Source of the DNA: Candidatus Chloroploca mongolica
GTDB taxonomy: Bacteria; Chloroflexota; Chloroflexia; Chloroflexales; Chloroflexaceae
Length of the DNA stretch: 64,000 nucleotides
Direction: 5' to 3'
NCBI RefSeq assembly: GCF_004762035.2
Contig: NZ_SIJK02000019.1
Coordinates: forward strand, 10,612 to 74,611
In this document: one piece after another, positions 1 to 64,000 of the stretch
How positions within the stretch are numbered: the first letter of the stretch is position 1
Layout of the letters: each line of letters begins with the position of its first letter
Position numbers and translations under genes: made by a program
The notes under the pieces: model-generated
Seen by the model: only the letters and a program-made list of their open reading frames with translations
What the model was told of the DNA's origin: nothing
The model's database searches: none

Positions 1-72
1 GTTGGCGGGTGCCCCGTTGTTGGCGGGTGCCCCGTTGTTGGCGGGTGCCCCGTTGTTGGCGGGTGCCCCGTT
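1..72. repeat. 18-bp tandem repeat, four copies, at the window edge
   Basis: Four exact, contiguous copies of GTTGGCGGGTGCCCCGTT start at the first base, so the array may continue to the left. One plus-strand frame (from base 2) is open through the array and beyond to a TGA at 158-160, reading LAGAPL four times and then an unremarkable tail. The minus strand reads NGAPAN. It could be the C-terminal end of a repeat protein or a non-coding minisatellite. The window edge prevents a decision. Confidence 0.85.
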
Positions 73-170
73 GAAAGTATTGCGTCGCTACGGCCATCGC
101 CTACCAACGAATACCTGCTGGCGCGAGCGTTTATACCATTGGGGTAGCTTACCTCTATGAAGCCAAATCT

Positions 171-2063
171 ATGAAAACTTTGCACCATTCACATCGTCGC
201 GCATCACAGCAGCGTCCCTGGCTTATGTTCGTTGCGATGGGGCTTGTGAGCGTGATGGCCGTGGGGGTGCTGCTCTTCTGGCAACCTGGCGTCAACTCCA
301 CACGCGGTGAGCCAACCATTGCACCAGAGGTCGCAACGGTCAAGGTGGAACTTTCGCCAACCGAGCGCACCTATCTTGAATCACTGGGGCCAATCACTGT
401 AGCCCCTGATCCAGACTGGATTCCGTACGAGTTTATTGATGAACAGGGCAAATTTGTTGGCATTGCGGCTGATATGTTTGACCTGCTGGCCGAGCGACTC
501 GACATCGAGTTTGCCTATGTGATCGCCCGCGACTGGGATCAGGCGATTGAACTCTCGCAAGCCGGCGAGGTCTATCTCCTCCCTTTTCTCAACCAGACGC
601 CCGCCCGCGAAGAATGGCTCATCTTTACCGAGCCACTGCTGGTTGACCCCAATGTCTTTATCACCCGCGAAGAACACTCCTTTATTTTTGATGCAACCCA
701 GCTCAGCGATACCACGATTGTCTTGCCCAGCGGCACCTCGGTGGAAGAACGGGTACGGCGCGACTTTCCAAATCTGACGGTGGTCACCGTGCCGAGTGAG
801 AACGAGGTCTTCCAGGCCGTCTCGAATCGTGAAGCCGATCTGACGCTCCGCTCATTGACGATTGCGGCCTATACGATCCGTAAAGAGGGGCTCTTCAATC
901 TCAAGATCGCAGGGCAGGCACCTGACAGTTATGTCAACCGACTGCGCATCGGGGTACTGAAAGATGAGCGCATGCTGCGTGATATTCTGGACAAGGGCAT
1001 TGCAACGATCACGCCCCGCGAACGCGAAGCAATCATCAATCGGCATGTCAACATCACGATTGTGCAACCCTTCGATTATAGCCTCTTGTTGCGCATAGCG
1101 GGTGTTCTGGCGGTACTGGCGGGAATCTGGTTTTACTGGAGCATGCGGCTCAGAACGATCAACGCCTCGCTCCGCGAGAGCGAGCGAAGCAAATCGCTCT
1201 TGATTGCCAACTTGCCGGGGGTGGCCTATCGCTGTCGCTTTGATCACGACTGGACAATGGAATTTGTCTCGGAGGGATGTTTCAAGCTGACGGGCTACCC
1301 GAGCGAAGCCCTGGTCAATAACCGGCTGGTTTCTTTCAATGATCTGATCAACCCCGAAGACCGTGAGCGGGTCTGGACGCGATGGGAAGAAGCAAGCCAC
1401 CAGTGCGCGTCGGTGCAACTCGAGTATCGCCTCATCACTGCCGACCAGCGTGAAAAGTGGATCTTTGAGCAGGGGGCTTTTGTCTGCGACGCTACAGGCA
1501 CGATCCAGACCATCGAAGGGCTTTTGATCGACATCACCGACCGCAAACAGGCGGAAGAAGAGGTCTACCGAGTTTCGATCCACGATGATCTGACCGGAAT
1601 CTACAATCGCCGCTACATCTTTGAACGGCTCCAGAAGCTGATGAAGGAGTATGAGCGCAACTGCCGTGCTTTTGCCATTGCCCTGATTGATCTCGATTTT
1701 TTCAAAACGGTCAACGATACGTACGGACACCAAGGCGGCGATTATGTGCTTCAACAATTTGCGCAACTACTGAGCAGCAGTTGTCGGCCCTACGATCTCG
1801 TTGGTCGCTATGGTGGCGAAGAGTTCATCGTCATTGCACTGAATCTCGATCACGAAGCGATGGGATGCCTGATGAAGCGTGTGCGTGAACGGCTCGACGA
1901 GCAAGCGTTTGTCTTTGAAGGTCAGCGCATCACCGTCACCTTCAGTGCCGGAATCGCAGCAAGCAGCGAAACCGGGGTTGGCTTCAGCATCGAAACACTG
2001 ATTAGCCAGGCCGACAGAAGACTCTACGACGCAAAAGAGTTAGGGCGCGACCGGATCATTTGA
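171..2063 (+). CDS. membrane diguanylate cyclase with periplasmic solute-binding sensor, PAS and GGDEF domains
   Basis: The 630-aa protein starts with a basic stretch and a membrane helix (about residues 18-38). An extracytoplasmic domain of the bacterial family 3 solute-binding type follows (about 55-295), then a second membrane helix (about 303-325), a PAS domain (about 345-460) and a C-terminal GGDEF domain. The active-site loop reads GGEEF (548-552), an accepted active variant. An RxxD inhibitory site (RPYD, 539-542) sits five residues before it, so product inhibition by c-di-GMP is expected. Family knowledge says it makes c-di-GMP from two GTP when the sensor binds a small ligand such as an amino acid; the ligand here is not known. 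It stands alone, with a convergent neighbour. Confidence 0.92.
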   Translation: MKTLHHSHRRASQQRPWLMFVAMGLVSVMAVGVLLFWQPGVNSTRGEPTIAPEVATVKVELSPTERTYLESLGPITVAPDPDWIPYEFIDEQGKFVGIAADMFDLLAERLDIEFAYVIARDWDQAIELSQAGEVYLLPFLNQTPAREEWLIFTEPLLVDPNVFITREEHSFIFDATQLSDTTIVLPSGTSVEERVRRDFPNLTVVTVPSENEVFQAVSNREADLTLRSLTIAAYTIRKEGLFNLKIAGQAPDSYVNRLRIGVLKDERMLRDILDKGIATITPREREAIINRHVNITIVQPFDYSLLLRIAGVLAVLAGIWFYWSMRLRTINASLRESERSKSLLIANLPGVAYRCRFDHDWTMEFVSEGCFKLTGYPSEALVNNRLVSFNDLINPEDRERVWTRWEEASHQCASVQLEYRLITADQREKWIFEQGAFVCDATGTIQTIEGLLIDITDRKQAEEEVYRVSIHDDLTGIYNRRYIFERLQKLMKEYERNCRAFAIALIDLDFFKTVNDTYGHQGGDYVLQQFAQLLSSSCRPYDLVGRYGGEEFIVIALNLDHEAMGCLMKRVRERLDEQAFVFEGQRITVTFSAGIAASSETGVGFSIETLISQADRRLYDAKELGRDRII

Positions 2064-2116
2064 GTTCGTGAGCCTGGTACGACAGGGTTGTATAGTATAA
2101 TCAGCCCAACGTATCT

Positions 2117-3355
2117 CTACACCCAAATATTGCGCTCAAATTGCTGCATCCAGAGCGCCTCGTTCGTATTGCGATAGCGTGAATAGTTGAATGAGGCAGG
2201 CTCCTGATACGGTTCACCTCGCAAGAGGCTGATCACCAGGTGCCCGATCGCCAACCCAAGACTGCTTGGCACAGCGTTGCCTATTTGCCGGTATTGCTCA
2301 AGCAGTGGGCCAGCAACCTGCCAATCGTCGGGGAATTCTTGCAGCCGTTTGTATTCTTCGATCGAGAGCGGTCGGTCTTCTTCAGGATGCGCAAGATCGG
2401 TTGCCGGCATCGCCGGATGCGTCACGAGGGTCGGGGCAGGCTTGTCCCATGCGATGCGCCGTAAAAATCCGGTTTTGCCACCGCCTGCAAAAAAGGCCTT
2501 GCCAAGCGCTTCGCGTTGCAAATCCTCAGGCAATGCACGCCAGTTTTGCCCTTCCTTGAGCATACGATAATAGATAAGACGTTTCTCAGGAAAATCAATA
2601 TGATGGTGCTCAGCAAGATCCGCCGTCGCTTCACGAAATGTGCGCCAGGGGGGTAAGCCCATCGCATTGTTTTGCGCATGAGTCGGTTGTAGGTAGGGTG
2701 GCCGTTTGCCATCGCGACTACAGACGATGACAACCCGTTCTCGTATCTGCGGTGTGCCAAAATGAGCCGCATTGTACAGGGTAAATGCGTAGGCGTAGCC
2801 GGCTTTTTTGATCGTGTCTAGCACAAAGTAGAGCGCGCCGCCAGGCAGTTCATCCAGGGCTAAATCAGGATAGGCTGGCCCGCGCAAGGTGTGCGGTCGG
2901 TGCTTCATCGGGCTTGAAAGCAAACCACGAACATTCTCGATGATAAAGTATTTCGGCTTGAGTGTTAAGACTAGATCTACATAGGTAAGAAAAACATTGC
3001 CTCGCTGATCATGAAACCCGTTGCGTTTCCCGGCTGTGCTGAACGCTTGACAGGGTGGCCCGCCTACGATGAGATCGATGTCGTCACTGCCCGTCAAACC
3101 GGCAGCTTGCAGGATCTGCGCAGCCGAATAGCCCGTAATATCGCCAATCAGGGGAATGTCTGGCTTGTTCAGGCTAATCGTCTCACGACAATACCTGTCA
3201 ATTTCACATGCTATTTTGATGTCAAATCCAGCCCGTTCAAGCCCAAGATCAAGCCCCATCGCGCCAGAAAAGAAGCTGAGCGCAACAGGCTTGTTGCTTT
3301 CGTCGATCTGCTCTGTTCCCTGCAATGCCTTGCCCCCTCGTCCAGTGCCAGCCAA
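2117..3355 (-). CDS. DNA (cytosine-5-)-methyltransferase, apparently orphan
   Basis: The 412-aa protein shows the ordered C5-methyltransferase motifs: the SAM-binding [12 protein letters not shown] (motif I), the catalytic GGPPCQAFS with Cys at about 102 (motif IV), IENVRG (VI), QIRERV (VIII), then a target-recognition region, RLQEFPDDW (IX) and QIGNAVP (X). It methylates C5 of cytosine in a short DNA motif that cannot be predicted here. No restriction endonuclease or Vsr gene is adjacent, so it is either an orphan regulatory methylase or a restriction-system remnant. The listed start is a TTG; the TTG at 3325, preceded by a purine-rich stretch, is an alternative. It lies 76 bp downstream of menD on the same strand and may be co-transcribed. 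Confidence 0.92.
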
Positions 3356-3431
3356 CCTGTTCGGGCATCAACGCAACGCCGACCTCGTCCAGATGCGCCA
3401 GATGTACTGCGCCCAATCTGCAATCTAAAAT

Positions 3432-5300
3432 CTAAAACCCAACTTCTTCCAACGCCGCACTAACCTCCGGCCAAAGCACCCGGTGATCGGTGACGTTCTG
3501 GTTCCGGTCGGTGCGTACTTCGATCAGGTGCAGCCCTCGCCCGCTGATGCCAGCGCTCACGGCAGTATGAAAGCCCGCCCAATCTTCGGCAAGCGTGTAT
3601 CGCGCACCGTAGATGTCGGCCAACGGGGCAAAGTTGAGCCCGTGCGGGGTGCCAAAGAGCAACTCGAAGCGGTCAGTCTCACTCGTCTGGGGCAGGAAGG
3701 AGAAGATGCCGCCCCCGTCGTTGTTGATCAGGATGATCGTCGCATCAAGTTGGTGCAGTTTCGCCGCCAGCAAGCCGTTGGCGTCGTGGTAGAGCGAGAT
3801 GTCGCCCAGCACCAGCACGAGCGGCTTCGCGCCCGCCGCCGCCACACCAAGCGCCGTCGAGACCAGGCCGTCAATGCCGTTGGCCCCGCGGTTGCCCAGG
3901 ATCGTGATCTCACGCTCGACAGCAGGAAAAAAGGTGTCGCAGTCGCGTACCGGCATCGAGTTGCCGACAAAGAGCGTCGCTCCATCCGGCAACAACTCGG
4001 CCAGCGCCGCAAAGATGCCAGGCTCGTTGAGGGCGGTGCGCTGCCGCAGCGCCTCCCCAAGCACACGCTGCGTCACGGCCTCGGCGCTGAGCCACGCCGC
4101 CGCCCAGGGCTTTGTCGCCGCCGCATCGGTCTCCTCGTGGCCCAGCAGATCAGTGAGCGCCTGGCAAAGCGTGACACTGTCGCACGCCAGATGCGTCGCC
4201 GCCAGGCTGGTCGGCTCACGCCAACCGGCCCCTTCATCAAGCACGATCTGGTGCGCCGTCGCGTGGCGCTGCAAAAATTGAAGCACCGGCTTGGCTGTGG
4301 GCATCGCGCCAAAACGCAGCACAAGCTCAGGCGCAGAACGCGCCGCAAAGGCCTCGTTACGCACAAACGCATCATACCCCGCCAGCACCATCGTCCGGTC
4401 GTGCGGCCCACACCGCACCCCCGAAAGCGGATCGGCCAGCACAGGATAGCCCAGACGCGCCGCCAGGCGTGTCACCACCGGCGCAAGCCCGGGCGCACAC
4501 TCAGGGCCACAGAGGATCAAACCCCGCTCGGTCGTCGCCAACCGTGACGCCAGCGCCCTCAAGGTCGCCTCGTCAAGCTGACGCCCACCAATACGAGCCT
4601 GCACCGTAGCCCGCTGGGATGGCGCCTCAGCCGACCCAGCCGCATCTTCGGGGAAAAACCGGGGAGGCAAAAAGGCCGCCTGCGCAGGCACCAGGGGCGC
4701 CACAGAGCCCCCGGCTTGCCGCGCAAACAGATCCGCAAGCAGTTCCCGATCAGGCACTAGTGGCTCGCGAAATGGCAAATTCAGATGCACTGGCCCCGCC
4801 GGAGCAGCAAGGCTTGTCGCGATGCTCCGGGCGACGGTACTCTGCAGATACCGCAGCAACCCCGGGCTCGCATCAGGCGTCGGCAGATCAGTCGCCCAGC
4901 GTGTCCGCGAACCAAAGAGACGCACCTGATCGATCGTCTGCGGCGCACCATTATCACGCAGTTCGGGGGGACGATCGGCGGTCAACACGATCAACGGCAC
5001 CCGGGCAAGATCAGCCTCGGCGACCGCCGGCAAAAAATTGGCCGCTGCCGTGCCCGACGTACAGAGCAGCGCCGCAGGCTGACCACGCTGACGGGCCAGG
5101 CCCAGCGCAAAAAAGCCCGCTGAACGCTCATCGAGGTGCATCCAGATCTGCGCCTGCGGATGGCGCGCCGCTGCCAGCGCCAGCGGCGTACTCCGCGACC
5201 CTGGGCAAATGACGATATCACGGACGCCGCCAGCGATCAACTCGTCAATCAACGTCCCCACCCAGAGGGTCAGGGCACGAATGTGGTCATGTGTTGTCAT
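3432..5300 (-). CDS. menD: 2-succinyl-5-enolpyruvyl-6-hydroxy-3-cyclohexene-1-carboxylate synthase
   Basis: This 622-aa thiamine-diphosphate enzyme condenses isochorismate with 2-oxoglutarate in menaquinone synthesis. The N-terminal pyrimidine-binding domain has the typical VICPGSRSTPLALAA and TSGTAAANFLPAV blocks and the MenD hallmark LTADRPPELRDNGAPQTID. The C-terminal pyrophosphate-binding domain has LGDISLYHDANG and INNDGGGIFSFLP, covering the GD-to-NN ThDP motif. Its ATG overlaps the menF stop by four bases (ATGA), indicating translational coupling. Length is slightly above the usual 550-580 aa because of an insertion around residues 195-230 rich in Ala and Pro. The remaining men genes are not in this window. 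Confidence 0.97.
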   Translation of the reverse strand: MTTHDHIRALTLWVGTLIDELIAGGVRDIVICPGSRSTPLALAAARHPQAQIWMHLDERSAGFFALGLARQRGQPAALLCTSGTAAANFLPAVAEADLARVPLIVLTADRPPELRDNGAPQTIDQVRLFGSRTRWATDLPTPDASPGLLRYLQSTVARSIATSLAAPAGPVHLNLPFREPLVPDRELLADLFARQAGGSVAPLVPAQAAFLPPRFFPEDAAGSAEAPSQRATVQARIGGRQLDEATLRALASRLATTERGLILCGPECAPGLAPVVTRLAARLGYPVLADPLSGVRCGPHDRTMVLAGYDAFVRNEAFAARSAPELVLRFGAMPTAKPVLQFLQRHATAHQIVLDEGAGWREPTSLAATHLACDSVTLCQALTDLLGHEETDAAATKPWAAAWLSAEAVTQRVLGEALRQRTALNEPGIFAALAELLPDGATLFVGNSMPVRDCDTFFPAVEREITILGNRGANGIDGLVSTALGVAAAGAKPLVLVLGDISLYHDANGLLAAKLHQLDATIILINNDGGGIFSFLPQTSETDRFELLFGTPHGLNFAPLADIYGARYTLAEDWAGFHTAVSAGISGRGLHLIEVRTDRNQNVTDHRVLWPEVSAALEEVGF

Positions 5301-6712
5301 ACGTTCCCTGCCCCCAGCGCCCCGAGCATTGCGCGCAACTTGATCACGGTCTCTTGCTCTTCGCGAGCGGGATCAGAATCGGCCACAATGCCCGCCCCGG
5401 CAAAGAGGCGGGCGGTATACTTGCCTACCAGCGCCGAGCGAATCGCTACCGCAAATTCACCCTGGCCGCGTGCATCAATCCAGCCAACCGGGGCGCCATA
5501 CCAACCCCGGTCAAGCTGTTCACGTTCACGAATCCAGGCAAGGGCCGTTGTACGAGGCTGCCCACCCAGGGCCGGCGTCGGATGCAACCGCTCGACCAGA
5601 TCGAGCACCCCCGCCTGATCGATAATCTGCCCGGTCAACGGTGTATAGAGGTGCTGCACATTGCGCACCCGCATCAGTGCTGGCTCATCTGGGGCGGTCA
5701 CCTCAGTACAGACCGCTTCGAGGGCAGCGCGCAGCATCCGCGTCACCACCGCATGCTCACCACGATCCTTCGCACTCGCCAGCAATTCCTGCCCAAGCGC
5801 CGCGTCCTCTTCGGGGGTAGCACCGCGCCGGATCGAACCCGCCAGTGAACTGGCGAGCACCGTGCGTCCCTGCAGACTCACCAGGCGTTCGGGCGAAGCC
5901 CCCAGAAAGGTCTGACCACCACGGGCCACCGCAAAAATAAAGGTCTCGGGATAATCACGGCGCAGCGCAGCGAGCGTCGCGGCAGGATCAAAAGGATTCG
6001 CAGTATGGGCAAGCACCTCACGAGCGAGCACCACCTTTTCGAGCTTGCCAGCACGCAGATCGGCCACCGCATCGGCGACCATCGCCTGCCACGCACCCGC
6101 AGGCAACGCATCACGCAGTGTCACCGCCTCACCGATACGCGGTGCCTGCCAGGCACGCCCGAGCAGATCGCGCAAGCGCCGTACTGCCGAAAGGTGCAAG
6201 TTGATCGACGACGTCGAAGGCCCAACCAGACCATTCACCGTCAGGCTTGCCCGGTTGCCATCAGTGGCAAGGATCAAACGGGGCAGCAGCAACAACCCAT
6301 CGGGATAGCCATCCCACCCGCCATCGCTCGGGCGCAGCGGATCAAACGCAAACCCTGCCGCCGCCATCGGCCCACTGAAAGGCAACGCAGGATCAGCATC
6401 AATCGCCGCCGTCGCCATCAGATCACGCCACGCCTCAGCCGCCTGCGCAAAACGGCCAGGCCCACTGGCGGCAAAACTCCAGGCGGAGCCCAACCCCGCC
6501 ACCGCCAGACCATGCGACGGCACACTCCAGAAGAGACGATTATGGGTCACCCCAATGCCCCGGGCAAAAAGCGCCAGCGGATCGCGCACCTTGACCTCAG
6601 CCGTCACACTCACCAGCACCGGACGACCGAGGCGCCGCGCACGGCGCCGCGCAAGCTCAGCCTGCTCTTCCATGCTGGGCACCTTACGCAGCGCCGTTGT
6701 CGCAACACTCAT
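5297..6712 (-). CDS. menF: isochorismate synthase
   Basis: A chorismate-binding enzyme that converts chorismate to isochorismate, the step before MenD. The C-terminal two thirds carries family blocks such as KVVLAREVLA, ASPERLVSL, ASSLAGSIRRG, VRNVQHLYTPL, LHPTPALGG and the closing FAGAGIVADSDP. The ATG at 6712 gives 471 aa. An ATG at 6673 with a better Shine-Dalgarno (AAGGTG) would give 458 aa and is a serious alternative; the TTG at 6745 is less likely. An extended -10 promoter lies at 6785-6793. Translation is coupled to menD. The alternative identity, salicylate or anthranilate synthase, is unlikely given the menD neighbour. Confidence 0.95.
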   Translation of the reverse strand: MSVATTALRKVPSMEEQAELARRRARRLGRPVLVSVTAEVKVRDPLALFARGIGVTHNRLFWSVPSHGLAVAGLGSAWSFAASGPGRFAQAAEAWRDLMATAAIDADPALPFSGPMAAAGFAFDPLRPSDGGWDGYPDGLLLLPRLILATDGNRASLTVNGLVGPSTSSINLHLSAVRRLRDLLGRAWQAPRIGEAVTLRDALPAGAWQAMVADAVADLRAGKLEKVVLAREVLAHTANPFDPAATLAALRRDYPETFIFAVARGGQTFLGASPERLVSLQGRTVLASSLAGSIRRGATPEEDAALGQELLASAKDRGEHAVVTRMLRAALEAVCTEVTAPDEPALMRVRNVQHLYTPLTGQIIDQAGVLDLVERLHPTPALGGQPRTTALAWIREREQLDRGWYGAPVGWIDARGQGEFAVAIRSALVGKYTARLFAGAGIVADSDPAREEQETVIKLRAMLGALGAGNV

Positions 6713-6784
6713 CCCAAGCATAAGCACAACCACATTTCTGCACAACCGACAAAAAAAGGTAGCGATTGCTTGCTACCCTTCTTC

Positions 6785-6793
6785 ATTATACCA
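6785..6793 (-). promoter_or_regulatory. extended -10 promoter of menF-menD
   Basis: The minus strand reads TGGTATAAT, a perfect extended -10. No good -35 is seen 17 bp upstream. The transcript would start near 6778 and leave a leader of about 65 nt before the ATG at 6712. Confidence 0.65.
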
Positions 6794-6845
6794 AATTCCA
6801 CCTTGCAGACGGACATTGCCATTCGAAACCTGCGGCCCCAAGAAT

Positions 6846-6904
6846 CTGGCTTGTGCTGGCGAAAACGGCCAGCTTGACTGGCCGTTTTCGCCAGCACAAG
6901 CCAG
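6846..6904. terminator. perfect 27-bp hairpin followed by T6 on the plus strand
   Basis: Arms 6846-6872 and 6878-6904 are perfect reverse complements around a 5-nt loop (CTTGA). The plus strand continues GTTTTTT, the layout of an intrinsic terminator for rightward transcription. Yet both flanking genes (menF and the PucR-type gene) are on the minus strand, where no U-run follows. The stem is far longer than a usual terminator. It may terminate antisense or read-through transcription, act as a factor-assisted terminator on the minus strand, or be a mobile palindrome. Confidence 0.7.
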
Positions 6905-6980
6905 GTTTTTTATGGCAACGCCCCTTCCATCTGACTCCATGCATTCTGAAAATCTTCGGCCACAAAGCGCACATCGCCGA

Positions 6981-7049
6981 TGCGAAAACCTTTGCGCCTT
7001 TGCGCCTTTGCGTCAAACCAACCGCCTTCTTTGCAAAGTGTTGGTTCTA
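6981..7049 (-). repeat. dispersed CGCAAAGG-type repeat, copy A (partial)
   Basis: Read on the minus strand, this matches the first two thirds of the 105-nt family seen at 46944 and 54420: TTTGCAAAGAAGGCGGTT, then GACGCAAAGGCGCAAAGG. It abuts the stop codon (7047-7049) of the PucR-type gene exactly and lacks the second half of the element. Confidence 0.75.
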
Positions 7050-8603
7050 GCCCTCTTCGATGGTCGAGAGAACGCGGTGAGCACGCAGGGCCAGCCAGAG
7101 GGCAAAGTGTTCTTCGGCATTGTCGAGATCCATGCCACTGATATCTTTGATGCGTTCGAGGCGATAGAGCAGCGTATTGCGATGGACATGCAACGCCCCC
7201 GAGGTGGCACGCAGGTTCCCAAGGTGATTGAAATAGGCATCCAGGGTCTTGATCAGATCAGCCCCCTGGCGCTGGTCATAATCGGCAAGCCGAGAAAGTG
7301 TTTCGCGATAGAAGGTCCAGAGTTCAGGCGTTTCACGCAGGCGCACCAGCAAACGATAGACCCCGAGGTCAGAAAAAGCCAGAACGCGCCCGGGGCCAAA
7401 GAGTTGGCGCCCAAGCACCATCGCCTGTTCCGCCTCTTCGAGCGAGCGCCGCCACTCGGCAAGCGTCGCCACCGGCGTCCCCGAGGCCAACAAGACCTGC
7501 GGATAATCGATGAGCAAGCGCTCGCGCAACTGCTCAACCAGTTCACGAGGACGCGCATTGGCCGCAGTTGGCAGCATACAGAGCACACTGCTTTCACGGC
7601 GTGAGAGCGGAGCCGGAATGCCGCGCCGGGTCAACTCATTCTGGATTGTCCCGCTGAGCCGGGCAAGCGCTGACGGCCCAGCATCATCGATCTTCGCCAG
7701 CACGGCCATATGCGGCACCGTCAGGGTATAGCCAAGTTCCTGCCCGCGCTGTAGTGCGGCGGCGAGATCACCAGGTGGCCCGCTGAGGATATTCGAAACA
7801 AAATCGCCCCGGAGGCGATCTTCGGCGGCCTGGACGGCCTGTTCTTTCGCGAGTTCAAGGGCAAGGGCTGCCGCGCCACGCTGGGCCGCCTCACGATCCC
7901 AGGTGTCCAGCGCTGTCCCGGCCACCGCCAGATAGCCGGTGGGAAAATCACGCGGCCCGATCAATTCAACCCAGATCTGCTGATTGAGCATCGAGGCATC
8001 ACCGGCCGCTGTGGGGCGCAACGCCTGCAAAGCGACCCGCGCCGAGCCACGGCCACGCTGGGCGCGCAACTCACCATTTGGCGCATAACACGCCACACTC
8101 TGACCAGTCCGTTCTGCCATGAGATCAAGCAAGCCCGGCAAGCCAGCCCCGGCAAGCGAGCGTTGCGTGAGCAGATCGTACAACTGAGCCCCGCGTCGCT
8201 CGAACTGCGCCTCGTAGTCACTCACCAGACGCGTGATCTCACGTTCAACCTCACGCAGATCGGCACCTTCAGGCAGTTGCAACAGCGGGAGGCGCGCCTC
8301 TTCAGCCGCCGTAATATCGTCGTTGGTAATCGTGCCCAGCGCCACCACACCAGCAACCGGAATCGGGGCCTGCCCAAGTCGACGCACCAGTACGGCCAGG
8401 CTCAAGCGGGTATCAAGCGTACGAATCGCATCAACCGCAAGTACCGCAAGTTCACCACCACGCAATTCAGCGAATGCAGGCAGTGTCGAACGCAACGTCG
8501 CCACCCAGGTGACCTGTCGTCCAAGACCGGCACTACCAGCGGAGATGGCAGTTCCCAGGGGAAGGGCGAGTCGTAGCACATCGCGTACAGTAACCGAGGG
8601 CAT
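7047..8603 (-). CDS. PucR/CdaR-family transcriptional regulator
   Basis: The 518-aa protein has an N-terminal PucR domain (about residues 1-125, beginning with a short helix-rich segment, VRDVLRLALPLG), a poorly conserved sensory middle, and the C-terminal helix-turn-helix typical of the family (about 455-515, including HVHRNTLLYRLERI). Family members regulate purine, sugar-diacid or nitrogen-source catabolism in response to small effectors. The neighbours (men genes on one side, a divergent metal transporter on the other) give no clear target. The start at 8603 is supported by an extended -10 promoter 39 nt upstream. Confidence 0.9.
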   Translation of the reverse strand: MPSVTVRDVLRLALPLGTAISAGSAGLGRQVTWVATLRSTLPAFAELRGGELAVLAVDAIRTLDTRLSLAVLVRRLGQAPIPVAGVVALGTITNDDITAAEEARLPLLQLPEGADLREVEREITRLVSDYEAQFERRGAQLYDLLTQRSLAGAGLPGLLDLMAERTGQSVACYAPNGELRAQRGRGSARVALQALRPTAAGDASMLNQQIWVELIGPRDFPTGYLAVAGTALDTWDREAAQRGAAALALELAKEQAVQAAEDRLRGDFVSNILSGPPGDLAAALQRGQELGYTLTVPHMAVLAKIDDAGPSALARLSGTIQNELTRRGIPAPLSRRESSVLCMLPTAANARPRELVEQLRERLLIDYPQVLLASGTPVATLAEWRRSLEEAEQAMVLGRQLFGPGRVLAFSDLGVYRLLVRLRETPELWTFYRETLSRLADYDQRQGADLIKTLDAYFNHLGNLRATSGALHVHRNTLLYRLERIKDISGMDLDNAEEHFALWLALRAHRVLSTIEEG

Positions 8604-8641
8604 GGGTTTACTTCATCAAGCACTTATCACAATTAGCGGCT

Positions 8642-8650
8642 ATTATACCA
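8642..8650 (-). promoter_or_regulatory. extended -10 promoter of the PucR-type regulator
   Basis: The minus strand reads TGGTATAAT. The -35 region is weak (ATTTCA at 17 bp). It is divergent from, and about 50 bp away from, the metal-transporter promoter. Confidence 0.65.
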
Positions 8651-8690
8651 CCGTAGCGATACAATGAAATTATTTATGAAGGTCTCGTGA

Positions 8691-8719
8691 TTGACAAAAA
8701 CCCTGATTTATGGTATTTT
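8691..8719 (+). promoter_or_regulatory. sigma-A-type promoter of the metal ABC transporter operon
   Basis: TTGACA at 8691-8696 and TATTTT at 8714-8719 are separated by 17 bp. TGG precedes the -10, so it also has the extended -10 element. The -10 lies within the inverted repeat at 8714-8735. Confidence 0.75.
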
Positions 8720-8735
8720 AGGTATAACTAAAATA
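8714..8735. promoter_or_regulatory. inverted-repeat operator covering the -10, likely a metal-responsive repressor site
   Basis: Perfect 8-bp arms, TATTTTAG and CTAAAATA, flank a 6-bp centre (GTATAA). The core TTAGGTATAACTAA resembles the AT-rich, TTAGG-containing operators of DtxR/MntR/SirR-family repressors (family knowledge). Overlap with the -10 predicts repression by occlusion when metal is plentiful. No such repressor gene lies beside it, though the third operon gene carries a DtxR-like winged-helix tail. Confidence 0.65.
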
Positions 8736-8767
8736 AATTTCTGGCATGGCAAACTTGGAGGAATGAA

Positions 8768-9556
8768 ATGCAGCCTGCGTTAGCAATTACTGATTTGACT
8801 GTTGCCTATCACGACAAACCCGTGCTCTGGGATGTCGATCTCGAGGTGCCTGCCAGTACCCTGATGGCGATTGTTGGTCCGAATGGCGCCGGCAAGACGA
8901 CGCTGATCAAGGCCGCGCTCGGTCTCGTGCGCCCTGCCGCTGGTCAGACACTCTTTTATGGGCGGCCGTATCGCGAGCAACGTCGCCTGGTGGGATATGT
9001 TCCGCAGCGCGGCAGCGTGGATTGGGATTTCCCGACGAGTGTGCTCGATGTGGTGATGATGGGACGCTACGGCAGCCTGGGTTGGTTCCGTCGTCCGGGC
9101 AAGGCCGAACGCCAGCACGCGCTGGCCGCACTCGAGAAGGTGCGCATGGCCGATTTTGCCACCCGTCAGATCAGTCAACTCTCGGGCGGGCAACAGCAAC
9201 GCGTCTTTCTTGCCCGTGCCCTCGTTCAGGATGCGCAAATCTATTTTATGGACGAGCCTTTCCAGGGGGTTGATGCAATCACCGAGCGCGCCATCATTGA
9301 TCTACTGCGCGATCTGCGCGCCAACGGCAAGACGGTGATCGTCGTTCACCACGATCTCCAGACCGTGCCCGAGTATTTTGATCAGGTCTGTCTGATCAAT
9401 GTGCGCCGCATCGCCAGCGGCCCGGTGGCCGAGGTCTTTACCGAAGCCAATCTGCGCACAACCTATGGCGGGCGCATTGCCTTCCTTGGGCACGCCGAAG
9501 ATGACGAAGCTGCGCCGCACCGCGCCGAGGGTATGCTGAAGGGAGTGGCCGACTGA
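8768..9556 (+). CDS. metal (Mn/Zn/Fe) ABC transporter ATP-binding protein
   Basis: This 262-aa ATPase has a Walker A GPNGAGKT (37-44), the Q-loop region [16 protein letters not shown], the signature LSGGQQQR and the Walker B IYFMDEP. The YVPQ...DWDFP stretch is typical of the MntB/ZnuC/SitB class, which moves Mn, Zn or Fe into the cell. A strong GGAGG (8757-8761) sits 6 nt before the ATG. Its stop overlaps the next start by one base. The exact metal cannot be told from sequence. No solute-binding lipoprotein, normally part of such operons, is adjacent. Confidence 0.95.
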
Positions 9557-10425
9557 TGGAACTCTTTGCTGATTATACGCTGCGCATGGTGGCCCTCGGG
9601 TCGGCTATGCTTGGCATTGTCAGCGGGGTACTCGGCTGCTTTGCGGTGCTACGTCGCCAGGCGCTGCTCGGCGATGCGATGTCCCATGCGGCCCTCCCCG
9701 GCATTGTGCTGGCCTTTATGCTGACTGGGCAACGCGATCCGCTTGTCTTGATGCTCGGGGCCGCAGGCTCCGCCTGGCTCGCCGCCCTCTTGTTGATGAG
9801 TGTGACCCGTACCACCCGCGTCAAAGAAGATAGTAGCCTCGCGTTGATCCTGGCCGTCTTTTTTGGAACTGGTCTCGTGCTGCTCTCGTGGCTACAACAG
9901 CGCCCCGATGCGGCGCAAGCCGGTTTGCGCAGTTTCCTCTTTGGGCAGGCCGCCGCGATGGTGGCCCGTGATGTTCAGGTGATGGTCGCCCTCGGGGTGC
10001 CAACCCTGGTGCTCGTTGCGCTCTTCTGGAAGCAGTTCAAAGTGCTCACCTTTGACCCTGAATATGCCGCTAGCCTTGGCTTGCCGGTGCGTGGCTTGAG
10101 CGTGCTGCTGACCTCGTTGATCATTGTCGCCATTGTGCTTGGTCTCCAGACCGTCGGGGTCGTACTGATGAGTGCGATGCTCGTCGCCCCAGCCGCCGCC
10201 GCCCGGCAGTGGACCGACCGCCTCGGCGTGATGATTGTGCTGGCGGGATGCTTTGGGGCAAGCGCAGGCGTCATTGGGGCACTGATCAGTGCCACCGCAC
10301 GGGGGCTCGCCACCGGGCCAACCATTGTGCTCTGTCTCGGGGTGCTCACCCTGGTCTCGTTTCTTTTCGCACCCAACCGGGGGCTGATCTGGCGCTACAC
10401 CCGCCAGGCCGTGCCCCAGGTTTAG
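9556..10425 (+). CDS. metal ABC transporter permease (first)
   Basis: The 289-aa integral membrane protein has about eight hydrophobic helices and ABC-3 family blocks: RRQALLGDAMSHAALPGI near the N-terminus and LLTSLIIVAIVLGLQTVGVVL with MSAMLVAPAAAARQW towards the end. It should form the membrane channel with the following permease and the ATPase before it. The start is coupled to the upstream stop (TGATG). Confidence 0.94.
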   Translation: MELFADYTLRMVALGSAMLGIVSGVLGCFAVLRRQALLGDAMSHAALPGIVLAFMLTGQRDPLVLMLGAAGSAWLAALLLMSVTRTTRVKEDSSLALILAVFFGTGLVLLSWLQQRPDAAQAGLRSFLFGQAAAMVARDVQVMVALGVPTLVLVALFWKQFKVLTFDPEYAASLGLPVRGLSVLLTSLIIVAIVLGLQTVGVVLMSAMLVAPAAAARQWTDRLGVMIVLAGCFGASAGVIGALISATARGLATGPTIVLCLGVLTLVSFLFAPNRGLIWRYTRQAVPQV

Positions 10426-10444
10426 AAGATAGAGAGGTGCCACG

Positions 10445-11548
10445 ATGTCGTCAACGATGGAAGTGCAACTCATTGCAATCGTGGTCGCTGCTGCCTGTGC
10501 CTTGCCAGGGGTCTTCCTCGTCTTGCGCCGGATGGCGATGATGAGCGATGCGATCAGCCATACGGTCTTGCTTGGCATTGTGCTTGGCTATTTTGTGACC
10601 CGCGACCTCGCTTCGCCGTTGCTCTTTGTCGGTGCGGTCGCAACCGGGGTCTTGACGGTCAGTCTCGTTGAGATGTTGACCCGTACGAATCTGATCAAAG
10701 AAGATGCCGCCATTGGCCTCGTCTTTCCGGTGCTCTTCAGCATTGCGGTGATCCTGATTTCACGCTACGCGGGCAATGTGCATCTCGACACCGATGCGGT
10801 GCTGCTTGGTGAACTGGCGTTTGCGCCGTTTGATCGCATTACCTGGGGTTGGCTCGATCTTCCCCGGGCCTTGCTGATTGGCAGCATCACGCTCGTGCTC
10901 AACCTGGGGCTGATTGTGCTCTTTTACAAAGAGCTCAAGCTCGCAACGTTTGATGTAGGCCTCGCCGCAACGCTCGGTTTCAGCCCGGTGCTGGTGCATT
11001 ACGGACTGATGACCGTCGTCTCCATTACGGCCGTCGGCGCTTTTGATGCAGTTGGTTCGATCCTTGTCGTTGCGCTGATGGTTGCCCCTCCTGCGGCGGC
11101 CTATCTCGTAACCGACCGCTTGTCACGCATGCTCGGCTTGAGTGTCGTCATTGCCGTGCTCAGTGCCGTGCTTGGCTACTGGTTTGCCCGCTGGTTCAAT
11201 GTCTCGATTGCCGGTTCAATGGCAATGATGACCGGGGTTGCCTTTCTCCTAGCCTTCCTCTTTGCACCGGCCCGTGGCATTATGGCGCTTGGGGTACGGC
11301 GTTCGCGCCAGCGCTGGGAATTTGCCCAGCAGATGCTGACGCTCCACCTGCTCAACCACGAAGGTACCGCTGAAGCCGACGACGAGTGCAGCCGCAACCA
11401 CCTGAGCCACCATCTTCGCTGGCAGCCACGCTTCGCCGCGACCGTGATTCGCCTCGCCGAACAGGGTGGCCTGATCCAGTGCAATGGCATGCGCCTGATG
11501 CTCACCGAGCAGGGGCGTCGCCTCGCCCAGGAGGCGAGTCTCCGCTAA
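10445..11548 (+). CDS. metal ABC transporter permease fused to a DtxR-like winged-helix tail
   Basis: Residues 1-280 form a second ABC-3 permease (RRMAMMSDAISHTVLLGI; VGSILVVALMVAPPAAAYL). Residues about 285-367 are soluble and resemble the winged helix of iron/manganese-dependent regulators (WEFAQQMLTLHLLNHEG ... LTEQGRRLAQEA). Such fusions are known for this permease subfamily. Whether the tail binds DNA, metal or only the ATPase is unknown. A short GAGGTG-type Shine-Dalgarno precedes the ATG; 19 bp separate it from the previous gene. Confidence 0.92.
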   Translation: MSSTMEVQLIAIVVAAACALPGVFLVLRRMAMMSDAISHTVLLGIVLGYFVTRDLASPLLFVGAVATGVLTVSLVEMLTRTNLIKEDAAIGLVFPVLFSIAVILISRYAGNVHLDTDAVLLGELAFAPFDRITWGWLDLPRALLIGSITLVLNLGLIVLFYKELKLATFDVGLAATLGFSPVLVHYGLMTVVSITAVGAFDAVGSILVVALMVAPPAAAYLVTDRLSRMLGLSVVIAVLSAVLGYWFARWFNVSIAGSMAMMTGVAFLLAFLFAPARGIMALGVRRSRQRWEFAQQMLTLHLLNHEGTAEADDECSRNHLSHHLRWQPRFAATVIRLAEQGGLIQCNGMRLMLTEQGRRLAQEASLR

Positions 11549-11583
11549 GGGAGGGCAAGCTCTCTCTGAACACCCCCCCTTAG
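11545..11583 (+). terminator. possible terminator of the metal transporter operon
   Basis: CTAAGGGAGGG (11545-11555, covering the stop codon) can pair with the C-rich CCCCCCTTAG ending at 11583, with one mismatch. The loop is about 17 nt and there is no proper T-run, so the call is tentative. Confidence 0.4.
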
Positions 11584-11594
11584 CTCCAATTCTT

Positions 11595-11711
11595 TTCAAA
11601 TAAGCTCACGCGAAGACGCGAAGACGCGAAGGGTGAAGCTCACCTACGCAAAAACCTTTGCGCCTTTGCGTCAAAAGAGCCGCCTTATTTGCAAGGTATT
11701 GCCCTTAGCTC
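11595..11711 (-). repeat. dispersed CGCAAAGG-type repeat, copy B (full length, diverged)
   Basis: On the minus strand it follows the family order: AATACCTTGCAAATAAGGCGG, TTTTGACGCAAAGGCGCAAAGG, then three CTTCGCG units and TGAGCTTATTTGAA. The two halves can pair: the GCGAAG units with the CTTTGCG units, through G-U pairs in the plus-strand RNA. It sits in the 200-bp gap between convergent genes. Confidence 0.8.
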
Positions 11712-11748
11712 ATCCGCAAGACAGCAAGCGTAGCATGCAAGCATGGCG

Positions 11749-12642
11749 CTATGGCGTAACGCCATACTCAACCTCGATATTGAGCAGATAAAGTTGCCCG
11801 GCAAAGGTTTCGCTATTGGCCGGATTGCCCCGGAGCAAGAAGAACGACCAGAGTGGTGTATCAGCGAGGTTGCTGTCGGTCAGGGTGAAACTCTGGCTGT
11901 AGATGCGGTACCACGACGGGCCACTCGGGAAGGTCAGCAAGCTATCGGCATCCCGCGTCCCTGGATTGGTCAGCCATTCGCCCGAGTTGGGCGTGTACGT
12001 ATTGAGCTTGAGCCGCCAGTTGACCGCACCGGCCCCGTTGCCGCCCAGGGCAAAGAAGAGCCGCACCGTCACCGGCGACGTGCCGTCCCAATCCGCCGGA
12101 CGCGCCAGGTAGAACCCGGCTTCGTCACTCACATTCGCCGCCCACCGCAACGCTAGGTCGTTGTCCATCACCAGATTGGTCGAGTCGAGATCGCGGATCA
12201 ATGAGGCCGGGCTGATGCTCACCGTACGGGTCTGGCTACGAGCAGCAAGGCCCGCTTCGGCAAGCGTCGGGGTCACGATCTGACGGGGCGTCAGCACCGT
12301 GTAGGTAGTGCTGCCCTGCGGGCGTACCGCCACTTCAACATAGACCACTTGATCGCGTGCGGGCAGGCTCAGCGGGGTGGCAAAGCGTCCATCAACCACC
12401 GTCACATCAGGCACAGCGAGCGCTTCGCCGAGCGGTTGCCCATCAGTTGCGGCATCAAAGAGCGTGATCAAGAAATCGTACTGGCCCTGCGCAGAGGCGC
12501 CGCCATCCTCAAGATACCCCTCGTAGGTGATGCTCGCATGAGTCGTGGCCGATTCGACCGTGGCTGGCATCTGAAGCCACCCGACCCACACGACAACAAT
12601 TGCAAAGCCGATGAGCGAAAGTAGCGCTAGACGGCGTACCAT
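11749..12642 (-). CDS. exported protein of unknown function, near-duplicate C-terminal domain (copy 1)
   Basis: The 297-aa protein starts with a membrane/signal segment (about residues 5-25) after an AAGGGAG Shine-Dalgarno. The first half (about 35-130) looks like a beta-rich domain (HASITYEGYLEDGGASAQGQY). The second half (about 150-297) is almost identical to the C-terminal half of the next upstream gene, with repeated phrases such as STNLVMDNDLALRWAANVSD and LFFALGGNGAGAVNWRLKL. The composition and aromatic pattern suggest an extracellular beta-sandwich, but I recognise no named family. The two genes are 26 bp apart, probably one operon. Confidence 0.8.
   Translation of the reverse strand: MVRRLALLSLIGFAIVVVWVGWLQMPATVESATTHASITYEGYLEDGGASAQGQYDFLITLFDAATDGQPLGEALAVPDVTVVDGRFATPLSLPARDQVVYVEVAVRPQGSTTYTVLTPRQIVTPTLAEAGLAARSQTRTVSISPASLIRDLDSTNLVMDNDLALRWAANVSDEAGFYLARPADWDGTSPVTVRLFFALGGNGAGAVNWRLKLNTYTPNSGEWLTNPGTRDADSLLTFPSGPSWYRIYSQSFTLTDSNLADTPLWSFFLLRGNPANSETFAGQLYLLNIEVEYGVTP
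11779..12188. repeat. 410-bp direct repeat, copy 1
   Basis: This stretch matches 12735-13144 at a constant offset of 956 bp with only a handful of mismatches (seen near 11790, 11850-11880 and 12155). It encodes most of the shared C-terminal domain. Conservation at synonymous sites points to recent duplication or gene conversion. Confidence 0.9.
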
Positions 12643-12668
12643 AGCAACAACTCCCTTCTCACGAAGCG

Positions 12669-13484
12669 TTAACGCCGAATGATCGGCAGATAGACAACGT
12701 ACGACGGCGGATTGCGCAGGTAGGCAACCTCAACATTGAGCAGATAAAGTTGCCCCGCAAAGGTTTCGCTATTGGCCGGATTGCCCCGGAGCAAGAAGAA
12801 CGACCAGAGCGGTTGGTCGGCGAGGTTGCTGTCGGACAGGGTGAAACTCTGGCTGTAGATGCGGTACCACGACGGGCCACTCGGGAAGGTCAGCAAGCTA
12901 TCGGCATCCCGCGTCCCTGGATTGGTCAGCCATTCGCCCGAGTTGGGCGTGTACGTATTGAGCTTGAGCCGCCAGTTGACCGCACCGGCCCCGTTGCCGC
13001 CCAGGGCAAAGAAGAGCCGCACCGTCACCGGCGACGTGCCGTCCCAATCCGCCGGACGCGCCAGGTAGAACCCGGCTTCGTCACTCACATTCGCCGCCCA
13101 CCGCAACGCCAGGTCGTTGTCCATCACCAGATTGGTCGAGTCGACATCACGAATAAACGCCGCCGGACTGACGCTGACACTGCGCGTAAGCACGCCCGTC
13201 TGCGCAACGATTGGCATACGACCCGTCGTAATCCTCGACCACCCGAGGCGAAGTGGGGGCGCAAAGCTCGCAGAGCGTGACCGCAGACCACCCTGGAGTT
13301 GGTACGTTCCACCACTCATCGAGGCTTGAGGGGGTGAATCGTTGTAAGCCGAAAAGGCGCGCCCGGGCTGCATAAGCCTGAATATACCAAGCACTATCGC
13401 CAAACCGATCAAAACCAGCCCGAAAAAGAATAACTGTTGAGGAGGGATCCCCATGCGCCGAAACAGCGGCTCTCGTTTTTCCAT
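12669..13484 (-). CDS. exported protein of unknown function, near-duplicate C-terminal domain (copy 2)
   Basis: The start at 13484 (MEKREPLF) is chosen over an upstream ATG-like start at 13523 because AGGAG lies 7-8 nt before it. The 271-aa product has an N-terminal membrane helix (about residues 15-38), a short unique region, and then the same C-terminal domain as copy 1, ending in a different tail (NPPSYVVYLPIIRR). The tail PIIRR after a hydrophobic YLP is also seen in other exported proteins of the window (FLPLIR in the subtilase), perhaps a common envelope-protein ending in this lineage. Function unknown. Confidence 0.78.
   Translation of the reverse strand: MEKREPLFRRMGIPPQQLFFFGLVLIGLAIVLGIFRLMQPGRAFSAYNDSPPQASMSGGTYQLQGGLRSRSASFAPPLRLGWSRITTGRMPIVAQTGVLTRSVSVSPAAFIRDVDSTNLVMDNDLALRWAANVSDEAGFYLARPADWDGTSPVTVRLFFALGGNGAGAVNWRLKLNTYTPNSGEWLTNPGTRDADSLLTFPSGPSWYRIYSQSFTLSDSNLADQPLWSFFLLRGNPANSETFAGQLYLLNVEVAYLRNPPSYVVYLPIIRR
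12735..13144. repeat. 410-bp direct repeat, copy 2
   Basis: Partner of 11779-12188. Similarity drops sharply at both ends: the flanking N-terminal coding regions are unrelated in sequence. Confidence 0.9.
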
Positions 13485-13535
13485 ATGCGCACTCCTGAGG
13501 AACTGGCGCAAACCGATACGCACCGGGGCAAGGTG

Positions 13536-13544
13536 AGTATAGCA
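13536..13544 (-). promoter_or_regulatory. extended -10 promoter of the exported-protein pair
   Basis: The minus strand reads TGCTATACT, about 52 bp upstream of the ATG at 13484. No clear -35 is present. Confidence 0.6.
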
Positions 13545-13572
13545 TATCAGTCTGCGCTAGCATATTCAGCAA

Positions 13573-13601
13573 TTGCCAACATTCCCGCGGGGTGGTACCA
13601 T
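13573..13601 (+). promoter_or_regulatory. promoter of dnaD and the helicase-loader gene
   Basis: TTGCCA (13573-13578), 17-bp spacer, TACCAT (13596-13601) preceded by TGG. The expected start of transcription is about 35 nt before the ATG at 13644. Confidence 0.6.
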
Positions 13602-13643
13602 ACCAGGACAGTCACGCTGTACCATCGCGACCCGAGGTGGCCT

Positions 13644-14354
13644 ATGGCCTTTGCTGGTTTTTCGACCGATACGCTCATAAGCCTGCCGCCCGAACTCTTT
13701 AGCGAGGTTATTCCGAACATTACGCAGCCAAGCGAGCTCAAGGTAACGCTCCATATCTTCTATCGGCTGAGCCGACAGCGCGTCACCCCGCGGCGGATTA
13801 GTTGGGACGAACTCCACAGCGATGTGTTGCTGCGCCGTTCGCTGCGCAGTGTCAGCAAACTTCGTCCATTCGATGACTTGCTTAGCGAAGGATTGGGGGC
13901 TGCCGTGCGCCGGGGCACGCTGTTGCACCTAGCGCTACCGATTGAAGAGCGGGTACATAATTGGTATCTGGTGCATACCACGCTCAACCGCACGTGGGTT
14001 GAACGCTTGACCAGAGCACGCACGGTGCTCGCCCCGACAAGTGAATTGCCCGAACGCCCGTCGGTGATCGGGCTCTACGAGCAAAATATTGGCCTGGTCA
14101 CCCCGATGCTGATTGATGAACTACGCGAAGCCGAAGAGCGTTACCCCCGTGAGTGGATCGAAGAAGCCATGCGCGAGGCGGTACGCTCGAATGCGCGCTC
14201 GTGGCGCTATATTCGTAAAGTGCTGGAGAGGTGGGCTGCCAATGGACGACAAGATGCGGCGAATCGCGCCGAACGACCTATCGATATCGAGAAATATACC
14301 AGCGGCGAGTTCGATGGACTCTTCCGCCGGGGCAGCGATGAATCCGATCTCTGA
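13644..14354 (+). CDS. DnaD-domain primosome protein
   Basis: The ATG at 13644 follows GAGGTGG, giving 236 aa; the open frame extends upstream but that part overlaps the promoter. The N-terminal part (MAFAGFSTDTLISLPPELF, then ITQPSELKVTLHIFYRLSR) resembles the winged-helix region of DnaD/DnaB proteins. The C-terminal part (about residues 150-220) matches the DnaD/DnaB2 helical domain, with IGLYEQNIGLVTPML and the late ARSWRYIRKVLERW block. In Firmicutes such proteins help load the replicative helicase. The partner ATPase gene overlaps its 3' end, which supports that role here. Confidence 0.85.
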   Translation: MAFAGFSTDTLISLPPELFSEVIPNITQPSELKVTLHIFYRLSRQRVTPRRISWDELHSDVLLRRSLRSVSKLRPFDDLLSEGLGAAVRRGTLLHLALPIEERVHNWYLVHTTLNRTWVERLTRARTVLAPTSELPERPSVIGLYEQNIGLVTPMLIDELREAEERYPREWIEEAMREAVRSNARSWRYIRKVLERWAANGRQDAANRAERPIDIEKYTSGEFDGLFRRGSDESDL

Positions 14355-15135
14355 TCAAGCCCCCGATGAGCCTGAAGAGGTCTGCCCTCGCTGCAAAGGG
14401 GCAGGCTATTATTTGCTTGATGTTCCCTTTGGGCATCCCGAGTTTGGGCAGTTGATTACCTGCCACTGTCGCGCCGCCGAAAAACAACAACTTCGCCGTC
14501 AGCGTTTGCTCGAAATAAGCAACCTCGGGCCGTTTAGCGGCAAGACGTTCGAAAACCTTGATGCTGGCGTGCCAGGCCTTGCGCGCGCCTATGCCCGCGC
14601 ACGCAAGTTTGCCGAGCAACCCACAGGCTGGTTAATCTTTTTTGGTGGCTACGGCTGTGGCAAAACCCATCTCGCCGCGGCCATTGCGAATGAAATCCTG
14701 CGCAACCATTTTTTGACGATCCTCTTTACGGTGGTTCCCGATCTGCTTGACCATCTCCGCAGCACGTTTGGGCCAAGCTCAGAAATTGCCTACGACGAAC
14801 GGGTCGAGCAAGTGCGCAATGCCGATGTCTTGATCCTTGATGACCTGGGCACCGAAAATGCAACCCCCTGGGCCCGCGAGAAGTTGTTCCAGATCTTCAA
14901 TCACCGTTATAATTATGGCCTGCCAACCGTGATCACGAGCAACCGTGAGCCAAAGGAGATCGATCCGCGGATTTTTTCCCGGATGAGCGACCGTGAATTG
15001 TGTGATGAGATCATTATGATTGATGCCGGTGATTACCGGCGCCTCGCCCCAACGCAGCGCTTTGAACAGCGGAAACAGGATCACCTGCGCCGGATGGGGC
15101 GTACCCCTTCAGAACGTGGCCCGCGCAAGGCCTGA
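14338..15135 (+). CDS. DnaI/DnaC-like helicase-loader ATPase
   Basis: The 265-aa protein begins with a zinc-ribbon-like segment (CPRCKGAGYY then CHC, four cysteine/histidine positions) and continues as an AAA+ ATPase of the DnaC/DnaI/IstB group. Walker A is GGYGCGKTH, Walker B is VLILDDLG, and sensor-type TVITSNREP follows. The ATG at 14338 lies inside the end of dnaD (17-bp overlap); an ATG at 14314 is possible. Next to dnaD and with no transposase nearby, a role in loading DnaB helicase is more likely than IstB function. Confidence 0.88.
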   Translation: MNPISDQAPDEPEEVCPRCKGAGYYLLDVPFGHPEFGQLITCHCRAAEKQQLRRQRLLEISNLGPFSGKTFENLDAGVPGLARAYARARKFAEQPTGWLIFFGGYGCGKTHLAAAIANEILRNHFLTILFTVVPDLLDHLRSTFGPSSEIAYDERVEQVRNADVLILDDLGTENATPWAREKLFQIFNHRYNYGLPTVITSNREPKEIDPRIFSRMSDRELCDEIIMIDAGDYRRLAPTQRFEQRKQDHLRRMGRTPSERGPRKA

Positions 15136-15161
15136 AGATGAACTGCCTGGTAATAGTCTGA

Positions 15162-15170
15162 TGCTACAAT
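15162..15170 (+). promoter_or_regulatory. extended -10 promoter of argF
   Basis: TGCTACAAT lies 33 nt before the argF ATG at 15203. The -35 (ACTGCC) is weak. No ARG-box palindrome was recognised. Confidence 0.55.
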
Positions 15171-15202
15171 TGAGGCATGTAGACGGGACGGAGTAACGTG
15201 TT

Positions 15203-16141
15203 ATGCAGAACCATTTCTTGTCGGCGGCAGATTTGAGTCGTGATGAGGCCGAGACCTTGCTGGAACGAGCAACTCAACTCAAGGCTGAATGGCGTGCAGG
15301 TGCGAGCTCAGGGATGCACGCAACCTGGCCCCTGAAGGGCAAGACCCTCGCCCTGGTCTTTGAGAAGCCATCACTACGTACGCGCGTGGCGTTTGAAGCA
15401 GGGATGACCCAACTTGGCGGCAATGGCTCGTATCTGTCGGCGAATGATATTGATATGGGCGGGCGTGAGAGTGTGCCCGATGTGGCGCGGAACCTGAGTC
15501 GTTGGGTGCAGGCGATCGCCGCCCGGGTCTTCAAACACGGAACCGTCGAAACCCTCGCTCGCCACGCCGATGTCCCGGTGATCAACGCCCTCTCGGATCG
15601 CGAGCATCCCTGCCAGGCCCTCGCCGATCTGTTGACCTTGCGCGAGCGCTTCGGGCGTCTCCAGGGCTTGCAGTTGAGTTATCTCGGTGATGGCAATAAT
15701 GTCTGCCATTCGCTGATGCTGCTCGGGGCAACCCTCGGGGTCAGTGTGCGCGTTGGGTGTCCGGTGGATTATCAACCTGACCCCGATATCCTCGCCCACG
15801 CCGAACGTCTCGCCGCCAACAACGAGGCAACGATTACGGTAACGGCCTCACCCGTTGAGGCGGTGGAAGGGTCCAATGCTATCTATACGGATGTCTGGGC
15901 TTCGATGGGCCAGGAACACGAAGTCGCCCGCCGCCGCCCGGTCTTTGCCCCATATCAAGTCAATGCGACCCTGATGGCATATGCCGATCCTGCCGCCATC
16001 TTTATGCACTGTCTGCCTGTCCACCGCGGCGAGGAAGTCAGTCCCGAGATTATTGATGGCCCCCAGTCGGTGGTCTTTGATCAGGCCGAGAACCGTCTGC
16101 ATGTGCAAAAAGCCCTGATCCTGACGCTTCTTAAGTTGTGA
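15203..16141 (+). CDS. argF: ornithine carbamoyltransferase
   Basis: The 312-aa enzyme makes citrulline from ornithine and carbamoyl phosphate in arginine synthesis. Carbamoyl-phosphate loop FEKPSLRTRVAFEAG, the HPCQALADLLT block and the ornithine-side MHCLPVHRGEEV motif (HCLP Cys) are all present. Length is normal for the family. The start ATG follows a GGAG-containing leader. No other arg genes are adjacent. Confidence 0.97.
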   Translation: MQNHFLSAADLSRDEAETLLERATQLKAEWRAGASSGMHATWPLKGKTLALVFEKPSLRTRVAFEAGMTQLGGNGSYLSANDIDMGGRESVPDVARNLSRWVQAIAARVFKHGTVETLARHADVPVINALSDREHPCQALADLLTLRERFGRLQGLQLSYLGDGNNVCHSLMLLGATLGVSVRVGCPVDYQPDPDILAHAERLAANNEATITVTASPVEAVEGSNAIYTDVWASMGQEHEVARRRPVFAPYQVNATLMAYADPAAIFMHCLPVHRGEEVSPEIIDGPQSVVFDQAENRLHVQKALILTLLKL

Positions 16142-16193
16142 CATGGATCGCGCCACACGGCACGGTGCATGATGCAAAAGTGAATGATGACCT

Positions 16194-19100
16194 ATGGCAG
16201 GAAATCGCGCAATCTTTGATCGGGCCATGGAGCAGAGTCGTGAAGCGGCACGCGTCAATAAATGGGACGAGGCGCTCAAGGCCATTATCCGGGCCCTGCA
16301 AGAGTTTCCCAACGATACCGACGCCCGGATCAGTGCGGCCGTGGCCCTCTTTCAAGCCAATAAACTCGACCGGGCCCTGCAACTCTTCGAGGATCTGCGT
16401 GCGGCGGATCGGCAAAATCCGTTCTTTCTCAGCTATATCGCCCGAGCTCAGGCCCGCCAGGGCCATGGCAAGGCCGTTGAGAGCTATCGCGAACTGGCCG
16501 AGTTGCACCTGACCCAGCAACATCCTATGCAGGCGATTGAGGCCCTCCGCGAATTGTTGCGGCTCAAACCAGATGCCTCTGCCCAACGAGCTCAACTCGC
16601 CCGCCTGTATGAAGAGGCTGGTGGCATCCGGGAAGCCGCAGCGGAACATCTGACGCTTGCACATGAACTCCTTGAGCAACAGCACTTAGATCTGGCTGCC
16701 GAAGCCGCCGAAACGGTCTTGCGCCTTGACCCGCAGAGCCGCGAGGCCCGCGATCTGATTGTGACGATCCGTGACGCAATGGCCCGTTCGGCCGGGCTTG
16801 AACCAAAGCCCAGCGCAGAACCAGGTGGTGCCCAGGCGTCACCACCCCCTGAAGCACGCCGTAGCCGCAGCGGGGTGACCGGCATCCTGCGTACCCAGCA
16901 GTTCTCGATCGAGAAACTTGTCGAGCAAGCCCAGAAAAAGCAGGAGGCAGGCGCAATCGATGAGGCGGCCAGGCTCTATGAAGAGGCCCTTGCCGCCGGG
17001 CTCTCGCGGGCCGATGTGCTCTATTCGCTAGGCCTGATCTATCAAGAACGGGGCGATCACCGCTTGGCAACCAATGTGCTGACGCGGGCCGCCGCCGATT
17101 CCGAATATGCGCTGTCCGCCCACTTTGCCCTTGGGCAGAGCTACAGCGAGCTCGGGCAGTTGCCGCAGGCGGCCCAGGAATTTGAACAGACGATCCAACT
17201 CGTGGATCTCGAGACAATCGGACGCAACGAGGCCGATGATCTGATCGAGATGTATCAGAACGCCGCGACAATCTATGAGCAGATCGGCGATCTGGCTCAT
17301 GCAGCGGCACTCTACGACACACTGGCCGGGTTTCTCGAGAGCAAGCGCTGGGGTCGCGAACGTGCTGCCGAGTTCAAGCAACGCTCGAAAGCACTCACTG
17401 ACCGCAATATGCTCGCCAAGTTGCGCTCGATCAACACTGGTCCGCTTACACCTCAAGGGGAACCCGAACCGGCCCAGGGTGACACCACCACCAGTTCAGA
17501 GGTGTGGGGCAAGATCCGCCCGATTACCGATTTCCTGCGCGGTGGCAAAACACCAACCACCGGTGCGCTGACCAACCGTGCCAGTACCCCAACCATTCCC
17601 GAGCCGATGATCGCGCTCGAAAGCCTGCCCATAGGGGATGCCCCTAATGTTACGCCCCTCACGCCCCTTGATACCAGTGGGCTCGACGCTGAAGCGGCAG
17701 GTTGGGTTGAGTTGAGTAGCAAGTATCTGGAACAGGGATTGATCGAAGCCGCCCTCGATGCCTGCCACGAGACGATCCGGGTCGCCATGGATTATCTGTC
17801 CATCCATCTGCGTATGGGTGAAATCTATGAACGCCAGGGGCGCCCCGAAGAAGCCCTGACCAAGTATCAGTTATTGATCGATACCTATGAGGTGCGCAAA
17901 GAGGCCCATAAGTCGATCGATGTTTACTATCGGATGCTTGACCTCGCACCCGATACGCTCAATGTGCGCCTGCGCCTCGCGGAAACGCTGCGCGACGCCG
18001 GGCGCATCGAAGAGGCCGTCAGCCAGTTTTTGCAGGTTGCCGGTACCTACTTCCGCCTCGGGCAGAGCAATAAGGCCCTGGAAGAATATCGGAGTTTGCT
18101 CCAACTTGCCCCCAAACACCGCGAAGTGCATGCCCACTATGGCCTGACCTTGCTGAAACTGGGACGCTACGAGGCTGCCCTTGATGCCTTCCGGCGTGCA
18201 CTTGAACTGGGACAGGCTGATGATCCGGTCGCCGTCGCTCGCCTCAATGTCACCCTGGCCCTGATGGGCGAACATCCCGCTGCCGTGTGGGACTCGCTCG
18301 CAACGGTACTCGATCTGCTCAAGCAACATCCCGGTGAGTTTGGCGCAGTCCAGACCGAGTATCGCGGGATTCTGTTGAGCGCCGACCATGCGATCGTCCA
18401 CTATATTCTTGCCGTGACGCAACAACAGTCCGGTCAACACACCTCAGCCCTGCTCGAACTCGAACAGGCCGAGGCCTTGCTCGCCGATGAACCCGTGATG
18501 ATCTTGCCGCCCGGTCTGGTCTACCAGGCGGCCGCAAATAGCCATTTTGCCCTGGGCAATGCCGAGGCAGCCCTGGCGCAATTGCGCCAGGGGTTGGCAG
18601 TCAGCGATCAGCCGATGATCGATCCGGGCGTCAAGCATGCCTTTGCCGTACCCTTGAGCAAAGGCGATCTGATCCGCCGGATGGCTGAAGCTTATGCGGC
18701 GTCAGATGATATCGCCGGGGCCGAAAAGGCGCTGCTCGAAGCACGCCAACTGTTACCCTATGACCGCGCCATCTATACCAAACTCGCCGATGTCTACTTC
18801 CGCCAGGGCAAACTGCCCGAGGCCCTGGCCCAACTGGAAGATCTGGCGACGCATTATGAAGAACGCCAACAACTCGATCGTGCGATCGAAGTCCTTGAGT
18901 ATGCCCTCAAACTGGCCCCCAATCATATCGCGATCCGTGGACGCGTTGCCCGCATCCAGTTGCGACGGGGCTATCTCGATAAAGGGGTCGATGGCCTCGT
19001 GCGCCTCGCCGAATTGCAACGTCGCGCCGGGCAACTCAAAGATGCCGTGATGTCACTGCAAGAAGCAGCACAGGTTCACTGGACACTCAGCAATCACGAC

Positions 19101-19487
19101 AAGGCCCGCGAGGTCTATAACAAGATTGTCCAGATCGCCCCGACTGATGTCGAGGCCCGTCAGTGGCTCGCCCTGATGTATACGCTGATGCGCCGCCCCG
19201 AAGAGGCGGTTGCTGAAAAGAAGCAGATCTCCCGCATTTTTGCGCAGCAACAAGATTATGAAAATGCGATTGCTGAGTTGCATCAAATTATTGCCCTCGA
19301 CCAGACTGATGTCGAGGCATACTATATGCTCGGCGATATGCTGATGCGCCGTGAAGAGTATGCCCAGGCGTTGCAACTCTATGCGCGCTTGATCAAGATG
19401 GAGGGCGTAGACCAGGCACGGGTCGAGGCGTTGATCAATGCCGCTAATCGGATGCTGCAACAACGCAAGCAGCAGGTGCGTTCATGA
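16194..19487 (+). CDS. large tetratricopeptide-repeat protein
   Basis: The 1097-aa protein is almost entirely TPR-like helical repeats, with two breaks: a Pro/Ser-rich linker near residues 205-235 and another near 415-500. Repeat-type phrases include VLYSLGLIYQERGDHRLA and AHYGLTLLKLGRYEAALDAF. There is no signal peptide and no enzymatic domain, so it is probably a cytoplasmic or membrane-associated scaffold. It is 52 bp downstream of argF and just upstream of the c-di-AMP genes; co-function is not established. Confidence 0.88.
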   Translation: MAGNRAIFDRAMEQSREAARVNKWDEALKAIIRALQEFPNDTDARISAAVALFQANKLDRALQLFEDLRAADRQNPFFLSYIARAQARQGHGKAVESYRELAELHLTQQHPMQAIEALRELLRLKPDASAQRAQLARLYEEAGGIREAAAEHLTLAHELLEQQHLDLAAEAAETVLRLDPQSREARDLIVTIRDAMARSAGLEPKPSAEPGGAQASPPPEARRSRSGVTGILRTQQFSIEKLVEQAQKKQEAGAIDEAARLYEEALAAGLSRADVLYSLGLIYQERGDHRLATNVLTRAAADSEYALSAHFALGQSYSELGQLPQAAQEFEQTIQLVDLETIGRNEADDLIEMYQNAATIYEQIGDLAHAAALYDTLAGFLESKRWGRERAAEFKQRSKALTDRNMLAKLRSINTGPLTPQGEPEPAQGDTTTSSEVWGKIRPITDFLRGGKTPTTGALTNRASTPTIPEPMIALESLPIGDAPNVTPLTPLDTSGLDAEAAGWVELSSKYLEQGLIEAALDACHETIRVAMDYLSIHLRMGEIYERQGRPEEALTKYQLLIDTYEVRKEAHKSIDVYYRMLDLAPDTLNVRLRLAETLRDAGRIEEAVSQFLQVAGTYFRLGQSNKALEEYRSLLQLAPKHREVHAHYGLTLLKLGRYEAALDAFRRALELGQADDPVAVARLNVTLALMGEHPAAVWDSLATVLDLLKQHPGEFGAVQTEYRGILLSADHAIVHYILAVTQQQSGQHTSALLELEQAEALLADEPVMILPPGLVYQAAANSHFALGNAEAALAQLRQGLAVSDQPMIDPGVKHAFAVPLSKGDLIRRMAEAYAASDDIAGAEKALLEARQLLPYDRAIYTKLADVYFRQGKLPEALAQLEDLATHYEERQQLDRAIEVLEYALKLAPNHIAIRGRVARIQLRRGYLDKGVDGLVRLAELQRRAGQLKDAVMSLQEAAQVHWTLSNHDKAREVYNKIVQIAPTDVEARQWLALMYTLMRRPEEAVAEKKQISRIFAQQQDYENAIAELHQIIALDQTDVEAYYMLGDMLMRREEYAQALQLYARLIKMEGVDQARVEALINAANRMLQQRKQQVRS

Positions 19488-19560
19488 TGATCGCAGCGCA
19501 TGACAAACTGAGAATTGTCTGTAGCGTGGGTGAAGCTTGCCATTTCGGGGGTCAGTTGAG

Positions 19561-19589
19561 TTGACAGGGTTGCTGTGGCACGTTACCCT
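19561..19589 (+). promoter_or_regulatory. promoter of cdaA-cdaR
   Basis: TTGACA (19561-19566) and TACCCT (19584-19589) have a 17-bp spacer. The ATG of cdaA is 33 nt further on. Confidence 0.5.
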
Positions 19590-19622
19590 AATAATACTGG
19601 TAGAGACTTCAGGTAAGACGCT

Positions 19623-20441
19623 ATGGACTTCTCTCGTCTGTGGGCGCGGCTTAATCCACTCACCTCGCCCTATGCCATTCTTGATATTCTGATCGTCGCC
19701 ATGCTGATCTTCTGGCTGCTCGGGATCATTCGTGGTACTCGGGCGGTGCAGTTGTTGCGCGGGGTCGGGATTCTGCTGACCCTCGCTTTGATTGTCGGTA
19801 CCGTCACGCGGGATCAACTCCAGACGCTGGCATGGCTCTTGAATACGATTATCGCCCCGGCCCTGATCGTTGGTGTCCCGATCCTCTTTCAACCCGAGCT
19901 CCGCCGTGCCCTCGAAAGCCTGGGGCGTTCGAGTGAGTTCCTGAGCCGCCCGCTCACTGGAATCAATCGCTCCGAGATCCTCGATACGATCGGTACCATC
20001 GCTCGTACGGCGCAACAACTCTCGCAACAGGGGGTGGGGGCGTTGATTGTGATTGAACGGTCAACTCAGTTGCAAGAGTATGCCGATCGCGGGGTCATTA
20101 TCGACTCGCGGGTCTCGCTGCCCCTCTTGATGAATATCTTCTATCCCAATTCGCCCCTTCACGATATGGCCGTCATTGTGCGCGGCAATCGCATTCTCGC
20201 CGCGAATGTGGTCTTGCCACTGAGTGAGGATATTACTGGCCCGCGACGCTATGGCACACGCCACCGCGCCGCCAAGGGCATCAGTGAACAGTCTGATGCC
20301 CTCGCCATCGTTGTCTCAGAAGAGACCGGGGCGATTTCACTTGTCCAGGACGGACGGATGGCAAGCTATTTGACAGAAGCCCGTTTACGCACAATGCTGG
20401 CTGGTCTGTTGCGCGTGGCTCAGGATGAGGCAGCTCCATGA
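19623..20441 (+). CDS. cdaA: membrane diadenylate cyclase CdaA
   Basis: The 272-aa protein has three N-terminal membrane helices (within residues 15-85) and a DAC domain (about 95-250). It should make c-di-AMP from two ATP at the membrane. The RHR motif (213-215, in GTRHRAA) is intact. The normally invariant DGA motif reads DMA here (181-183, in SPLHDMAVIV), with the catalytic Asp kept. The next gene is cdaR, the usual regulator partner; glmM, often third, is absent. Confidence 0.94.
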   Translation: MDFSRLWARLNPLTSPYAILDILIVAMLIFWLLGIIRGTRAVQLLRGVGILLTLALIVGTVTRDQLQTLAWLLNTIIAPALIVGVPILFQPELRRALESLGRSSEFLSRPLTGINRSEILDTIGTIARTAQQLSQQGVGALIVIERSTQLQEYADRGVIIDSRVSLPLLMNIFYPNSPLHDMAVIVRGNRILAANVVLPLSEDITGPRRYGTRHRAAKGISEQSDALAIVVSEETGAISLVQDGRMASYLTEARLRTMLAGLLRVAQDEAAP

Positions 20442-20469
20442 AGACTAGCAATCGGCAGGCAATGCGCTT

Positions 20470-21885
20470 ATGACACCGGTGCGCACTACGTTGATGCGTC
20501 TCGCTCTGGCCCTCGGTTTGAGTTTGGCGCTCTGGGCTTTTGTCTCGTTTAGCGAAAACCCGGAAGAACGAGTCACCTTTCCCGAAGTTCAATTACAGGC
20601 CATTGGCCTCGGTGATGAACTGGTGCTTGTCGATAGCAACAGTCTACCGACTCAGCTCTTGCCTCTGGTTCAGATTACTCTCAGTACCGACCGCCAACAA
20701 TTGGCGAACCTCCGCCCGGTGGATGTCCGAGCGGTACTTGATCTCACCGGCCTTGGGCCTGGTGAACATCTCGTGCCGGTCAATGTGCAACCCACCCGCA
20801 GCAATGTCTCGTTTCGCACCGTTGCGGATGGCGTCGAACCTTCGGTCGTGCCGATCCGCCTTGAACAGATCAGTAGCCGTACGGTGCCGATCCGGGTTGA
20901 TTTGCTGGGCAGCCTGCCCTTTAGTTTTGAGCGGGGCGAGCCAAAAATCAGCTTCGGTGGGGAGCCAATCACGACCGTCCAGGCAATTGGCCCGCTCAGC
21001 CGCATTGAACGGGTCGAAGAGGCGCGAACCGTCGCCAATATTGCCCAGTTGCGGGCGACCTATCTGGGGCCGCTGACCCTAACCGCCGTTGATCGCGGGG
21101 GGGTTGCAATTGATGGTGTGCGCCTTGATCCCGGGAACGTTACCGTCGAGATCCCGATCAATCCGGTCGTCGGCCTCAAACTCGTGCCGGTGGTGCCAAC
21201 CATCGTGGGCCAACCCGCGCCCGGCTATGCGGTGCGCAATGTGACCATCTCACCACCTTTGATCACGCTGGCCGGCAGTTCGGGGCCACTCGATGCGATT
21301 GATGTGTTGGAAACCCAGCCAATGAGTATTGAGGGGGCCAGCCAGACGGTGGTCTCTATTGTTGCACTGATCTTCCCCGATGGTACCTCTGCCCGCGAGG
21401 GTGAACCGGAACAGGTGCAGGTCACCGTTCAGATCGCGCCGATCGAGCGGCCTTTCCAGGTCGAACTCCCTGTGCAGGTGACCACCACTGGCCTCGGGCC
21501 GGGCCTAAACGCGAGCCTCAATCCGACTGTCGTGACAGTACAGGTTTCGGGGAGCAACGCCGCGCTGGCAGATCTCGCCAATCGTCCCCTTGCCGCAACC
21601 GTCGATCTGAGTGGGCTAGAGGCAGGCAGCTATGTCCTTGAGGTGAGCCTCAACCTCTCGCCGGGGATTACCCTCAATGGCGCGGTTCCTACCGTACAGG
21701 TCACGCTACGACCTCAGGTGATCCCGCCAACCGCAACGGTACCGGTACCAACACCTGGCGATACAGCCACTCCTGTGCCTGAACCTGGACAAACCCCCAC
21801 TCCATCTGACCTCAATCCTCCCGGTCAAGAACCAACGGTGTCACCCGAACCAGTACCAACCACCGAGTCAACACCAACGCCATAA
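20470..21885 (+). CDS. cdaR: CdaR-like protein with YbbR repeats
   Basis: The 471-aa protein has an N-terminal membrane anchor (about residues 8-26), then four YbbR-type beta-rich repeats outside the membrane (about 30-420), and a 50-residue Pro/Thr-rich tail (PTPGDTATPVPEPGQTPTP). CdaR proteins bind and modulate CdaA. It starts 28 bp after cdaA. The disordered tail probably reaches through the envelope. Confidence 0.9.
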   Translation: MTPVRTTLMRLALALGLSLALWAFVSFSENPEERVTFPEVQLQAIGLGDELVLVDSNSLPTQLLPLVQITLSTDRQQLANLRPVDVRAVLDLTGLGPGEHLVPVNVQPTRSNVSFRTVADGVEPSVVPIRLEQISSRTVPIRVDLLGSLPFSFERGEPKISFGGEPITTVQAIGPLSRIERVEEARTVANIAQLRATYLGPLTLTAVDRGGVAIDGVRLDPGNVTVEIPINPVVGLKLVPVVPTIVGQPAPGYAVRNVTISPPLITLAGSSGPLDAIDVLETQPMSIEGASQTVVSIVALIFPDGTSAREGEPEQVQVTVQIAPIERPFQVELPVQVTTTGLGPGLNASLNPTVVTVQVSGSNAALADLANRPLAATVDLSGLEAGSYVLEVSLNLSPGITLNGAVPTVQVTLRPQVIPPTATVPVPTPGDTATPVPEPGQTPTPSDLNPPGQEPTVSPEPVPTTESTPTP

Positions 21886-21918
21886 GTAGTCTGTGAGCAC
21901 GTACGCGCATAGCACATT

Positions 21919-21947
21919 TTGCTTAAACCTTCGGTGTATGGTATCAT
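21919..21947 (+). promoter_or_regulatory. promoter of the ferredoxin-NADP reductase gene
   Basis: TTGCTT (21919-21924), 17-bp spacer, TATCAT (21942-21947) preceded by TGG. It leaves a leader of about 125 nt. Confidence 0.5.
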
Positions 21948-22079
21948 CTCGCAAAGACACCCCAAAGAACAAGAGCAAGCCTATATACGTTTTGCATGAA
22001 TGCGTCCGTAGGGGTGATCTACCTCGCTTTTCTGTCTTACGACTCCACCGGTCGAATGGCCTGCCGAAGGAGCCTTACC

Positions 22080-23474
22080 GTGAGTGTACAACTCGGAACT
22101 GTGGAACGTCCGCTTCGGGTCGCGATTGTCGGTGCCGGTCCTGCTGGTTTTTATGCCGCAGAAGCGCTGCTTAAGCAGAAAGAGCTCGTCTGCCAGATTG
22201 ATTTTATCAATCGCCTGCCGACCCCGTATGGCCTGGTGCGCGAGGGGGTTGCACCTGATCATCAGTCGATCAAGGCCGTGACCCGCATCTATGACAAACT
22301 CGCTGCGTTGCCCAATGTGCGCTATTTTGGGAATGTCATGTTTGGCCGCGATCTCTCCCATCAGGATCTGAAGAATCATTACGATCAGATCATCTACGCG
22401 GTTGGGGCTCAGTCTGACCGCAAGATGGGCGTGCCCGGCGAGGAGTTTCTCGGTAGTTTACCCGCGACGATCTTTGTTGGTTGGTATAACGGCCATCCCG
22501 ATTATAGCGATCGCCATTTTGATCTGAGCCACGAGCGGGTGGTGGTGGTGGGCAATGGCAATGTTGCCATGGATGTGACCCGGATTCTGGCCAGCAATCC
22601 CGATGAACTCGCCAAGACCGACATGGCCGATTATGCGATTGGCGTGCTGCGCAAAAGCCAGGTGCGTGAAGTCGTCGTGCTTGGTCGACGTGGTCCCGCT
22701 CAGGCTGCCTTTACTAATCCTGAGTTGAAGGAGTTTGGTGAATTGGCGGATGTTGATGTGATTGTCGATCCCGCTGACCTCGAACTCGATCCGCTCAGTG
22801 AGCAGAGTCTGGCCGAAGATAAGACCGCCACCAAAAATGTTGCTATGCTGCGTGCCTATGCTGCTCGTGGCGCAACAGGCGCACCAAAACGCATTGTGAT
22901 GCGCTTCCTCGCCTCACCCGTCGAGGTTCTCGGCGAAGATGGCAAGGTGGTCGGGGTCAAAATTGAACGCAATAAGCTGGTGCAGGCCGCCGATGGTACG
23001 CAGCGGCCTCGGGGCACCGGTGAGTATGAGACGCTCGCTTGTGGCATGATCCTGCGCTCGGTAGGCTATCGTGGCGTCAGGTTGCCCGGGGTGCCTTTTG
23101 ATGAAATGAGCGGTACAATCCCCAATGTCGCCGGGCGCGTGGTGCGCACGCGCAGCGATGAGGTTGTCCCTGGTGAATATGTGGTCGGTTGGGCCAAACG
23201 TGGGCCTTCGGGCATCATCGGGACGAATAAGCCCGATGCCGCCGCGACGGTGGCCATGATGATCGAGGATTTGCCAACGCTCACCCCGGCACCCGGTGAT
23301 GGTGCCGTCGAGAAGATCCTCGAAAGCCACGGTGTGCATTATATTACGTATGCCGATTGGAAGATCCTTGATGCTCACGAGGCGAGTCGCGGCGTTGACC
23401 AGAGCCGCCCTCGCGTCAAAGAGACCAATGTGGATCGTATGATGGCGGTTATTCAGGAAGGCCGCAAGGGTTAG
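22080..23474 (+). CDS. ferredoxin/adrenodoxin-type NADP reductase (FprA family)
   Basis: The GTG at 22080 is chosen because AAGGAG (22067-22072) lies 7 nt before it. The 464-aa flavoprotein opens with the FAD-binding VAIVGAGPAGFYAAEAL and continues PTPYGLVREGVAPDH, both typical of adrenodoxin reductase/FprA. The NADP-binding site reads VVVVGNGNVAMDVTRIL and the C-terminal FAD block includes YVVGWAKRGPSGIIGTNK. It moves electrons between NADPH and ferredoxin. The glycosyltransferase gene follows after 6 bp. Confidence 0.95.
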   Translation: MSVQLGTVERPLRVAIVGAGPAGFYAAEALLKQKELVCQIDFINRLPTPYGLVREGVAPDHQSIKAVTRIYDKLAALPNVRYFGNVMFGRDLSHQDLKNHYDQIIYAVGAQSDRKMGVPGEEFLGSLPATIFVGWYNGHPDYSDRHFDLSHERVVVVGNGNVAMDVTRILASNPDELAKTDMADYAIGVLRKSQVREVVVLGRRGPAQAAFTNPELKEFGELADVDVIVDPADLELDPLSEQSLAEDKTATKNVAMLRAYAARGATGAPKRIVMRFLASPVEVLGEDGKVVGVKIERNKLVQAADGTQRPRGTGEYETLACGMILRSVGYRGVRLPGVPFDEMSGTIPNVAGRVVRTRSDEVVPGEYVVGWAKRGPSGIIGTNKPDAAATVAMMIEDLPTLTPAPGDGAVEKILESHGVHYITYADWKILDAHEASRGVDQSRPRVKETNVDRMMAVIQEGRKG

Positions 23475-23480
23475 TCAAAC

Positions 23481-24701
23481 GTGCGTATTGCGATGCTCGC
23501 CCCATTCGGGGTGCGCCCCAAAGGAACCTTGCTGGCGCGGATGTTGCCACTCGCACGCGCACTCGTGCGGCGTGGACACGTGGTTACGCTTGTCGCACCA
23601 CCCGTGCATAATCCCGAAGATGCCGGGACACGGGTGGTGCTTGATGGTGTAACGGTTATCCATACACCCCTGCCAACGTCGCCTGGTGCCGTCACGATTC
23701 TTGAACAGAGTGCCTCGTTGTTGCGGATCGCGCTTGATAGCCATCCGCACCTGTTGCACCTCTGTAAACCCAAGGGCTATAGCGGTCTCGCGGCCCTCGC
23801 TTCCCGTGCGCTCTCACCCCGGGTGCCCCTGGTGGTCGATAGCGATGACTGGGAAGGCTGGGGGGGTTGGAATGAACTGCTGCCCTATCCTTCGAGCGCT
23901 CGCTGGCTCTTTGCCTGGCAAGAACGCGATTTGCCCCGCCGCGCCGCAGCCGTGACGGTCGCGAGCCGTACCCTCGAAAGCCTCGTCTGGTCGATGGGGG
24001 TGCCGCCCGAGCGTGTCTTCTATTTGCCCAATGGCATTGAGCCCGCTCTCTTTGATCATGATGAGGCAGACGAGTGGCACGACCACCTGCCCCTCTTTCC
24101 CCTTGATGAACCAGACTTGTTGCCTGCCTATCAACCCTACCCCACTCTGCTGCTCTATACGCGCTTCTGGGAAATCGATCTGCACGAACTGGTGGCAGCC
24201 CTGGTGACGATCTATACCGCACGGCCTGGCGTACGCTTGATTGTGATTGGGCGGGGCGAGAACGGGGAAGAACAGGAATTGCTCGCCTGGGCTAACCGCG
24301 CTGGCTTTGCCTCGATGCTTGACTATCGCGGCTGGCTCGATCCCGCCCTCATCCCTGAGGTGATTGCCGAGGCCGCCATTGCGCTTGTGCCAACACGTGA
24401 TACGCTGATCAATCGGGCGCGCTGCTCGGCCAAGTTGCTTGAACTGATGGGCTTTGGCCTCGCGGTCGTCGCTAGTGATGTCGGTGAGGCCCGCAATATG
24501 CTGATCCACGAGACGAGTGGCTTACTGGTGCCGCCTGGCAATCCTGCTGCCCTCGCCGCAGCAACGCTACGCCTGATCGATGACGAGATCCTGCGCATGC
24601 GCCTTGCCGATAATGCGCAGATCGCGGCAACCGAGTATAGCTGGGATCGCCTCGTGCTGATCGCTGAACAGGCCTATGCTGTCGCAATGCGAGATCTGTG
24701 A
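23481..24701 (+). CDS. family 4 glycosyltransferase
   Basis: The 406-aa protein (GTG start) has a GT-B fold: an N-terminal acceptor domain opening MRIAMLAPFGVRPKG, and a C-terminal donor domain with the E-X7-E region (CSAKLLELMGFGLAVVASD) and SGLLVPPGNPAALAA. It transfers a sugar from a nucleotide-sugar donor to an unknown acceptor. Its TGA overlaps the ATG of the next gene by one base, so the two are translated together. Confidence 0.9.
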   Translation: MRIAMLAPFGVRPKGTLLARMLPLARALVRRGHVVTLVAPPVHNPEDAGTRVVLDGVTVIHTPLPTSPGAVTILEQSASLLRIALDSHPHLLHLCKPKGYSGLAALASRALSPRVPLVVDSDDWEGWGGWNELLPYPSSARWLFAWQERDLPRRAAAVTVASRTLESLVWSMGVPPERVFYLPNGIEPALFDHDEADEWHDHLPLFPLDEPDLLPAYQPYPTLLLYTRFWEIDLHELVAALVTIYTARPGVRLIVIGRGENGEEQELLAWANRAGFASMLDYRGWLDPALIPEVIAEAAIALVPTRDTLINRARCSAKLLELMGFGLAVVASDVGEARNMLIHETSGLLVPPGNPAALAAATLRLIDDEILRMRLADNAQIAATEYSWDRLVLIAEQAYAVAMRDL

Positions 24702-25681
24702 TGTTCGACTGGCTCTTTGGCTCACGTAAACAGGATCAACGCCACGACCAGGGCGTGCTCCAGGGCACACCAGCAACCGTGGAACCAATCACGCTGCGGG
24801 TCAGCCTGATCACCCACGCGCCAATCCTCGAAGCCCGCGGCGGGCAACGCCTCTATGAGCATTTTAAGTGGCCCAATCCCCTTGCGCTTGCGCAACAGTA
24901 CGCCGCTGATCTGCGCACGGTCTCAGGTGGCATCGCACGCTACGACATTGTCGAACATCAGGTCGTTGATGGCTATCCCGTCAAACGTGATGGGTTTGTC
25001 TATGACGATGCAACCTACCTCCGCTGTATGGCTCACCAGCAGAGCTTTCATCAGCCCGATGCGGTTGACTATGAGCGCCTGATCGCGACGTTCGATCTCA
25101 AGCGCAAAGTGCTCAGTGGTGCCATTGACGAAGTCTGGCTGATGGGCTTTCCCTATGCTGGCTATTACGAAAGCCAGATGGTCGGGGCCGGGGCGATCTG
25201 GTGCAACTCGCCGCCGCTGGCGTCACCCGATCTCTGCCCACGACGCTTCATCATTATGGGCTTCAATTATGAACGCGGTGTTGACTGCATGCTCGAAAAT
25301 TTCGGCCATCGGGTCGAGTCGATCATGAGCCACGTCTACCGTAACCATCAGGGCGAACGCAACCTCTGGGAGCGCTATATTCGTCACGAAGTGCGCCACC
25401 CTGGACGCGCCGAGTGTGGCAATGTTCATTTTGCCCCCAATAGCACCCGTGATTACGAGTGGGGCAATGCTCGCCCGGTGCTGTCGCGTGCCGATACCTG
25501 GTACAACTTCCCTGACCTCAGTGGCGCACCACGGATGATGAATGCGCAAGACTGGGGCAACGGCGATATGCGCTTGCATCATCTCTGGTGGCTCGATCAT
25601 CTACCCCGTGTCGCCGGTGCGACCGATGGGGTGCAACATAACTGGTGGTGGTATGTGTTGTGCCCTGATCGGGCGTTCTAA
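24701..25681 (+). CDS. conserved-looking protein of unknown function, coupled to a glycosyltransferase
   Basis: The 326-aa protein has no signal peptide and no membrane helix. It is rich in Trp, Tyr, His and Asn (for example MGFPYAGYYESQMVG, HHLWWLDHLPRVAG, HNWWWYVLCPDRAF). It resembles a carbohydrate-active or metal-dependent hydrolase in composition, but I do not recognise the family and assign no function. The ATG at 24701 overlaps the upstream stop (TGATG); a GTG at 24698 is an alternative. A perfect hairpin begins inside the last codons. Confidence 0.75.
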   Translation: MFDWLFGSRKQDQRHDQGVLQGTPATVEPITLRVSLITHAPILEARGGQRLYEHFKWPNPLALAQQYAADLRTVSGGIARYDIVEHQVVDGYPVKRDGFVYDDATYLRCMAHQQSFHQPDAVDYERLIATFDLKRKVLSGAIDEVWLMGFPYAGYYESQMVGAGAIWCNSPPLASPDLCPRRFIIMGFNYERGVDCMLENFGHRVESIMSHVYRNHQGERNLWERYIRHEVRHPGRAECGNVHFAPNSTRDYEWGNARPVLSRADTWYNFPDLSGAPRMMNAQDWGNGDMRLHHLWWLDHLPRVAGATDGVQHNWWWYVLCPDRAF

Positions 25682-25717
25682 GCGGGTCGGCGGCCCGCTT
25701 AGAACGCCCGATCAGGG
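25663..25717 (+). terminator. perfect 24-bp hairpin across the stop codon
   Basis: Arms 25663-25686 and 25694-25717 are exact reverse complements with a 7-nt loop. The left arm encodes the last five residues and includes the TAA (25679-25681). No T-run follows, so it would be an atypical or protein-assisted terminator, or a transcript-end stabiliser. Confidence 0.7.
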
Positions 25718-25774
25718 CGAGTCTGGGGAGCCTGCGGCCCTGAACTCAATCTCTTCAACGAGTCGCCATGAAGT

Positions 25775-25783
25775 TGGTATAAT
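25775..25783 (+). promoter_or_regulatory. extended -10 promoter of the DUF4332 gene
   Basis: TGGTATAAT, with a weak -35-like TTCAAC at 25754-25759 (18-bp spacer). The ATG is 47 nt downstream. Confidence 0.65.
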
Positions 25784-25829
25784 AGATCAGTGTGACGTGA
25801 CGTATGGCAAAACATTAGGAGGTTCTTGC

Positions 25830-26315
25830 ATGTCGGATAAGAAGATCAGTGAGGGCGAGGCAGTCAAGACAGATGGGGCCGTGAGCTTTATGACGAAGCT
25901 TGGTTCGATTGCGAGCCTCGATCCTGAGCTGGTCAAGAAATTGAATAGCCTCGATATCATGACCAATGTCGCTCTGCTCGAACGCGGTGCGCAACCCGAG
26001 GGCCGCGATGAGATCGCGGCGACTGCGGGCATTGATCAGGTTCAACTGCTCAAAGCGCTCTATTTGATGGATCTCGAACGGGTAAATGGCGTGTCGTGGA
26101 CCAATGCGACGCTGCTCACTGCCGCAGGCGTCACGACGGTGCCTGATCTGGCCTTCCGCAATGCCGATGATCTGTTGCCCCAGTTGAAACAGGCCAATAC
26201 AGAACTGGGCTTGCTTAAACGCTCGCCCACACCCAAGGTGGTCAAAGGCTGGATCGAACACGCACGTGAGTTGCCTCAGGTGCTCTTCTTTGGCGGGAAC
26301 GCCGAAGTATATTAG
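25830..26315 (+). CDS. DUF4332-type helix-hairpin-helix protein
   Basis: The 161-aa protein starts at the ATG after a full AGGAGG (25817-25822). Residues about 45-150 follow the DUF4332 pattern: LLERGAQPEGRDEIAATAGI, then LYLMDLERVNGVSW, an HhH-like LLTAAGVTTVPDLAFRNADD and a closing VKGWIEHAREL. Such modules are small helical bundles with HhH features and may bind nucleic acid or protein; no biochemical role is certain. It is a single-gene unit. Confidence 0.82.
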   Translation: MSDKKISEGEAVKTDGAVSFMTKLGSIASLDPELVKKLNSLDIMTNVALLERGAQPEGRDEIAATAGIDQVQLLKALYLMDLERVNGVSWTNATLLTAAGVTTVPDLAFRNADDLLPQLKQANTELGLLKRSPTPKVVKGWIEHARELPQVLFFGGNAEVY

Positions 26316-26326
26316 GGCCAGTTTGA

Positions 26327-26395
26327 CGCAAAGACGCAAAGGGTTTTGAGCTAGCTGCATGCGCAGCTTTGCGCCTTTGCGCCTTTGCGTCAAAT
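26327..26395. repeat. dispersed CGCAAAGG-type repeat, copy C (self-inverted form)
   Basis: It begins TTTGACGCAAAGACGCAAAG and ends with its near-exact reverse complement CTTTGCGCCTTTGCGTCAAA (one mismatch), around a central region with another palindrome (AGCTAGCTGCATGCGCAGCT). It therefore forms a hairpin between the convergent DUF4332 and hypE genes and could serve both as terminator. Confidence 0.75.
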
Positions 26396-26412
26396 CATCC
26401 TACGAATGACGC

Positions 26413-27459
26413 TCAACAGATGCGTGGCAATTGTTCGCCGCTCAACATATCAACACTGCGCATGCCGCCGATCCGCGAACGCATCACGACGCTGCCTGGA
26501 TGCTCGCTCGTCACCTGGCCAATCATGGCCGCCTGCACTCCCAGCGGGTGCCGACGCATGGCTTCGAGGGCCAGGGTGGCGTAATCTGCCGCAACAATCA
26601 CCAGGCATTTGCCTTCGTTGGCGACATAGAGCGGATCAAGCCCGAGGATTTCACAGGCACCACGCACCGCTTCATCAAGGGGAAGCTTCTTCTCTTCAAG
26701 CAGGATGCCAACCCGCGCCGCCTGCGCGATCTCGTTGAGCGCCGAGGCGACGCCGCCTCGCGTTGGGTCGCGCAAGACATGCACTGCCGACCCAGCCACT
26801 GCGAGCAGATCGGCGACCAGGGTGTGCAGGGGGGCCGAGTCGCTCTCGAGCGCGGTCTCGAATGCGAGACCTTCGCGTACCGACATAATCGCAATGCCGT
26901 GATTGGCAAGCGGGCCACTGATGATCACAACATCGCCTGGCTCGGCGCGTTGCGGGTCGATCTGGATGCCCTGCGGGATCAGGCCGAGGCCCGTCGTGTT
27001 GAGGAAGATGCCGTCGCCCTTGCCCCGATCAACCACCTTGGTATCGCCAGTCACAATCGGCACCCCAACGGCACCCGCCGCATCACGAATGCTTTGTACC
27101 ACCCGCCACAGCGTCTCCATCGGCAGGCCCTCTTCAATGATCATCCCGACCGAAAGGGCGAGCGGCTGCGCTCCACACATCGCAAGGTCGTTCACCGTGC
27201 CATGCACCGCCAGTGAGCCGATGTCGCCGCCAGGAAAGAAGAGCGGACTGATCACATACGAGTCGGTCGAAAAGGCGACTCGCGCACCACCTACCTCCAA
27301 CTGCGCCCCGTCATGCAAGCGATCCAGGCTCGGATTGGTCAACGCAGGCTGAATCAGTTGCTCGATCAGCATCTGCGTCAACCGCCCGCCGCCGCCATGC
27401 CCCATCGTCACGGTTGGATACTGGCTGAGCGGAATTGGACAGACTGCTTCAAATGCCAC
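26413..27459 (-). CDS. hypE: hydrogenase maturation protein HypE
   Basis: The 348-aa protein makes, with HypF, the cyanide ligands of the NiFe active site: it carries a C-terminal cysteine that is carbamoylated and dehydrated. The essential C-terminus reads PRIC and is intact. Other landmarks are the N-terminal MGHGGGGRLTQ and the ATP-binding DPTRGGVASALNEIA. The start is the GTG at 27459 with GGAG upstream, 5 bp after hypD; the frame is open further upstream but that part lies inside hypD. It is the last gene of the operon. Confidence 0.96.
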   Translation of the reverse strand: MAFEAVCPIPLSQYPTVTMGHGGGGRLTQMLIEQLIQPALTNPSLDRLHDGAQLEVGGARVAFSTDSYVISPLFFPGGDIGSLAVHGTVNDLAMCGAQPLALSVGMIIEEGLPMETLWRVVQSIRDAAGAVGVPIVTGDTKVVDRGKGDGIFLNTTGLGLIPQGIQIDPQRAEPGDVVIISGPLANHGIAIMSVREGLAFETALESDSAPLHTLVADLLAVAGSAVHVLRDPTRGGVASALNEIAQAARVGILLEEKKLPLDEAVRGACEILGLDPLYVANEGKCLVIVAADYATLALEAMRRHPLGVQAAMIGQVTSEHPGSVVMRSRIGGMRSVDMLSGEQLPRIC

Positions 27460-27464
27460 GCTTG

Positions 27465-28553
27465 TTACTCCACACTTGCATAGTGAAAATAGGCCGCACA
27501 CGCCCCTTCCGACGAGACCATCGGTGCGCCGAGCGGGTGCTCGGGGGTGCAGGTTGTGCCAAACGCACTGCAATCACACGGGCGCGCATGACCCTGCATA
27601 ATCTTGCCAGCAATGCAGAGTGGTGACTCGACCGCTTCAATCGCCTGCACGTTGAAGCGCACTTCGGCATCATAGCCCGCAAAAGCAGGCCGCAGACCGA
27701 GGCCGCTCTGCGGAATCATGCCAATGCCCCGCCACTGCCGTGAGCGCACTTCAAAAACCTCGGCCATCAAGCGTTGGGCATGGCGATTGCCTTCGGGCGT
27801 CACCGCCCGCGCATACTGGTTCTCGACGCCCCAGATGCCCTTTTCCAGCATCGCAACCGTCATATAGATGCCCTGCAGCAGATCAAGCGGCTCGAAGCCG
27901 GTGACGACAAGCGGGACGCGATAGCGCTCGGCGAGCGGCAGATACTCGTGATAGCCCATCACCGCGCAGACGTGACCCGCCGCAAGAAAGCCCTGCACAC
28001 GATTGCTCGGCGCACCAAGGATCGCCTCCATCGCCGGGGGCACCAATACATGCGCCGAGAGGATCGAGAAGTTGGGCAGGCCCAGCCGGTGAGCCATGTG
28101 AACCGCCATTGCATTGGCCGGTGCCGTCGTCTCAAACCCGACCGCAAAAAAGACGACCTGGCGATCAGGATGCTGTTGCGCAAGCTTGACCGCATCGAGC
28201 GGCGAATAGACAATGCGGACATCGCCGCCAGCAGCTTTGACACTGAGCAGGTCACGCGCTGACCCAGGCACCCGGAGCATATCGCCAAACGAGGTAAAGA
28301 TCACCTCGGGGCGCGCCGCAATCGCCAACGCCCGATCGATCAACTCGAGCGGGGTCACACAAACTGGGCAACCAGGACCGTGGACAAGCTCAATTGACGA
28401 CGGCAACAACCGATCAATACCCGCCTTGACCAGCGTATGCGTCTGACCACCGCAGATCTCCATCAGCGTCCACGGGCGCGTCACCAGACGGGTAAGCGCC
28501 TCGAGCAACTGCTGCGCCTCGGCTTCACCGCGATATTCATCAACAAAACGCAT
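27465..28553 (-). CDS. hypD: hydrogenase maturation protein HypD
   Basis: The 362-aa iron-sulfur protein is the scaffold on which Fe(CN)2CO is built, together with HypC. Seen motifs are [43 protein letters not shown] and the C-terminal Cys cluster [19 protein letters not shown] with a later [10 protein letters not shown]. Its ATG is 3 bp after the hypC stop. Length is normal. Confidence 0.97.
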
Positions 28554-28556
28554 GGC

Positions 28557-28814
28557 TTACTCCGGTTGTTTGAGGGCCAACTCATCAAGTTCATTCATCT
28601 CGCGCAGATACTCAAAAACCCTGGCGGCCTCTTCTTCATCAACAATGCTCAGGGCAAACCCGACATGCACGATCACATACTGGCCCACCTGCACCTCGGG
28701 CGTATAGGCGAGACAAACCGACTTGACGATCCCGCCAAAATTCACGCGGCCCATCACAATGCCATCGCGTTCTGGTTCAACGGCAATCACTTTGCCAGGT
28801 ACACCAAGACACAT
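28557..28814 (-). CDS. hypC: hydrogenase maturation chaperone HypC
   Basis: The 85-aa chaperone begins MCLGVPGK, which places the functional Cys at position 2 and fixes the start at 28814. It delivers the iron moiety from HypD to the large-subunit precursor. The OB-fold-like core has GRVNFGGIVKSVCLAY and VGQYVIVHVGFALSI. It lies 4 bp after the hypF stop. Confidence 0.97.
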   Translation of the reverse strand: MCLGVPGKVIAVEPERDGIVMGRVNFGGIVKSVCLAYTPEVQVGQYVIVHVGFALSIVDEEEAARVFEYLREMNELDELALKQPE

Positions 28815-28818
28815 ACGC

Positions 28819-31266
28819 CTACTCCATTCCAGGGACAAAGGTATACGACCGTGCGATCCGAACAACTTCGGTCAGCGTATAGCCTTCGATGCGTGCGGCA
28901 GCAGCAGCCAGTTGCCCCAGGCTGATCCCGCCATCATTCGGTGGCACCTGGCGATGCAAAAGTGTCCGCATCCCACAGGCACCCAGCACGGCAACGGCAC
29001 GCTCGGCCAAAAGACGGTTTTGGAAACAGCCCCCACTCAGCACAATCACCGGCGGATTAATCATCCGCGCAACGGCCACCATGCTCGACACCATCGCATT
29101 GTGGAAGCGCGCACTGATCCGTTCAATCGCGACGCCACGCCGCAGATCCGCCAGCAGCGCAATCAACGTGGGCCGCCAATCGAGGGAAGAACCAACCAGC
29201 ATAAACGGGTAACTCACGGTTTCATAGGGATCGGCGACATACTCAAGCATCATCGCCGCCTCACCTTCAAACGTCACCTTCTGGCAGAGACCGAGCAACG
29301 ACGCCACCCCATCAAAGAGTCGTCCCGCACTACTAGTTGGCACACACTGCGCGCCCGTCTGGAACATCCGCGAGAAGACCACCCGCTCGTGAGCGGTAAA
29401 AGTTTGCAACGGGGCAAGATCGTCCCACTCCATCGCCTGAACTCCATCAATCGCATAGAGCAGCGCCAATGCCGTGCGCCGTGGTTCGCGGATCGCGGCA
29501 TCGCCCCCAGGCAACAGAAAGGGCCGCAGATGCGCCACACGCTGCGAGTAGGCCACATTGCCATAGAGGAACTCGCCGCCCCAGATCGTGCCATCTAACC
29601 CGTAGCCAGTCCCGTCCCAGATGATCCCCAGCGCCAACCCCTCTACCTGATGCTCGGTCATACACGAGGCCAGGTGCGCATGGTGATGCTGGACGCTCAG
29701 CACTTGAGCGCTCTCTGGCAACACTCCATCGCCCCTACGCTGCACAAACGTGGTCGTAAAGTAGTCAGGATGGAGATCGTGGACGATTGCCGTCGGCGTG
29801 GCGGCATAGAGGCGCATCAGATCGGCGACCACCTGCCCAAAGACCGTGCGTGCTTCAGGGGTTGCGAGATCACCGAGATGCTGACTCAGCAGCACCTGTC
29901 GTCCAACACTCAGCGCGATGGTATTCTTGAGTTGTGCCCCCAGTGCGAGGATCGATGGGGCCGGGTGCTGAAGGATAACCGGCGCTGGCGCATAGCCGCG
30001 CGCACGGCGCAAGAGGCGCGGCTCGCCACCAAGAAGCATCGCAACACTATCATCAGCCGGGCGGACAAGCGGGCGATTGTGAACAAGCAGCCAATCGGCA
30101 ATGCCAGTCAGGCGTTGCAACGCTTCGTATTCATCAATCGCAATTGGTTCGTCGGTCAGGTTGCCACTCGTCGCCACGACTGGTGCCTCGAGCGCATCAA
30201 GCAACAGATGATGGAGTGGCGTCGTGGGCAACATCAGACCGAGGTACGGATTGCCTGGGGCAATCCCTGGCGCAACCCCGGCCTCGTCACGCCGTCGCAG
30301 CAGCACAATCGGCGCTTCCGGCGAGGTCAGCAGATCCGCCGCTTCCTGGGGCACCAGACACAACGTCTCGGCCATCGCCAGATCGCGCACCATCAATGCC
30401 AGCGGCTTGGTCGGGCGCTGTTTGCGCGCCCGCAGACGCGCCACGGCTTGTTCGTTGCGCGCATCACAGATCAGTTGAAACCCGCCGAGCCCCTTGACTC
30501 CGACAATCTGGCCCGCCAGGATCGCCGCGATCGCCCCGCGCAGGGCGGCGTCACCCTCAGCCAGCACGGTCGCGCTTGTTGGCATACAGGCGCCATTGTG
30601 ACGATCTGGCGCAGAGGGCGCAGATTCTGCACCCCCTTCGCCATCAGGCATCCGCCAGAGGGCAAGCTGTGGCCCACAGACATGACAGGCATTTGGCTGC
30701 GCATGGAAACGCCGGTTCGCCGGATCTTCATACTCAGCACGGCAGGCCGGGCAGAGTTCAAACGACCGCATGGTTGTAGACGGGCGATCATAGGGCAACT
30801 GCTCGATAATGCTAAAGCGCGGGCCGCACTGGGTGCAATTGGTCAAGGGATAACGGTAGCGGCGATTGGCGGGATCGCGCACCTCGGAGCGACACTGCGG
30901 GCAGGTCGCCAGATCCGGCAAGACCTGCACCGAAAGCAAGCCCTCGGCATCACTCTCGCGGATCTGAAACCCGTGAAAACCGACTGGCTCAAGCCAATCA
31001 ACTGACGCAGCAAGAATACGGGCGACCCGGGGATGCTCGTTGAGGATGCGCGTATGAAAAGTCTCAAGCGACGCACGCCGACCCTCAACCTCGATCACTA
31101 CCCCATCAGGCCCATTGAACACCCACCCCGTGAGCTTCGCCTCTAACGCACAGCGATACACGAAAGGCCGGAAGCCAACCCCCTGCACCGCCCCGTGGAT
31201 GGCGAGACGGAGCCGGATCAGCCGTTCCTCACCGTGAGCTTCATTGCTCAAGCTTGCTCTCTCCAT
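28819..31266 (-). CDS. hypF: carbamoyltransferase HypF
   Basis: The 815-aa protein has the full domain order: acylphosphatase (about residues 17-105, VQGVGFRPFVYR), two zinc fingers of the form C-X2-C-X18-C-X2-C (about 118-200), a YrdC-like domain (about 225-420, GLGGFQLICDARN) and a Kae1-like domain with the metal-binding VQHHHAHLASCM. It uses carbamoyl phosphate and ATP to carbamoylate HypE. The ATG follows the hypB stop by 4 bp. Confidence 0.97.
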   Translation of the reverse strand: MERASLSNEAHGEERLIRLRLAIHGAVQGVGFRPFVYRCALEAKLTGWVFNGPDGVVIEVEGRRASLETFHTRILNEHPRVARILAASVDWLEPVGFHGFQIRESDAEGLLSVQVLPDLATCPQCRSEVRDPANRRYRYPLTNCTQCGPRFSIIEQLPYDRPSTTMRSFELCPACRAEYEDPANRRFHAQPNACHVCGPQLALWRMPDGEGGAESAPSAPDRHNGACMPTSATVLAEGDAALRGAIAAILAGQIVGVKGLGGFQLICDARNEQAVARLRARKQRPTKPLALMVRDLAMAETLCLVPQEAADLLTSPEAPIVLLRRRDEAGVAPGIAPGNPYLGLMLPTTPLHHLLLDALEAPVVATSGNLTDEPIAIDEYEALQRLTGIADWLLVHNRPLVRPADDSVAMLLGGEPRLLRRARGYAPAPVILQHPAPSILALGAQLKNTIALSVGRQVLLSQHLGDLATPEARTVFGQVVADLMRLYAATPTAIVHDLHPDYFTTTFVQRRGDGVLPESAQVLSVQHHHAHLASCMTEHQVEGLALGIIWDGTGYGLDGTIWGGEFLYGNVAYSQRVAHLRPFLLPGGDAAIREPRRTALALLYAIDGVQAMEWDDLAPLQTFTAHERVVFSRMFQTGAQCVPTSSAGRLFDGVASLLGLCQKVTFEGEAAMMLEYVADPYETVSYPFMLVGSSLDWRPTLIALLADLRRGVAIERISARFHNAMVSSMVAVARMINPPVIVLSGGCFQNRLLAERAVAVLGACGMRTLLHRQVPPNDGGISLGQLAAAAARIEGYTLTEVVRIARSYTFVPGME

Positions 31267-31270
31267 AGCT

Positions 31271-31912
31271 CTAGACCCGACTCACAAGCCAATCGATCCA
31301 CTGCGCAAGGCCCGCGCCAGTACGACACGAAATCGCGAAGATCGGAGCATCGGGATTCACCATCTGCACGCCACAGCGAAAGAACTCAAGATCAAAGTCA
31401 AAGACGGGGCAGAGATCGGCTTTATTCAACAGTACCACATCCGCAGCCGCAAACATGCCCGGATACTTATACGGCTTATCGTGGCCCTCAGGCGCACTGG
31501 CAACCACCACATTGGCATGGGTGCCCAGCTTGAAATTGGCCGGACAGACCAGATTGCCCACATTTTCCACCATCAAAAGCCGCAGACTGGAGAGATCGAG
31601 ATGGGGCAGCGCCGTGCGGATCATTGGTGCATCGAGATGACAGCCGCCGCCGGTATTGATCTGCACCACCGGCAAACCTCGTGCCGCGATTGTCTCGGCA
31701 TCAAGCGACGAAGCCAGATCGCCCTCAATCACCCCAAGGCCCACGCCGACAGGCAGACGTTCCGCCGTTGCCAGGATCAAAGCAGTTTTGCCGGCCCCCG
31801 GCGAAGCCATCACATTCACCGCAAAGAGACCTGCCGCATCAAAGGCAGCGCGATTCTCGGTGGCGACGGCATCATTGTCACTCAAAATCGCCTGAACAAC
31901 ATTCACCTTCAT
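31271..31912 (-). CDS. hypB: nickel-insertion GTPase HypB
   Basis: The 213-aa G3E-family GTPase helps HypA insert nickel. The P-loop reads ASPGAGKT, followed by GVIEGDLASSLDA, the Cys/His-containing metal region (VENVGNLVCPANF, preceded by GGGCHLDA) and the LLNKADLCP guanine motif. The histidine-rich nickel-storage N-terminus of some HypB proteins is absent. A strong AGGAGGT (31919-31925) precedes the ATG; 73 bp separate it from hypA. The similar UreG is excluded by context. Confidence 0.95.
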   Translation of the reverse strand: MKVNVVQAILSDNDAVATENRAAFDAAGLFAVNVMASPGAGKTALILATAERLPVGVGLGVIEGDLASSLDAETIAARGLPVVQINTGGGCHLDAPMIRTALPHLDLSSLRLLMVENVGNLVCPANFKLGTHANVVVASAPEGHDKPYKYPGMFAAADVVLLNKADLCPVFDFDLEFFRCGVQMVNPDAPIFAISCRTGAGLAQWIDWLVSRV

Positions 31913-31985
31913 TGGCGTACCTCCTGTTGTTGCTCAACTGTAGCCGATAATCCAGGTGACAAGATTGTGACTTGGCAACACTGCG

Positions 31986-32327
31986 TTACGATTCTTCGAC
32001 TTCGATGCTCGCGAGGTAAAACTCGGTGCCACCGCTGACACGCAGTTGTGATGAGCCACAGACAGGACAGGCGAACGGCAAGGGTGGATCAACCGGCGTG
32101 ACGACCTGGCAGGCGAGACAGGTTGCCTGGGCGGAAACCCGGCGGAAGCGAAGCAGCGCCCCTGCGGCGGGTGTATCACGGCTCATAATCTCAAAATAGA
32201 ACTGCACCGAGTCATCAACAAAACTACTCAGGCTCCCAACGACCAGATCAATCGCGAGGATACGTCGGTCATCAGCCGCCTGAAGCGCTACACGCAAAAT
32301 ATGCTCGGTCACTGACAATTCATGCAT
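31986..32327 (-). CDS. hypA: nickel-delivery protein HypA
   Basis: The start is fixed by the family N-terminus MHELSVTEH, whose His2 binds nickel. The 113-aa protein has two CxxC pairs (CLACQ and CPVCG) that hold a structural zinc. It overlaps the upstream protease gene by 8 bp. It works with HypB. Confidence 0.96.
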   Translation of the reverse strand: MHELSVTEHILRVALQAADDRRILAIDLVVGSLSSFVDDSVQFYFEIMSRDTPAAGALLRFRRVSAQATCLACQVVTPVDPPLPFACPVCGSSQLRVSGGTEFYLASIEVEES

Positions 32328-32805
32328 CGCGATCCTGCCTGGCAAGGCCCCATCCCTGCAACTCGGCGGCCACTGCGTCGAGCAGCGCGGGCAAACGAGC
32401 GGCAACCGTTGCACTCAACTCGGTACCAAGCTCAAGCCGTTCAGGCACCATGCCCCAGAGCACCCAGCGCGACGGCATCGGGCCTACGAGGCTACCCAGG
32501 GCGAGCAATTCGGCGAGACCAACGTGATGCAGCGAGAGTTGACGAGCCATGCCAGCCGTGATGGCCTCGCCTTCAAGTCGCACCAGGCTCCCAGGCGGAT
32601 CATCAGTCACCACGGCATCGACCATCAAGAGATTCGCCACCCCGACAAGCTGCGGCAACAGGTGCAACCCAAGCGTCTCGCCGTCAAAGACCACCACGTC
32701 GGGCAGTGTACCATACCAGCGCTGCAACTGCTGGCATGCGCGGCTGCCGAGACCATCATCAGACATCATCGGATTGCCAAGCCCCAGAATAAGCGTGTGT
32801 TGCAT
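32320..32805 (-). CDS. hydrogenase maturation endopeptidase
   Basis: The 161-aa protein belongs to the HybD/HycI/HoxW peptidase family, which removes the C-terminal extension of the large subunit after nickel insertion. It begins LILGLGNPMMSDDGLG; the DD form, rather than DE, occurs in the HycI-like and some cytosolic-hydrogenase branches. VVFDGETLGLHLLP and VDAVVTDDPPGS follow. It heads the maturation operon. Each peptidase serves one large subunit, so a cognate hydrogenase should exist elsewhere in the genome. Confidence 0.92.
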   Translation of the reverse strand: MQHTLILGLGNPMMSDDGLGSRACQQLQRWYGTLPDVVVFDGETLGLHLLPQLVGVANLLMVDAVVTDDPPGSLVRLEGEAITAGMARQLSLHHVGLAELLALGSLVGPMPSRWVLWGMVPERLELGTELSATVAARLPALLDAVAAELQGWGLARQDRDA

Positions 32806-32843
32806 CGGCAGACCGTCCTCAGGAGTGTGTGAAGTAAGTTTTC

Positions 32844-32865
32844 TGACATGCGTGCAGCCATGTCA
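32844..32865. promoter_or_regulatory. 22-bp palindrome upstream of the hydrogenase maturation operon
   Basis: TGACATG and CATGTCA are perfect 7-bp arms around 8 bp. It lies 39-60 bp before the protease ATG. A weak extended -10-like TGGTACTCA is on the minus strand at 32869-32877, which would place the palindrome across the transcription start. It may be an operator or a leader hairpin. The regulator is not known. Confidence 0.4.
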
Positions 32866-32935
32866 TGCTGAGTACCAAGTGGCCCACGGGCCAGTGATGC
32901 TGTGAGCAACCAGGGTGTTGCCCAGGCCCGCCCTT

Positions 32936-33017
32936 GTCACCCCGAACGAACGTGAGGGGTCTTCCATGACGATCAGTGCAGATTCCTCACTGCGCCTACG
33001 GCTCCGTTCGGAATGAC
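32936..33017. repeat. 82-bp intergenic inverted-repeat element
   Basis: One end reads GTCACCCCGAACG and GTGAGGGGTCTT; the other end, read in reverse complement, is GTCATTCCGAACGGAG and GTGAGGAATCT. The two ends therefore form imperfect inverted repeats. It has the look of a small non-coding palindromic repeat of the kind scattered in some bacterial genomes. Only one copy is in the window. Confidence 0.55.
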
Positions 33018-33048
33018 CGTGGAGCCGTTGCGTCAAGCAACCTATCGC

Positions 33049-35634
33049 TCAAAGCGCTGCCATCCCGGTACGCAAGACCTCGGCAAATTGTTCAGGAGGG
33101 ATTGGTTTGCTGAAAAGATAGCCCTGGAAGAAATCGCAGCCCATGTCGTGCAAAAACTCATACTGCGTCGTGGTTTCGACCCCTTCGGCAACAACCTGCA
33201 TACTCAAATGATGTGCAAGGGTAATGATTGCATTGACAATTCCGCGCTCACTGCTATCGTTTTCAAATCCGATTTTACTCACAAATGAACGATCAATCTT
33301 AAGGACACTGATCGGCAAGCGTTGCAGATAGGCCAGTGACGAAAAGCCCGTGCCAAAATCATCAATCGCCAGACTCAACCCGAGGCTACAGAGGCTACTC
33401 AACTGACGGGTCACCGCTTCAACATTGCCCATCAACATACTCTCGGTCAACTCAATCTCGATCCGCTCCGCCTCGACCTTTGTTTCGGCAAGGATCTGGG
33501 TCAAGGTGGGAATGAAATCCTGCTGCGAGAATTGCAACGCCGACACATTGACCGCAATGCGCACGGCAGGCAGGCCCGCTGCATCCCACACCCGGATCTG
33601 GCGACAAAGCTCACGGAGACACCACTCACCAATTGGCACAATCAAGCCAATCTCTTCGGCAAGGGGAATAAACCGTGTGGGAGGAATCTGGCCCAGATCA
33701 GGATGCTGCCAGCGCAACAACGACTCAGCGCCAATCACATGGCGTTCGCGATCCACCTTGGCCTGATAATGCAAGCTCAACTCACCCCGTTCGATGGCTC
33801 GACGCAAATGCGTTTCAAGCTGTAGGCGAGCGAGCGCAGCGGTGTTGACCGTCGCATCAAAAAACTGAAAACTATTGCGGAGGGTGCTTTTGGCGCGATA
33901 CATCGCTGCTTCGGCACTACGTTGCAGCGCATCAGCATCTTCGCCATCGTGCGGATAGAGGCTAGCCCCAATGCTCGCACTGACAAAGAGTTCCTGCTGA
34001 CTAATCACAAACGGCGTGCGCAGGGCATCGTGAAGACGGCGAGCGACGCGAGTCACCTGCGGTGCGCCGCTGACATCGGGCAAGACGAGCATAAACTCAT
34101 CACCACCACGACGTGCCAGCGTATCGGTTGTCCGCACACAGCCCTCAAAGCGGCGTGCCAACTGGATCAAGAGGGTGTCGCCGACGGTATGGCCGAGCGT
34201 ATCATTGATCTGCTTGAAGCGATCAAGATCGAGCATCATCACCGCCATCAAATTCCCCGAACGGCGGGCAATTTCAAGGGCCAGATGCAAACGATCCTCA
34301 AAGAGCAGGCGATTGGGAAGACCGGTGAGCGGATCATGATACGATTGATACGCAAGCTGACGGGTATGCTCGTGCTGCTCAATCGCAATTGCCAGCAACT
34401 GTCCGACAAGTTCCATAAAGACCAGATCATCGGCATTCGGTGCGATCGCCACACGACGACAACAGATCAACTGAGCCACCACACCGAGCGCCCCGGCCCG
34501 CACTGGCGCGCGCCAGACCATCACCATATGCCGAGCCGACAGCAAAGGGCAGAGTGTCGGCCAAGGGACCTCGGCGCCCGCCATATCAATGGCCTGAATA
34601 GCCAGTGCATTACCATTAGCATCATTGGCAGACAGCGCATACCCCTTGGCCCAGCGATCAAGGATCGCGAGTTCATCGGGGAGGAGCATCTCGCTGGGGA
34701 GCGAGCGAAACACATCGGCGTCAGGCACTAGCAACGCAACATAGATGCTATCAGGATGCCTATTCTGGGTCATCAACAAAATACGTGCGACCACCGCCTC
34801 GAGGCTACGCTGACGGGCAATCAACTCGAGGGTTTGGCGGCTATCGATCTCGAGATCGTCGCGCTGATGCTTTCTGGTTGTCTCATCGTGGGTCACAATC
34901 GCACAGATCTTATGGCCCTCACGACATGCAAGCACATTCATGGCAAACCAGCGCGGTCCCTGATCCATCATCAGCGCATATTCGCTCTGGTAATGGGATC
35001 GCTGACCCGCCAGCACGGCACGTAGCCCCTCCAGAATCGTCGGGGAAGGCGGCTCACTTGCTGCTATCAGGCGTTTGGCCAGACGCAGATAATTGGTTCC
35101 AATCTTGCCATACTCTGGGGGAAAGTTATGGATAGCAAGAAAGCCCTGCCATGCATGATTGGCCGCAATAATCACACCCTCGGTATTGATCATCACGACC
35201 CCGGCGGCCATACTATCAAGCGCCTGATGGAACAGTTGCTGCGACTCGATCAGCAACTGTTCGCTGCGGCGCTCGAAGGTCACATCAATCATACTCACGA
35301 GATAGGCTGGTTCACCATACCAGGCAATTTCAGTCATCTCGAGGTTGATGAACGCAACGCTCTGATCGGGGCGAACGATCGTCAGATCACCGATCTGCGC
35401 ATTCACCAACGGAAAGCCAAACTCGTGCCCAAGCAGATTCATCGCCGAACGCCCAAAGAGCGCTTCAGTTGCCGCATTCACCAGACGGATCACACCTTCT
35501 GTATCAACGACAGCGAGCGCATCAAGGCTCTCAGCAACCAGAACTTGCACCGCATCTTCCGTAGCCAGAGGAGAAGACGTTGATCGAGGCGTACCATCAG
35601 AATGAGTGCGGGAATGTTGCGGATCAAACGTCAT
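33049..35634 (-). CDS. PAS-PAS-GAF-GGDEF-EAL c-di-GMP signalling protein (fourth gene of the Kai cluster)
   Basis: The 861-aa soluble protein has two PAS domains (about residues 25-135 and 140-260), a GAF-like region (about 270-430), a GGDEF domain with intact RGGDEF (about 509-514) and an upstream RxxD site (RTTD), and an EAL domain. The EAL signature reads ESL (AESLLRWQHP), and the other catalytic residues are present: ELTESML, AIDDFGTGFSS, VVAEGVET and FFQGYLFSKP. Both synthesis and breakdown of c-di-GMP are possible. The tandem PAS region is a paralogue of that in the first gene of the cluster. GAGGTGG precedes the ATG, and it follows kaiC by 62 bp. Confidence 0.92.
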   Translation of the reverse strand: MTFDPQHSRTHSDGTPRSTSSPLATEDAVQVLVAESLDALAVVDTEGVIRLVNAATEALFGRSAMNLLGHEFGFPLVNAQIGDLTIVRPDQSVAFINLEMTEIAWYGEPAYLVSMIDVTFERRSEQLLIESQQLFHQALDSMAAGVVMINTEGVIIAANHAWQGFLAIHNFPPEYGKIGTNYLRLAKRLIAASEPPSPTILEGLRAVLAGQRSHYQSEYALMMDQGPRWFAMNVLACREGHKICAIVTHDETTRKHQRDDLEIDSRQTLELIARQRSLEAVVARILLMTQNRHPDSIYVALLVPDADVFRSLPSEMLLPDELAILDRWAKGYALSANDANGNALAIQAIDMAGAEVPWPTLCPLLSARHMVMVWRAPVRAGALGVVAQLICCRRVAIAPNADDLVFMELVGQLLAIAIEQHEHTRQLAYQSYHDPLTGLPNRLLFEDRLHLALEIARRSGNLMAVMMLDLDRFKQINDTLGHTVGDTLLIQLARRFEGCVRTTDTLARRGGDEFMLVLPDVSGAPQVTRVARRLHDALRTPFVISQQELFVSASIGASLYPHDGEDADALQRSAEAAMYRAKSTLRNSFQFFDATVNTAALARLQLETHLRRAIERGELSLHYQAKVDRERHVIGAESLLRWQHPDLGQIPPTRFIPLAEEIGLIVPIGEWCLRELCRQIRVWDAAGLPAVRIAVNVSALQFSQQDFIPTLTQILAETKVEAERIEIELTESMLMGNVEAVTRQLSSLCSLGLSLAIDDFGTGFSSLAYLQRLPISVLKIDRSFVSKIGFENDSSERGIVNAIITLAHHLSMQVVAEGVETTTQYEFLHDMGCDFFQGYLFSKPIPPEQFAEVLRTGMAAL

Positions 35635-35696
35635 ACCACCTCACTGCGCCATTGACGTGCCAATGGCATAGCAGGGCAAGTCATACAAATACCAGG

Positions 35697-37232
35697 TCAA
35701 CCTTCAGGCAGCAACGGATTCTCTTCATCACGGAAGAGCGCACTAAGACGCTCGATTTCGCTTGGGGCAACATGGGTAAACTGACCAGAGAGAATACCAG
35801 AAATATTCCGGAACGGTCGCCCAATATGCATCCCAGTACCATCAATCGAAAACTCACGAATATCTTTATCGTGCGCCGAGCCGCGCATCTTCAGGACCGT
35901 CAAACCACGGCGCATCTCACCAAAGAGCTCGACATAGCGCAGCAGAATGATCGAGTCAGTGATCGTCGAGATATGCGCCTCGGTAATCGACGTCCCACCA
36001 AGCAAGGTCGGGGTCGTCGACGTATAGAGCCCGGCCATCTCTTGATGTTTAATAAACGAGGTCAGGCCAATCACGAACTCACGAAAGCCCTTGATCGTCG
36101 AAACGCGTTCAAGAGCCGAGAGGCTATCAATCGCCACGCGCTGGGGGCGAAAACGCAGGATTTCATCCTGAATCGAAATCAACTGATCCTCAAGGCCGGT
36201 CACCTCAGGGTAGTTACAAACCACCCGCAGGAGGCCATCCTGTTCCATCTGCTCAAAATCAACGCCCCAGCCAATCGCATTACGCGCCAACTGATCGCGG
36301 CTCTCTTCAAAAGCAAAGAGCAACGAACGTTCACCGCGCAGGGCTCCCGAGGCCATAAAGGTCGTTGACATGAGGGTCTTACCGGTTCCGGTCGCCCCAC
36401 TGACCAGAATAATCGAGTCACGGAAGAAGCCGCCCCCACACATCCGATCGAGTTCGGGGGAACCCGAGCTAATCCGCACATTCGACGAGCGCTGTTTCAA
36501 CTCAATCGCCGAGAGCGGGATCACCACGATACCCTGCCCAGGGATCACGGTAAAGGGGAAGCCACCTTTTTGATGTGAAGTACCGCGGAACTTGAGGATC
36601 TCGACGGTACGACGGCGCTTTTCTTCTTCCAACAGATTGCGCAGGATAACCACATCATCAGTCACAAACTCTTCGACCCCATAGCGCCCGATATCACCAA
36701 ACTCATGGGTTCGCTCAGCCGTAATGACCGCCGTGAGGCCCATACTCTTGAGTGAGGTCACAATGCGAAACAACTCATTGCGCACCACACGGGTATCGGC
36801 CAAACGATTAAAGATTGCCCCGAGGCTATCCATCGAAACGCGGGTTGCCCCCACGCGGCGCACCGCGTGCTCGATGCGAGCCAGCAGGGCACTGAGGTCA
36901 TAGGCCCCCATAATCATCAACTCATCATCAGCCTGCGGCGAGGCATCGACAAACGCCCAACGGCCCTGTTCCTCCCACTCGGCAATATTCCAACCAAAGC
37001 CAAGCATATTACGGCGCAGCGCCGCCGGCGACTCTTCGAAGGTCACGAAGACGCCGGCCTCGCCGAGCTGCACGCCAGCAGCCAGAAACTGCGAAGCAAA
37101 GACCGTCTTGGCACTCCCCGCCGTACCCGACACAAGCGTGGTTCGGCCACGCGGCAACCCACCATTTGCGATATGATCAAAGCCAGGGATACCCGTTGGC
37201 AACCGCTCAATCACTGACACATCTGTAGCCAA
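35697..37232 (-). CDS. kaiC: circadian clock ATPase/kinase KaiC
   Basis: The 511-aa protein has two RecA-like halves. The CI Walker A is GTAGSAKT (36-43) and the CII Walker A is GATGTGKT; the catalytic Glu pair is EE at 66-67, and FEESRD occurs in CII. The CII phosphorylation region reads TEAHIST, so the equivalents of cyanobacterial Thr426, Ser431 and Thr432 are Thr417, Ser422 and Thr423. This supports real autokinase/phosphatase cycling rather than a plain RadA-like ATPase. The start is a TTG with GGAGAAG upstream. It follows kaiB by 39 bp. The C-terminal tail, the KaiA-binding site in cyanobacteria, is present but different. Confidence 0.95.
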   Translation of the reverse strand: MATDVSVIERLPTGIPGFDHIANGGLPRGRTTLVSGTAGSAKTVFASQFLAAGVQLGEAGVFVTFEESPAALRRNMLGFGWNIAEWEEQGRWAFVDASPQADDELMIMGAYDLSALLARIEHAVRRVGATRVSMDSLGAIFNRLADTRVVRNELFRIVTSLKSMGLTAVITAERTHEFGDIGRYGVEEFVTDDVVILRNLLEEEKRRRTVEILKFRGTSHQKGGFPFTVIPGQGIVVIPLSAIELKQRSSNVRISSGSPELDRMCGGGFFRDSIILVSGATGTGKTLMSTTFMASGALRGERSLLFAFEESRDQLARNAIGWGVDFEQMEQDGLLRVVCNYPEVTGLEDQLISIQDEILRFRPQRVAIDSLSALERVSTIKGFREFVIGLTSFIKHQEMAGLYTSTTPTLLGGTSITEAHISTITDSIILLRYVELFGEMRRGLTVLKMRGSAHDKDIREFSIDGTGMHIGRPFRNISGILSGQFTHVAPSEIERLSALFRDEENPLLPEG

Positions 37233-37271
37233 GGTGCTTCTCCACTCTGGGCGTGAGCAAGGCCCGCAACC

Positions 37272-37574
37272 CTACAAACCATCATGGGGCAAATTCAAAG
37301 CAGCTAACAATTCTTCAGGAGGCACACCAAGGTCGCCGATAATACGTCGCGGCGGATCAGGAAACTCCTTGATCAAAGTTGGCGTTGCAAGAATTTTCCG
37401 TGCCTCAGCCTGCTGAGGATCGGCCAATACATCAATAATCACCAGATCGCACTCGTATCTAGCCAGTTCACGCTCACAGAGGCGACGCAGGGTTGCAATC
37501 GCACGTTCGGCACGCGGAGAGCGTCCAGCCACATACAGATGAAGAACTATTTTGCTGGGGGCAGGGCCATTCAT
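37272..37574 (-). CDS. kaiB: clock protein KaiB
   Basis: The 100-aa thioredoxin-like protein has the KaiB landmarks LYVAGRSPRAERAI near the N-terminus, IIDVLADPQQAE, and the ATPTLIKEFPDPPRRIIGDL block. KaiB binds phosphorylated KaiC and sequesters KaiA or acts on output kinases. It lies 44 bp after the PAS gene. A short, close GAGGTG precedes the ATG. Confidence 0.94.
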   Translation of the reverse strand: MNGPAPSKIVLHLYVAGRSPRAERAIATLRRLCERELARYECDLVIIDVLADPQQAEARKILATPTLIKEFPDPPRRIIGDLGVPPEELLAALNLPHDGL

Positions 37575-37618
37575 GACACCTCACAGCGCAGCGTAAAAGT
37601 CTGATGCCTGCTCATTGG

Positions 37619-38824
37619 TTACCGTTGCTCCGACACGGGCGACCCCGGCTCATTTAACAAGGTCATCAGGCGCGCCCGATAGTATGACGCCAGATGACCC
37701 ATCAACTCAAGAACAAGGAGACGCCCTTCTTCCAGATATGCCTGCTGCTTCACTTGCGGGGCATTGGCGCTCGCAGCACGAACACTGGCGAGATGCACCT
37801 CGATGACATCACGTGCGGTTGCATCGTGGTTACCTAGATATTCACCAAGCTCACGGGGATCAAGTTCAATCGCATAATCAGGCTGAGCACGATGTCTAAG
37901 CGACTCTTCGAGCAACTGTTTGTAAAATTTCAAAGCCTGCCGAAAGACATCAGGCAACCGTTGCCGCAAGACCCCTCCGGCCAATGGTCGTTTATTCTGC
38001 GGGCGTTCCCGTGACCGAACATCAAGATCGCGCAATTCGCGTTCAAACTCACTCAGACGAGCACGCAACATCCGTGCTTCAGCCGCCGCTTCACTGAGCC
38101 GCCGATGTTCGGTGACATTCGTATGCGAAACGACGAGCCCTGGGCGGGTTCCCCGCAGGGGCACCACCCGTAAGACAAACCAGCGTTCTTCGTGGGGGGC
38201 ATGACAAGGATATTCTAACTCAAAAGACGCGAGGCGTCCTTCGAGCACCGCCCGCATCCCATCGAGCGTGATCACCCCTTCTTCTGAGTCAAGCCCCATG
38301 GCGTGCTGACAGACGGTAAAATAGTTGACGCCGACACCAGTATACCGCAATTCGGGATCGCCGTTGGCACGGGCAAAATCACACCACGACTCGTTCACGG
38401 CGATGATCATGCCATTGGCATCAAGCACCGCCAGGTGAACCGTCAACGAGTTCAAGATCGCCCAGTTAAAGGCTTCGGCATCACGTAATGCCTGTTGAGC
38501 GCGACGGTGTTCAGTGATATCACGCAACGAAATCAACTGCGCCGGCGTGCCATCCCACTCGGTATCAACCACCCGCATTTCGGCAACCTGACTGGCCCCG
38601 TCAGGATGCAAGAGGTCAATTTCGGCCCGTTCACCGCGCAAAACCGGAAAACCAAAGATCTGTCCGACCAGATCATCGACCCGCCGCCCGAGGATTCCGG
38701 CGGCCGCCGGATTCAAAAAACGCACCCGTCCATCACTGTCTACGACAATGATGCCATCGGCATTGGCCGCAACAATTTCACGCAGCTGAAAGTCGTCGGT
38801 TGGATAGCGCAGACTATCATCCAT
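37619..38824 (-). CDS. PAS-PAS protein with a KaiA/RsbU-like C-terminal four-helix domain (first gene of the Kai cluster)
   Basis: From the ATG at 38824 the product is 401 aa: PAS1 (about 11-105), PAS2 (about 115-240), a helical linker (about 240-275) and a C-terminal helical domain (about 288-389). In that last domain VIEVHL (His344), then RLLVLELMGHL (Arg368, His377) and YYR (Arg383) match the spacing of IIEIHM, RLTLID-x3-HL and YR in cyanobacterial KaiA as I remember it. RsbU N-terminal domains share the same fold and are the alternative. There is no kinase or output domain. An ATG at 38884 would be leaderless. A hairpin at 38852-38877 lies between the two possible starts. Confidence 0.8.
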   Translation of the reverse strand: MDDSLRYPTDDFQLREIVAANADGIIVVDSDGRVRFLNPAAAGILGRRVDDLVGQIFGFPVLRGERAEIDLLHPDGASQVAEMRVVDTEWDGTPAQLISLRDITEHRRAQQALRDAEAFNWAILNSLTVHLAVLDANGMIIAVNESWCDFARANGDPELRYTGVGVNYFTVCQHAMGLDSEEGVITLDGMRAVLEGRLASFELEYPCHAPHEERWFVLRVVPLRGTRPGLVVSHTNVTEHRRLSEAAAEARMLRARLSEFERELRDLDVRSRERPQNKRPLAGGVLRQRLPDVFRQALKFYKQLLEESLRHRAQPDYAIELDPRELGEYLGNHDATARDVIEVHLASVRAASANAPQVKQQAYLEEGRLLVLELMGHLASYYRARLMTLLNEPGSPVSEQR

Positions 38825-38851
38825 GGAAGACCGACTTACCTCAATCCTTTG

Positions 38852-38877
38852 CCGAGGCGGCGCATGTGCCGCCTCGG
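38852..38877 (-). other. leader hairpin of the Kai cluster
   Basis: CCGAGGCGGC and GCCGCCTCGG are perfect 10-bp arms with a 6-nt loop. It sits in the leader if translation starts at 38824. It could end read-through from the pot genes or control translation. Confidence 0.5.
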
Positions 38878-38890
38878 ACTCCATTGTTAT

Positions 38891-38919
38891 ATGATCACAG
38901 GTTACAGGCTTGCTGTCAA
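38891..38919 (-). promoter_or_regulatory. candidate promoter of the Kai cluster
   Basis: On the minus strand TTGACA (38914-38919) is followed after 17 bp by GATCAT (38891-38896), preceded by TGT. The transcript would begin near 38884, separating the Kai genes from the pot operon. Confidence 0.45.
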
Positions 38920-38934
38920 GCCCTGCGCCTACGA

Positions 38935-40086
38935 TTATTGCCCTTTGACCCGCGTCCACAATTCAGTAAAGACAACCGTGTCTTCATTACGCTCGATCCA
39001 TTCGAGCCGTTCCAGCATTGCATCATCGGGGGCAAAGCCAGCGGCATAGAGATCCCGGACTTCCTGGGAAAGCAGGGGGATCGCCGCTTCATTCGGGGTG
39101 AGGTAGCCAACATAATCGGCATTGGCTGCTGCTACATCAGGTCGCAAGAGGAAGTTGATAAAGACATGCGCGGTATAGGCGTTGGGCGACTCACGCAAAA
39201 TAACCAGATTATCCATCCAGATCGCCCCACCCTCATCAGGAATGACAAATTCTATGTTCGCATTGCCAGAAAATTCGTCACCAAGACCAGTCCGCGCCTG
39301 CATGGCCGCGCCGCTCCAGGCATGCGCCAGGATGAACTCTTCGGATGAAAGCCGTCGGTTGACATCCGAGCTATTGTACGAGGCAAGGAACGGCTTCTGG
39401 GCAATCAGGATCGCCTCAACTTGCTGCAAAATGGCTGGATCAGTCGCATTGATCGATGCGCCCAGGTATTTGAGCACGGCCCCTGGGGTTTCACGTTCGT
39501 CATCGAGCATGCTAAAGCGCCCCCGGAAAGCAGGCAGTTGGGCGGAATCAAAGAGCACCGACCAACTTGTAATGCCCTCGGGGAAAAAGGTACGATTGTA
39601 GGCAATGCCAGTCAACCCATACAAATAGGGAAGCGAAATAGCATTGTCAGGGTCAAAATATTTATTGAGTAACCCAGGATCAAGATACTGCATATTCGGC
39701 ACAAGCGCTTGATCAAGTGGTGCCACCAGATCATCAAGCGCCATAATCTGCACTGCATAGTCGGATGGGGCAACAACATCATAGCCCGAATTGCCCGCCC
39801 GGATCTTGGCAATCATATCTTCGTTTGAGTCAAAGATATCAACAATCACCCGTACCCCATACTCCTCTTCGAACTGGGTCAAGATCTCAGGATTGATATA
39901 GTCACTCCAGTTGTAGAAATAGAGTTCACGGGACAACCGGGCACGGTCAACACCATCATCAGGTATGGCAGCCTCGCCGCCCGAAGCATCTGTCGTCGGT
40001 TCACTCCCCGTCGGAGTTCCCGCACCACACGCCACCAACCAGGGCAACACCAACACCAGCACCAACCAGAAGAATCTTTGTCGCAT
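38935..40086 (-). CDS. potD: spermidine/putrescine-binding lipoprotein
   Basis: The 383-aa protein has a lipoprotein signal (membrane stretch then LVAC, Cys at about 20), a Ser/Thr/Gly-rich linker, and a periplasmic-type binding domain. Typical PotD phrases are LYFYNWSDYINPEIL, YDVVAPSDYAVQIM, LPYLYGLTGIAYN and IWMDNLVILRESPN. It captures polyamines for the transporter encoded upstream. It is last in the operon, separated from potC by 177 bp that include a large hairpin. Confidence 0.93.
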   Translation of the reverse strand: MRQRFFWLVLVLVLPWLVACGAGTPTGSEPTTDASGGEAAIPDDGVDRARLSRELYFYNWSDYINPEILTQFEEEYGVRVIVDIFDSNEDMIAKIRAGNSGYDVVAPSDYAVQIMALDDLVAPLDQALVPNMQYLDPGLLNKYFDPDNAISLPYLYGLTGIAYNRTFFPEGITSWSVLFDSAQLPAFRGRFSMLDDERETPGAVLKYLGASINATDPAILQQVEAILIAQKPFLASYNSSDVNRRLSSEEFILAHAWSGAAMQARTGLGDEFSGNANIEFVIPDEGGAIWMDNLVILRESPNAYTAHVFINFLLRPDVAAANADYVGYLTPNEAAIPLLSQEVRDLYAAGFAPDDAMLERLEWIERNEDTVVFTELWTRVKGQ

Positions 40087-40190
40087 TGTTGGGCTTCTCC
40101 TTACACGTCTTCTACCTATGGCACAGCTATCCGTCGCACGCTTGGCGCCTTTGACAAGATTTCAGAAAGAGCCTTTGAGCGTGACATCCG

Positions 40191-40242
40191 GTAGTGCCGA
40201 CTTCAGTCGGCTTCCGGCGCAGCCGACTGAAGTCGGCACTAC
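40191..40242. repeat. perfect 22-bp hairpin with self-palindromic arms
   Basis: Arms 40191-40212 and 40221-40242 are exact reverse complements around 8 nt. Each arm itself contains a palindrome (GCCGACT-TC-AGTCGGC), so it can fold as one long hairpin or as two small ones. It lies between potC and potD and may lower or tune the relation between the two. Sequences of this type recur in other genomes, in my memory, as small dispersed repeats. Confidence 0.75.
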
Positions 40243-40263
40243 GAACGTTCGTTCACACACTCC

Positions 40264-41139
40264 TTACCGCCGGCGCTGGACCAACTGTGATAAGACAACC
40301 AGCGTAATCGAAAAGGCCAGCATCAGCGTCGAAATCGCATTGATCTCGGGCGTGACGGCACGGCGAACTTTATTATAGACCTCAACGGGCAAGAGGGAGG
40401 TGCCAGGCCCCGAGAGGAAGAGGCTGATGATGAAATTGTCAAGCGAGAGGGTAAACGCAAGCAACGCCCCACCCAGAATGCCCGGCAGGATCATCGGGAA
40501 GGTGATCCGCCAGAAGGTTTGCCAGCTGTTCGCCCCGAGATCGCGGGCGGCTTCCTCCAGACGACGATCGAAATGTTTCAGACTCGCCCGCACCACAATC
40601 GTGACAAAACTGATACTAAACGCAATATGGCCGATGATCACGGTCACGAGACTCCGCCGCACCACTTCCCCCGTCACGACACGAATGAACTCGAGGGCGA
40701 GGGACGAAAAGGCGAGCAACGAGACGGCCATCGCGATTTCGGGGATCACCACGGGCAAGTAGATCACCGCATCAACGCCGGTACGCCCGCGAAAACGGTG
40801 GCGTTCCATCGCGAGGGCGAGCAGGGTGCCAAGGATCGTCGAGACAACGGTCGAGACAAAAGCGACATAGAGGGTGTTGCCTGCGGCCCCCATCAGGCGA
40901 TCATTGGCAAACATGCGCACATACCACTCGAGCGTAAAGCCCGTCCAGCGCACACCAAACTCGTCACGGGTAAACGAAAAGACGACGAGCACCAGGATCG
41001 GCCCATAGAGAAAGAGATACATCAGGAACGCATGCAAGGTCAAAGTCAGGCGACCCCAGGTCAAGGCACCCCTGTTCAAACGCGGCCACCAGGAACCTGC
41101 CCGCTGCGCACGCTGGTTCTGCGGTTGCGCCTCGATCAT
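40264..41139 (-). CDS. potC: spermidine/putrescine ABC transporter permease PotC
   Basis: The 291-aa protein has about six membrane helices and the binding-protein-dependent permease EAA loop (EEAARDLGANSWQTFWRITFP). FLYGPILVLVVFSF and LSLDNFIISLFLSGPG are typical of PotC. Its ATG overlaps the potB stop by four bases. Confidence 0.95.
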   Translation of the reverse strand: MIEAQPQNQRAQRAGSWWPRLNRGALTWGRLTLTLHAFLMYLFLYGPILVLVVFSFTRDEFGVRWTGFTLEWYVRMFANDRLMGAAGNTLYVAFVSTVVSTILGTLLALAMERHRFRGRTGVDAVIYLPVVIPEIAMAVSLLAFSSLALEFIRVVTGEVVRRSLVTVIIGHIAFSISFVTIVVRASLKHFDRRLEEAARDLGANSWQTFWRITFPMILPGILGGALLAFTLSLDNFIISLFLSGPGTSLLPVEVYNKVRRAVTPEINAISTLMLAFSITLVVLSQLVQRRR

Positions 41140-42011
41140 CGATCTTCCTCCGTTGTCGAGCGAAAATAGAGCAAAATGAAGCCCAGCAGCACAACCATCA
41201 TCACCGTTGACATAGCCGAACCCAGCGGCCAGTTGGGCGGATTCGAGCGCAAGAAGAGGCGTTGGATCAGATTGCCGATATAATCAACCTTGGCCCCGCC
41301 AAGCAATTCACTCACCACAAATTGACCAACCGTGGGAATAAAGACCAGCACAGCCCCTGCGGCCACCCCCGGCATCGTCATGGGCAGCATGATATGCCAG
41401 AAGGCGCGCCACTTGCTCGCCCCGAGATCCGCCCCGGCCTCCATCAGGGTAAAATCAAAGCGATCCAGGGCCGCATAGATCGGCAGCACCATAAAAGGCA
41501 ACTCACCATAGACCAAGCCAAGCAACGTCGCCCCTTCGGTGTTGAGCAAAAAGAGGGTCGGCAGGCCCAGGGTCCCGAGAGTCGTATTGATCAAGCCATT
41601 ATTCGCCAGGATAATCTGCCAGGCATAAATCCGGACGAGAAAATTGGTCCAGAAGGGAATCAATACTAGGATCAAGAGCACCAGGCGCGCCCGAGGCGGT
41701 TGCTTGACAATAAAGAGGGCCAGAGGATAGCCAAGCAAGAGGGCAAAAAGTGTGGTCAGCACACTGATCCAGAGCGAACGCACATACGCATTGACATAGC
41801 TTGCCTGGGTAAAGAGATCAACATAGTTTTGCAGAGTTGGCTGCCAGACAAGGTTGCCGCGGGGCCCATTGGTAAGAAAGCTATAGACCAGAATCACCAA
41901 CAGGGGCAAGAGAAAAAAGACGAGCAGCCAGAACATCCCCGGCGCAAGCAGGGCCATCAGACGGCGCTGCTCACGGCGCTGCTGCTCACGTTCAAATGAC
42001 GATAATGCCAT
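41136..42011 (-). CDS. potB: spermidine/putrescine ABC transporter permease PotB
   Basis: The 291-aa membrane protein has a first helix starting near residue 24, a large loop and the EAA motif (MEAGADLGASKWRAFWHIMLP). PTVGQFVVSELLGGAK marks the PotB/PotH side. It lies 60 bp downstream of potA. Confidence 0.95.
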   Translation of the reverse strand: MALSSFEREQQRREQRRLMALLAPGMFWLLVFFLLPLLVILVYSFLTNGPRGNLVWQPTLQNYVDLFTQASYVNAYVRSLWISVLTTLFALLLGYPLALFIVKQPPRARLVLLILVLIPFWTNFLVRIYAWQIILANNGLINTTLGTLGLPTLFLLNTEGATLLGLVYGELPFMVLPIYAALDRFDFTLMEAGADLGASKWRAFWHIMLPMTMPGVAAGAVLVFIPTVGQFVVSELLGGAKVDYIGNLIQRLFLRSNPPNWPLGSAMSTVMMVVLLGFILLYFRSTTEEDR

Positions 42012-42071
42012 GTGCTTCCTCCGAGTCGCTGTCGGGACATCCAGGGCACGGTCGCGCTCAAACGCTCCCCG

Positions 42072-43175
42072 CTATTCAGTCAAGACGAGAGCATTGGCTG
42101 GTGGGCAGACAAGCACCGCTGCCTCACCGGGTTGCCAGTACGCATTGCGATCAAGGGTACTCAGGGTATTCTGTTCCCAGACATCAAGGGTGCGGCCTTC
42201 ATTGAGGCGCACCGTAATGCGTGTATCCGAGCCAATATACGTGATCATTTCGACATGGACGGGCATCGTAAAGGCATCGTCGGGTCGTGCGTGGCTGGGC
42301 AAAACGAGGCGCGCCTTTTCAGGGCGCAACGAGAGCGTCGCAGCCTCGCCAAGGTTGACCGGACGGGGCGTATACCCACGCAATTGCAGACCATCGGGGG
42401 TCTGAATCGTCGCATACTCGTCACTCTGTTCAACCACCTTGCCCTCGATAAAGTTGGTCTCGCCAATGAAATCAGCGACAAACTTGCATGTGGGGCGCTC
42501 ATAGATCTCGGTCGGCGTACCAACCTGCAAGACCTTGCCCTGATTCATCACGGCAATGCGATCCGACATCGTCAGGGCTTCTTCCTGGTCGTGGGTGACA
42601 AAAATAAACGTAATGCCCACGCGGTGTTGCAAACTTTTTAGTTCAAGTTGCATCTCTTTGCGCAACTTCTGGTCGAGGGCACCGAGCGGCTCATCAAGCA
42701 AAAGCACCTCGGGCTGATTGACGAGCGCCCGTGCCAGGGCAACCCGCTGCTGCTGACCGCCGGACATCTGGCGAGGGTAGCGCTCGGCGAAGCCCGCGAG
42801 GCGCACCATGTCGAGCGCAGCCTGCACCCGCGCCCCCAATTCAGCCCTGGGCACCCGCTTCATCTTCAAGCCAAAGGCAACATTCTGGGCCACCGTCATA
42901 TGCGGAAAGAGCGCATATGACTGAAAGACCGTATTGACCGGGCGATGATGGGGCGGCACCGTTGCCATAGGCCGGCCATGGATCATAAGTTCGCCGCCCG
43001 ACGGATACTCGAACCCGGCAATCATCCGCAAGGTTGTCGTCTTGCCACAACCACTTGGCCCGAGCAACGAAAAAAACTCACCATCGTGGATCTGCAAGGT
43101 GACATGATCGACCGCCGCGACCTCACCAAAACGCTTGACCACATTCGCAAGCTCGATCGCATATCCTTTGTGCAA
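42072..43175 (-). CDS. potA: spermidine/putrescine ABC transporter ATPase PotA
   Basis: The 367-aa protein has an ATPase domain (Walker A GPSGCGKTT, signature [15 protein letters not shown], Walker B LLLDEPLGALD) and a C-terminal TOBE domain (about residues 280-360). FQSYALFPHMTVAQNVAFG is typical of the polyamine/iron/sulfate group. It is the first gene of potABCD. Other substrates of this subfamily cannot be excluded, but PotD-like binding protein favours polyamines. Confidence 0.95.
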   Translation of the reverse strand: MHKGYAIELANVVKRFGEVAAVDHVTLQIHDGEFFSLLGPSGCGKTTTLRMIAGFEYPSGGELMIHGRPMATVPPHHRPVNTVFQSYALFPHMTVAQNVAFGLKMKRVPRAELGARVQAALDMVRLAGFAERYPRQMSGGQQQRVALARALVNQPEVLLLDEPLGALDQKLRKEMQLELKSLQHRVGITFIFVTHDQEEALTMSDRIAVMNQGKVLQVGTPTEIYERPTCKFVADFIGETNFIEGKVVEQSDEYATIQTPDGLQLRGYTPRPVNLGEAATLSLRPEKARLVLPSHARPDDAFTMPVHVEMITYIGSDTRITVRLNEGRTLDVWEQNTLSTLDRNAYWQPGEAAVLVCPPANALVLTE

Positions 43176-43283
43176 TGCCTTCTCCTACGCAGAGTCAACC
43201 GAGCGCATGGTACGTTTGCACCCACGCCAGCCATCATTGCCTGGATTTCCCATACGGTAAGGTTTAGGGGTTTGTCTTGGTTT

Positions 43284-43292
43284 AGTGTACCA
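43284..43292 (-). promoter_or_regulatory. extended -10 promoter of the pot operon
   Basis: The minus strand reads TGGTACACT; the -35 is poor. The leader would be about 100 nt. It is divergent from the deoC promoter. I see nothing else in the 296-bp intergenic stretch 43176-43471. Confidence 0.45.
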
Positions 43293-43334
43293 CATTTTAA
43301 CCTTGCCTCATCACTGCCAGAGGCGAGCAAGGTG

Positions 43335-43343
43335 TGTTACAAT
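43335..43343 (+). promoter_or_regulatory. extended -10 promoter of deoC
   Basis: TGTTACAAT with a weak TGCCAG at the -35 position. The leader to the ATG at 43472 would be about 120 nt. Confidence 0.5.
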
Positions 43344-43471
43344 AGGCGGTACTCTTTCTGCACCCATACGCTCATCACATCCCGAAAGAAGGCGCTCGCT
43401 CTCTGTGTGGACGGCCCCATACCTGACCAGGCACAGCAACGTGGGGTTGCTCCCGGCTACGAGGAAGTTCG

Positions 43472-44221
43472 ATGGAAGCACTGATCACTCAGGTTACACA
43501 GCAACTCGCTGCCATACCCGATCTCCCCTCAGGTGCGCCACTTGCGCGCCCTACACTTGACCCGTCAACAACACCAATTGCCCACCTGATTGACCATACC
43601 ATTGTCAAACCCGAGGCGGTCACGGCTCAGATCGAGCAACTCTGTCGTGAGGCGGCTGAACATCATTTTGCCAGTGTCTGCATCAGTCCCATTTTTGTCC
43701 CGCTCTGTGCGCAACTACTTGCCAACACACCCGTTGCCATTTGTACCGTGGTGGGCTTTCCTTCGGGGGCCAGCACGACTGCCTGTAAAGTGTTTGAGAC
43801 GCAAGAAGCATTGGATCACGGGGCTCGCGAGATTGATATGGTGCTTGCCATCGGGAGGCTCAAAGCTGGTGAATGGCGTGAAACAGCCCACGATCTGCAC
43901 GCCGTGATTCAAGCAAGCCACGCCGCCGGGGCACTCGTCAAAGTCATCATTGAAACCGCCCTGCTGACCGAGACCGAAAAGGTAGCGGCGTGTCTCCTGG
44001 CCGTGCGTACCGGGGCCGATTTTGTCAAAACCAGTACAGGTTTTGCCGGTGGCGGGGCCACGGTCGCCGATATTCGCCTGATGCGGCAGGTGGTTGGGCC
44101 GCATATCGGGGTAAAAGCTTCGGGTGGCATCCGCACCCTCGCCACGGCCCAGGCCCTCATCGAGGCCGGCGCGGATCGCATTGGCACCAGTGCCGGTGTG
44201 GCAATTGTGGCCGAAGCCTAG
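43472..44221 (+). CDS. deoC: deoxyribose-phosphate aldolase
   Basis: The 249-aa class I aldolase splits 2-deoxyribose-5-phosphate into glyceraldehyde-3-phosphate and acetaldehyde. The Schiff-base Lys lies in DFVKTSTGFAGGGAT, and LIDHTIVKPEA, VGFPSGAS, EIDMVLAIG and GVKASGGIRT are in place. The first 35 residues are an extension before the barrel. GAGGAAG precedes the ATG. sucD follows after 58 bp. Confidence 0.96.
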   Translation: MEALITQVTQQLAAIPDLPSGAPLARPTLDPSTTPIAHLIDHTIVKPEAVTAQIEQLCREAAEHHFASVCISPIFVPLCAQLLANTPVAICTVVGFPSGASTTACKVFETQEALDHGAREIDMVLAIGRLKAGEWRETAHDLHAVIQASHAAGALVKVIIETALLTETEKVAACLLAVRTGADFVKTSTGFAGGGATVADIRLMRQVVGPHIGVKASGGIRTLATAQALIEAGADRIGTSAGVAIVAEA

Positions 44222-44279
44222 GATCGCACTCTCCTACGACAACCCAAGGTTCTGAGCGGTACCGTTCAAGTGTAGAGTC

Positions 44280-45182
44280 ATGGAGGAGACTTTGAGCATT
44301 CTGATCAACAAAGATACGCGCCTACTCGTGCAGGGGATCACCGGGAAAGAAGGGGCCTTCCATACGCGGTCGATGCTTGATTATGGCACCAACGTGGTCG
44401 CCGGGGTCGTGCCCGGTCGTGGTGGGCAGTCGGCCATTGAAGATCGCGTTCCTGTCTTTAATACGGTCAAAGAGGCTGTGCAGGCGACAGGGGCCAATAC
44501 CTCGGTGATCTATGTGCCCGCAGCCTTTGCCCCCGATGCCATTCGCGAGTCGGCTGCGGCTGGCATCCCGCTGATTGTCTGCATTACCGAGGGCGTGCCA
44601 GCCCTCGATATGGTCGCAACCTATGCCTTTGTCGAAGAGTGTGGTGTGCGCCTCGTTGGGCCCAACTGCCCTGGTCTGCTGAGCCCCGGTCAGGCCAAGG
44701 TCGGCATTATTCCTGGCAATATCGCGATACCCGGGCCGGTTGGCGTCGTCAGCAAATCAGGTACGCTTACGTACGAAGCCGTTGATGCTCTGACGCGCCT
44801 TGGCATTGGCCAGACGACCATCATCGGGATCGGTGGCGATCCAATTATCGGCACGAATTTCATTGATGTGCTGACGATGTTCCAGGAAGATCCTGAAACT
44901 GAAGCCATCGTGTTGCTCGGTGAGATCGGTGGCGATGCCGAGATCCAGGCCGCCAATTTTATTAAAGCCCACGTGACCAAACCTGTTGTCAGTTTCATCG
45001 CCGGTCAGACGGCCCCCGAAGGCAAACGCATGGGCCACGCCGGGGCCATTATTAGCGGCGGTGAGGGAACGGCCCAGGAGAAGATCAAAGCGCTTGAAGC
45101 CGTCGGCGTCACTGTTGCCCGCCAACCCACCGATATCGCTCAGTTGATCAAAGAGGCAATGGACGCACGTGCCGTGAGTTAA
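44280..45182 (+). CDS. sucD: succinate-CoA ligase, alpha subunit
   Basis: The 300-aa subunit binds CoA and carries the active-site phosphohistidine ([17 protein letters not shown]). [21 protein letters not shown] and [18 protein letters not shown] are typical. The TTG at 44292 is a strong alternative start: GGAGG (44282-44286) lies 5 nt before it, and it would give [12 protein letters not shown], the usual N-terminus. The beta-subunit gene sucC, often adjacent, is absent here. Confidence 0.96.
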
Positions 45183-45186
45183 GCAT

Positions 45187-45219
45187 CGTCACCCTGCCAG
45201 CCAAGCTGGCAGGGTGACG
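45187..45219 (+). terminator. 15-bp hairpin after sucD
   Basis: Perfect arms (45187-45201 and 45205-45219) with a CAA loop start 5 nt after the stop. There is no T-run. Confidence 0.65.
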
Positions 45220-45264
45220 ACGTTGATGGTCCTCTGATGCAAAACCCCGCCGGGAGGCTCGCCC

Positions 45265-46899
45265 ATGTCACCAATTGCCCTCAACCAGCGCCATCTTGAA
45301 ACCTTGAGCCAGTTGCTGATTGCTGGCGGCCATCAAGGTGTCTCTGAGTTGCTTGCTTCGTCGCTTGAACGGCTCATCGCCTTCTGGCCAGCACAGGCCG
45401 GCGCATTGCTGTATGCCAATCCGTATGGCGATCTCCTCAAGCTTGAGCACGGCCCACTGAATGACGAGGCGCGGACGCTGATCGATCAGGCACGCCACGG
45501 CTTTGGGCGCCGCGAAGAGGGAAGTGAGCCGATCGTGGGCAGTTATTCCCTCGATGATGGGCATGATCTAATCGAGTTGCCGCTGCGCAGCGGCGGGCAA
45601 GGGGTTGGCCTGTTGCATCTAGTGGTTGATCAGCAATCGGCACTCGATAGCGCGACCGGTGGTTCTTCCCTCGACGAAGAATTGCTCGTGCTGCTCGTGC
45701 GTGCCATTGGCGGTGAGGCCGATAAGATTGCGATGTTGCGCCGCGCCGAGCGTGACCTGCGCGAGTTGAATCTGCTCTACGAAATTGGACAGTCACTCGC
45801 CGTGAATCTCGACCTCAATAGCCTGTTGAATGACATCAAACTCCGCGCCCCCAAAGTGGTCGGGGCCGAGCGCTGTTCGATCTTTATGCTTGATGAAGAG
45901 CGCAATGAACTGGTGCTCGATCTGCCAGGTGAAGCAAAGCAGTACCGGATGCCTGCCGATAAAGGCATCGTCGGCTGGGTAACCACCCACGGGGTTGGAC
46001 AGGTTGTGAATGACGTTGAGCAGGATACCCGTTGGTATGATGCGATTGGGCGCGAAGCTGAGTTCATTACCCGTTCGATCCTCTGTGTGCCGATGCGCCT
46101 CAAAGACCGCACCATTGGGGCAATGCAACTGCTCAATACGATTGATGGCCGCCCCTTTACCGACCAGGATATGCAACTCTTGACCACGCTCGCCGCCCAG
46201 GCCGCTATCGCGATTGAAAATGCCCGCCTCTACCAGAGTCTCAAGCAAGAGCATGAACGCATCCTGACCAAAGAAGCCGATGTGCGCCACGCGATTGCCC
46301 GTGATCTCCACGATGGCCCGACGCAAAGCATTGCCGCCATTGCAATGAATATCGAGTTTATCAAAAAGCTCTTCAAGGCGATGCCCGAGCGCCTCCCCGA
46401 TGAACTCGATACGCTGGCGGAACTGGTCAATAAGACGACCCACGATATTCGGACGCTGCTCTTTGAGTTGCGGCCCCTTGGCCTTGAAACGCAAGGCCTC
46501 GTCAAGACCCTTGAACAATATGTTGAGCGCTGGCGCGATCCCTCTGGCGCCGAGACCCGCCTGCGCCTCGAAGCACCGTCCAATATGCCACGGCTGCCTG
46601 CCGAACGTGAAGCGGCTGCCTTCATTATTATTCAAGAAGCGACCACCAATGCCCGCAAACACGCCCATAGCGACATTATTACGATCTATTTGTACATGGA
46701 AGAAGACACGTTTGTTGCCAGTGTCCGTGACCGTGGGCGTGGGTTCAATGTTGCGTCCGTCGAAAACAGCTACAATATCCGCGGGAGTCTCGGTCTGCTC
46801 AATATGAAAGAACGAGCACGCCTGATCGGGGCCGACCTCCGCATTCGTTCCGAATTGACCAGAGGGACGACGGTTGAATTGCGGATTCCGCTCTCGTGA
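45265..46899 (+). CDS. GAF-domain histidine kinase of the NarL-partner (HisKA_3) type
   Basis: The 544-aa cytoplasmic protein has an N-terminal GAF-like region (about 15-150), a clear GAF domain (about 175-325), a dimerisation helix pair with the phosphoacceptor His349 in ARDLHDGPTQ, and an ATPase domain (QEATTNARKHAHS, VRDRGRGFN, GSLGLLNMKERA). It should phosphorylate a NarL/LuxR-type response regulator, but none is adjacent. The GAF ligand is unknown. Confidence 0.92.
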   Translation: MSPIALNQRHLETLSQLLIAGGHQGVSELLASSLERLIAFWPAQAGALLYANPYGDLLKLEHGPLNDEARTLIDQARHGFGRREEGSEPIVGSYSLDDGHDLIELPLRSGGQGVGLLHLVVDQQSALDSATGGSSLDEELLVLLVRAIGGEADKIAMLRRAERDLRELNLLYEIGQSLAVNLDLNSLLNDIKLRAPKVVGAERCSIFMLDEERNELVLDLPGEAKQYRMPADKGIVGWVTTHGVGQVVNDVEQDTRWYDAIGREAEFITRSILCVPMRLKDRTIGAMQLLNTIDGRPFTDQDMQLLTTLAAQAAIAIENARLYQSLKQEHERILTKEADVRHAIARDLHDGPTQSIAAIAMNIEFIKKLFKAMPERLPDELDTLAELVNKTTHDIRTLLFELRPLGLETQGLVKTLEQYVERWRDPSGAETRLRLEAPSNMPRLPAEREAAAFIIIQEATTNARKHAHSDIITIYLYMEEDTFVASVRDRGRGFNVASVENSYNIRGSLGLLNMKERARLIGADLRIRSELTRGTTVELRIPLS

Positions 46900-46943
46900 C
46901 GGCTCTCAGCCAGTGCGTTTTCTCCGCCTTCTCATCTAGCCGC

Positions 46944-47048
46944 AATACCTTGCAAAGAAGGCGGTTGTTTTGACGCAAAGGCGCAAAGGCGCAACGTTTT
47001 TCGCGTACGTGAGCGAACCCTTCGCGCCTTCGCGTGAGGTTCTTTGAA
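46944..47048 (+). repeat. dispersed CGCAAAGG-type repeat, copy D (105 nt)
   Basis: It differs from copy E (54420-54524) at only about four positions. It starts AATACCTTGCAAAGAAGGCGG, carries GACGCAAAGGCGCAAAGGCGC, and then CCCTTCGCGCCTTCGCGTG. The two inner arms can form a 17-bp stem with two G-U pairs in the minus-strand RNA. Confidence 0.85.
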
Positions 47049-47134
47049 AAGGATTGCCTCTAGCCGATGGGTACCTGGCAAGCTGCGGACAAGCGCATGC
47101 CACGAACGAGGTGGACATAGTGCAAGGAGCACGG

Positions 47135-47854
47135 ATGAACGAGGTGTTGCCCGATAAACTGAGCTACCTTCGTGATATCGATATTTTTCGCGATCTTGCG
47201 CCTGATGAGGTCGAATTGCTCGGCAAACGTGCACCGATGCAACAGGTAGCCAGTGGCACCGTCTTTTTCTCACCAGAAGAGGCCCCTGAGGTGCTTTTTA
47301 TCCTCAAAGAGGGCCGCGTACGCCTCTATCGCCTCTCGGCTGATGGCAAAGCCCTGACAACGGCCGTGCTTGACGCAGGGACGATTTTTGGCGAAATGGC
47401 TCTGCTTGGGCAGCGCCTTCACCAGAGTTATGCCGAGGCCATGGGGCCGTGTTTGCTCTGTTTGATGAGCCGCGAAGATGTTAAAAGCATGCTGCTGAGT
47501 GATCCACGCATCGCCGCCCGCATTGCCGAGATCCTGGGCCAACGGTTGATCACGGCCGAACAGCGTCTCTCGGATTTTGCGTTCAAGAGCCTGCCCCAGC
47601 GTATAGCCGGGTTGCTGCTCGAACTCGCTCGCCCCCCCAAACCACGGTTCTTTCGCCAGGTCGGCGGCCCACCCGAGGTACGTTTTACCCACGAAGCCCT
47701 CGGTGAAATGAGCGGCACATATCGCGAGACGGCCACAAAAATTTTGAACGAATTCCGCTCAATGGGTTTAATCGAACTCAAACGTGGGTGTGTCATCCTC
47801 CTTGATGAGGAAGGGTTACGTGAACTGAGTGAGCGGGCCCCTACCCCGCCATGA
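47135..47854 (+). CDS. Crp/Fnr-family transcriptional regulator
   Basis: The ATG at 47135 follows AAGGAG (47124-47129) and gives 239 aa. An N-terminal cyclic-nucleotide-binding fold (about 20-135, with GTIFGEMALLGQ) and a C-terminal winged helix (about 160-230, FTHEALGEMSGTYRETATKI) are clear. No Cys cluster is present for an FNR-type iron-sulfur centre, so it senses a small ligand or redox state in another way. Its 3' end overlaps that of mfd, on the other strand, by 14 bp. Confidence 0.9.
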   Translation: MNEVLPDKLSYLRDIDIFRDLAPDEVELLGKRAPMQQVASGTVFFSPEEAPEVLFILKEGRVRLYRLSADGKALTTAVLDAGTIFGEMALLGQRLHQSYAEAMGPCLLCLMSREDVKSMLLSDPRIAARIAEILGQRLITAEQRLSDFAFKSLPQRIAGLLLELARPPKPRFFRQVGGPPEVRFTHEALGEMSGTYRETATKILNEFRSMGLIELKRGCVILLDEEGLRELSERAPTPP

Positions 47855-50800
47855 CCTCCAGCACACCCATGATCTTGTCGCTCCAGTCGTTATTGAGGCG
47901 GCGCCGGTCGAGGCGAACAAATTGAGGGCCAATTTTGACGCCGGGGTCGCGGCCATAGCGCCGCCGGAGGCGTTCGCGAGCCGTTGGTTCAAGGATCGGG
48001 AGGCGGATAATGAATTCGTCGCCACTGGTGATCACTGAGCTCACCCCGGCCTGCAACGCCAGGGCTTTGATCTGCAGCCAGGTGAGCAGATGCAAGGCCG
48101 GACGCGGGGGCTCACCAAAACGATCCTGCAACTCGGTGCGCAGTTCTTTGACATCGGCAAGCGTTTGCGCCGCGACCATGCGCTGATAGACGCCCAGGCG
48201 TACCTGGTCGTCGGCGATGTAGTCGGTAGGAAGATACGCGGTCAGCGGCAAATCAAGGGTGACAAGCGGCGCAACGAGGATCTTCTCGCTGATGACGAGT
48301 TTGCTGACGGCATCAGCCATCCGCGCCCGGTCACGTTCAGCAGAGGCGGCTGGTGTGTCGGGTTGGTCAGGCGCAAGCGGCGGCTGGGGCTGATCAACGC
48401 TCGCCTTGAGTTGTTTGACCGCCTGTTCGAGCAGCCGCGAATAGAGGTCAAAGCCGACGGCGGCAATGTGTCCGCTCTGTTCGGCGCCAAGGAGATTGCC
48501 CGCCCCCCGGATTTCGAGGTCACGCATGGCGACCCGAAAGCCCGCCCCGAGTTCGTTCGCCTCCTGGATTGCTTCGAGCCGCGCCTGCGCCTCGGCGGTC
48601 ATCGGTTTGTCCTGTTTGTAGAGCAAGTAGGCATAGGCACGATTGGCACTGCGCCCGACCCGCCCGCGCAACTGGTAGAGCTGGGCTAACCCGTAGTTGG
48701 TCGCATCGTCAATAATGATCGTGTTGGCATTCGGCACATCCAGCCCGCTCTCGATAATCGTGGTACAAACAAGCACGTCATGGCGGCCTTCGAAAAAATC
48801 GAGCATCACCCGCTCGAGTTCACGCTCTTGCAGTTGCCCGTGTCCCACCCCGATCCGCACCTCGGGCACAAGATAGCGGATCCGGTTGGCCACATGGTAG
48901 ATGCTATGCACCCGATTATGCACAAAATAGATCTGTCCTTCACGCTCTACTTCACGTAAAATCGCCTCGCGAATCAGCGCTTCATCGTATGGCAAGACAT
49001 AGGTCTTGATCGGCACCCGTTCTTCGGGTGGCGTATCAATCACACTCAGATCGCGGATGCCTGCCATCGCCATATGGAGTGTGCGCGGAATCGGGGTCGC
49101 CGTAAGGGTCAGCACATCAACCTGGGCGCGCAACTGTTTGAGGCGCTCTTTGTGCCGCACGCCAAAGCGCTGTTCTTCATCAACCACCACCAAGCCGAGA
49201 TCTTTGAAAGAGACATCTTTGGAGAGCAGGCGGTGCGTGCCAATGACAACATCGACCTGACCACGCGCGAGGGCCTGAACAATTTGATCCTGGGCTTTGG
49301 GCGAACGAAAGCGCGAGAGCATCTCGACCATGACAGGAAAGGCCGCCATCCGGCGCGTGAAGGTATCAAAGTGCTGCTGGGCAAGCACCGTCGTCGGCAC
49401 CAGCACAGCGACCTGCTTGCCGTCCTGGATCGCCTTGAACGCCGCACGCAGCGCAACCTCGGTCTTGCCAAAACCAACATCGCCGCAGATCAAGCGATCC
49501 ATCGGCACCGACTGCTCCATATCGGCTTTGACATCGCTAATTGCCTGCAACTGGTCATCAGTCTCAAGAAAGGGAAACGCGGCCTCGAGCTCGTGTTGCC
49601 ATTCGTTATCGGGGCTAAAGTGGTGCCCCTGGCTCAGGCGGCGTTTGGCATAGAGGTTGAGCAGATCCTGGGCAAGATCCTGGACAGCAGCACGAGCCTT
49701 GCGCTTCGCCCGCTCCCAATCCTGCGTCCCGAGGCGGGTGAGGGTTGGTGTGCCATCGCCGGCCCCGACATAACGGGTCACGCGATCCACCTGGTCAACC
49801 GGCACATAGATCTTGTCGCCTGCGGCATAGCGCAGCACCAGATATTCACGCTCGATCTCACCGACGGTACGCCTGATCAAGCCATCATAGAGAGCAATAC
49901 CGTGCTCGATGTGTACCACATAATCGCCGGTCTTCAGCCCGCGCACAAAAGCGGCCCGCTCATCGACACCACGCAGCGACTTGCGCCGCTCGCTCAACGG
50001 GCGCCGCTGCCGTACGCCAAAGATCTCGGCATCGGTATAGAGCGTCAGATTCACCTCGTTGAGCCGCCAGCCGGCCTCAAGTGCGCCGTGGATCACCTGA
50101 AACCCCGAAGACGGCAAGCGTTCTTCGACCAGTTCATACAACCGGGCCGCCTGTCCCGTCACGGCAACCACGCGCTCACCGCGTTGCAACCTGGCGACAA
50201 GATCATCAACCAGACGGCGGAACTGGCCCCCAAAGAGCTCGGCAGGCTGAAAGAGCGGCGGGGCAAGGGAAGGTGTTACCGAACCAGGCGCATCCGCATC
50301 ATTATTGCTCAGATCGACCAGCGTCAGGCCGGGCCAGGTCGGCGGGATGCTCACAGCCGCCGGCAGCGCCTCGCCCGGCTCATCGGGCAAGGCAAGCTCG
50401 GCAGGAAAGAGCTCGTGCCAGAGCAGATAGGGGCGCGGAAAGGCGCTCGGCAATTCAGCGGCCTCTAGCAGTCGGGCACGCTGATTTTCGGCATGTTCAT
50501 GGAGATCAAGCGCGTGGCGGCGGAGAAACTGTGCTTCAGAAAAGAGCACCGCGCTGCCTACGGGCAGATGAGCCAGCAACGACCCCGACACTTCATGCTC
50601 AAACTGACGAAAAAAGGGCGCAAAAAACGCCCGTCCCTCAAAGCGGTCGCCATGCTCCAACCGCTCAAGGGCGGCTTCCCACTCAAGCCGGGACTCTCGG
50701 CGCAACTGATCAAGCGTCAGCGCCCTGATCCGGGTCAGGGCCTCATCGCGCCGCCAGAGCGGGATCTCGTGGGGAGGACCAAGGAGCACACTGGTAACCC

Positions 50801-51476
50801 GGGCGGTACTGCGCTGAGTTGCGACTTCAAAACGACGGAGATTATCAATTTCATCGCCAAAGAACTCGATCCGCAACGGATATTCATCAGCGGGAGGCCA
50901 GACATCCACCAGATCGCCGCGGCGTGTCACCTCGCCCGGCTCTTCGACCGTCGGCGCGTGGCGATAGCCAAGACGGATCAGGCGATGAAGCAGTTCATCC
51001 TGATTGATCTGTTGACCACGCTGCAGGGCAAGCATCGCCCGTGCCAACTCAGTCGGGGTAAGGGTTGGCTGAAGCAGCGCCTTGACCGGGGCCACGATTA
51101 CCAATGGCGCGGTCGGCTGCGACGCATCAAAGGCCGCCAGGCGCTGGATCACACGCAGGCGCCCAGCAATCACCGGGGCACCGGGCGACATATGTTCATA
51201 GGGCAACGCATCGCTTGCCGGATAGAGGAGCACCGCCTCGGGGCCAAGCCATTGACGAAGATCTTCGGCGGCACGCAAGGCCAGGTCGGCACTCGACAGC
51301 AGATACAACAAAGGAGCGCGCTGCACGCATGCGAGCGCCGCAACAATGGGAGTACGCCCGGCGGACGGTAACGGGGCAACCCGCACCTGCGCAGGACGAT
51401 CTTGCAAGCACGTAGCCAGTCCCTCAAATGAGGGCAAACCCACCAACTCGCGCCTGAGCTCAGCAAGACTCACCAT
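47841..51476 (-). CDS. mfd: transcription-repair coupling factor Mfd
   Basis: The start [10 protein letters not shown] at 51476 gives 1211 aa; the ATG at 51491 is an alternative. The protein frees RNA polymerase stalled at DNA damage and recruits UvrA. Seen are the UvrB-like N-terminal part, the CarD-like RNA-polymerase interaction domain ([18 protein letters not shown]), the helicase motor (Walker [15 protein letters not shown] box, [22 protein letters not shown]) and the C-terminal TRCF domain. An insertion with several Pro/Asp residues lies around 1050. Confidence 0.97.
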
Positions 51477-51482
51477 AGAAAA

Positions 51483-51513
51483 TGACCGCATCCTGTTCAG
51501 AACAATGCGGTCA
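51483..51513. promoter_or_regulatory. nested palindrome at the mfd start
   Basis: TGACCGCAT (51483-51491) and ATGCGGTCA (51505-51513) are perfect arms; inside them TGTTC-A-GAACA (51494-51504) is a second perfect palindrome. It lies between the -10 box and the start codon of mfd, so it could be an operator or a leader hairpin. Confidence 0.5.
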
Positions 51514-51521
51514 GTATAGCA
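51513..51521 (-). promoter_or_regulatory. extended -10 promoter of mfd
   Basis: The minus strand reads TGCTATACT. Transcription would begin near 51506, inside the nested palindrome, leaving a leader of about 30 nt. Confidence 0.6.
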
Positions 51522-51566
51522 CATTGATCTCTATATAATAACCATTAGCCAGAGCACCGAACATGC

Positions 51567-51595
51567 TTGAGGTTATTGCCATTCTATGCGATACT
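51567..51595 (+). promoter_or_regulatory. promoter of the subtilase gene
   Basis: TTGAGG (51567-51572), 17-bp spacer, GATACT (51590-51595) preceded by TGC. The ATG is 48 nt downstream and lacks a clear Shine-Dalgarno. Confidence 0.5.
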
Positions 51596-51642
51596 ATCGC
51601 GAGAGAAAGCAACAACGTGCGCCAGCATAGAAATCCACCCCT

Positions 51643-54408
51643 ATGAAACACACCCTCCACCGGATCATCCTCGTGCTCTTTGTTTTGGGTATCGCCCTCG
51701 TTGCCTCAACAACCACGGTGCCAGCGGCATCAACGGTATCGGACAGTGGTACGTCAAACCCGCTCACCGACCGGGTCATCGTGCGGGTGCGCGACGAGGC
51801 CGGGGTGCAGGCCCAGCTTGCCGCCGATCCCACGACCTTCGCTGATGCCTTGGGCACACGCGTGCAGGCGAGCCTGACCTATGTGCGGCCCTTCGATGCC
51901 ACCACCCACATCTTGGCGGTGACCGGGGTCACGACACAGGCCAGTTTCGATCGCCTGCTCCAACGCCTTGCCCAGGATGCACAGGTCGAAGCAGTCGCCC
52001 CTGACACACGGATCTTTGCGCAGATCGAGCCACAGGATCCGGGATATCAACGGTATGGCTGGTCATTCAAACCAGTGACCCCTGACAATTACGGGGCTAA
52101 CCTGCCACCCGCGTGGACAGTCACGACCGGTAGTCCCAATATTGTGATTGGCATTATTGACACGGGCATCCTGCTCAACCACGAAGATCTGGCAGGGCGC
52201 CAGATCTCAGGCAATCCTGGCTATGATGTGATTGACGATACTGCTGTCGCAGGCGACGGCACTGGACGTGATGCCGATCCGAGTGATCCGGGTGACTATG
52301 TGACCGAAGCCGAGGCAGCCTCGGGGCCACTCGAAGGCTGTGATGTGGTCAATAGTAGCTGGCACGGCTCGCATGTTGCGGGAACCATCGGAGCCCAGGC
52401 CAACAATGATCGTGGCCCCGCCGGGGTCAACTGGGTCTCGCCGATGCTGCATGTGCGCACGCTCGGCAAGTGCGGCGGCTATATCTCTGATGTCCTTGAT
52501 GGACTCTTGTGGGCCGCCGGCGAACCCGTCGTCGGCCTCCCGTTGAACCCCAACCCAGTTCAGGTGGCCAATATGAGTCTGGGTGGCGGCGGAACGTGCA
52601 GCAGCTTTATCCAGGACATTATTAATCGGGTGGTGCAGCGCGGCGTCGTGGTTGTCGTCGCGGCAGGCAACCAAAATAGAAACGTCAGCGAGACGATTCC
52701 CGCCAATTGCAACGGGGTCATCAGCGTCGCCGCTACGGCCCAGTCAGGCGACCGGGCAAGTTATAGCAATTATGGCAATCTGATCACGCTGGCAGCACCC
52801 GGGGGCGACCGAAACTATGACAATGCGATCTACTCGACGATCAACAGTGGTCTGCGCGGCCCCGAAGCCGATGCGTACGGTTTTTACCAGGGCACGAGTA
52901 TGGCGGCCCCGCACGTCGCGGGCATTGTCAGCCTGATGCTCTCGCTCAACCCGTTGTTGACCCCTGCCGAGGTGAGGGCGATCCTTGAAGCAACCGTCAC
53001 GCCCTTTCCCGCTGGCAGCACATGTATCGGGAAGTGCGGGGCAGGCATCATCAATGCTGGTCAGGCCGTCGAAGCGGTCGCCCGCCAGGTGCGACGGGTC
53101 AGTTTTACCACCGAACAGAGTAGTACCCGTGAAGGCTCAAGCGTGACCGTGACGCTCAGGCTCAACCTGCCTGCCGCCGAACCGGTCATCATTCCGCTGA
53201 CCATCGGAGGCGAGGCACAGCCTGACGATTACACCCTGAACCCACCACAGGCACTCTTCCCGGCGGGCGCGACCGAAACACAGATTGTGGTCGCGGCACG
53301 CACTGACACCCTCCAGGAACCTTCCGAGACGCTGATCCTAGGCTTGCAAAGCACCGCACAGGCAACCCCGAGTGCGCCGATGCAGCATACGGTAACGATT
53401 GAAGATGTGCCGGTAGAGCCAGCGATCACCGTGACACCTGCGAGTCTTGCCTTTGGAGATCACCAGGTTGATACGACGAGCGCCTTGCAACGGATCGAGA
53501 TCCAGAATAGCGGCAGTGCCACCCTCGTTTTGCAGAGCCTCGAGGTGAGCGGGGCGTTTCAACGGGAAGGCGGCGATTGCCCCGAGCTCTTCCCAGCCGA
53601 TCTGGCCGAGGGTTCGAGTTGCAGTGTTGACCTGGTCTTCAGCCCGACGCGGATCGGGCTCCACACGGGGCGTCTTACCGTGAGCAGTAACGCCACGGAT
53701 CGCCCCACATCCATCGCATTGAGCGGGCGCGGTGCTGTTCCAGCGCTGGGCTACACGCCGACGTGGGTACATATTGGGGAGGCTTTTGTGCCGCAACTGG
53801 TGACGATCACCAACCCTGGACGGGCACCGCTGGTCATCAACAGCCTGACGATCAGCGACACCTTCGCCCGTCTTGATGGGAGTTGTGCGACAACCTGGCC
53901 GGCCACGCTTGCTCCAGGCGCACACTGTACCCTCCAGATCACGCCCGTTGTGACCAGTGCAACCAGTTATAGCGGCACGCTAAGCATCGCCAGTAACGTG
54001 CCAGGTGGCCCGTATGTGATCGATCTCAGTGGTGGCGAGCTGATCAGCCCGACACACACAGCGCTCATCAGCACAACGGCGCTCAGCATCACCGACACAA
54101 TGGTGACGATGGAAGCCACATTGCAACGCACCGCGGCCATCACCGAAGCGTTGAGCGTCGCCTACCGGGTCACTGGTGAACGACCTGACGGCCAGGGCAA
54201 CCTTGTGCTGGCACGAGCAATGGTCACGTTTGCGCCCGAGGCAACCGAGGCAACCCTACGGCTCACCTTCGACCGTTTCAGCCTCTATGGGGTACGCACC
54301 TTGCTGCTGGAACTTGGCGAACCAGCGCTGGAAAGAGATGCCGGTACACGCGCCCAGCTTGCGCTGCCGCTCGAGGAGGCCTTTGTTTTCTTGCCGTTGA
54401 TTAGGTAG
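51643..54408 (+). CDS. secreted subtilisin-like serine protease (S8) with C-terminal beta domains
   Basis: The 921-aa protein has a signal peptide (about residues 1-28), an inhibitor-like propeptide (about 45-125) and an S8 catalytic domain with Asp173 (IGIIDTGI), His244 (WHGSHVAGT) and Ser419 (GTSMAAPHVAG). Behind it are a Calx-beta-like domain (about 480-585), two immunoglobulin-like repeats of the ASH/DUF1573 type (about 590-690 and 700-800) and a last beta domain ending FLPLIR. It is probably exported and degrades external protein. There is no transmembrane anchor at the end. Confidence 0.93.
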   Translation: MKHTLHRIILVLFVLGIALVASTTTVPAASTVSDSGTSNPLTDRVIVRVRDEAGVQAQLAADPTTFADALGTRVQASLTYVRPFDATTHILAVTGVTTQASFDRLLQRLAQDAQVEAVAPDTRIFAQIEPQDPGYQRYGWSFKPVTPDNYGANLPPAWTVTTGSPNIVIGIIDTGILLNHEDLAGRQISGNPGYDVIDDTAVAGDGTGRDADPSDPGDYVTEAEAASGPLEGCDVVNSSWHGSHVAGTIGAQANNDRGPAGVNWVSPMLHVRTLGKCGGYISDVLDGLLWAAGEPVVGLPLNPNPVQVANMSLGGGGTCSSFIQDIINRVVQRGVVVVVAAGNQNRNVSETIPANCNGVISVAATAQSGDRASYSNYGNLITLAAPGGDRNYDNAIYSTINSGLRGPEADAYGFYQGTSMAAPHVAGIVSLMLSLNPLLTPAEVRAILEATVTPFPAGSTCIGKCGAGIINAGQAVEAVARQVRRVSFTTEQSSTREGSSVTVTLRLNLPAAEPVIIPLTIGGEAQPDDYTLNPPQALFPAGATETQIVVAARTDTLQEPSETLILGLQSTAQATPSAPMQHTVTIEDVPVEPAITVTPASLAFGDHQVDTTSALQRIEIQNSGSATLVLQSLEVSGAFQREGGDCPELFPADLAEGSSCSVDLVFSPTRIGLHTGRLTVSSNATDRPTSIALSGRGAVPALGYTPTWVHIGEAFVPQLVTITNPGRAPLVINSLTISDTFARLDGSCATTWPATLAPGAHCTLQITPVVTSATSYSGTLSIASNVPGGPYVIDLSGGELISPTHTALISTTALSITDTMVTMEATLQRTAAITEALSVAYRVTGERPDGQGNLVLARAMVTFAPEATEATLRLTFDRFSLYGVRTLLLELGEPALERDAGTRAQLALPLEEAFVFLPLIR

Positions 54409-54419
54409 GGGCTAGCATC

Positions 54420-54524
54420 AATACCTTGCAAAGAAGGCGGTTGTTTTGACGCAAAGGCGCAAAGGCGCAACGTTTTTCGCGTCGGTGAGCGAACCCTTCG
54501 CGCCTTCGCGTGAGCTTCTTTGAA
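54420..54524 (+). repeat. dispersed CGCAAAGG-type repeat, copy E (105 nt)
   Basis: Near-identical to copy D at 46944-47048, in the same orientation, 12 bp after the subtilase stop codon. Confidence 0.85.
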
Positions 54525-54551
54525 CTGGCACCCTTTTCAGCCAGCCTCTGA

Positions 54552-54601
54552 GCTCCGCGAAGCATCTCGGGCGTTGGGACGCCCGAGATGCTTCGCGGAG
54601 C
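54552..54601. repeat. perfect 23-bp hairpin
   Basis: Arms 54552-54574 and 54579-54601 are exact reverse complements around TGGG. No T-run follows on either side. It lies between the subtilase and the decayed gene. Confidence 0.75.
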
Positions 54602-54694
54602 CCAGCATGGCAAAGGTCGCGTGGGACGCCGAACGACGCCCAGGCTACCCCGCTGGCGCGGCCCGTTGAAAGACCAGCCGAAGACCTCCAGGCA

Positions 54695-54703
54695 TGGTAT
54701 ACT
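54695..54703 (+). promoter_or_regulatory. extended -10 promoter of the decayed ATPase gene
   Basis: TGGTATACT, 28 nt before the ATG at 54732, with GGAGGA as ribosome-binding site. The signals survive although the gene is broken. Confidence 0.5.
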
Positions 54704-54731
54704 TGACCAACACACGACCAGGAGGAAGCCC

Positions 54732-55233
54732 ATGCCACGGCGATTCAATGTTGCCGGGCCGTGCAAGCCCGAACTGCACTACATGCTGCCCGCGGCGGCG
54801 CGCGTCCCGCTGGCACGCCGCCTGGTGGCCGATTTCAACTACTTCGTCATTCACGCCCCGCGTCAGACCGGCAAGACCACCTCGATGATCGCGCTGGCCC
54901 AGGAGTTGACCGCATCACCGCGTCGTCAACGGCAACGGATTGCTCGACCGCGAGTACGCCATCGGCACACGGCGCATGGACCTCTGCCTGCGCTACGGCG
55001 GCCCGCAACCCGTCACGATGGGCATGGAACTCAAGGTCTGGCGTGACGGCGAGGCCGACCCACGCGACGAAGGGCTGGCCCAACTCGACCCGTACCTAGC
55101 CGGGCTGGGCCTCGAACGCGGCTGGCTGGTCATCTTCGACCGCCGCAGCGGCCAACCACCCATCGCCCAGCGCACCACGGTGCAGGCGGCCACCTCGCCG
55201 CAGGGACGCACGATCGCCGTCATCCGGGCATAA
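54732..55233 (+). pseudogene. remnant of an ATP-binding protein with PD-(D/E)XK nuclease-like C-terminus
   Basis: The first about 60 codons read RRFNVAGPCKPELHYMLP and then a P-loop, HAPRQTGKTTSMIALAQEL, the usual N-terminus of a family of about 500-aa AAA-type ATPases (AAA-ATPase-like/DUF1703 group). Near 54920 the frame shifts, and from about 54935 the other frame gives the C-terminal domain of the same family (MDLCLRYGGPQPVTMGMEL, KVWRDG, LDPYLAGLGLERGWLVIF). About 300 residues between the parts are missing. A large internal deletion plus frameshift makes this a pseudogene. Confidence 0.82.
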
Positions 55234-55307
55234 GTAGCGTGTAACATAACTTGAAGAGATTATGGTAGAGGGATAACACAGGTAGGTGGAACTAACCTTG
55301 CCCTCCT

Positions 55308-56066
55308 TCATGGTACCCGAGGAAACTGGGCGTGCCCATTTGTCTCGCGATCTTCGATCAGCGGAATGCCGCTATCTTCGAGCGTATAGCCGTAGCGATC
55401 AGTGACCCGCAGCGTATACGGCCCCGGCCCCATATTGAAGCCAACAAAATAGTTGTAATCCTGGCGCAATAGCGGCTGCCACTGCCCCTGCGCATCACGA
55501 TAGGCCAGACTCACAATAGGATTGCGATGATGGCGCACCTGGATCACCGTCCACCACTGATTGCTACCGGGCTTGATATGGTAGGCAAGCGGACGGTCGA
55601 GTTCAGGACTCACCACATGCCAGGTAATTGGCACAAGGCCTTTTTCAAGCGGGGCAATGCGGGCAAAGGCTTCACGACTCAGATCGAGGTGCCCACTAGT
55701 ACAGATGGCATCGGGGCACTTATCAACAATGCGCACGATCACGCTGCCCAATTCACCCGTCACTTCGACATACGCGCCACAGTAGATTGCAGCGGGGCCA
55801 CCAGCCGGGTCAGCATTGCCATAATCCTCATGACTAATCGCGGCCACCATCAAATCTTGGGGTGACGGCCCAAACATGCAATTGCCATCGCCAGTCGCAT
55901 CGTAGTAGGTCGCACGCCCGGTACGCAGGTCAGCAGGGAGACTGGCAGGTTGGATGAGGAGCGGCAGGTAGGCCCGAAAGGGAGGCTGAGCCAGCAGGGG
56001 CACCACGAGCAGCCCGCACAACCCAAGCAGCCCGCACAGCCCAAGCAGCACACAACACCTGCGCAT
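55308..56066 (-). CDS. secreted bacterial expansin-like protein
   Basis: The start at 56066 (MRRCCVLLGL) follows the sfsA stop by one base. The 252-aa product has a hydrophobic signal segment with a duplicated CGLLGL unit (18-bp DNA repeat at 56011-56046), then an expansin/barwin-type double-psi beta-barrel: GRATYYDATGDGNCMFG, VRIVDKCPDAICTSGHLDLS and REAFARIA. The C-terminal part (about residues 155-250, with WWTVIQVRHHRNPIVSLAYR) resembles the carbohydrate-binding D2 domain. Such proteins loosen cellulose or peptidoglycan without cutting it. An RlpA-type transglycosylase is the alternative, but D2 favours expansin. Confidence 0.85.
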   Translation of the reverse strand: MRRCCVLLGLCGLLGLCGLLVVPLLAQPPFRAYLPLLIQPASLPADLRTGRATYYDATGDGNCMFGPSPQDLMVAAISHEDYGNADPAGGPAAIYCGAYVEVTGELGSVIVRIVDKCPDAICTSGHLDLSREAFARIAPLEKGLVPITWHVVSPELDRPLAYHIKPGSNQWWTVIQVRHHRNPIVSLAYRDAQGQWQPLLRQDYNYFVGFNMGPGPYTLRVTDRYGYTLEDSGIPLIEDRETNGHAQFPRVP

Positions 56067-56067
56067 C

Positions 56068-56811
56068 TCAAGCCTGCCAGGTTGCCTGAGGAATGGCCTG
56101 GGGGGAGGTAAAAACCGGCACAGGCGCACCGAGGGTCAAACCTTCCGGGGTAAGGGGAGCGAGATAGGCATAGATCTCCACGCCTGACGTGATGGCCGTA
56201 CGCAGGGTACGGGCAAAGGCTGGATCGACCTCATCATCGGGAACCAGCGCTTCGGCGGCGTGGCGCTGAATAATAAAGAGCGCAGCGCAGCGCTGACCAC
56301 TCCGCGCAATCTGCGCGAGCGCTTCGAACTGCACGCGACCACGTTCGGTGGGTACATCAGGAAACCGAGCGAGCCCGCTGCTCACCCTAGTCACCGATTT
56401 CACCTCAAGCAAACAGGTATGGAGACCCTCACCGAGGCGAAAATCAAAGCGATGCGCACCAATGGTGACATCGCGTTGCATCCGTAGATAGCGCACAAAC
56501 TGCGGGAAAGACCCGGCAGCGAGCCCGGCAACCACCAGGCGATGGGGCAACTGGGTGTCAAGTGACACCACCTCATCGCCATGGTAGACACCGACCACCT
56601 GAAAGGACGTCTTGCGACCAACTTCGTCGCGAGGTGCCAGCAGCAAGCGAACCCCAGGGTTAAGGAGATCGATCAGCCGTCCACGATCAGCCATATGAGC
56701 ACGGATCGTACGCCCATTGAGACGTACCTCAACGATGAACTGATTTGGTCGACTTACAAACGTCGCCTCAGTAATCGGCCCGGTCGTCGTCAGTGGAACA
56801 CGGACAGGCAT
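56068..56811 (-). CDS. sfsA: SfsA-family DNA-binding protein/nuclease
   Basis: The 247-aa protein shows SfsA features throughout: an N-terminal OB-like domain ([28 protein letters not shown]) and a PD-(D/E)XK-like C-terminal domain ([40 protein letters not shown]). The family is named for sugar-fermentation stimulation; its role is not well settled. The first 11 codons and their leader are part of a 39-bp sequence that is repeated 73 bp upstream. Confidence 0.93.
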
Positions 56812-56818
56812 AGCAACC
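56780..56818. repeat. 39-bp direct repeat, copy 1 (sfsA start region)
   Basis: Identical to 56853-56891. It covers the sfsA start codon (56809-56811) and its first ten codons. Confidence 0.85.
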
Positions 56819-56852
56819 TCGCACCGTTGATGTCATTGCCGCCACGTCAACG

Positions 56853-56891
56853 CCGGTCGTCGTCAGTGGAACACGGACAGGCATAGCAACC
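56853..56891. repeat. 39-bp direct repeat, copy 2 (upstream of sfsA)
   Basis: An exact copy of the start region of sfsA, 73 bp away. It provides a second ATG (56884, minus strand) and the same first codons, but the following frame does not lead into sfsA. Confidence 0.85.
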
Positions 56892-56972
56892 CCAGGTAAA
56901 AGGGGACGGGCCGCAACCCAGACAGCGGCGGCACGCCAATTCCGTGTGGATTATAACACAATCAACCGATGA

Positions 56973-57455
56973 CTACCGGGTTTTGCGTTTGCGCTCACGA
57001 CGTGCGTCACGGCGGCCAGTCGTCGCAACCGGGCGCGGTTCAGCAGGAGCGGCACCCACCCCACCCGAGAGCGCACGGGACGAGCCCGTCTTGCCGGGCT
57101 TGACCCCAGCCAGCCGGGCTTCGCGGATCAGGTTAGGCAACACATTGCGCACATAATAAACGACATAGCCTGCGGCACCAAGTTGGATCAGAAACAGAAG
57201 CCATGACCAGATCCGCATATTCATCGTCGGAACATTAAGGAGCCGCAGCACCACCAGGAGCGTCCCAAGCCCACCCAGCACCATCAACCCGAGGCCCAAC
57301 CGGTGAAGAAAAGTCTGACGAACGGGATGCCGTTCGATATACATAAAGCGCAAATAGGCACCGGCCCCAACGCCTAGCAATTGTCCGAGAAAAAAGAGCC
57401 AGCCAAGCGTACCAAACTCAGGAGCTGCCGTTGTAAAATAGTTGATAAACCCCAT
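56973..57455 (-). CDS. small membrane protein of unknown function
   Basis: The 160-aa protein starts at MGFINYF with GGAGG 4-5 nt before the ATG. Four hydrophobic helices lie at about residues 15-35, 50-72, 80-98 and 100-118; the end (about 125-160) is basic and Ala/Arg-rich (ARRERKRKTR at the C-terminus). I recognise no family. It may be a general inner-membrane protein with a cytoplasmic nucleic-acid or lipid-binding tail. Confidence 0.75.
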   Translation of the reverse strand: MGFINYFTTAAPEFGTLGWLFFLGQLLGVGAGAYLRFMYIERHPVRQTFLHRLGLGLMVLGGLGTLLVVLRLLNVPTMNMRIWSWLLFLIQLGAAGYVVYYVRNVLPNLIREARLAGVKPGKTGSSRALSGGVGAAPAEPRPVATTGRRDARRERKRKTR

Positions 57456-57660
57456 AATGCCTCCGCGCAAACAACCCTCAGAAAAGGGACTGAGCGATTA
57501 TAGCAGTGACGCTTAGTCACGTCAATGTGATTCTGTAAGATGCCATCGCTCTAGCGCCACTCTCATCAAAGATAGACAGAAAGGCAAAAGATGGTTAAAA
57601 TAGATCTAGCATCTACGCCAACACTCTGCAAGATCCTGGGTTGCAGCAGCAAGGGATACC

Positions 57661-60600
57661 ATGACCTTGTCTTCGCCTGATGAGTTGACGTTTATCGAAC
57701 GTTGCCAGGGCTATCTGGAGCGATTAGTTCAGGCTGTCGATCTGGCCGAGCTTGACCAATATAGCGCTGGCATCTTTCAGGCTCTGCTCCCTGAGCATCG
57801 ATCTACCGTGGTGTGGGATGAGGAGCACCAAGCGACCGTGCCCCTGACCCACGCGGTCAGCAGCTTGAGCCAGCACCATGTTGTCACTGACCCTGAGCAT
57901 GATCGGGTGGTGTTTGCGTTGCGTGCCACGGGCCATCTCCTCGGCTATGTCACCATTACACCAGGGAACCTTACCGCCGCGCAGGTCACCGGGATCAAAC
58001 TGGTAACGTCGGTGATGGCCCTGGCCTACTATACGCTGAACCATCCGGTGCCCAGCGCCCTCGAGCAACGCAAAGCCCGGTTGCGCCCCGATCTCGAACG
58101 GCTGCGTGATGCCGTGACGATGGAGCCATTGCTGCATGATCTGTGCGCGCTGCTCCGCTCGGTCTTACCTTTCCGAGTCATCGCATGTCTGCTGCGCTAC
58201 CGCAATAGTGTCTGGCTCGAGATGAGCTATATTAATAGTGGTGATATAGCCGAGGTGCCACGCCTCTATTGGCGCCTAGATGCCGGACTGATCAGTGCGG
58301 TCATCACAAGCAAGCAGAGTCTCTATGCTGAAGATTATGTCACCGAGTGCGAACGGCGGGGGATCGCACCCCTGACGGCTAACAGCCCAACGCCGATCTT
58401 TGCCTGGATGGGGGCGCCGCTCTACTCGAACAAAGAGTTATTCGGGGCGATGATCACCTATAGCGATGTGCCCGATGTGCGTCTCAGTGCCGACGATCAG
58501 GCATTGTTTGCGTGGGTGGTCGCCGAGATGGCAGGCCCGATCCGCAGCGCCCAGCGCTACGAACGTGCTGCCGAAGAGGTGCGCCAGCGCGAGGCGCTGA
58601 ATCGGATCGCACGCGCCATCAATTCGAGCCTCGATCCGGATGCCGTGCTCCGCCTTATTGTCGAGCGCGCCCCGATCCTGCTGCACGCCGAAGAGAGTTC
58701 GCTCTTGTTGCTCGATAAGCAGACCGGGGAACTGGTCTTTCGGTGCGTCGCCAATCCTTCGGGGCATCAACTGGTCGGCCAGCGGATTCCGCCAGGGCAG
58801 GGGATCGCCGGCCATGTGGCAACCACCGGCCAGGCTATCATCATCAATGACACCCGATCAGATGGGCGCTTTTATCGTGAATTTGACAGCGAAAACGGAT
58901 TTACTACTCGATCAATTCTCGCTGTCTCACTGCGTGGAGTCGATGGGATCAAAGGGGTCATTGAGGTTCTGAACCGCCGTGACAATGCCCCTTTTACCGA
59001 CTATGATCGTGGCCTGCTCGAAGCTCTGGCCGATCAGGCGGTGATCGCCCTCGAAAATGCCCGCCGGTTTGCCTCGGTCGATCAGGCCTTGACCGAGCGC
59101 TTGCACGAGCTCGACCGTTCCAATGCCCGCCTCTATACGATCCTGCGTGCCTCGAATGTGCTGCGCTCGGCGCGTCAACTCGAGTTGCTCTTGCCAGAAC
59201 TTGCCACGCTCTTGAGCAAAAGCTCGGGCTTTGCAAGCACAGCGATCTTTCTAACCCGGCGCAATGATACCGGTCAGAGCTATCTCGTTCAGGTGGCCCG
59301 GTCAGGCGGCGGGCAAACAGTTGTGCCCGAACAGATTGCGCTGGAAGCCTTCGAGACGATGTTGTGCCCGGTGGTCGCACGTGGACGCATCACCTATCTG
59401 CTTGAAGGCAGACCAACATCTGCGCCCCCAGAAGATCCGGCACCCGAAGCTCATCCGCCCCAGATTCAGCGCTGGCAGGCGAACGACCGCATCTGGTGCA
59501 AGCTCTTTGATCATCAGGGAACCTTGCTCGGTGCCCTGGGTTTTGATGATCCCGAGGATGGGCTGCGTCCAGATACGGTTCAGGTACAGATCCTTGAGAT
59601 CCTCACAAATCAGGTGGCGACGGCGATTGAAAATGCTGAACTCTATGCTGCCCAACAAGTCAATTTGAATCGGATGCTTGCACTCAATGGGCTGGGTCAG
59701 GCGATCAATACGAGCCTGCGCTCACCAGAACAGATCTATGCCTTTACGACCCACGGCATGCAAGAGTTGAGCGAAGCCCGCTGGGCCAGGGTTTTTTTGT
59801 TCCACGCAACGACCAACGAACTCCAAGCAAAGTTTCACACGGGCGCACAACCAGGGGATCAACAGCGTGTGCTGCACCTCGCCCAGCGTGCGATCGCGAC
59901 CCGGCGCCCTCAAAAGCAGGCCCATAGCGAAGCCGAAGCACGCGAGGGCATTCTTGCGCTGCCCCTGCCTGGCACCCTCAAACCCGCCGGTGCCATCTGT
60001 ATGGGCTATAGTCAAAGTGTGCCTGAAGCCGCCGAAATTGAGACTTTGATCCTCTTTGCCAGCCAGGCGGCGCGTGCGGTTGAACATCTCCACCTGCTTG
60101 ACGTGATCCGTCAGGGTCGAGATCAACTCGCTTCGATTATGGCCTCGACCCGAGAGGGGATGCTGCTGATCGATCAACAGCAGCAGATCGCCGTTGCCAA
60201 TGACTCGTTTCTGCACCTGGCTGGCACGACTTCGTGGTCGCCAGTGATCGAAACGCCAGAGGCGCTCGACGGGCTAACGCTCGACGCGTTGCTTGCGCTC
60301 TGGCAGCAGAATGTCGAGGCGCTGCCTGATGAATTTGAACGACTGGCCCAGGGTATGGCAGCCGTGGCACATGGTGATGAACCCGCAGCCTATGGCCAGT
60401 TGCATAACTGCATCCGTGGGGCACGCTTTCTCGAATGGTCGGTGTTGCGGGTTGCGACGAGCGAAAGCGTACGGTATCAAGCCTCGCCGGGCCAGATGAT
60501 GTCGCCGTATGCCATCCTGGTGACAATACGCGATATTACCGCAGCCAAAGAGGCGGAAGAACTGCGCAGCGAATTGACCAATATGATGGTTCACGACCTG

Positions 60601-61299
60601 CGTAGCCCCCTGACGAGTATTATTACCTCGATCGATATGGTGCTGCGCGGGCGATTTCATGCTGGCAAACCAGCGATCCAGCACGAGATTCTTTCGATCT
60701 CGTATGATAGTGCGCAAAAATTGCTCGCGATGGTAACGCTGCTCCTTGATATTAGTCGCCTCGAAGATGGTAAAATGCCGCTGGAGTATGTGACCCTCGC
60801 GGTTGATGATCTCGTGCGGCGGGTGCTCGATCAAATGCACCTGATCGCCGAAACGAAAGAGATCAGGTTCCAAATCGAGCTCGACCCCGAGGCCCAAACA
60901 CTTGTTGGTGATGATGAGTTAATCCAACGGGTCTTCCAGAATATCATTGATAATGCGCTCAAGTTCAGCCCGTCGCGGTCGCAGATCACCCTTGAGGCGC
61001 GGCGCATCAATGACGCACAGCTAAAGTCCGCAGTTCCTAACGATCAAGCACCGCAGATTGACCCGACTTCTGCGATTGAGTTTGCCATCCGCGATACCGG
61101 CACCGGGATCAAACTCGCCGATCAAGAGCGGATCTTTAGCCGGTTTGCCCAGGCGGGTACGCACCGTAAAACCGGAAGTGGCCTCGGGTTGGCCTTTTGC
61201 AAACTCGTGATCGAGGCCCACGGGGGTCGGATCTGGGTCGAGAGTAGCCCAGAGCAGGGCAGTACCTTCTTTTTCACGCTCCCCACAGCAGCCAGGTAA
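57661..61299 (+). CDS. multi-GAF, PAS histidine kinase
   Basis: The 1212-aa soluble sensor has several GAF-type domains (about 130-290, 310-480, 500-670 and 680-810), a PAS domain (about 820-960) and a classical HisKA/HATPase module. The phosphoacceptor is His978 in [13 protein letters not shown]. The ATPase has N-box [13 protein letters not shown]1 IRDTGTGIK and G2 [12 protein letters not shown]. No membrane helix or receiver domain is present, and no response regulator is next to it. The sortase-like gene follows after 4 bp, so the two are probably one transcript. Confidence 0.93.
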
Positions 61300-61303
61300 G
61301 ACG

Positions 61304-62101
61304 ATGATGCTGTTCCGTTGTTTGCTTGTGATGCTCGCCCTTGTGTTGGTGGCTGGCTGCGGTTCGCTGCCGGCCACTGCAGGCATGGCCGAGGTAGCCC
61401 TCCAACCAACCCTGCCGATGACTGCGGTGCCTCCAGTGGCAACAGAAGACACAGCAACGCCAGTACCTTCTCTGTCCCCCACCCCCGAACCGTCCCCCAC
61501 CCCTGAACCGACAGCAACGCCACAACCGTCCCCCACCCCCGAACCGTCCCCCACCCCCGAACCGTCCCCCACTCCCGAACCGTCCCCCACCCCTGAACCA
61601 ACGGCAACGCCACAACCGACGCCGCCCCCGCTTGCGGCCTCCGCCGGAGCCTCAACGACGCGTCCGGGACGGCTCGTCATTCCAGCGATCGGGCTTGATC
61701 GCGAACTCTTTCCGGTGGGTCTGGATCGAAATCGCGTACCCATCGTGCTTGACCACGAGATTGCCTGGTACCAGACCAGTGCAACACCCGGTCAGGGCGA
61801 GAATATCGTGCTCTGGGGGCATGTCTTGCGTTTCCGCGCAACGCCGCACATCCCGGCACCCTTCGCCCGCCTTCAAGAACTGAGCATCGGGTCACGGCTT
61901 ACGCTGTATGGGCGTGACGGCAGCGGTTATGACTATACGGTCACGCGCCAGGTCTGGGCACGCCCCGAAGAAGTCCAGTACATGCTGCCCCAGGGACGCG
62001 AGCTAGTCACGATGATTTCGTGCATCGGCGAGAAGGTGATTGTGGATGGCAACGTCGAAATGACGCACCGCTTGATCACCATTGCGGAACCGGTGCGGTA
62101 A
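61304..62101 (+). CDS. sortase-like lipoprotein with Pro-rich repeat linker
   Basis: The 265-aa protein has a lipoprotein signal (VLVAGC, Cys at about 24), a linker of [12 protein letters not shown] repeats (about 60-108), and a sortase fold. Catalytic residues fit: His173 (LWGHVL), Cys240 (TMISCIGE) and Arg256 (THRLITI). Sortases join LPxTG-like proteins to the envelope; a lipid-anchored sortase on a flexible Pro arm is unusual. It may instead act as a protein-crosslinking or housekeeping transpeptidase. Substrates are not seen in the window. Either of two ATGs (61304 or 61307) may be used. Confidence 0.86.
61480..61610. repeat. tandem repeats encoding SPTPEP units
   Basis: Units of 18 bp (CCCGAACCGTCCCCCACC type) occur about six times with some changes. 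They encode the Pro-rich linker of the sortase-like lipoprotein and are likely to vary in number among strains. Confidence 0.8.
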
Positions 62102-62554
62102 GCCCAAGACAGAGATTGAATCTGCCCATACCTGATTATACTGGAACAGCTTGCTAAGAGATCGCATCGCCGTCGCTCCTTCACCGAACATCGCCGAGGT
62201 CGCTCGTTTCATCTTCGAGTATACAGCGTTCAGGCACAATTGTGTGGGCGGACAGACGCGCCTTCGCGCCTTTGCGTCACACAAAACCGCGCTGGGACAC
62301 ATCGCGTTTGCCGCCTTCTGCACCCTCTGGTATGATGATGCGACCCGTACCGCCGCCTTCGAGCGCCTTCGAGCCGGTCGGAACGCATCCTGGACATGAG
62401 CGCACAGGATTGGCAAGGCGCTCATAACCGAGGGCCTGCGCCGTGTCCGCGACCTGAGGCCGCGGCTGGTTCCTATGCAGAAGCAGCCGGGGTGTTGGAT
62501 CCCTCGCTGGGTTTCACCGGGTATGATTGATGTGTCTAAACCCTGGATCATCGC
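62102..62554. other. 453-bp intergenic stretch without a convincing gene
   Basis: It contains a short, degenerate version of the dispersed repeat (62245-62285, GACGCGCCTTCGCGCCTTTGCGTC). Short open frames exist on both strands, but they lack ribosome-binding sites and natural composition. No tRNA, promoter or terminator was recognised with confidence. Confidence 0.6.
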
Positions 62555-64000
62555 ATGGTAGACGATCAAAAAGGTCATTGCGGGCGGTTTTTGCGACTAC
62601 TCATTCTCCCTATCGTTTTGCTGCTCACCGCCTTTCAGCCCGTCGCCGCACGTGAAACTGGCGCCACCTTTGCCCCCGGTGCGCACCTCCGCTTTGAGCA
62701 TCTCACTATTGATGACGGCCTTTCGCAAAACGCCGGTCTTGCCCTGCTGCAAGACCGCCAGGGCTACCTGTGGATTGGTACGCAAGACGGCCTGAACCGC
62801 TACAATGGCTACACCCTCACCCACTTCAAACATGATCCCGATGACCCGGCTAGCCTCAGCCACAACAGCATCATCGCGCTCTACGAGGATCGCGACGGCT
62901 TGCTGTGGATTGGCACCTGGGGCGGTGGCCTGAACCGCTTTGACCCGGCTACACAACAATTCACCCGCTACGCGCCCGACCCCGCCAACCCCACTAGCCT
63001 CGGCCACCCCATTGTCACCGACATTCTCCAGGATGCGCAGGGTGTTTACTGGGTCGCCACCCTCGGCGGATTGGAACGCTTCGACCCGGTCAGCGGCATC
63101 TTTACCCACTTCCGCCACAACCCTGATGACCCCGCCAGCCTGTCCAGCGACGCGCTCTCGGTCATCTTGCCAACTGCCGATGGCAAACTGTGGATCGGTA
63201 CGGGCGCGTTCAACATCCCCGGCGCAGGGCTGAACCTGTTCGACCCGGCTACCGGCACAGCCCAACACCTGGAAAAAACCGGCGACTGCCTGGCCTCCCC
63301 CAACATCGCCGACCTCCTACTTGCCCCTGATGGTGGCGCGCTCTGGATTGCCTATGGCGGCTACGGTGTTGCGGGTGGCGGCCTTGACCATTATCACCCC
63401 CAAACCGCTGCTTGCGCTCACTTCGACAACAGCCAAACCTTTGGCACCCAGATTGCCGATAACAACTTCACCGACCTGGCCTTCGACCGTGACGGTACGC
63501 TTTGGGTAACCAGTTGGTCGGGCGGTCTCTGGCGCATGGCTCCCGATGGACAATTTACCGGCATTCATCACAACCCCGCCGACCCCGAAAGCCTTTCCAG
63601 CGACAACACCTTCACCGTTTGGCCCGACCGCTCTGGCGTCATCTGGGTTGGCACGCTCAGCGCCGGCATCAACAAACTCAACCTCGATACGCTGCAATTC
63701 CGCACCTACCGCCACGATGCCGCTAACCCCAAGAGCCTGCCCAGCAATCACATCAGCGCCCTTACCGAAACCAGCGACGGCATTATCTGGCTGGGCAGCA
63801 TCGAAAACGGCCTCGTGCGCTTCGACCCGACTAGCGGCGAATTTACCCCGTACCGTTCCGACCCAGCCAACCCAAACAGCATTTCTGGCGATATCGTGCT
63901 CACCCTCTACGCCGATTCCGATGATACGCTCTGGGTCGGCACCTTCGGCAGCGGCCTGAACCGCTTCGACCCTCAAACTGGCCTGTTCACCCGTTACCAG
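62555..64000 (+). CDS. two-component-regulator propeller sensor protein, N-terminal part (cut by window end)
   Basis: From the ATG at 62555, 482 codons are visible. A signal peptide (about residues 10-35, LRLLILPIVLLLTAF) is followed by Reg_prop blades, each about 45-50 residues, with phrases DGLSQNAGLALLQDRQG, LWIGTQDGLNRY, LWIGTWGGGLNRFDP and VIWVGTLSAGINKL. Such domains form a periplasmic beta-propeller that binds carbohydrate or protein. Proteins with this start usually go on to a histidine kinase or GGDEF output, but this part lies beyond the window. Confidence 0.9.
   Translation, partial: MVDDQKGHCGRFLRLLILPIVLLLTAFQPVAARETGATFAPGAHLRFEHLTIDDGLSQNAGLALLQDRQGYLWIGTQDGLNRYNGYTLTHFKHDPDDPASLSHNSIIALYEDRDGLLWIGTWGGGLNRFDPATQQFTRYAPDPANPTSLGHPIVTDILQDAQGVYWVATLGGLERFDPVSGIFTHFRHNPDDPASLSSDALSVILPTADGKLWIGTGAFNIPGAGLNLFDPATGTAQHLEKTGDCLASPNIADLLLAPDGGALWIAYGGYGVAGGGLDHYHPQTAACAHFDNSQTFGTQIADNNFTDLAFDRDGTLWVTSWSGGLWRMAPDGQFTGIHHNPADPESLSSDNTFTVWPDRSGVIWVGTLSAGINKLNLDTLQFRTYRHDAANPKSLPSNHISALTETSDGIIWLGSIENGLVRFDPTSGEFTPYRSDPANPNSISGDIVLTLYADSDDTLWVGTFGSGLNRFDPQTGLFTRYQ

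Follow-up and report, generated by a model that had tools for sequence, protein, structure and literature searches.

A PAS-PAS protein with a predicted KaiA-like domain in the kai gene cluster of a Chloroploca-type bacterium

Results

The kai gene cluster

The window, i.e. the whole stretch of 64,000 nucleotides that was analyzed, carries at positions 33049-38824 four genes on the minus strand, for which ORF calls and Pfam give the order PAS-PAS-helical protein, kaiB, kaiC and PAS-PAS-GGDEF-EAL protein:

38891..38919, minus strand: promoter-like site 5' of the first gene (consensus match only; no more than the chance number in the region)
37619..38824, minus strand: PAS-PAS-KaiA-like protein, 401 aa (ORF, ATG at 38824; Pfam PAS)
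37272..37574, minus strand: kaiB, 100 aa (Pfam KaiB 1.1e-20)
35697..37232, minus strand: kaiC, 511 aa, TTG start, two KaiC domains (Pfam KaiC 7.2e-112, NCBIfam, PDB)
33049..35634, minus strand: PAS1-PAS2-GGDEF-EAL protein, 861 aa (Pfam GGDEF 6e-50, EAL 6e-71, PAS-PAS)

The genes are separated by 44 bp (37575-37618), 39 bp (37233-37271) and 62 bp (35635-35696). Gene order, single strand and gap sizes, as described in the first-pass annotation, are borne out by the ORF coordinates; of the PAS-PAS-GAF-GGDEF-EAL architecture given there for the fourth gene, Pfam recovers PAS-PAS, GGDEF and EAL, while GAF has no match even at E 5. The frame of the first gene stays open upstream of the ATG at 38824, as far as a GTG at 38959, and the ATG start is common to the Chloroploca orthologue. 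Scans of the region for promoters and terminators gave results near chance. The genome that hosts the cluster is Chloroploca-type, i.e. that of a green non-sulfur bacterium.

Parts and motifs of the first protein

The following parts were delimited in the product of the first gene:

38510..38785, minus strand: PAS1, a kai-linked PAS subtype (Pfam; whole-genome searches with PAS1)
38099..38455, minus strand: PAS2, PAS_4 (Pfam PAS_4 1.3e-13)
38009..38113, minus strand: predicted long helix from PAS2 to the KaiA-like domain, residues 238-272 (AlphaFold2 full-length model)
37652..37969, minus strand: predicted KaiA-like four-helix domain, residues 286-391 (AlphaFold2, PDB fold matches, KaiA profile match)
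37790..37807, minus strand: VIEVHL motif, counterpart of VVEIHM in S. elongatus KaiA (motif alignment)
37676..37723, minus strand: RLLVLELMGHLASYYR motif, counterpart of RLTLIDVIAHLCEMYR in KaiA (motif and profile alignment)

The reference sequence of S. elongatus KaiA was verified against PDB entries. The spacing from the Arg to the last Arg is 15 in both proteins, identical as the first-pass annotation had stated; the stretch between the two motifs is 22 residues long in this protein and 23 in that of S. elongatus, not 24 as first counted. The Arg at position 368 (R368) of the 401-aa protein is invariant; the His of the GHL motif (H377) is not constant among homologues. There is no Pfam match in this protein to Response_reg, nor to PP2C at E 5. 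The full-length AlphaFold2 model, whose domain arrangement is uncertain (pTM 0.45), predicts no KaiB-binding strand in the linker between PAS2 and the KaiA-like domain.

Relation of the helical domain to KaiA

Structure prediction of the domain alone, one of the checks proposed in the first-pass annotation, gave a confident model (pLDDT 90.5, from an alignment without KaiA) with a KaiA-type four-helix fold. In the Foldseek search of this model against the PDB, ranks 1-11 were all KaiA with probability 0.95-1.00, while the chains beyond rank 11 had probability of at most 0.54, except one more KaiA chain. VIA structure comparison placed KaiA at ranks 1-8 (Z 9.6-10.7), with a stressosome protein at Z 9.4. 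Profile A2, built from 52 sequences without KaiA, found KaiA at ranks 1-4 among 177,635 PDB sequences (E 0.0099-0.04) in a match that covers the whole domain in register, and the motif register relative to KaiA was concordant between methods.

Single-sequence searches of the PDB and Pfam with the C-terminal domain returned only noise, and a 32-row profile alone found KaiA at E 0.7, amid apolipoproteins and other helical proteins; KaiA came to the top of the profile search because homologues from three other phyla were added. The Pfam KaiA family (PF07688) has no match in the PAS-PAS-KaiA-like protein and nothing above cut-off across 301 Chloroflexota genomes, and its best score within the 52-member family set was 0.0016. 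Its best weak hit in Chloroflexota (G258, L188) was dropped for having no kai neighbours. The HMM check against KaiA and RsbU_N placed the family profile closer to KaiA (hhalign P 3e-4 versus 0.067 for RsbU). Further cyanobacterial KaiA sequences were sought in plasmids and viral contigs and none were found, so the KaiA comparisons rest on the PDB sequences from S. elongatus and T. elongatus. In the tree of the KaiA-like domain, branches are long and the deep nodes weakly supported.

The resemblance to KaiA is more than chance, since fold and profile searches free of KaiA both put KaiA first. Judged by its profile and predicted fold, the helical domain is a relative of KaiA.

Gene context and the KaiC tail

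The presence of the domain is closely associated with kai genes: kaiB was found in 22 of the 23 Chloroflexota genomes with the KaiA-like domain versus 7 of the 278 without it, and in nearly all of the former the domain's gene lies directly 5' of kaiB-kaiC. The same arrangement recurs in many Pseudomonadota as well as in some Bacteroidota and Planctomycetota, four phyla in all with the Chloroflexota. A few homologues have no kaiBC nearby; receiver-type relatives score well, and receiver-KaiA paralogues do occur apart from kaiBC. The first-pass annotation took KaiA to be normally absent from kaiBC sets outside cyanobacteria. That premise is out of date, both by these genes in several phyla and by the literature, in which proteins of the KaiA3 type from non-cyanobacteria appeared in 2024 (PMC11372060).

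The KaiC encoded in the window retains the HISTITD phosphosite motif, and its C-terminus was delimited as follows:

35700..35813, minus strand: KaiC C-terminal segment, 38 residues, equivalent of the A-loop and KaiA-binding tail (alignment to solved KaiC; cross-locus comparison)

A short C-terminal tail of the cyanobacterial, KaiA-type kind was present in all 49 KaiC encoded beside a KaiA-like domain and in none of the 6 unpaired KaiC. The tail thus serves as a sequence marker by which KaiC proteins that have a KaiA-like partner can be told from those that lack such a partner. Together with the predicted fold, the profile and the operon context in four phyla, this co-varying tail makes the original reading of the first gene as a KaiA equivalent well supported.

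PAS1 and the GGDEF-EAL protein

In whole-genome searches 48 of 58 PAS1 matches had a KaiA-like gene no more than 8 kb away, and PAS1 relatives elsewhere belonged to histidine kinases and c-di-GMP enzymes (GGDEF, GGDEF-EAL) adjoining kaiC. PAS1 is a kai-linked PAS subtype, new here. In nearly every Chloroflexales cluster the PAS1-PAS2-GGDEF-EAL gene likewise follows kaiC; its product is a probable c-di-GMP output or co-input, which would couple the Kai cluster to c-di-GMP.

Discussion

Proposed mechanism and alternatives

We consider the product of the first gene quite likely to be a KaiA-like activator, with a PAS pair in place of the receiver-type domain of KaiA and KaiA3. The C-terminal helical domain would most likely dimerize and bind the product of kaiC, two genes downstream, at its C-terminal tail; bound there, it would promote KaiC autophosphorylation, an action which KaiB would oppose. 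The PAS pair would perceive a signal and, through the long helix, tune this activity, making the protein a one-component counterpart of the PAS histidine kinase and receiver-KaiA encoded side by side elsewhere. More tentatively, a clock-specific PAS module may be common to kai-linked proteins: in many bacteria it would reside in histidine kinases beside receiver-KaiA, and in Chloroflexales it would be fused to the KaiA domain and to the GGDEF-EAL enzyme. The result would be a one-component, signal-gated KaiABC in anoxygenic phototrophs, input and output having one sensory, or Kai-docking, domain in common.

PAS1 could instead be a docking domain for Kai proteins and not a sensor; all of its carriers would then bind KaiB or KaiC in the way of the KaiB-like domain of SasA, and the helical domain would keep its KaiA role while the PAS domains would not be input. 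PAS1 relatives do gather round kai genes irrespective of output domain. However, PAS folds are usually sensors, the pair structurally resembles NifL, DosP, FixL and MmoS, and a common signal input explains the kai linkage equally well, and we regard docking as rather unlikely.

It is still less probable that the domain is of the RsbU_N type and that its target is not the KaiC tail but an RsbT-like kinase, KaiB or the GGDEF-EAL protein, which would make the protein a signalling adaptor in a kai operon and no activator of KaiC. RsbU_N has no Pfam match in the PAS-PAS-KaiA-like protein itself, yet among the weak Pfam matches of the family it occurs most often (in 7 of 52 members, best 5e-4), and the family profile extends to genuine RsbU_N-PAS-kinases; one cluster (L184) lies near PP2C-, STAS- and anti-sigma-looking genes, and the receiver-KaiA paralogues away from kaiBC would also suit an adaptor. 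Against this, fold and profile are closer to KaiA than to RsbU, the domain is coupled to kaiB-kaiC and to the type of KaiC tail, and the protein carries no PP2C domain. That an ordinary four-helix bundle should resemble KaiA by accident is hardly credible. Helical bundles do often reach middling Z by chance, and the Foldseek E-values for KaiA were at least 0.09; yet KaiA comes first in searches of two independent kinds, stands well apart from the next chains in Foldseek probability and is matched in the same register by the different methods, and the gene adjoins kaiBC in four phyla.

Comparison with known systems

The nearest characterized relative of the proposed activator is KaiA3 (Synechocystis Sll0485 and orthologues), which dimerizes, binds KaiC3 and promotes its phosphorylation (Koebler et al. 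2024; PMC11372060). In both, a KaiA-like C-terminal four-helix domain follows a differing N-terminal module, the gene lies directly 5' of kaiB(-kaiC) and the partner KaiC has no extended C-terminus. KaiA3 has a NarL-type receiver at its N-terminus, whereas the protein described here has a PAS pair and shows no match to a receiver, and the operon in the window has no separate kinase but a PAS-PAS-GGDEF-EAL gene after kaiC. Since receiver-type KaiA3 has already been reported from Chloroflexus and Roseiflexus (PMC11372060), the protein described here is new only as a variant in which PAS-PAS replaces the receiver.

Canonical cyanobacterial KaiA shares the predicted C-terminal fold, the motif register and the kaiA-kaiB-kaiC order, but identity is only ~15% over the aligned structure, the window protein falls under the Pfam cut-off, PAS-PAS is found in place of the pseudo-receiver and a linker strand like beta-6 of KaiA is not predicted in the model (pTM 0.45). 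In canonical KaiA, KaiB sequesters the protein by way of this strand and a helix of the linker. Single-domain cyanobacterial KaiA also has no N-terminal pseudo-receiver (PMC8113500). The N-terminal domain of RsbU (PF08673) has the common superfamily fold, and some family members match its profile weakly, but it is farther than KaiA by both fold and profile, and RsbU, which carries a PP2C phosphatase domain, acts in stress signalling together with RsbT. The KaiBC2-type hourglass of Rhodobacter likewise has kaiB and kaiC outside cyanobacteria, but its KaiC has an extended C-terminus and functions without KaiA (PMC11372060), in contrast to the short tail and KaiA-like partner found here.

The question of self-sustained Kai clocks outside cyanobacteria hinges on the presence of KaiA function. 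With a KaiA-KaiB-KaiC set in relatives of Chloroflexus, and a sensor fused to the probable activator, an outside signal could act directly on the clock, and clock input could be studied using three purified proteins. According to the discoverers of receiver-type KaiA3, its cognate histidine kinase has not yet been identified (PMC11372060); the PAS1 survey supplies candidates for it.

The kai cluster

The four genes are arranged on one strand in the following order:

38824 to 33049, minus strand: PAS-PAS protein whose C-terminus is helical, kaiB, kaiC, PAS-PAS-GGDEF-EAL protein

They are separated by gaps of 44, 39 and 62 bp, the first protein (PAS-PAS-KaiA) having 401 aa and the last 861 aa, and 97% identical orthologues are present in two Chloroploca genomes. 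The first-pass annotation read gene order and motifs correctly; the GAF domain it placed in the last gene has no Pfam match, and the motif-to-motif distance it gave as 24 residues is 22 in the window protein and 23 in S. elongatus KaiA. Judged by eye, apparent hydrogenase maturation genes (HypF, HypB, HypA, protease; 28819-32805) lie downstream of the cluster and apparent spermidine/putrescine-type ABC transporter genes (38935-42011) upstream.

The KaiA-like domain

The first-pass annotation had considered the C-terminal domain KaiA-like. AlphaFold2 modelled the domain with pLDDT 90.5 and pTM 0.81 from an alignment of 32 homologues (A1; Chloroflexota and one planctomycete, with no KaiA among the rows), and KaiA topped both structure comparisons of this model. 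In Foldseek against 350,542 PDB chains, ranks 1-11 were KaiA (probability 0.95-1.00, with modest E-values of 0.09-0.6), followed by one further KaiA chain at 0.91 and remaining chains at 0.54 or less. In VIA-align KaiA took ranks 1-8 (Z 9.6-10.7), a stressosome protein followed at Z 9.4, so close behind that Z by itself cannot split KaiA from other bundles, and RsbU reached Z 5.2. A single-sequence search with the domain found nothing in Pfam or PDB. The profile of a second alignment (A2; A1 with 20 homologues from three other phyla, 52 rows), searched against 177,635 PDB sequences, placed KaiA chains at ranks 1-4, with E-values from 0.0099 to 0.04. The best of these alignments spans almost the entire domain and reproduces the KaiA register suggested earlier, which is support from sequence independent of fold. 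The reference sequences (KaiA of S. elongatus and of T. elongatus, and RsbU) were verified against PDB entries; hhalign favoured S. elongatus KaiA (P 3e-4) over B. subtilis RsbU (0.067). Weak Pfam matches occur among A2 members to RsbU_N (seven) and KaiA (three), and the A1 profile extends to true RsbU_N-PAS-kinases. From the predicted fold and the profiles we can conclude that the domain is a member of the KaiA/RsbU_N superfamily, closer to KaiA than to RsbU. At three Chloroflexota loci (L174, L175, L176) RsbU_N is fused to PAS histidine kinases, which the KaiA-like profile reaches weakly.

Gene neighbourhood and N-terminal modules

Strong matches to the domain were found in 23 of 301 sampled Chloroflexota genomes. 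KaiB exceeded the Pfam cut-off in 22 of these 23 versus 7 of the 278 others (Fisher 2.6e-26, a figure inflated by relatedness; 3e-4 when collapsed to families, with a family total of 72 assumed). Within Chloroflexota, the KaiA-like gene lies directly 5' of kaiB-kaiC in Chloroflexaceae with their relatives and in several further lines; the same arrangement occurs in Pseudomonadota, Bacteroidota and Planctomycetota (phyla assigned from named loci serving as centres). There are exceptions: kaiBC was not seen near the copy in genome G073, nor near some of those from planctomycetes and bacteroidetes. Chloroflexaceae carry a second paralogue with a receiver (receiver-KaiA), beside a histidine kinase and without kaiBC; at L186:5448-7576 and L187:3990-6021 it abuts or overlaps a PAS histidine kinase gene, with kaiBC not nearby. 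A second class of Pseudomonadota clusters (L246-L251) has the order kaiB, receiver-KaiA, kaiB, kaiC, two kaiB genes flanking KaiA in several loci. By eye, STAS, anti-sigma ATPase and PP2C partner-switch-like genes adjoin one kai cluster (L184:12884-14936).

The PAS1-PAS2 N-terminus is found in Chloroflexales and two Anaerolineae-type MAGs, the receiver in Roseiflexus-type order relatives, Pseudomonadota, Planctomycetota and the Chloroflexaceae paralogues, and a single PAS2-type domain in Bacteroidota and one planctomycete; the remaining KaiA-like proteins have an undefined N-terminus. A same-strand histidine kinase accompanies 20 of 24 receiver-KaiA clusters (manual count within the slice examined). 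None lies inside the operon among Chloroflexales PAS-PAS clusters, four of which have one 2-5 kb upstream. In 19 Chloroflexales PAS-PAS loci a PAS1-PAS2-GGDEF(-EAL) gene follows 3' of kaiC, Viridilinea being the exception, and both Anaerolineae-type PAS-PAS clusters possess a PAS1 kinase.

PAS1 is kai-linked. When whole genomes were searched with the window PAS1 (E 1e-8; PAS-KaiA proteins themselves excluded from the count), 48 of 58 matches, in kinases, GGDEF and GGDEF-EAL proteins, had a KaiA-like gene no more than 8 kb away. Matches occurred in 22 of 27 genomes having the domain versus 2 of the 49 used for comparison (Fisher 2.5e-12, kinship uncorrected). In G145 and G193 the kaiC-adjoining kinase has a PAS1 48-49% identical to that of the window. 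A putative sensor that in other genomes belongs to a separate kinase is thus joined, in this cluster, to KaiA and a second time to the c-di-GMP enzyme encoded downstream.

The presumed KaiC partner

KaiC encoded beside the KaiA-like gene ends in a short FRNxxGI(L/I)xG segment and a tail in 49 of 49 cases (46 scored by strict pattern, three by eye), although the tail tracks KaiC subfamily and the genomes are therefore non-independent cases. Segment and tail align to the terminal part of S. elongatus-type KaiC, the site of the A-loop and KaiA-binding tail. Of six KaiC whose kai loci lack the domain, none has a KaiA-type tail, and most end in long charged extensions, as does Rhodobacter KaiC2, which functions without KaiA (PMC11372060). 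The first Walker A motif of the window KaiC (37104-37127) is GTAGSAKT, with Ala replacing the usual Gly; this Ala is common to most paired KaiC and absent from unpaired ones.

Place among known systems and possible mechanism

KaiA was long regarded as cyanobacterial (PMC5520375), varied N-termini were described for cyanobacterial KaiA (PMC8113500), and PAS kinases were noted in the vicinity of rubrum kaiA3 (PMC10931921). No description of PAS-PAS-KaiA was found in the open-access papers searched, so priority is uncertain. Because the window protein falls below the Pfam cut-off and differs in its N-terminal domain it is not classed as canonical KaiA, and having no receiver, unlike KaiA3, it is not KaiA3 in the strict sense. 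It most likely works like both. KaiA3 dimerises, binds KaiC3 and promotes its phosphorylation, opposed by KaiB3 (PMC11372060); by homology, the KaiA-like domain would dimerise, bind KaiC and promote phosphorylation, opposed by KaiB. The PAS pair may serve as input, passed via a predicted helix (238-272), and the domains of the last gene suggest a c-di-GMP output. PAS1 may instead be a docking module for a Kai protein, a role that matches the linkage data just as well as sensory input. The fold of the PAS pair resembles NifL, DosP, FixL and MmoS, a likeness that points to no particular ligand. In the full-length AlphaFold2 model (pLDDT 83.4), whose pTM of 0.45 makes the domain arrangement uncertain, the linker has no predicted KaiB-binding strand of the kind described for KaiA (PMC6378743).

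Other kai genes of the same genome

Both kinds of KaiC are present in the window's own genome, the tailed one in the window and the other at L253:5326-7173 (G000:C72), where a second kaiC-kaiB pair encodes KaiC without a KaiA-type tail and has no adjoining KaiA-like gene. Separate from the kai cluster, this genome and two sister genomes encode a 557 aa PAS-KaiB fusion (L252:2994-4664, G000:C138; also L260), which has PAS domains and, at its C-terminus, a KaiB domain; a kinase domain was not found in it.
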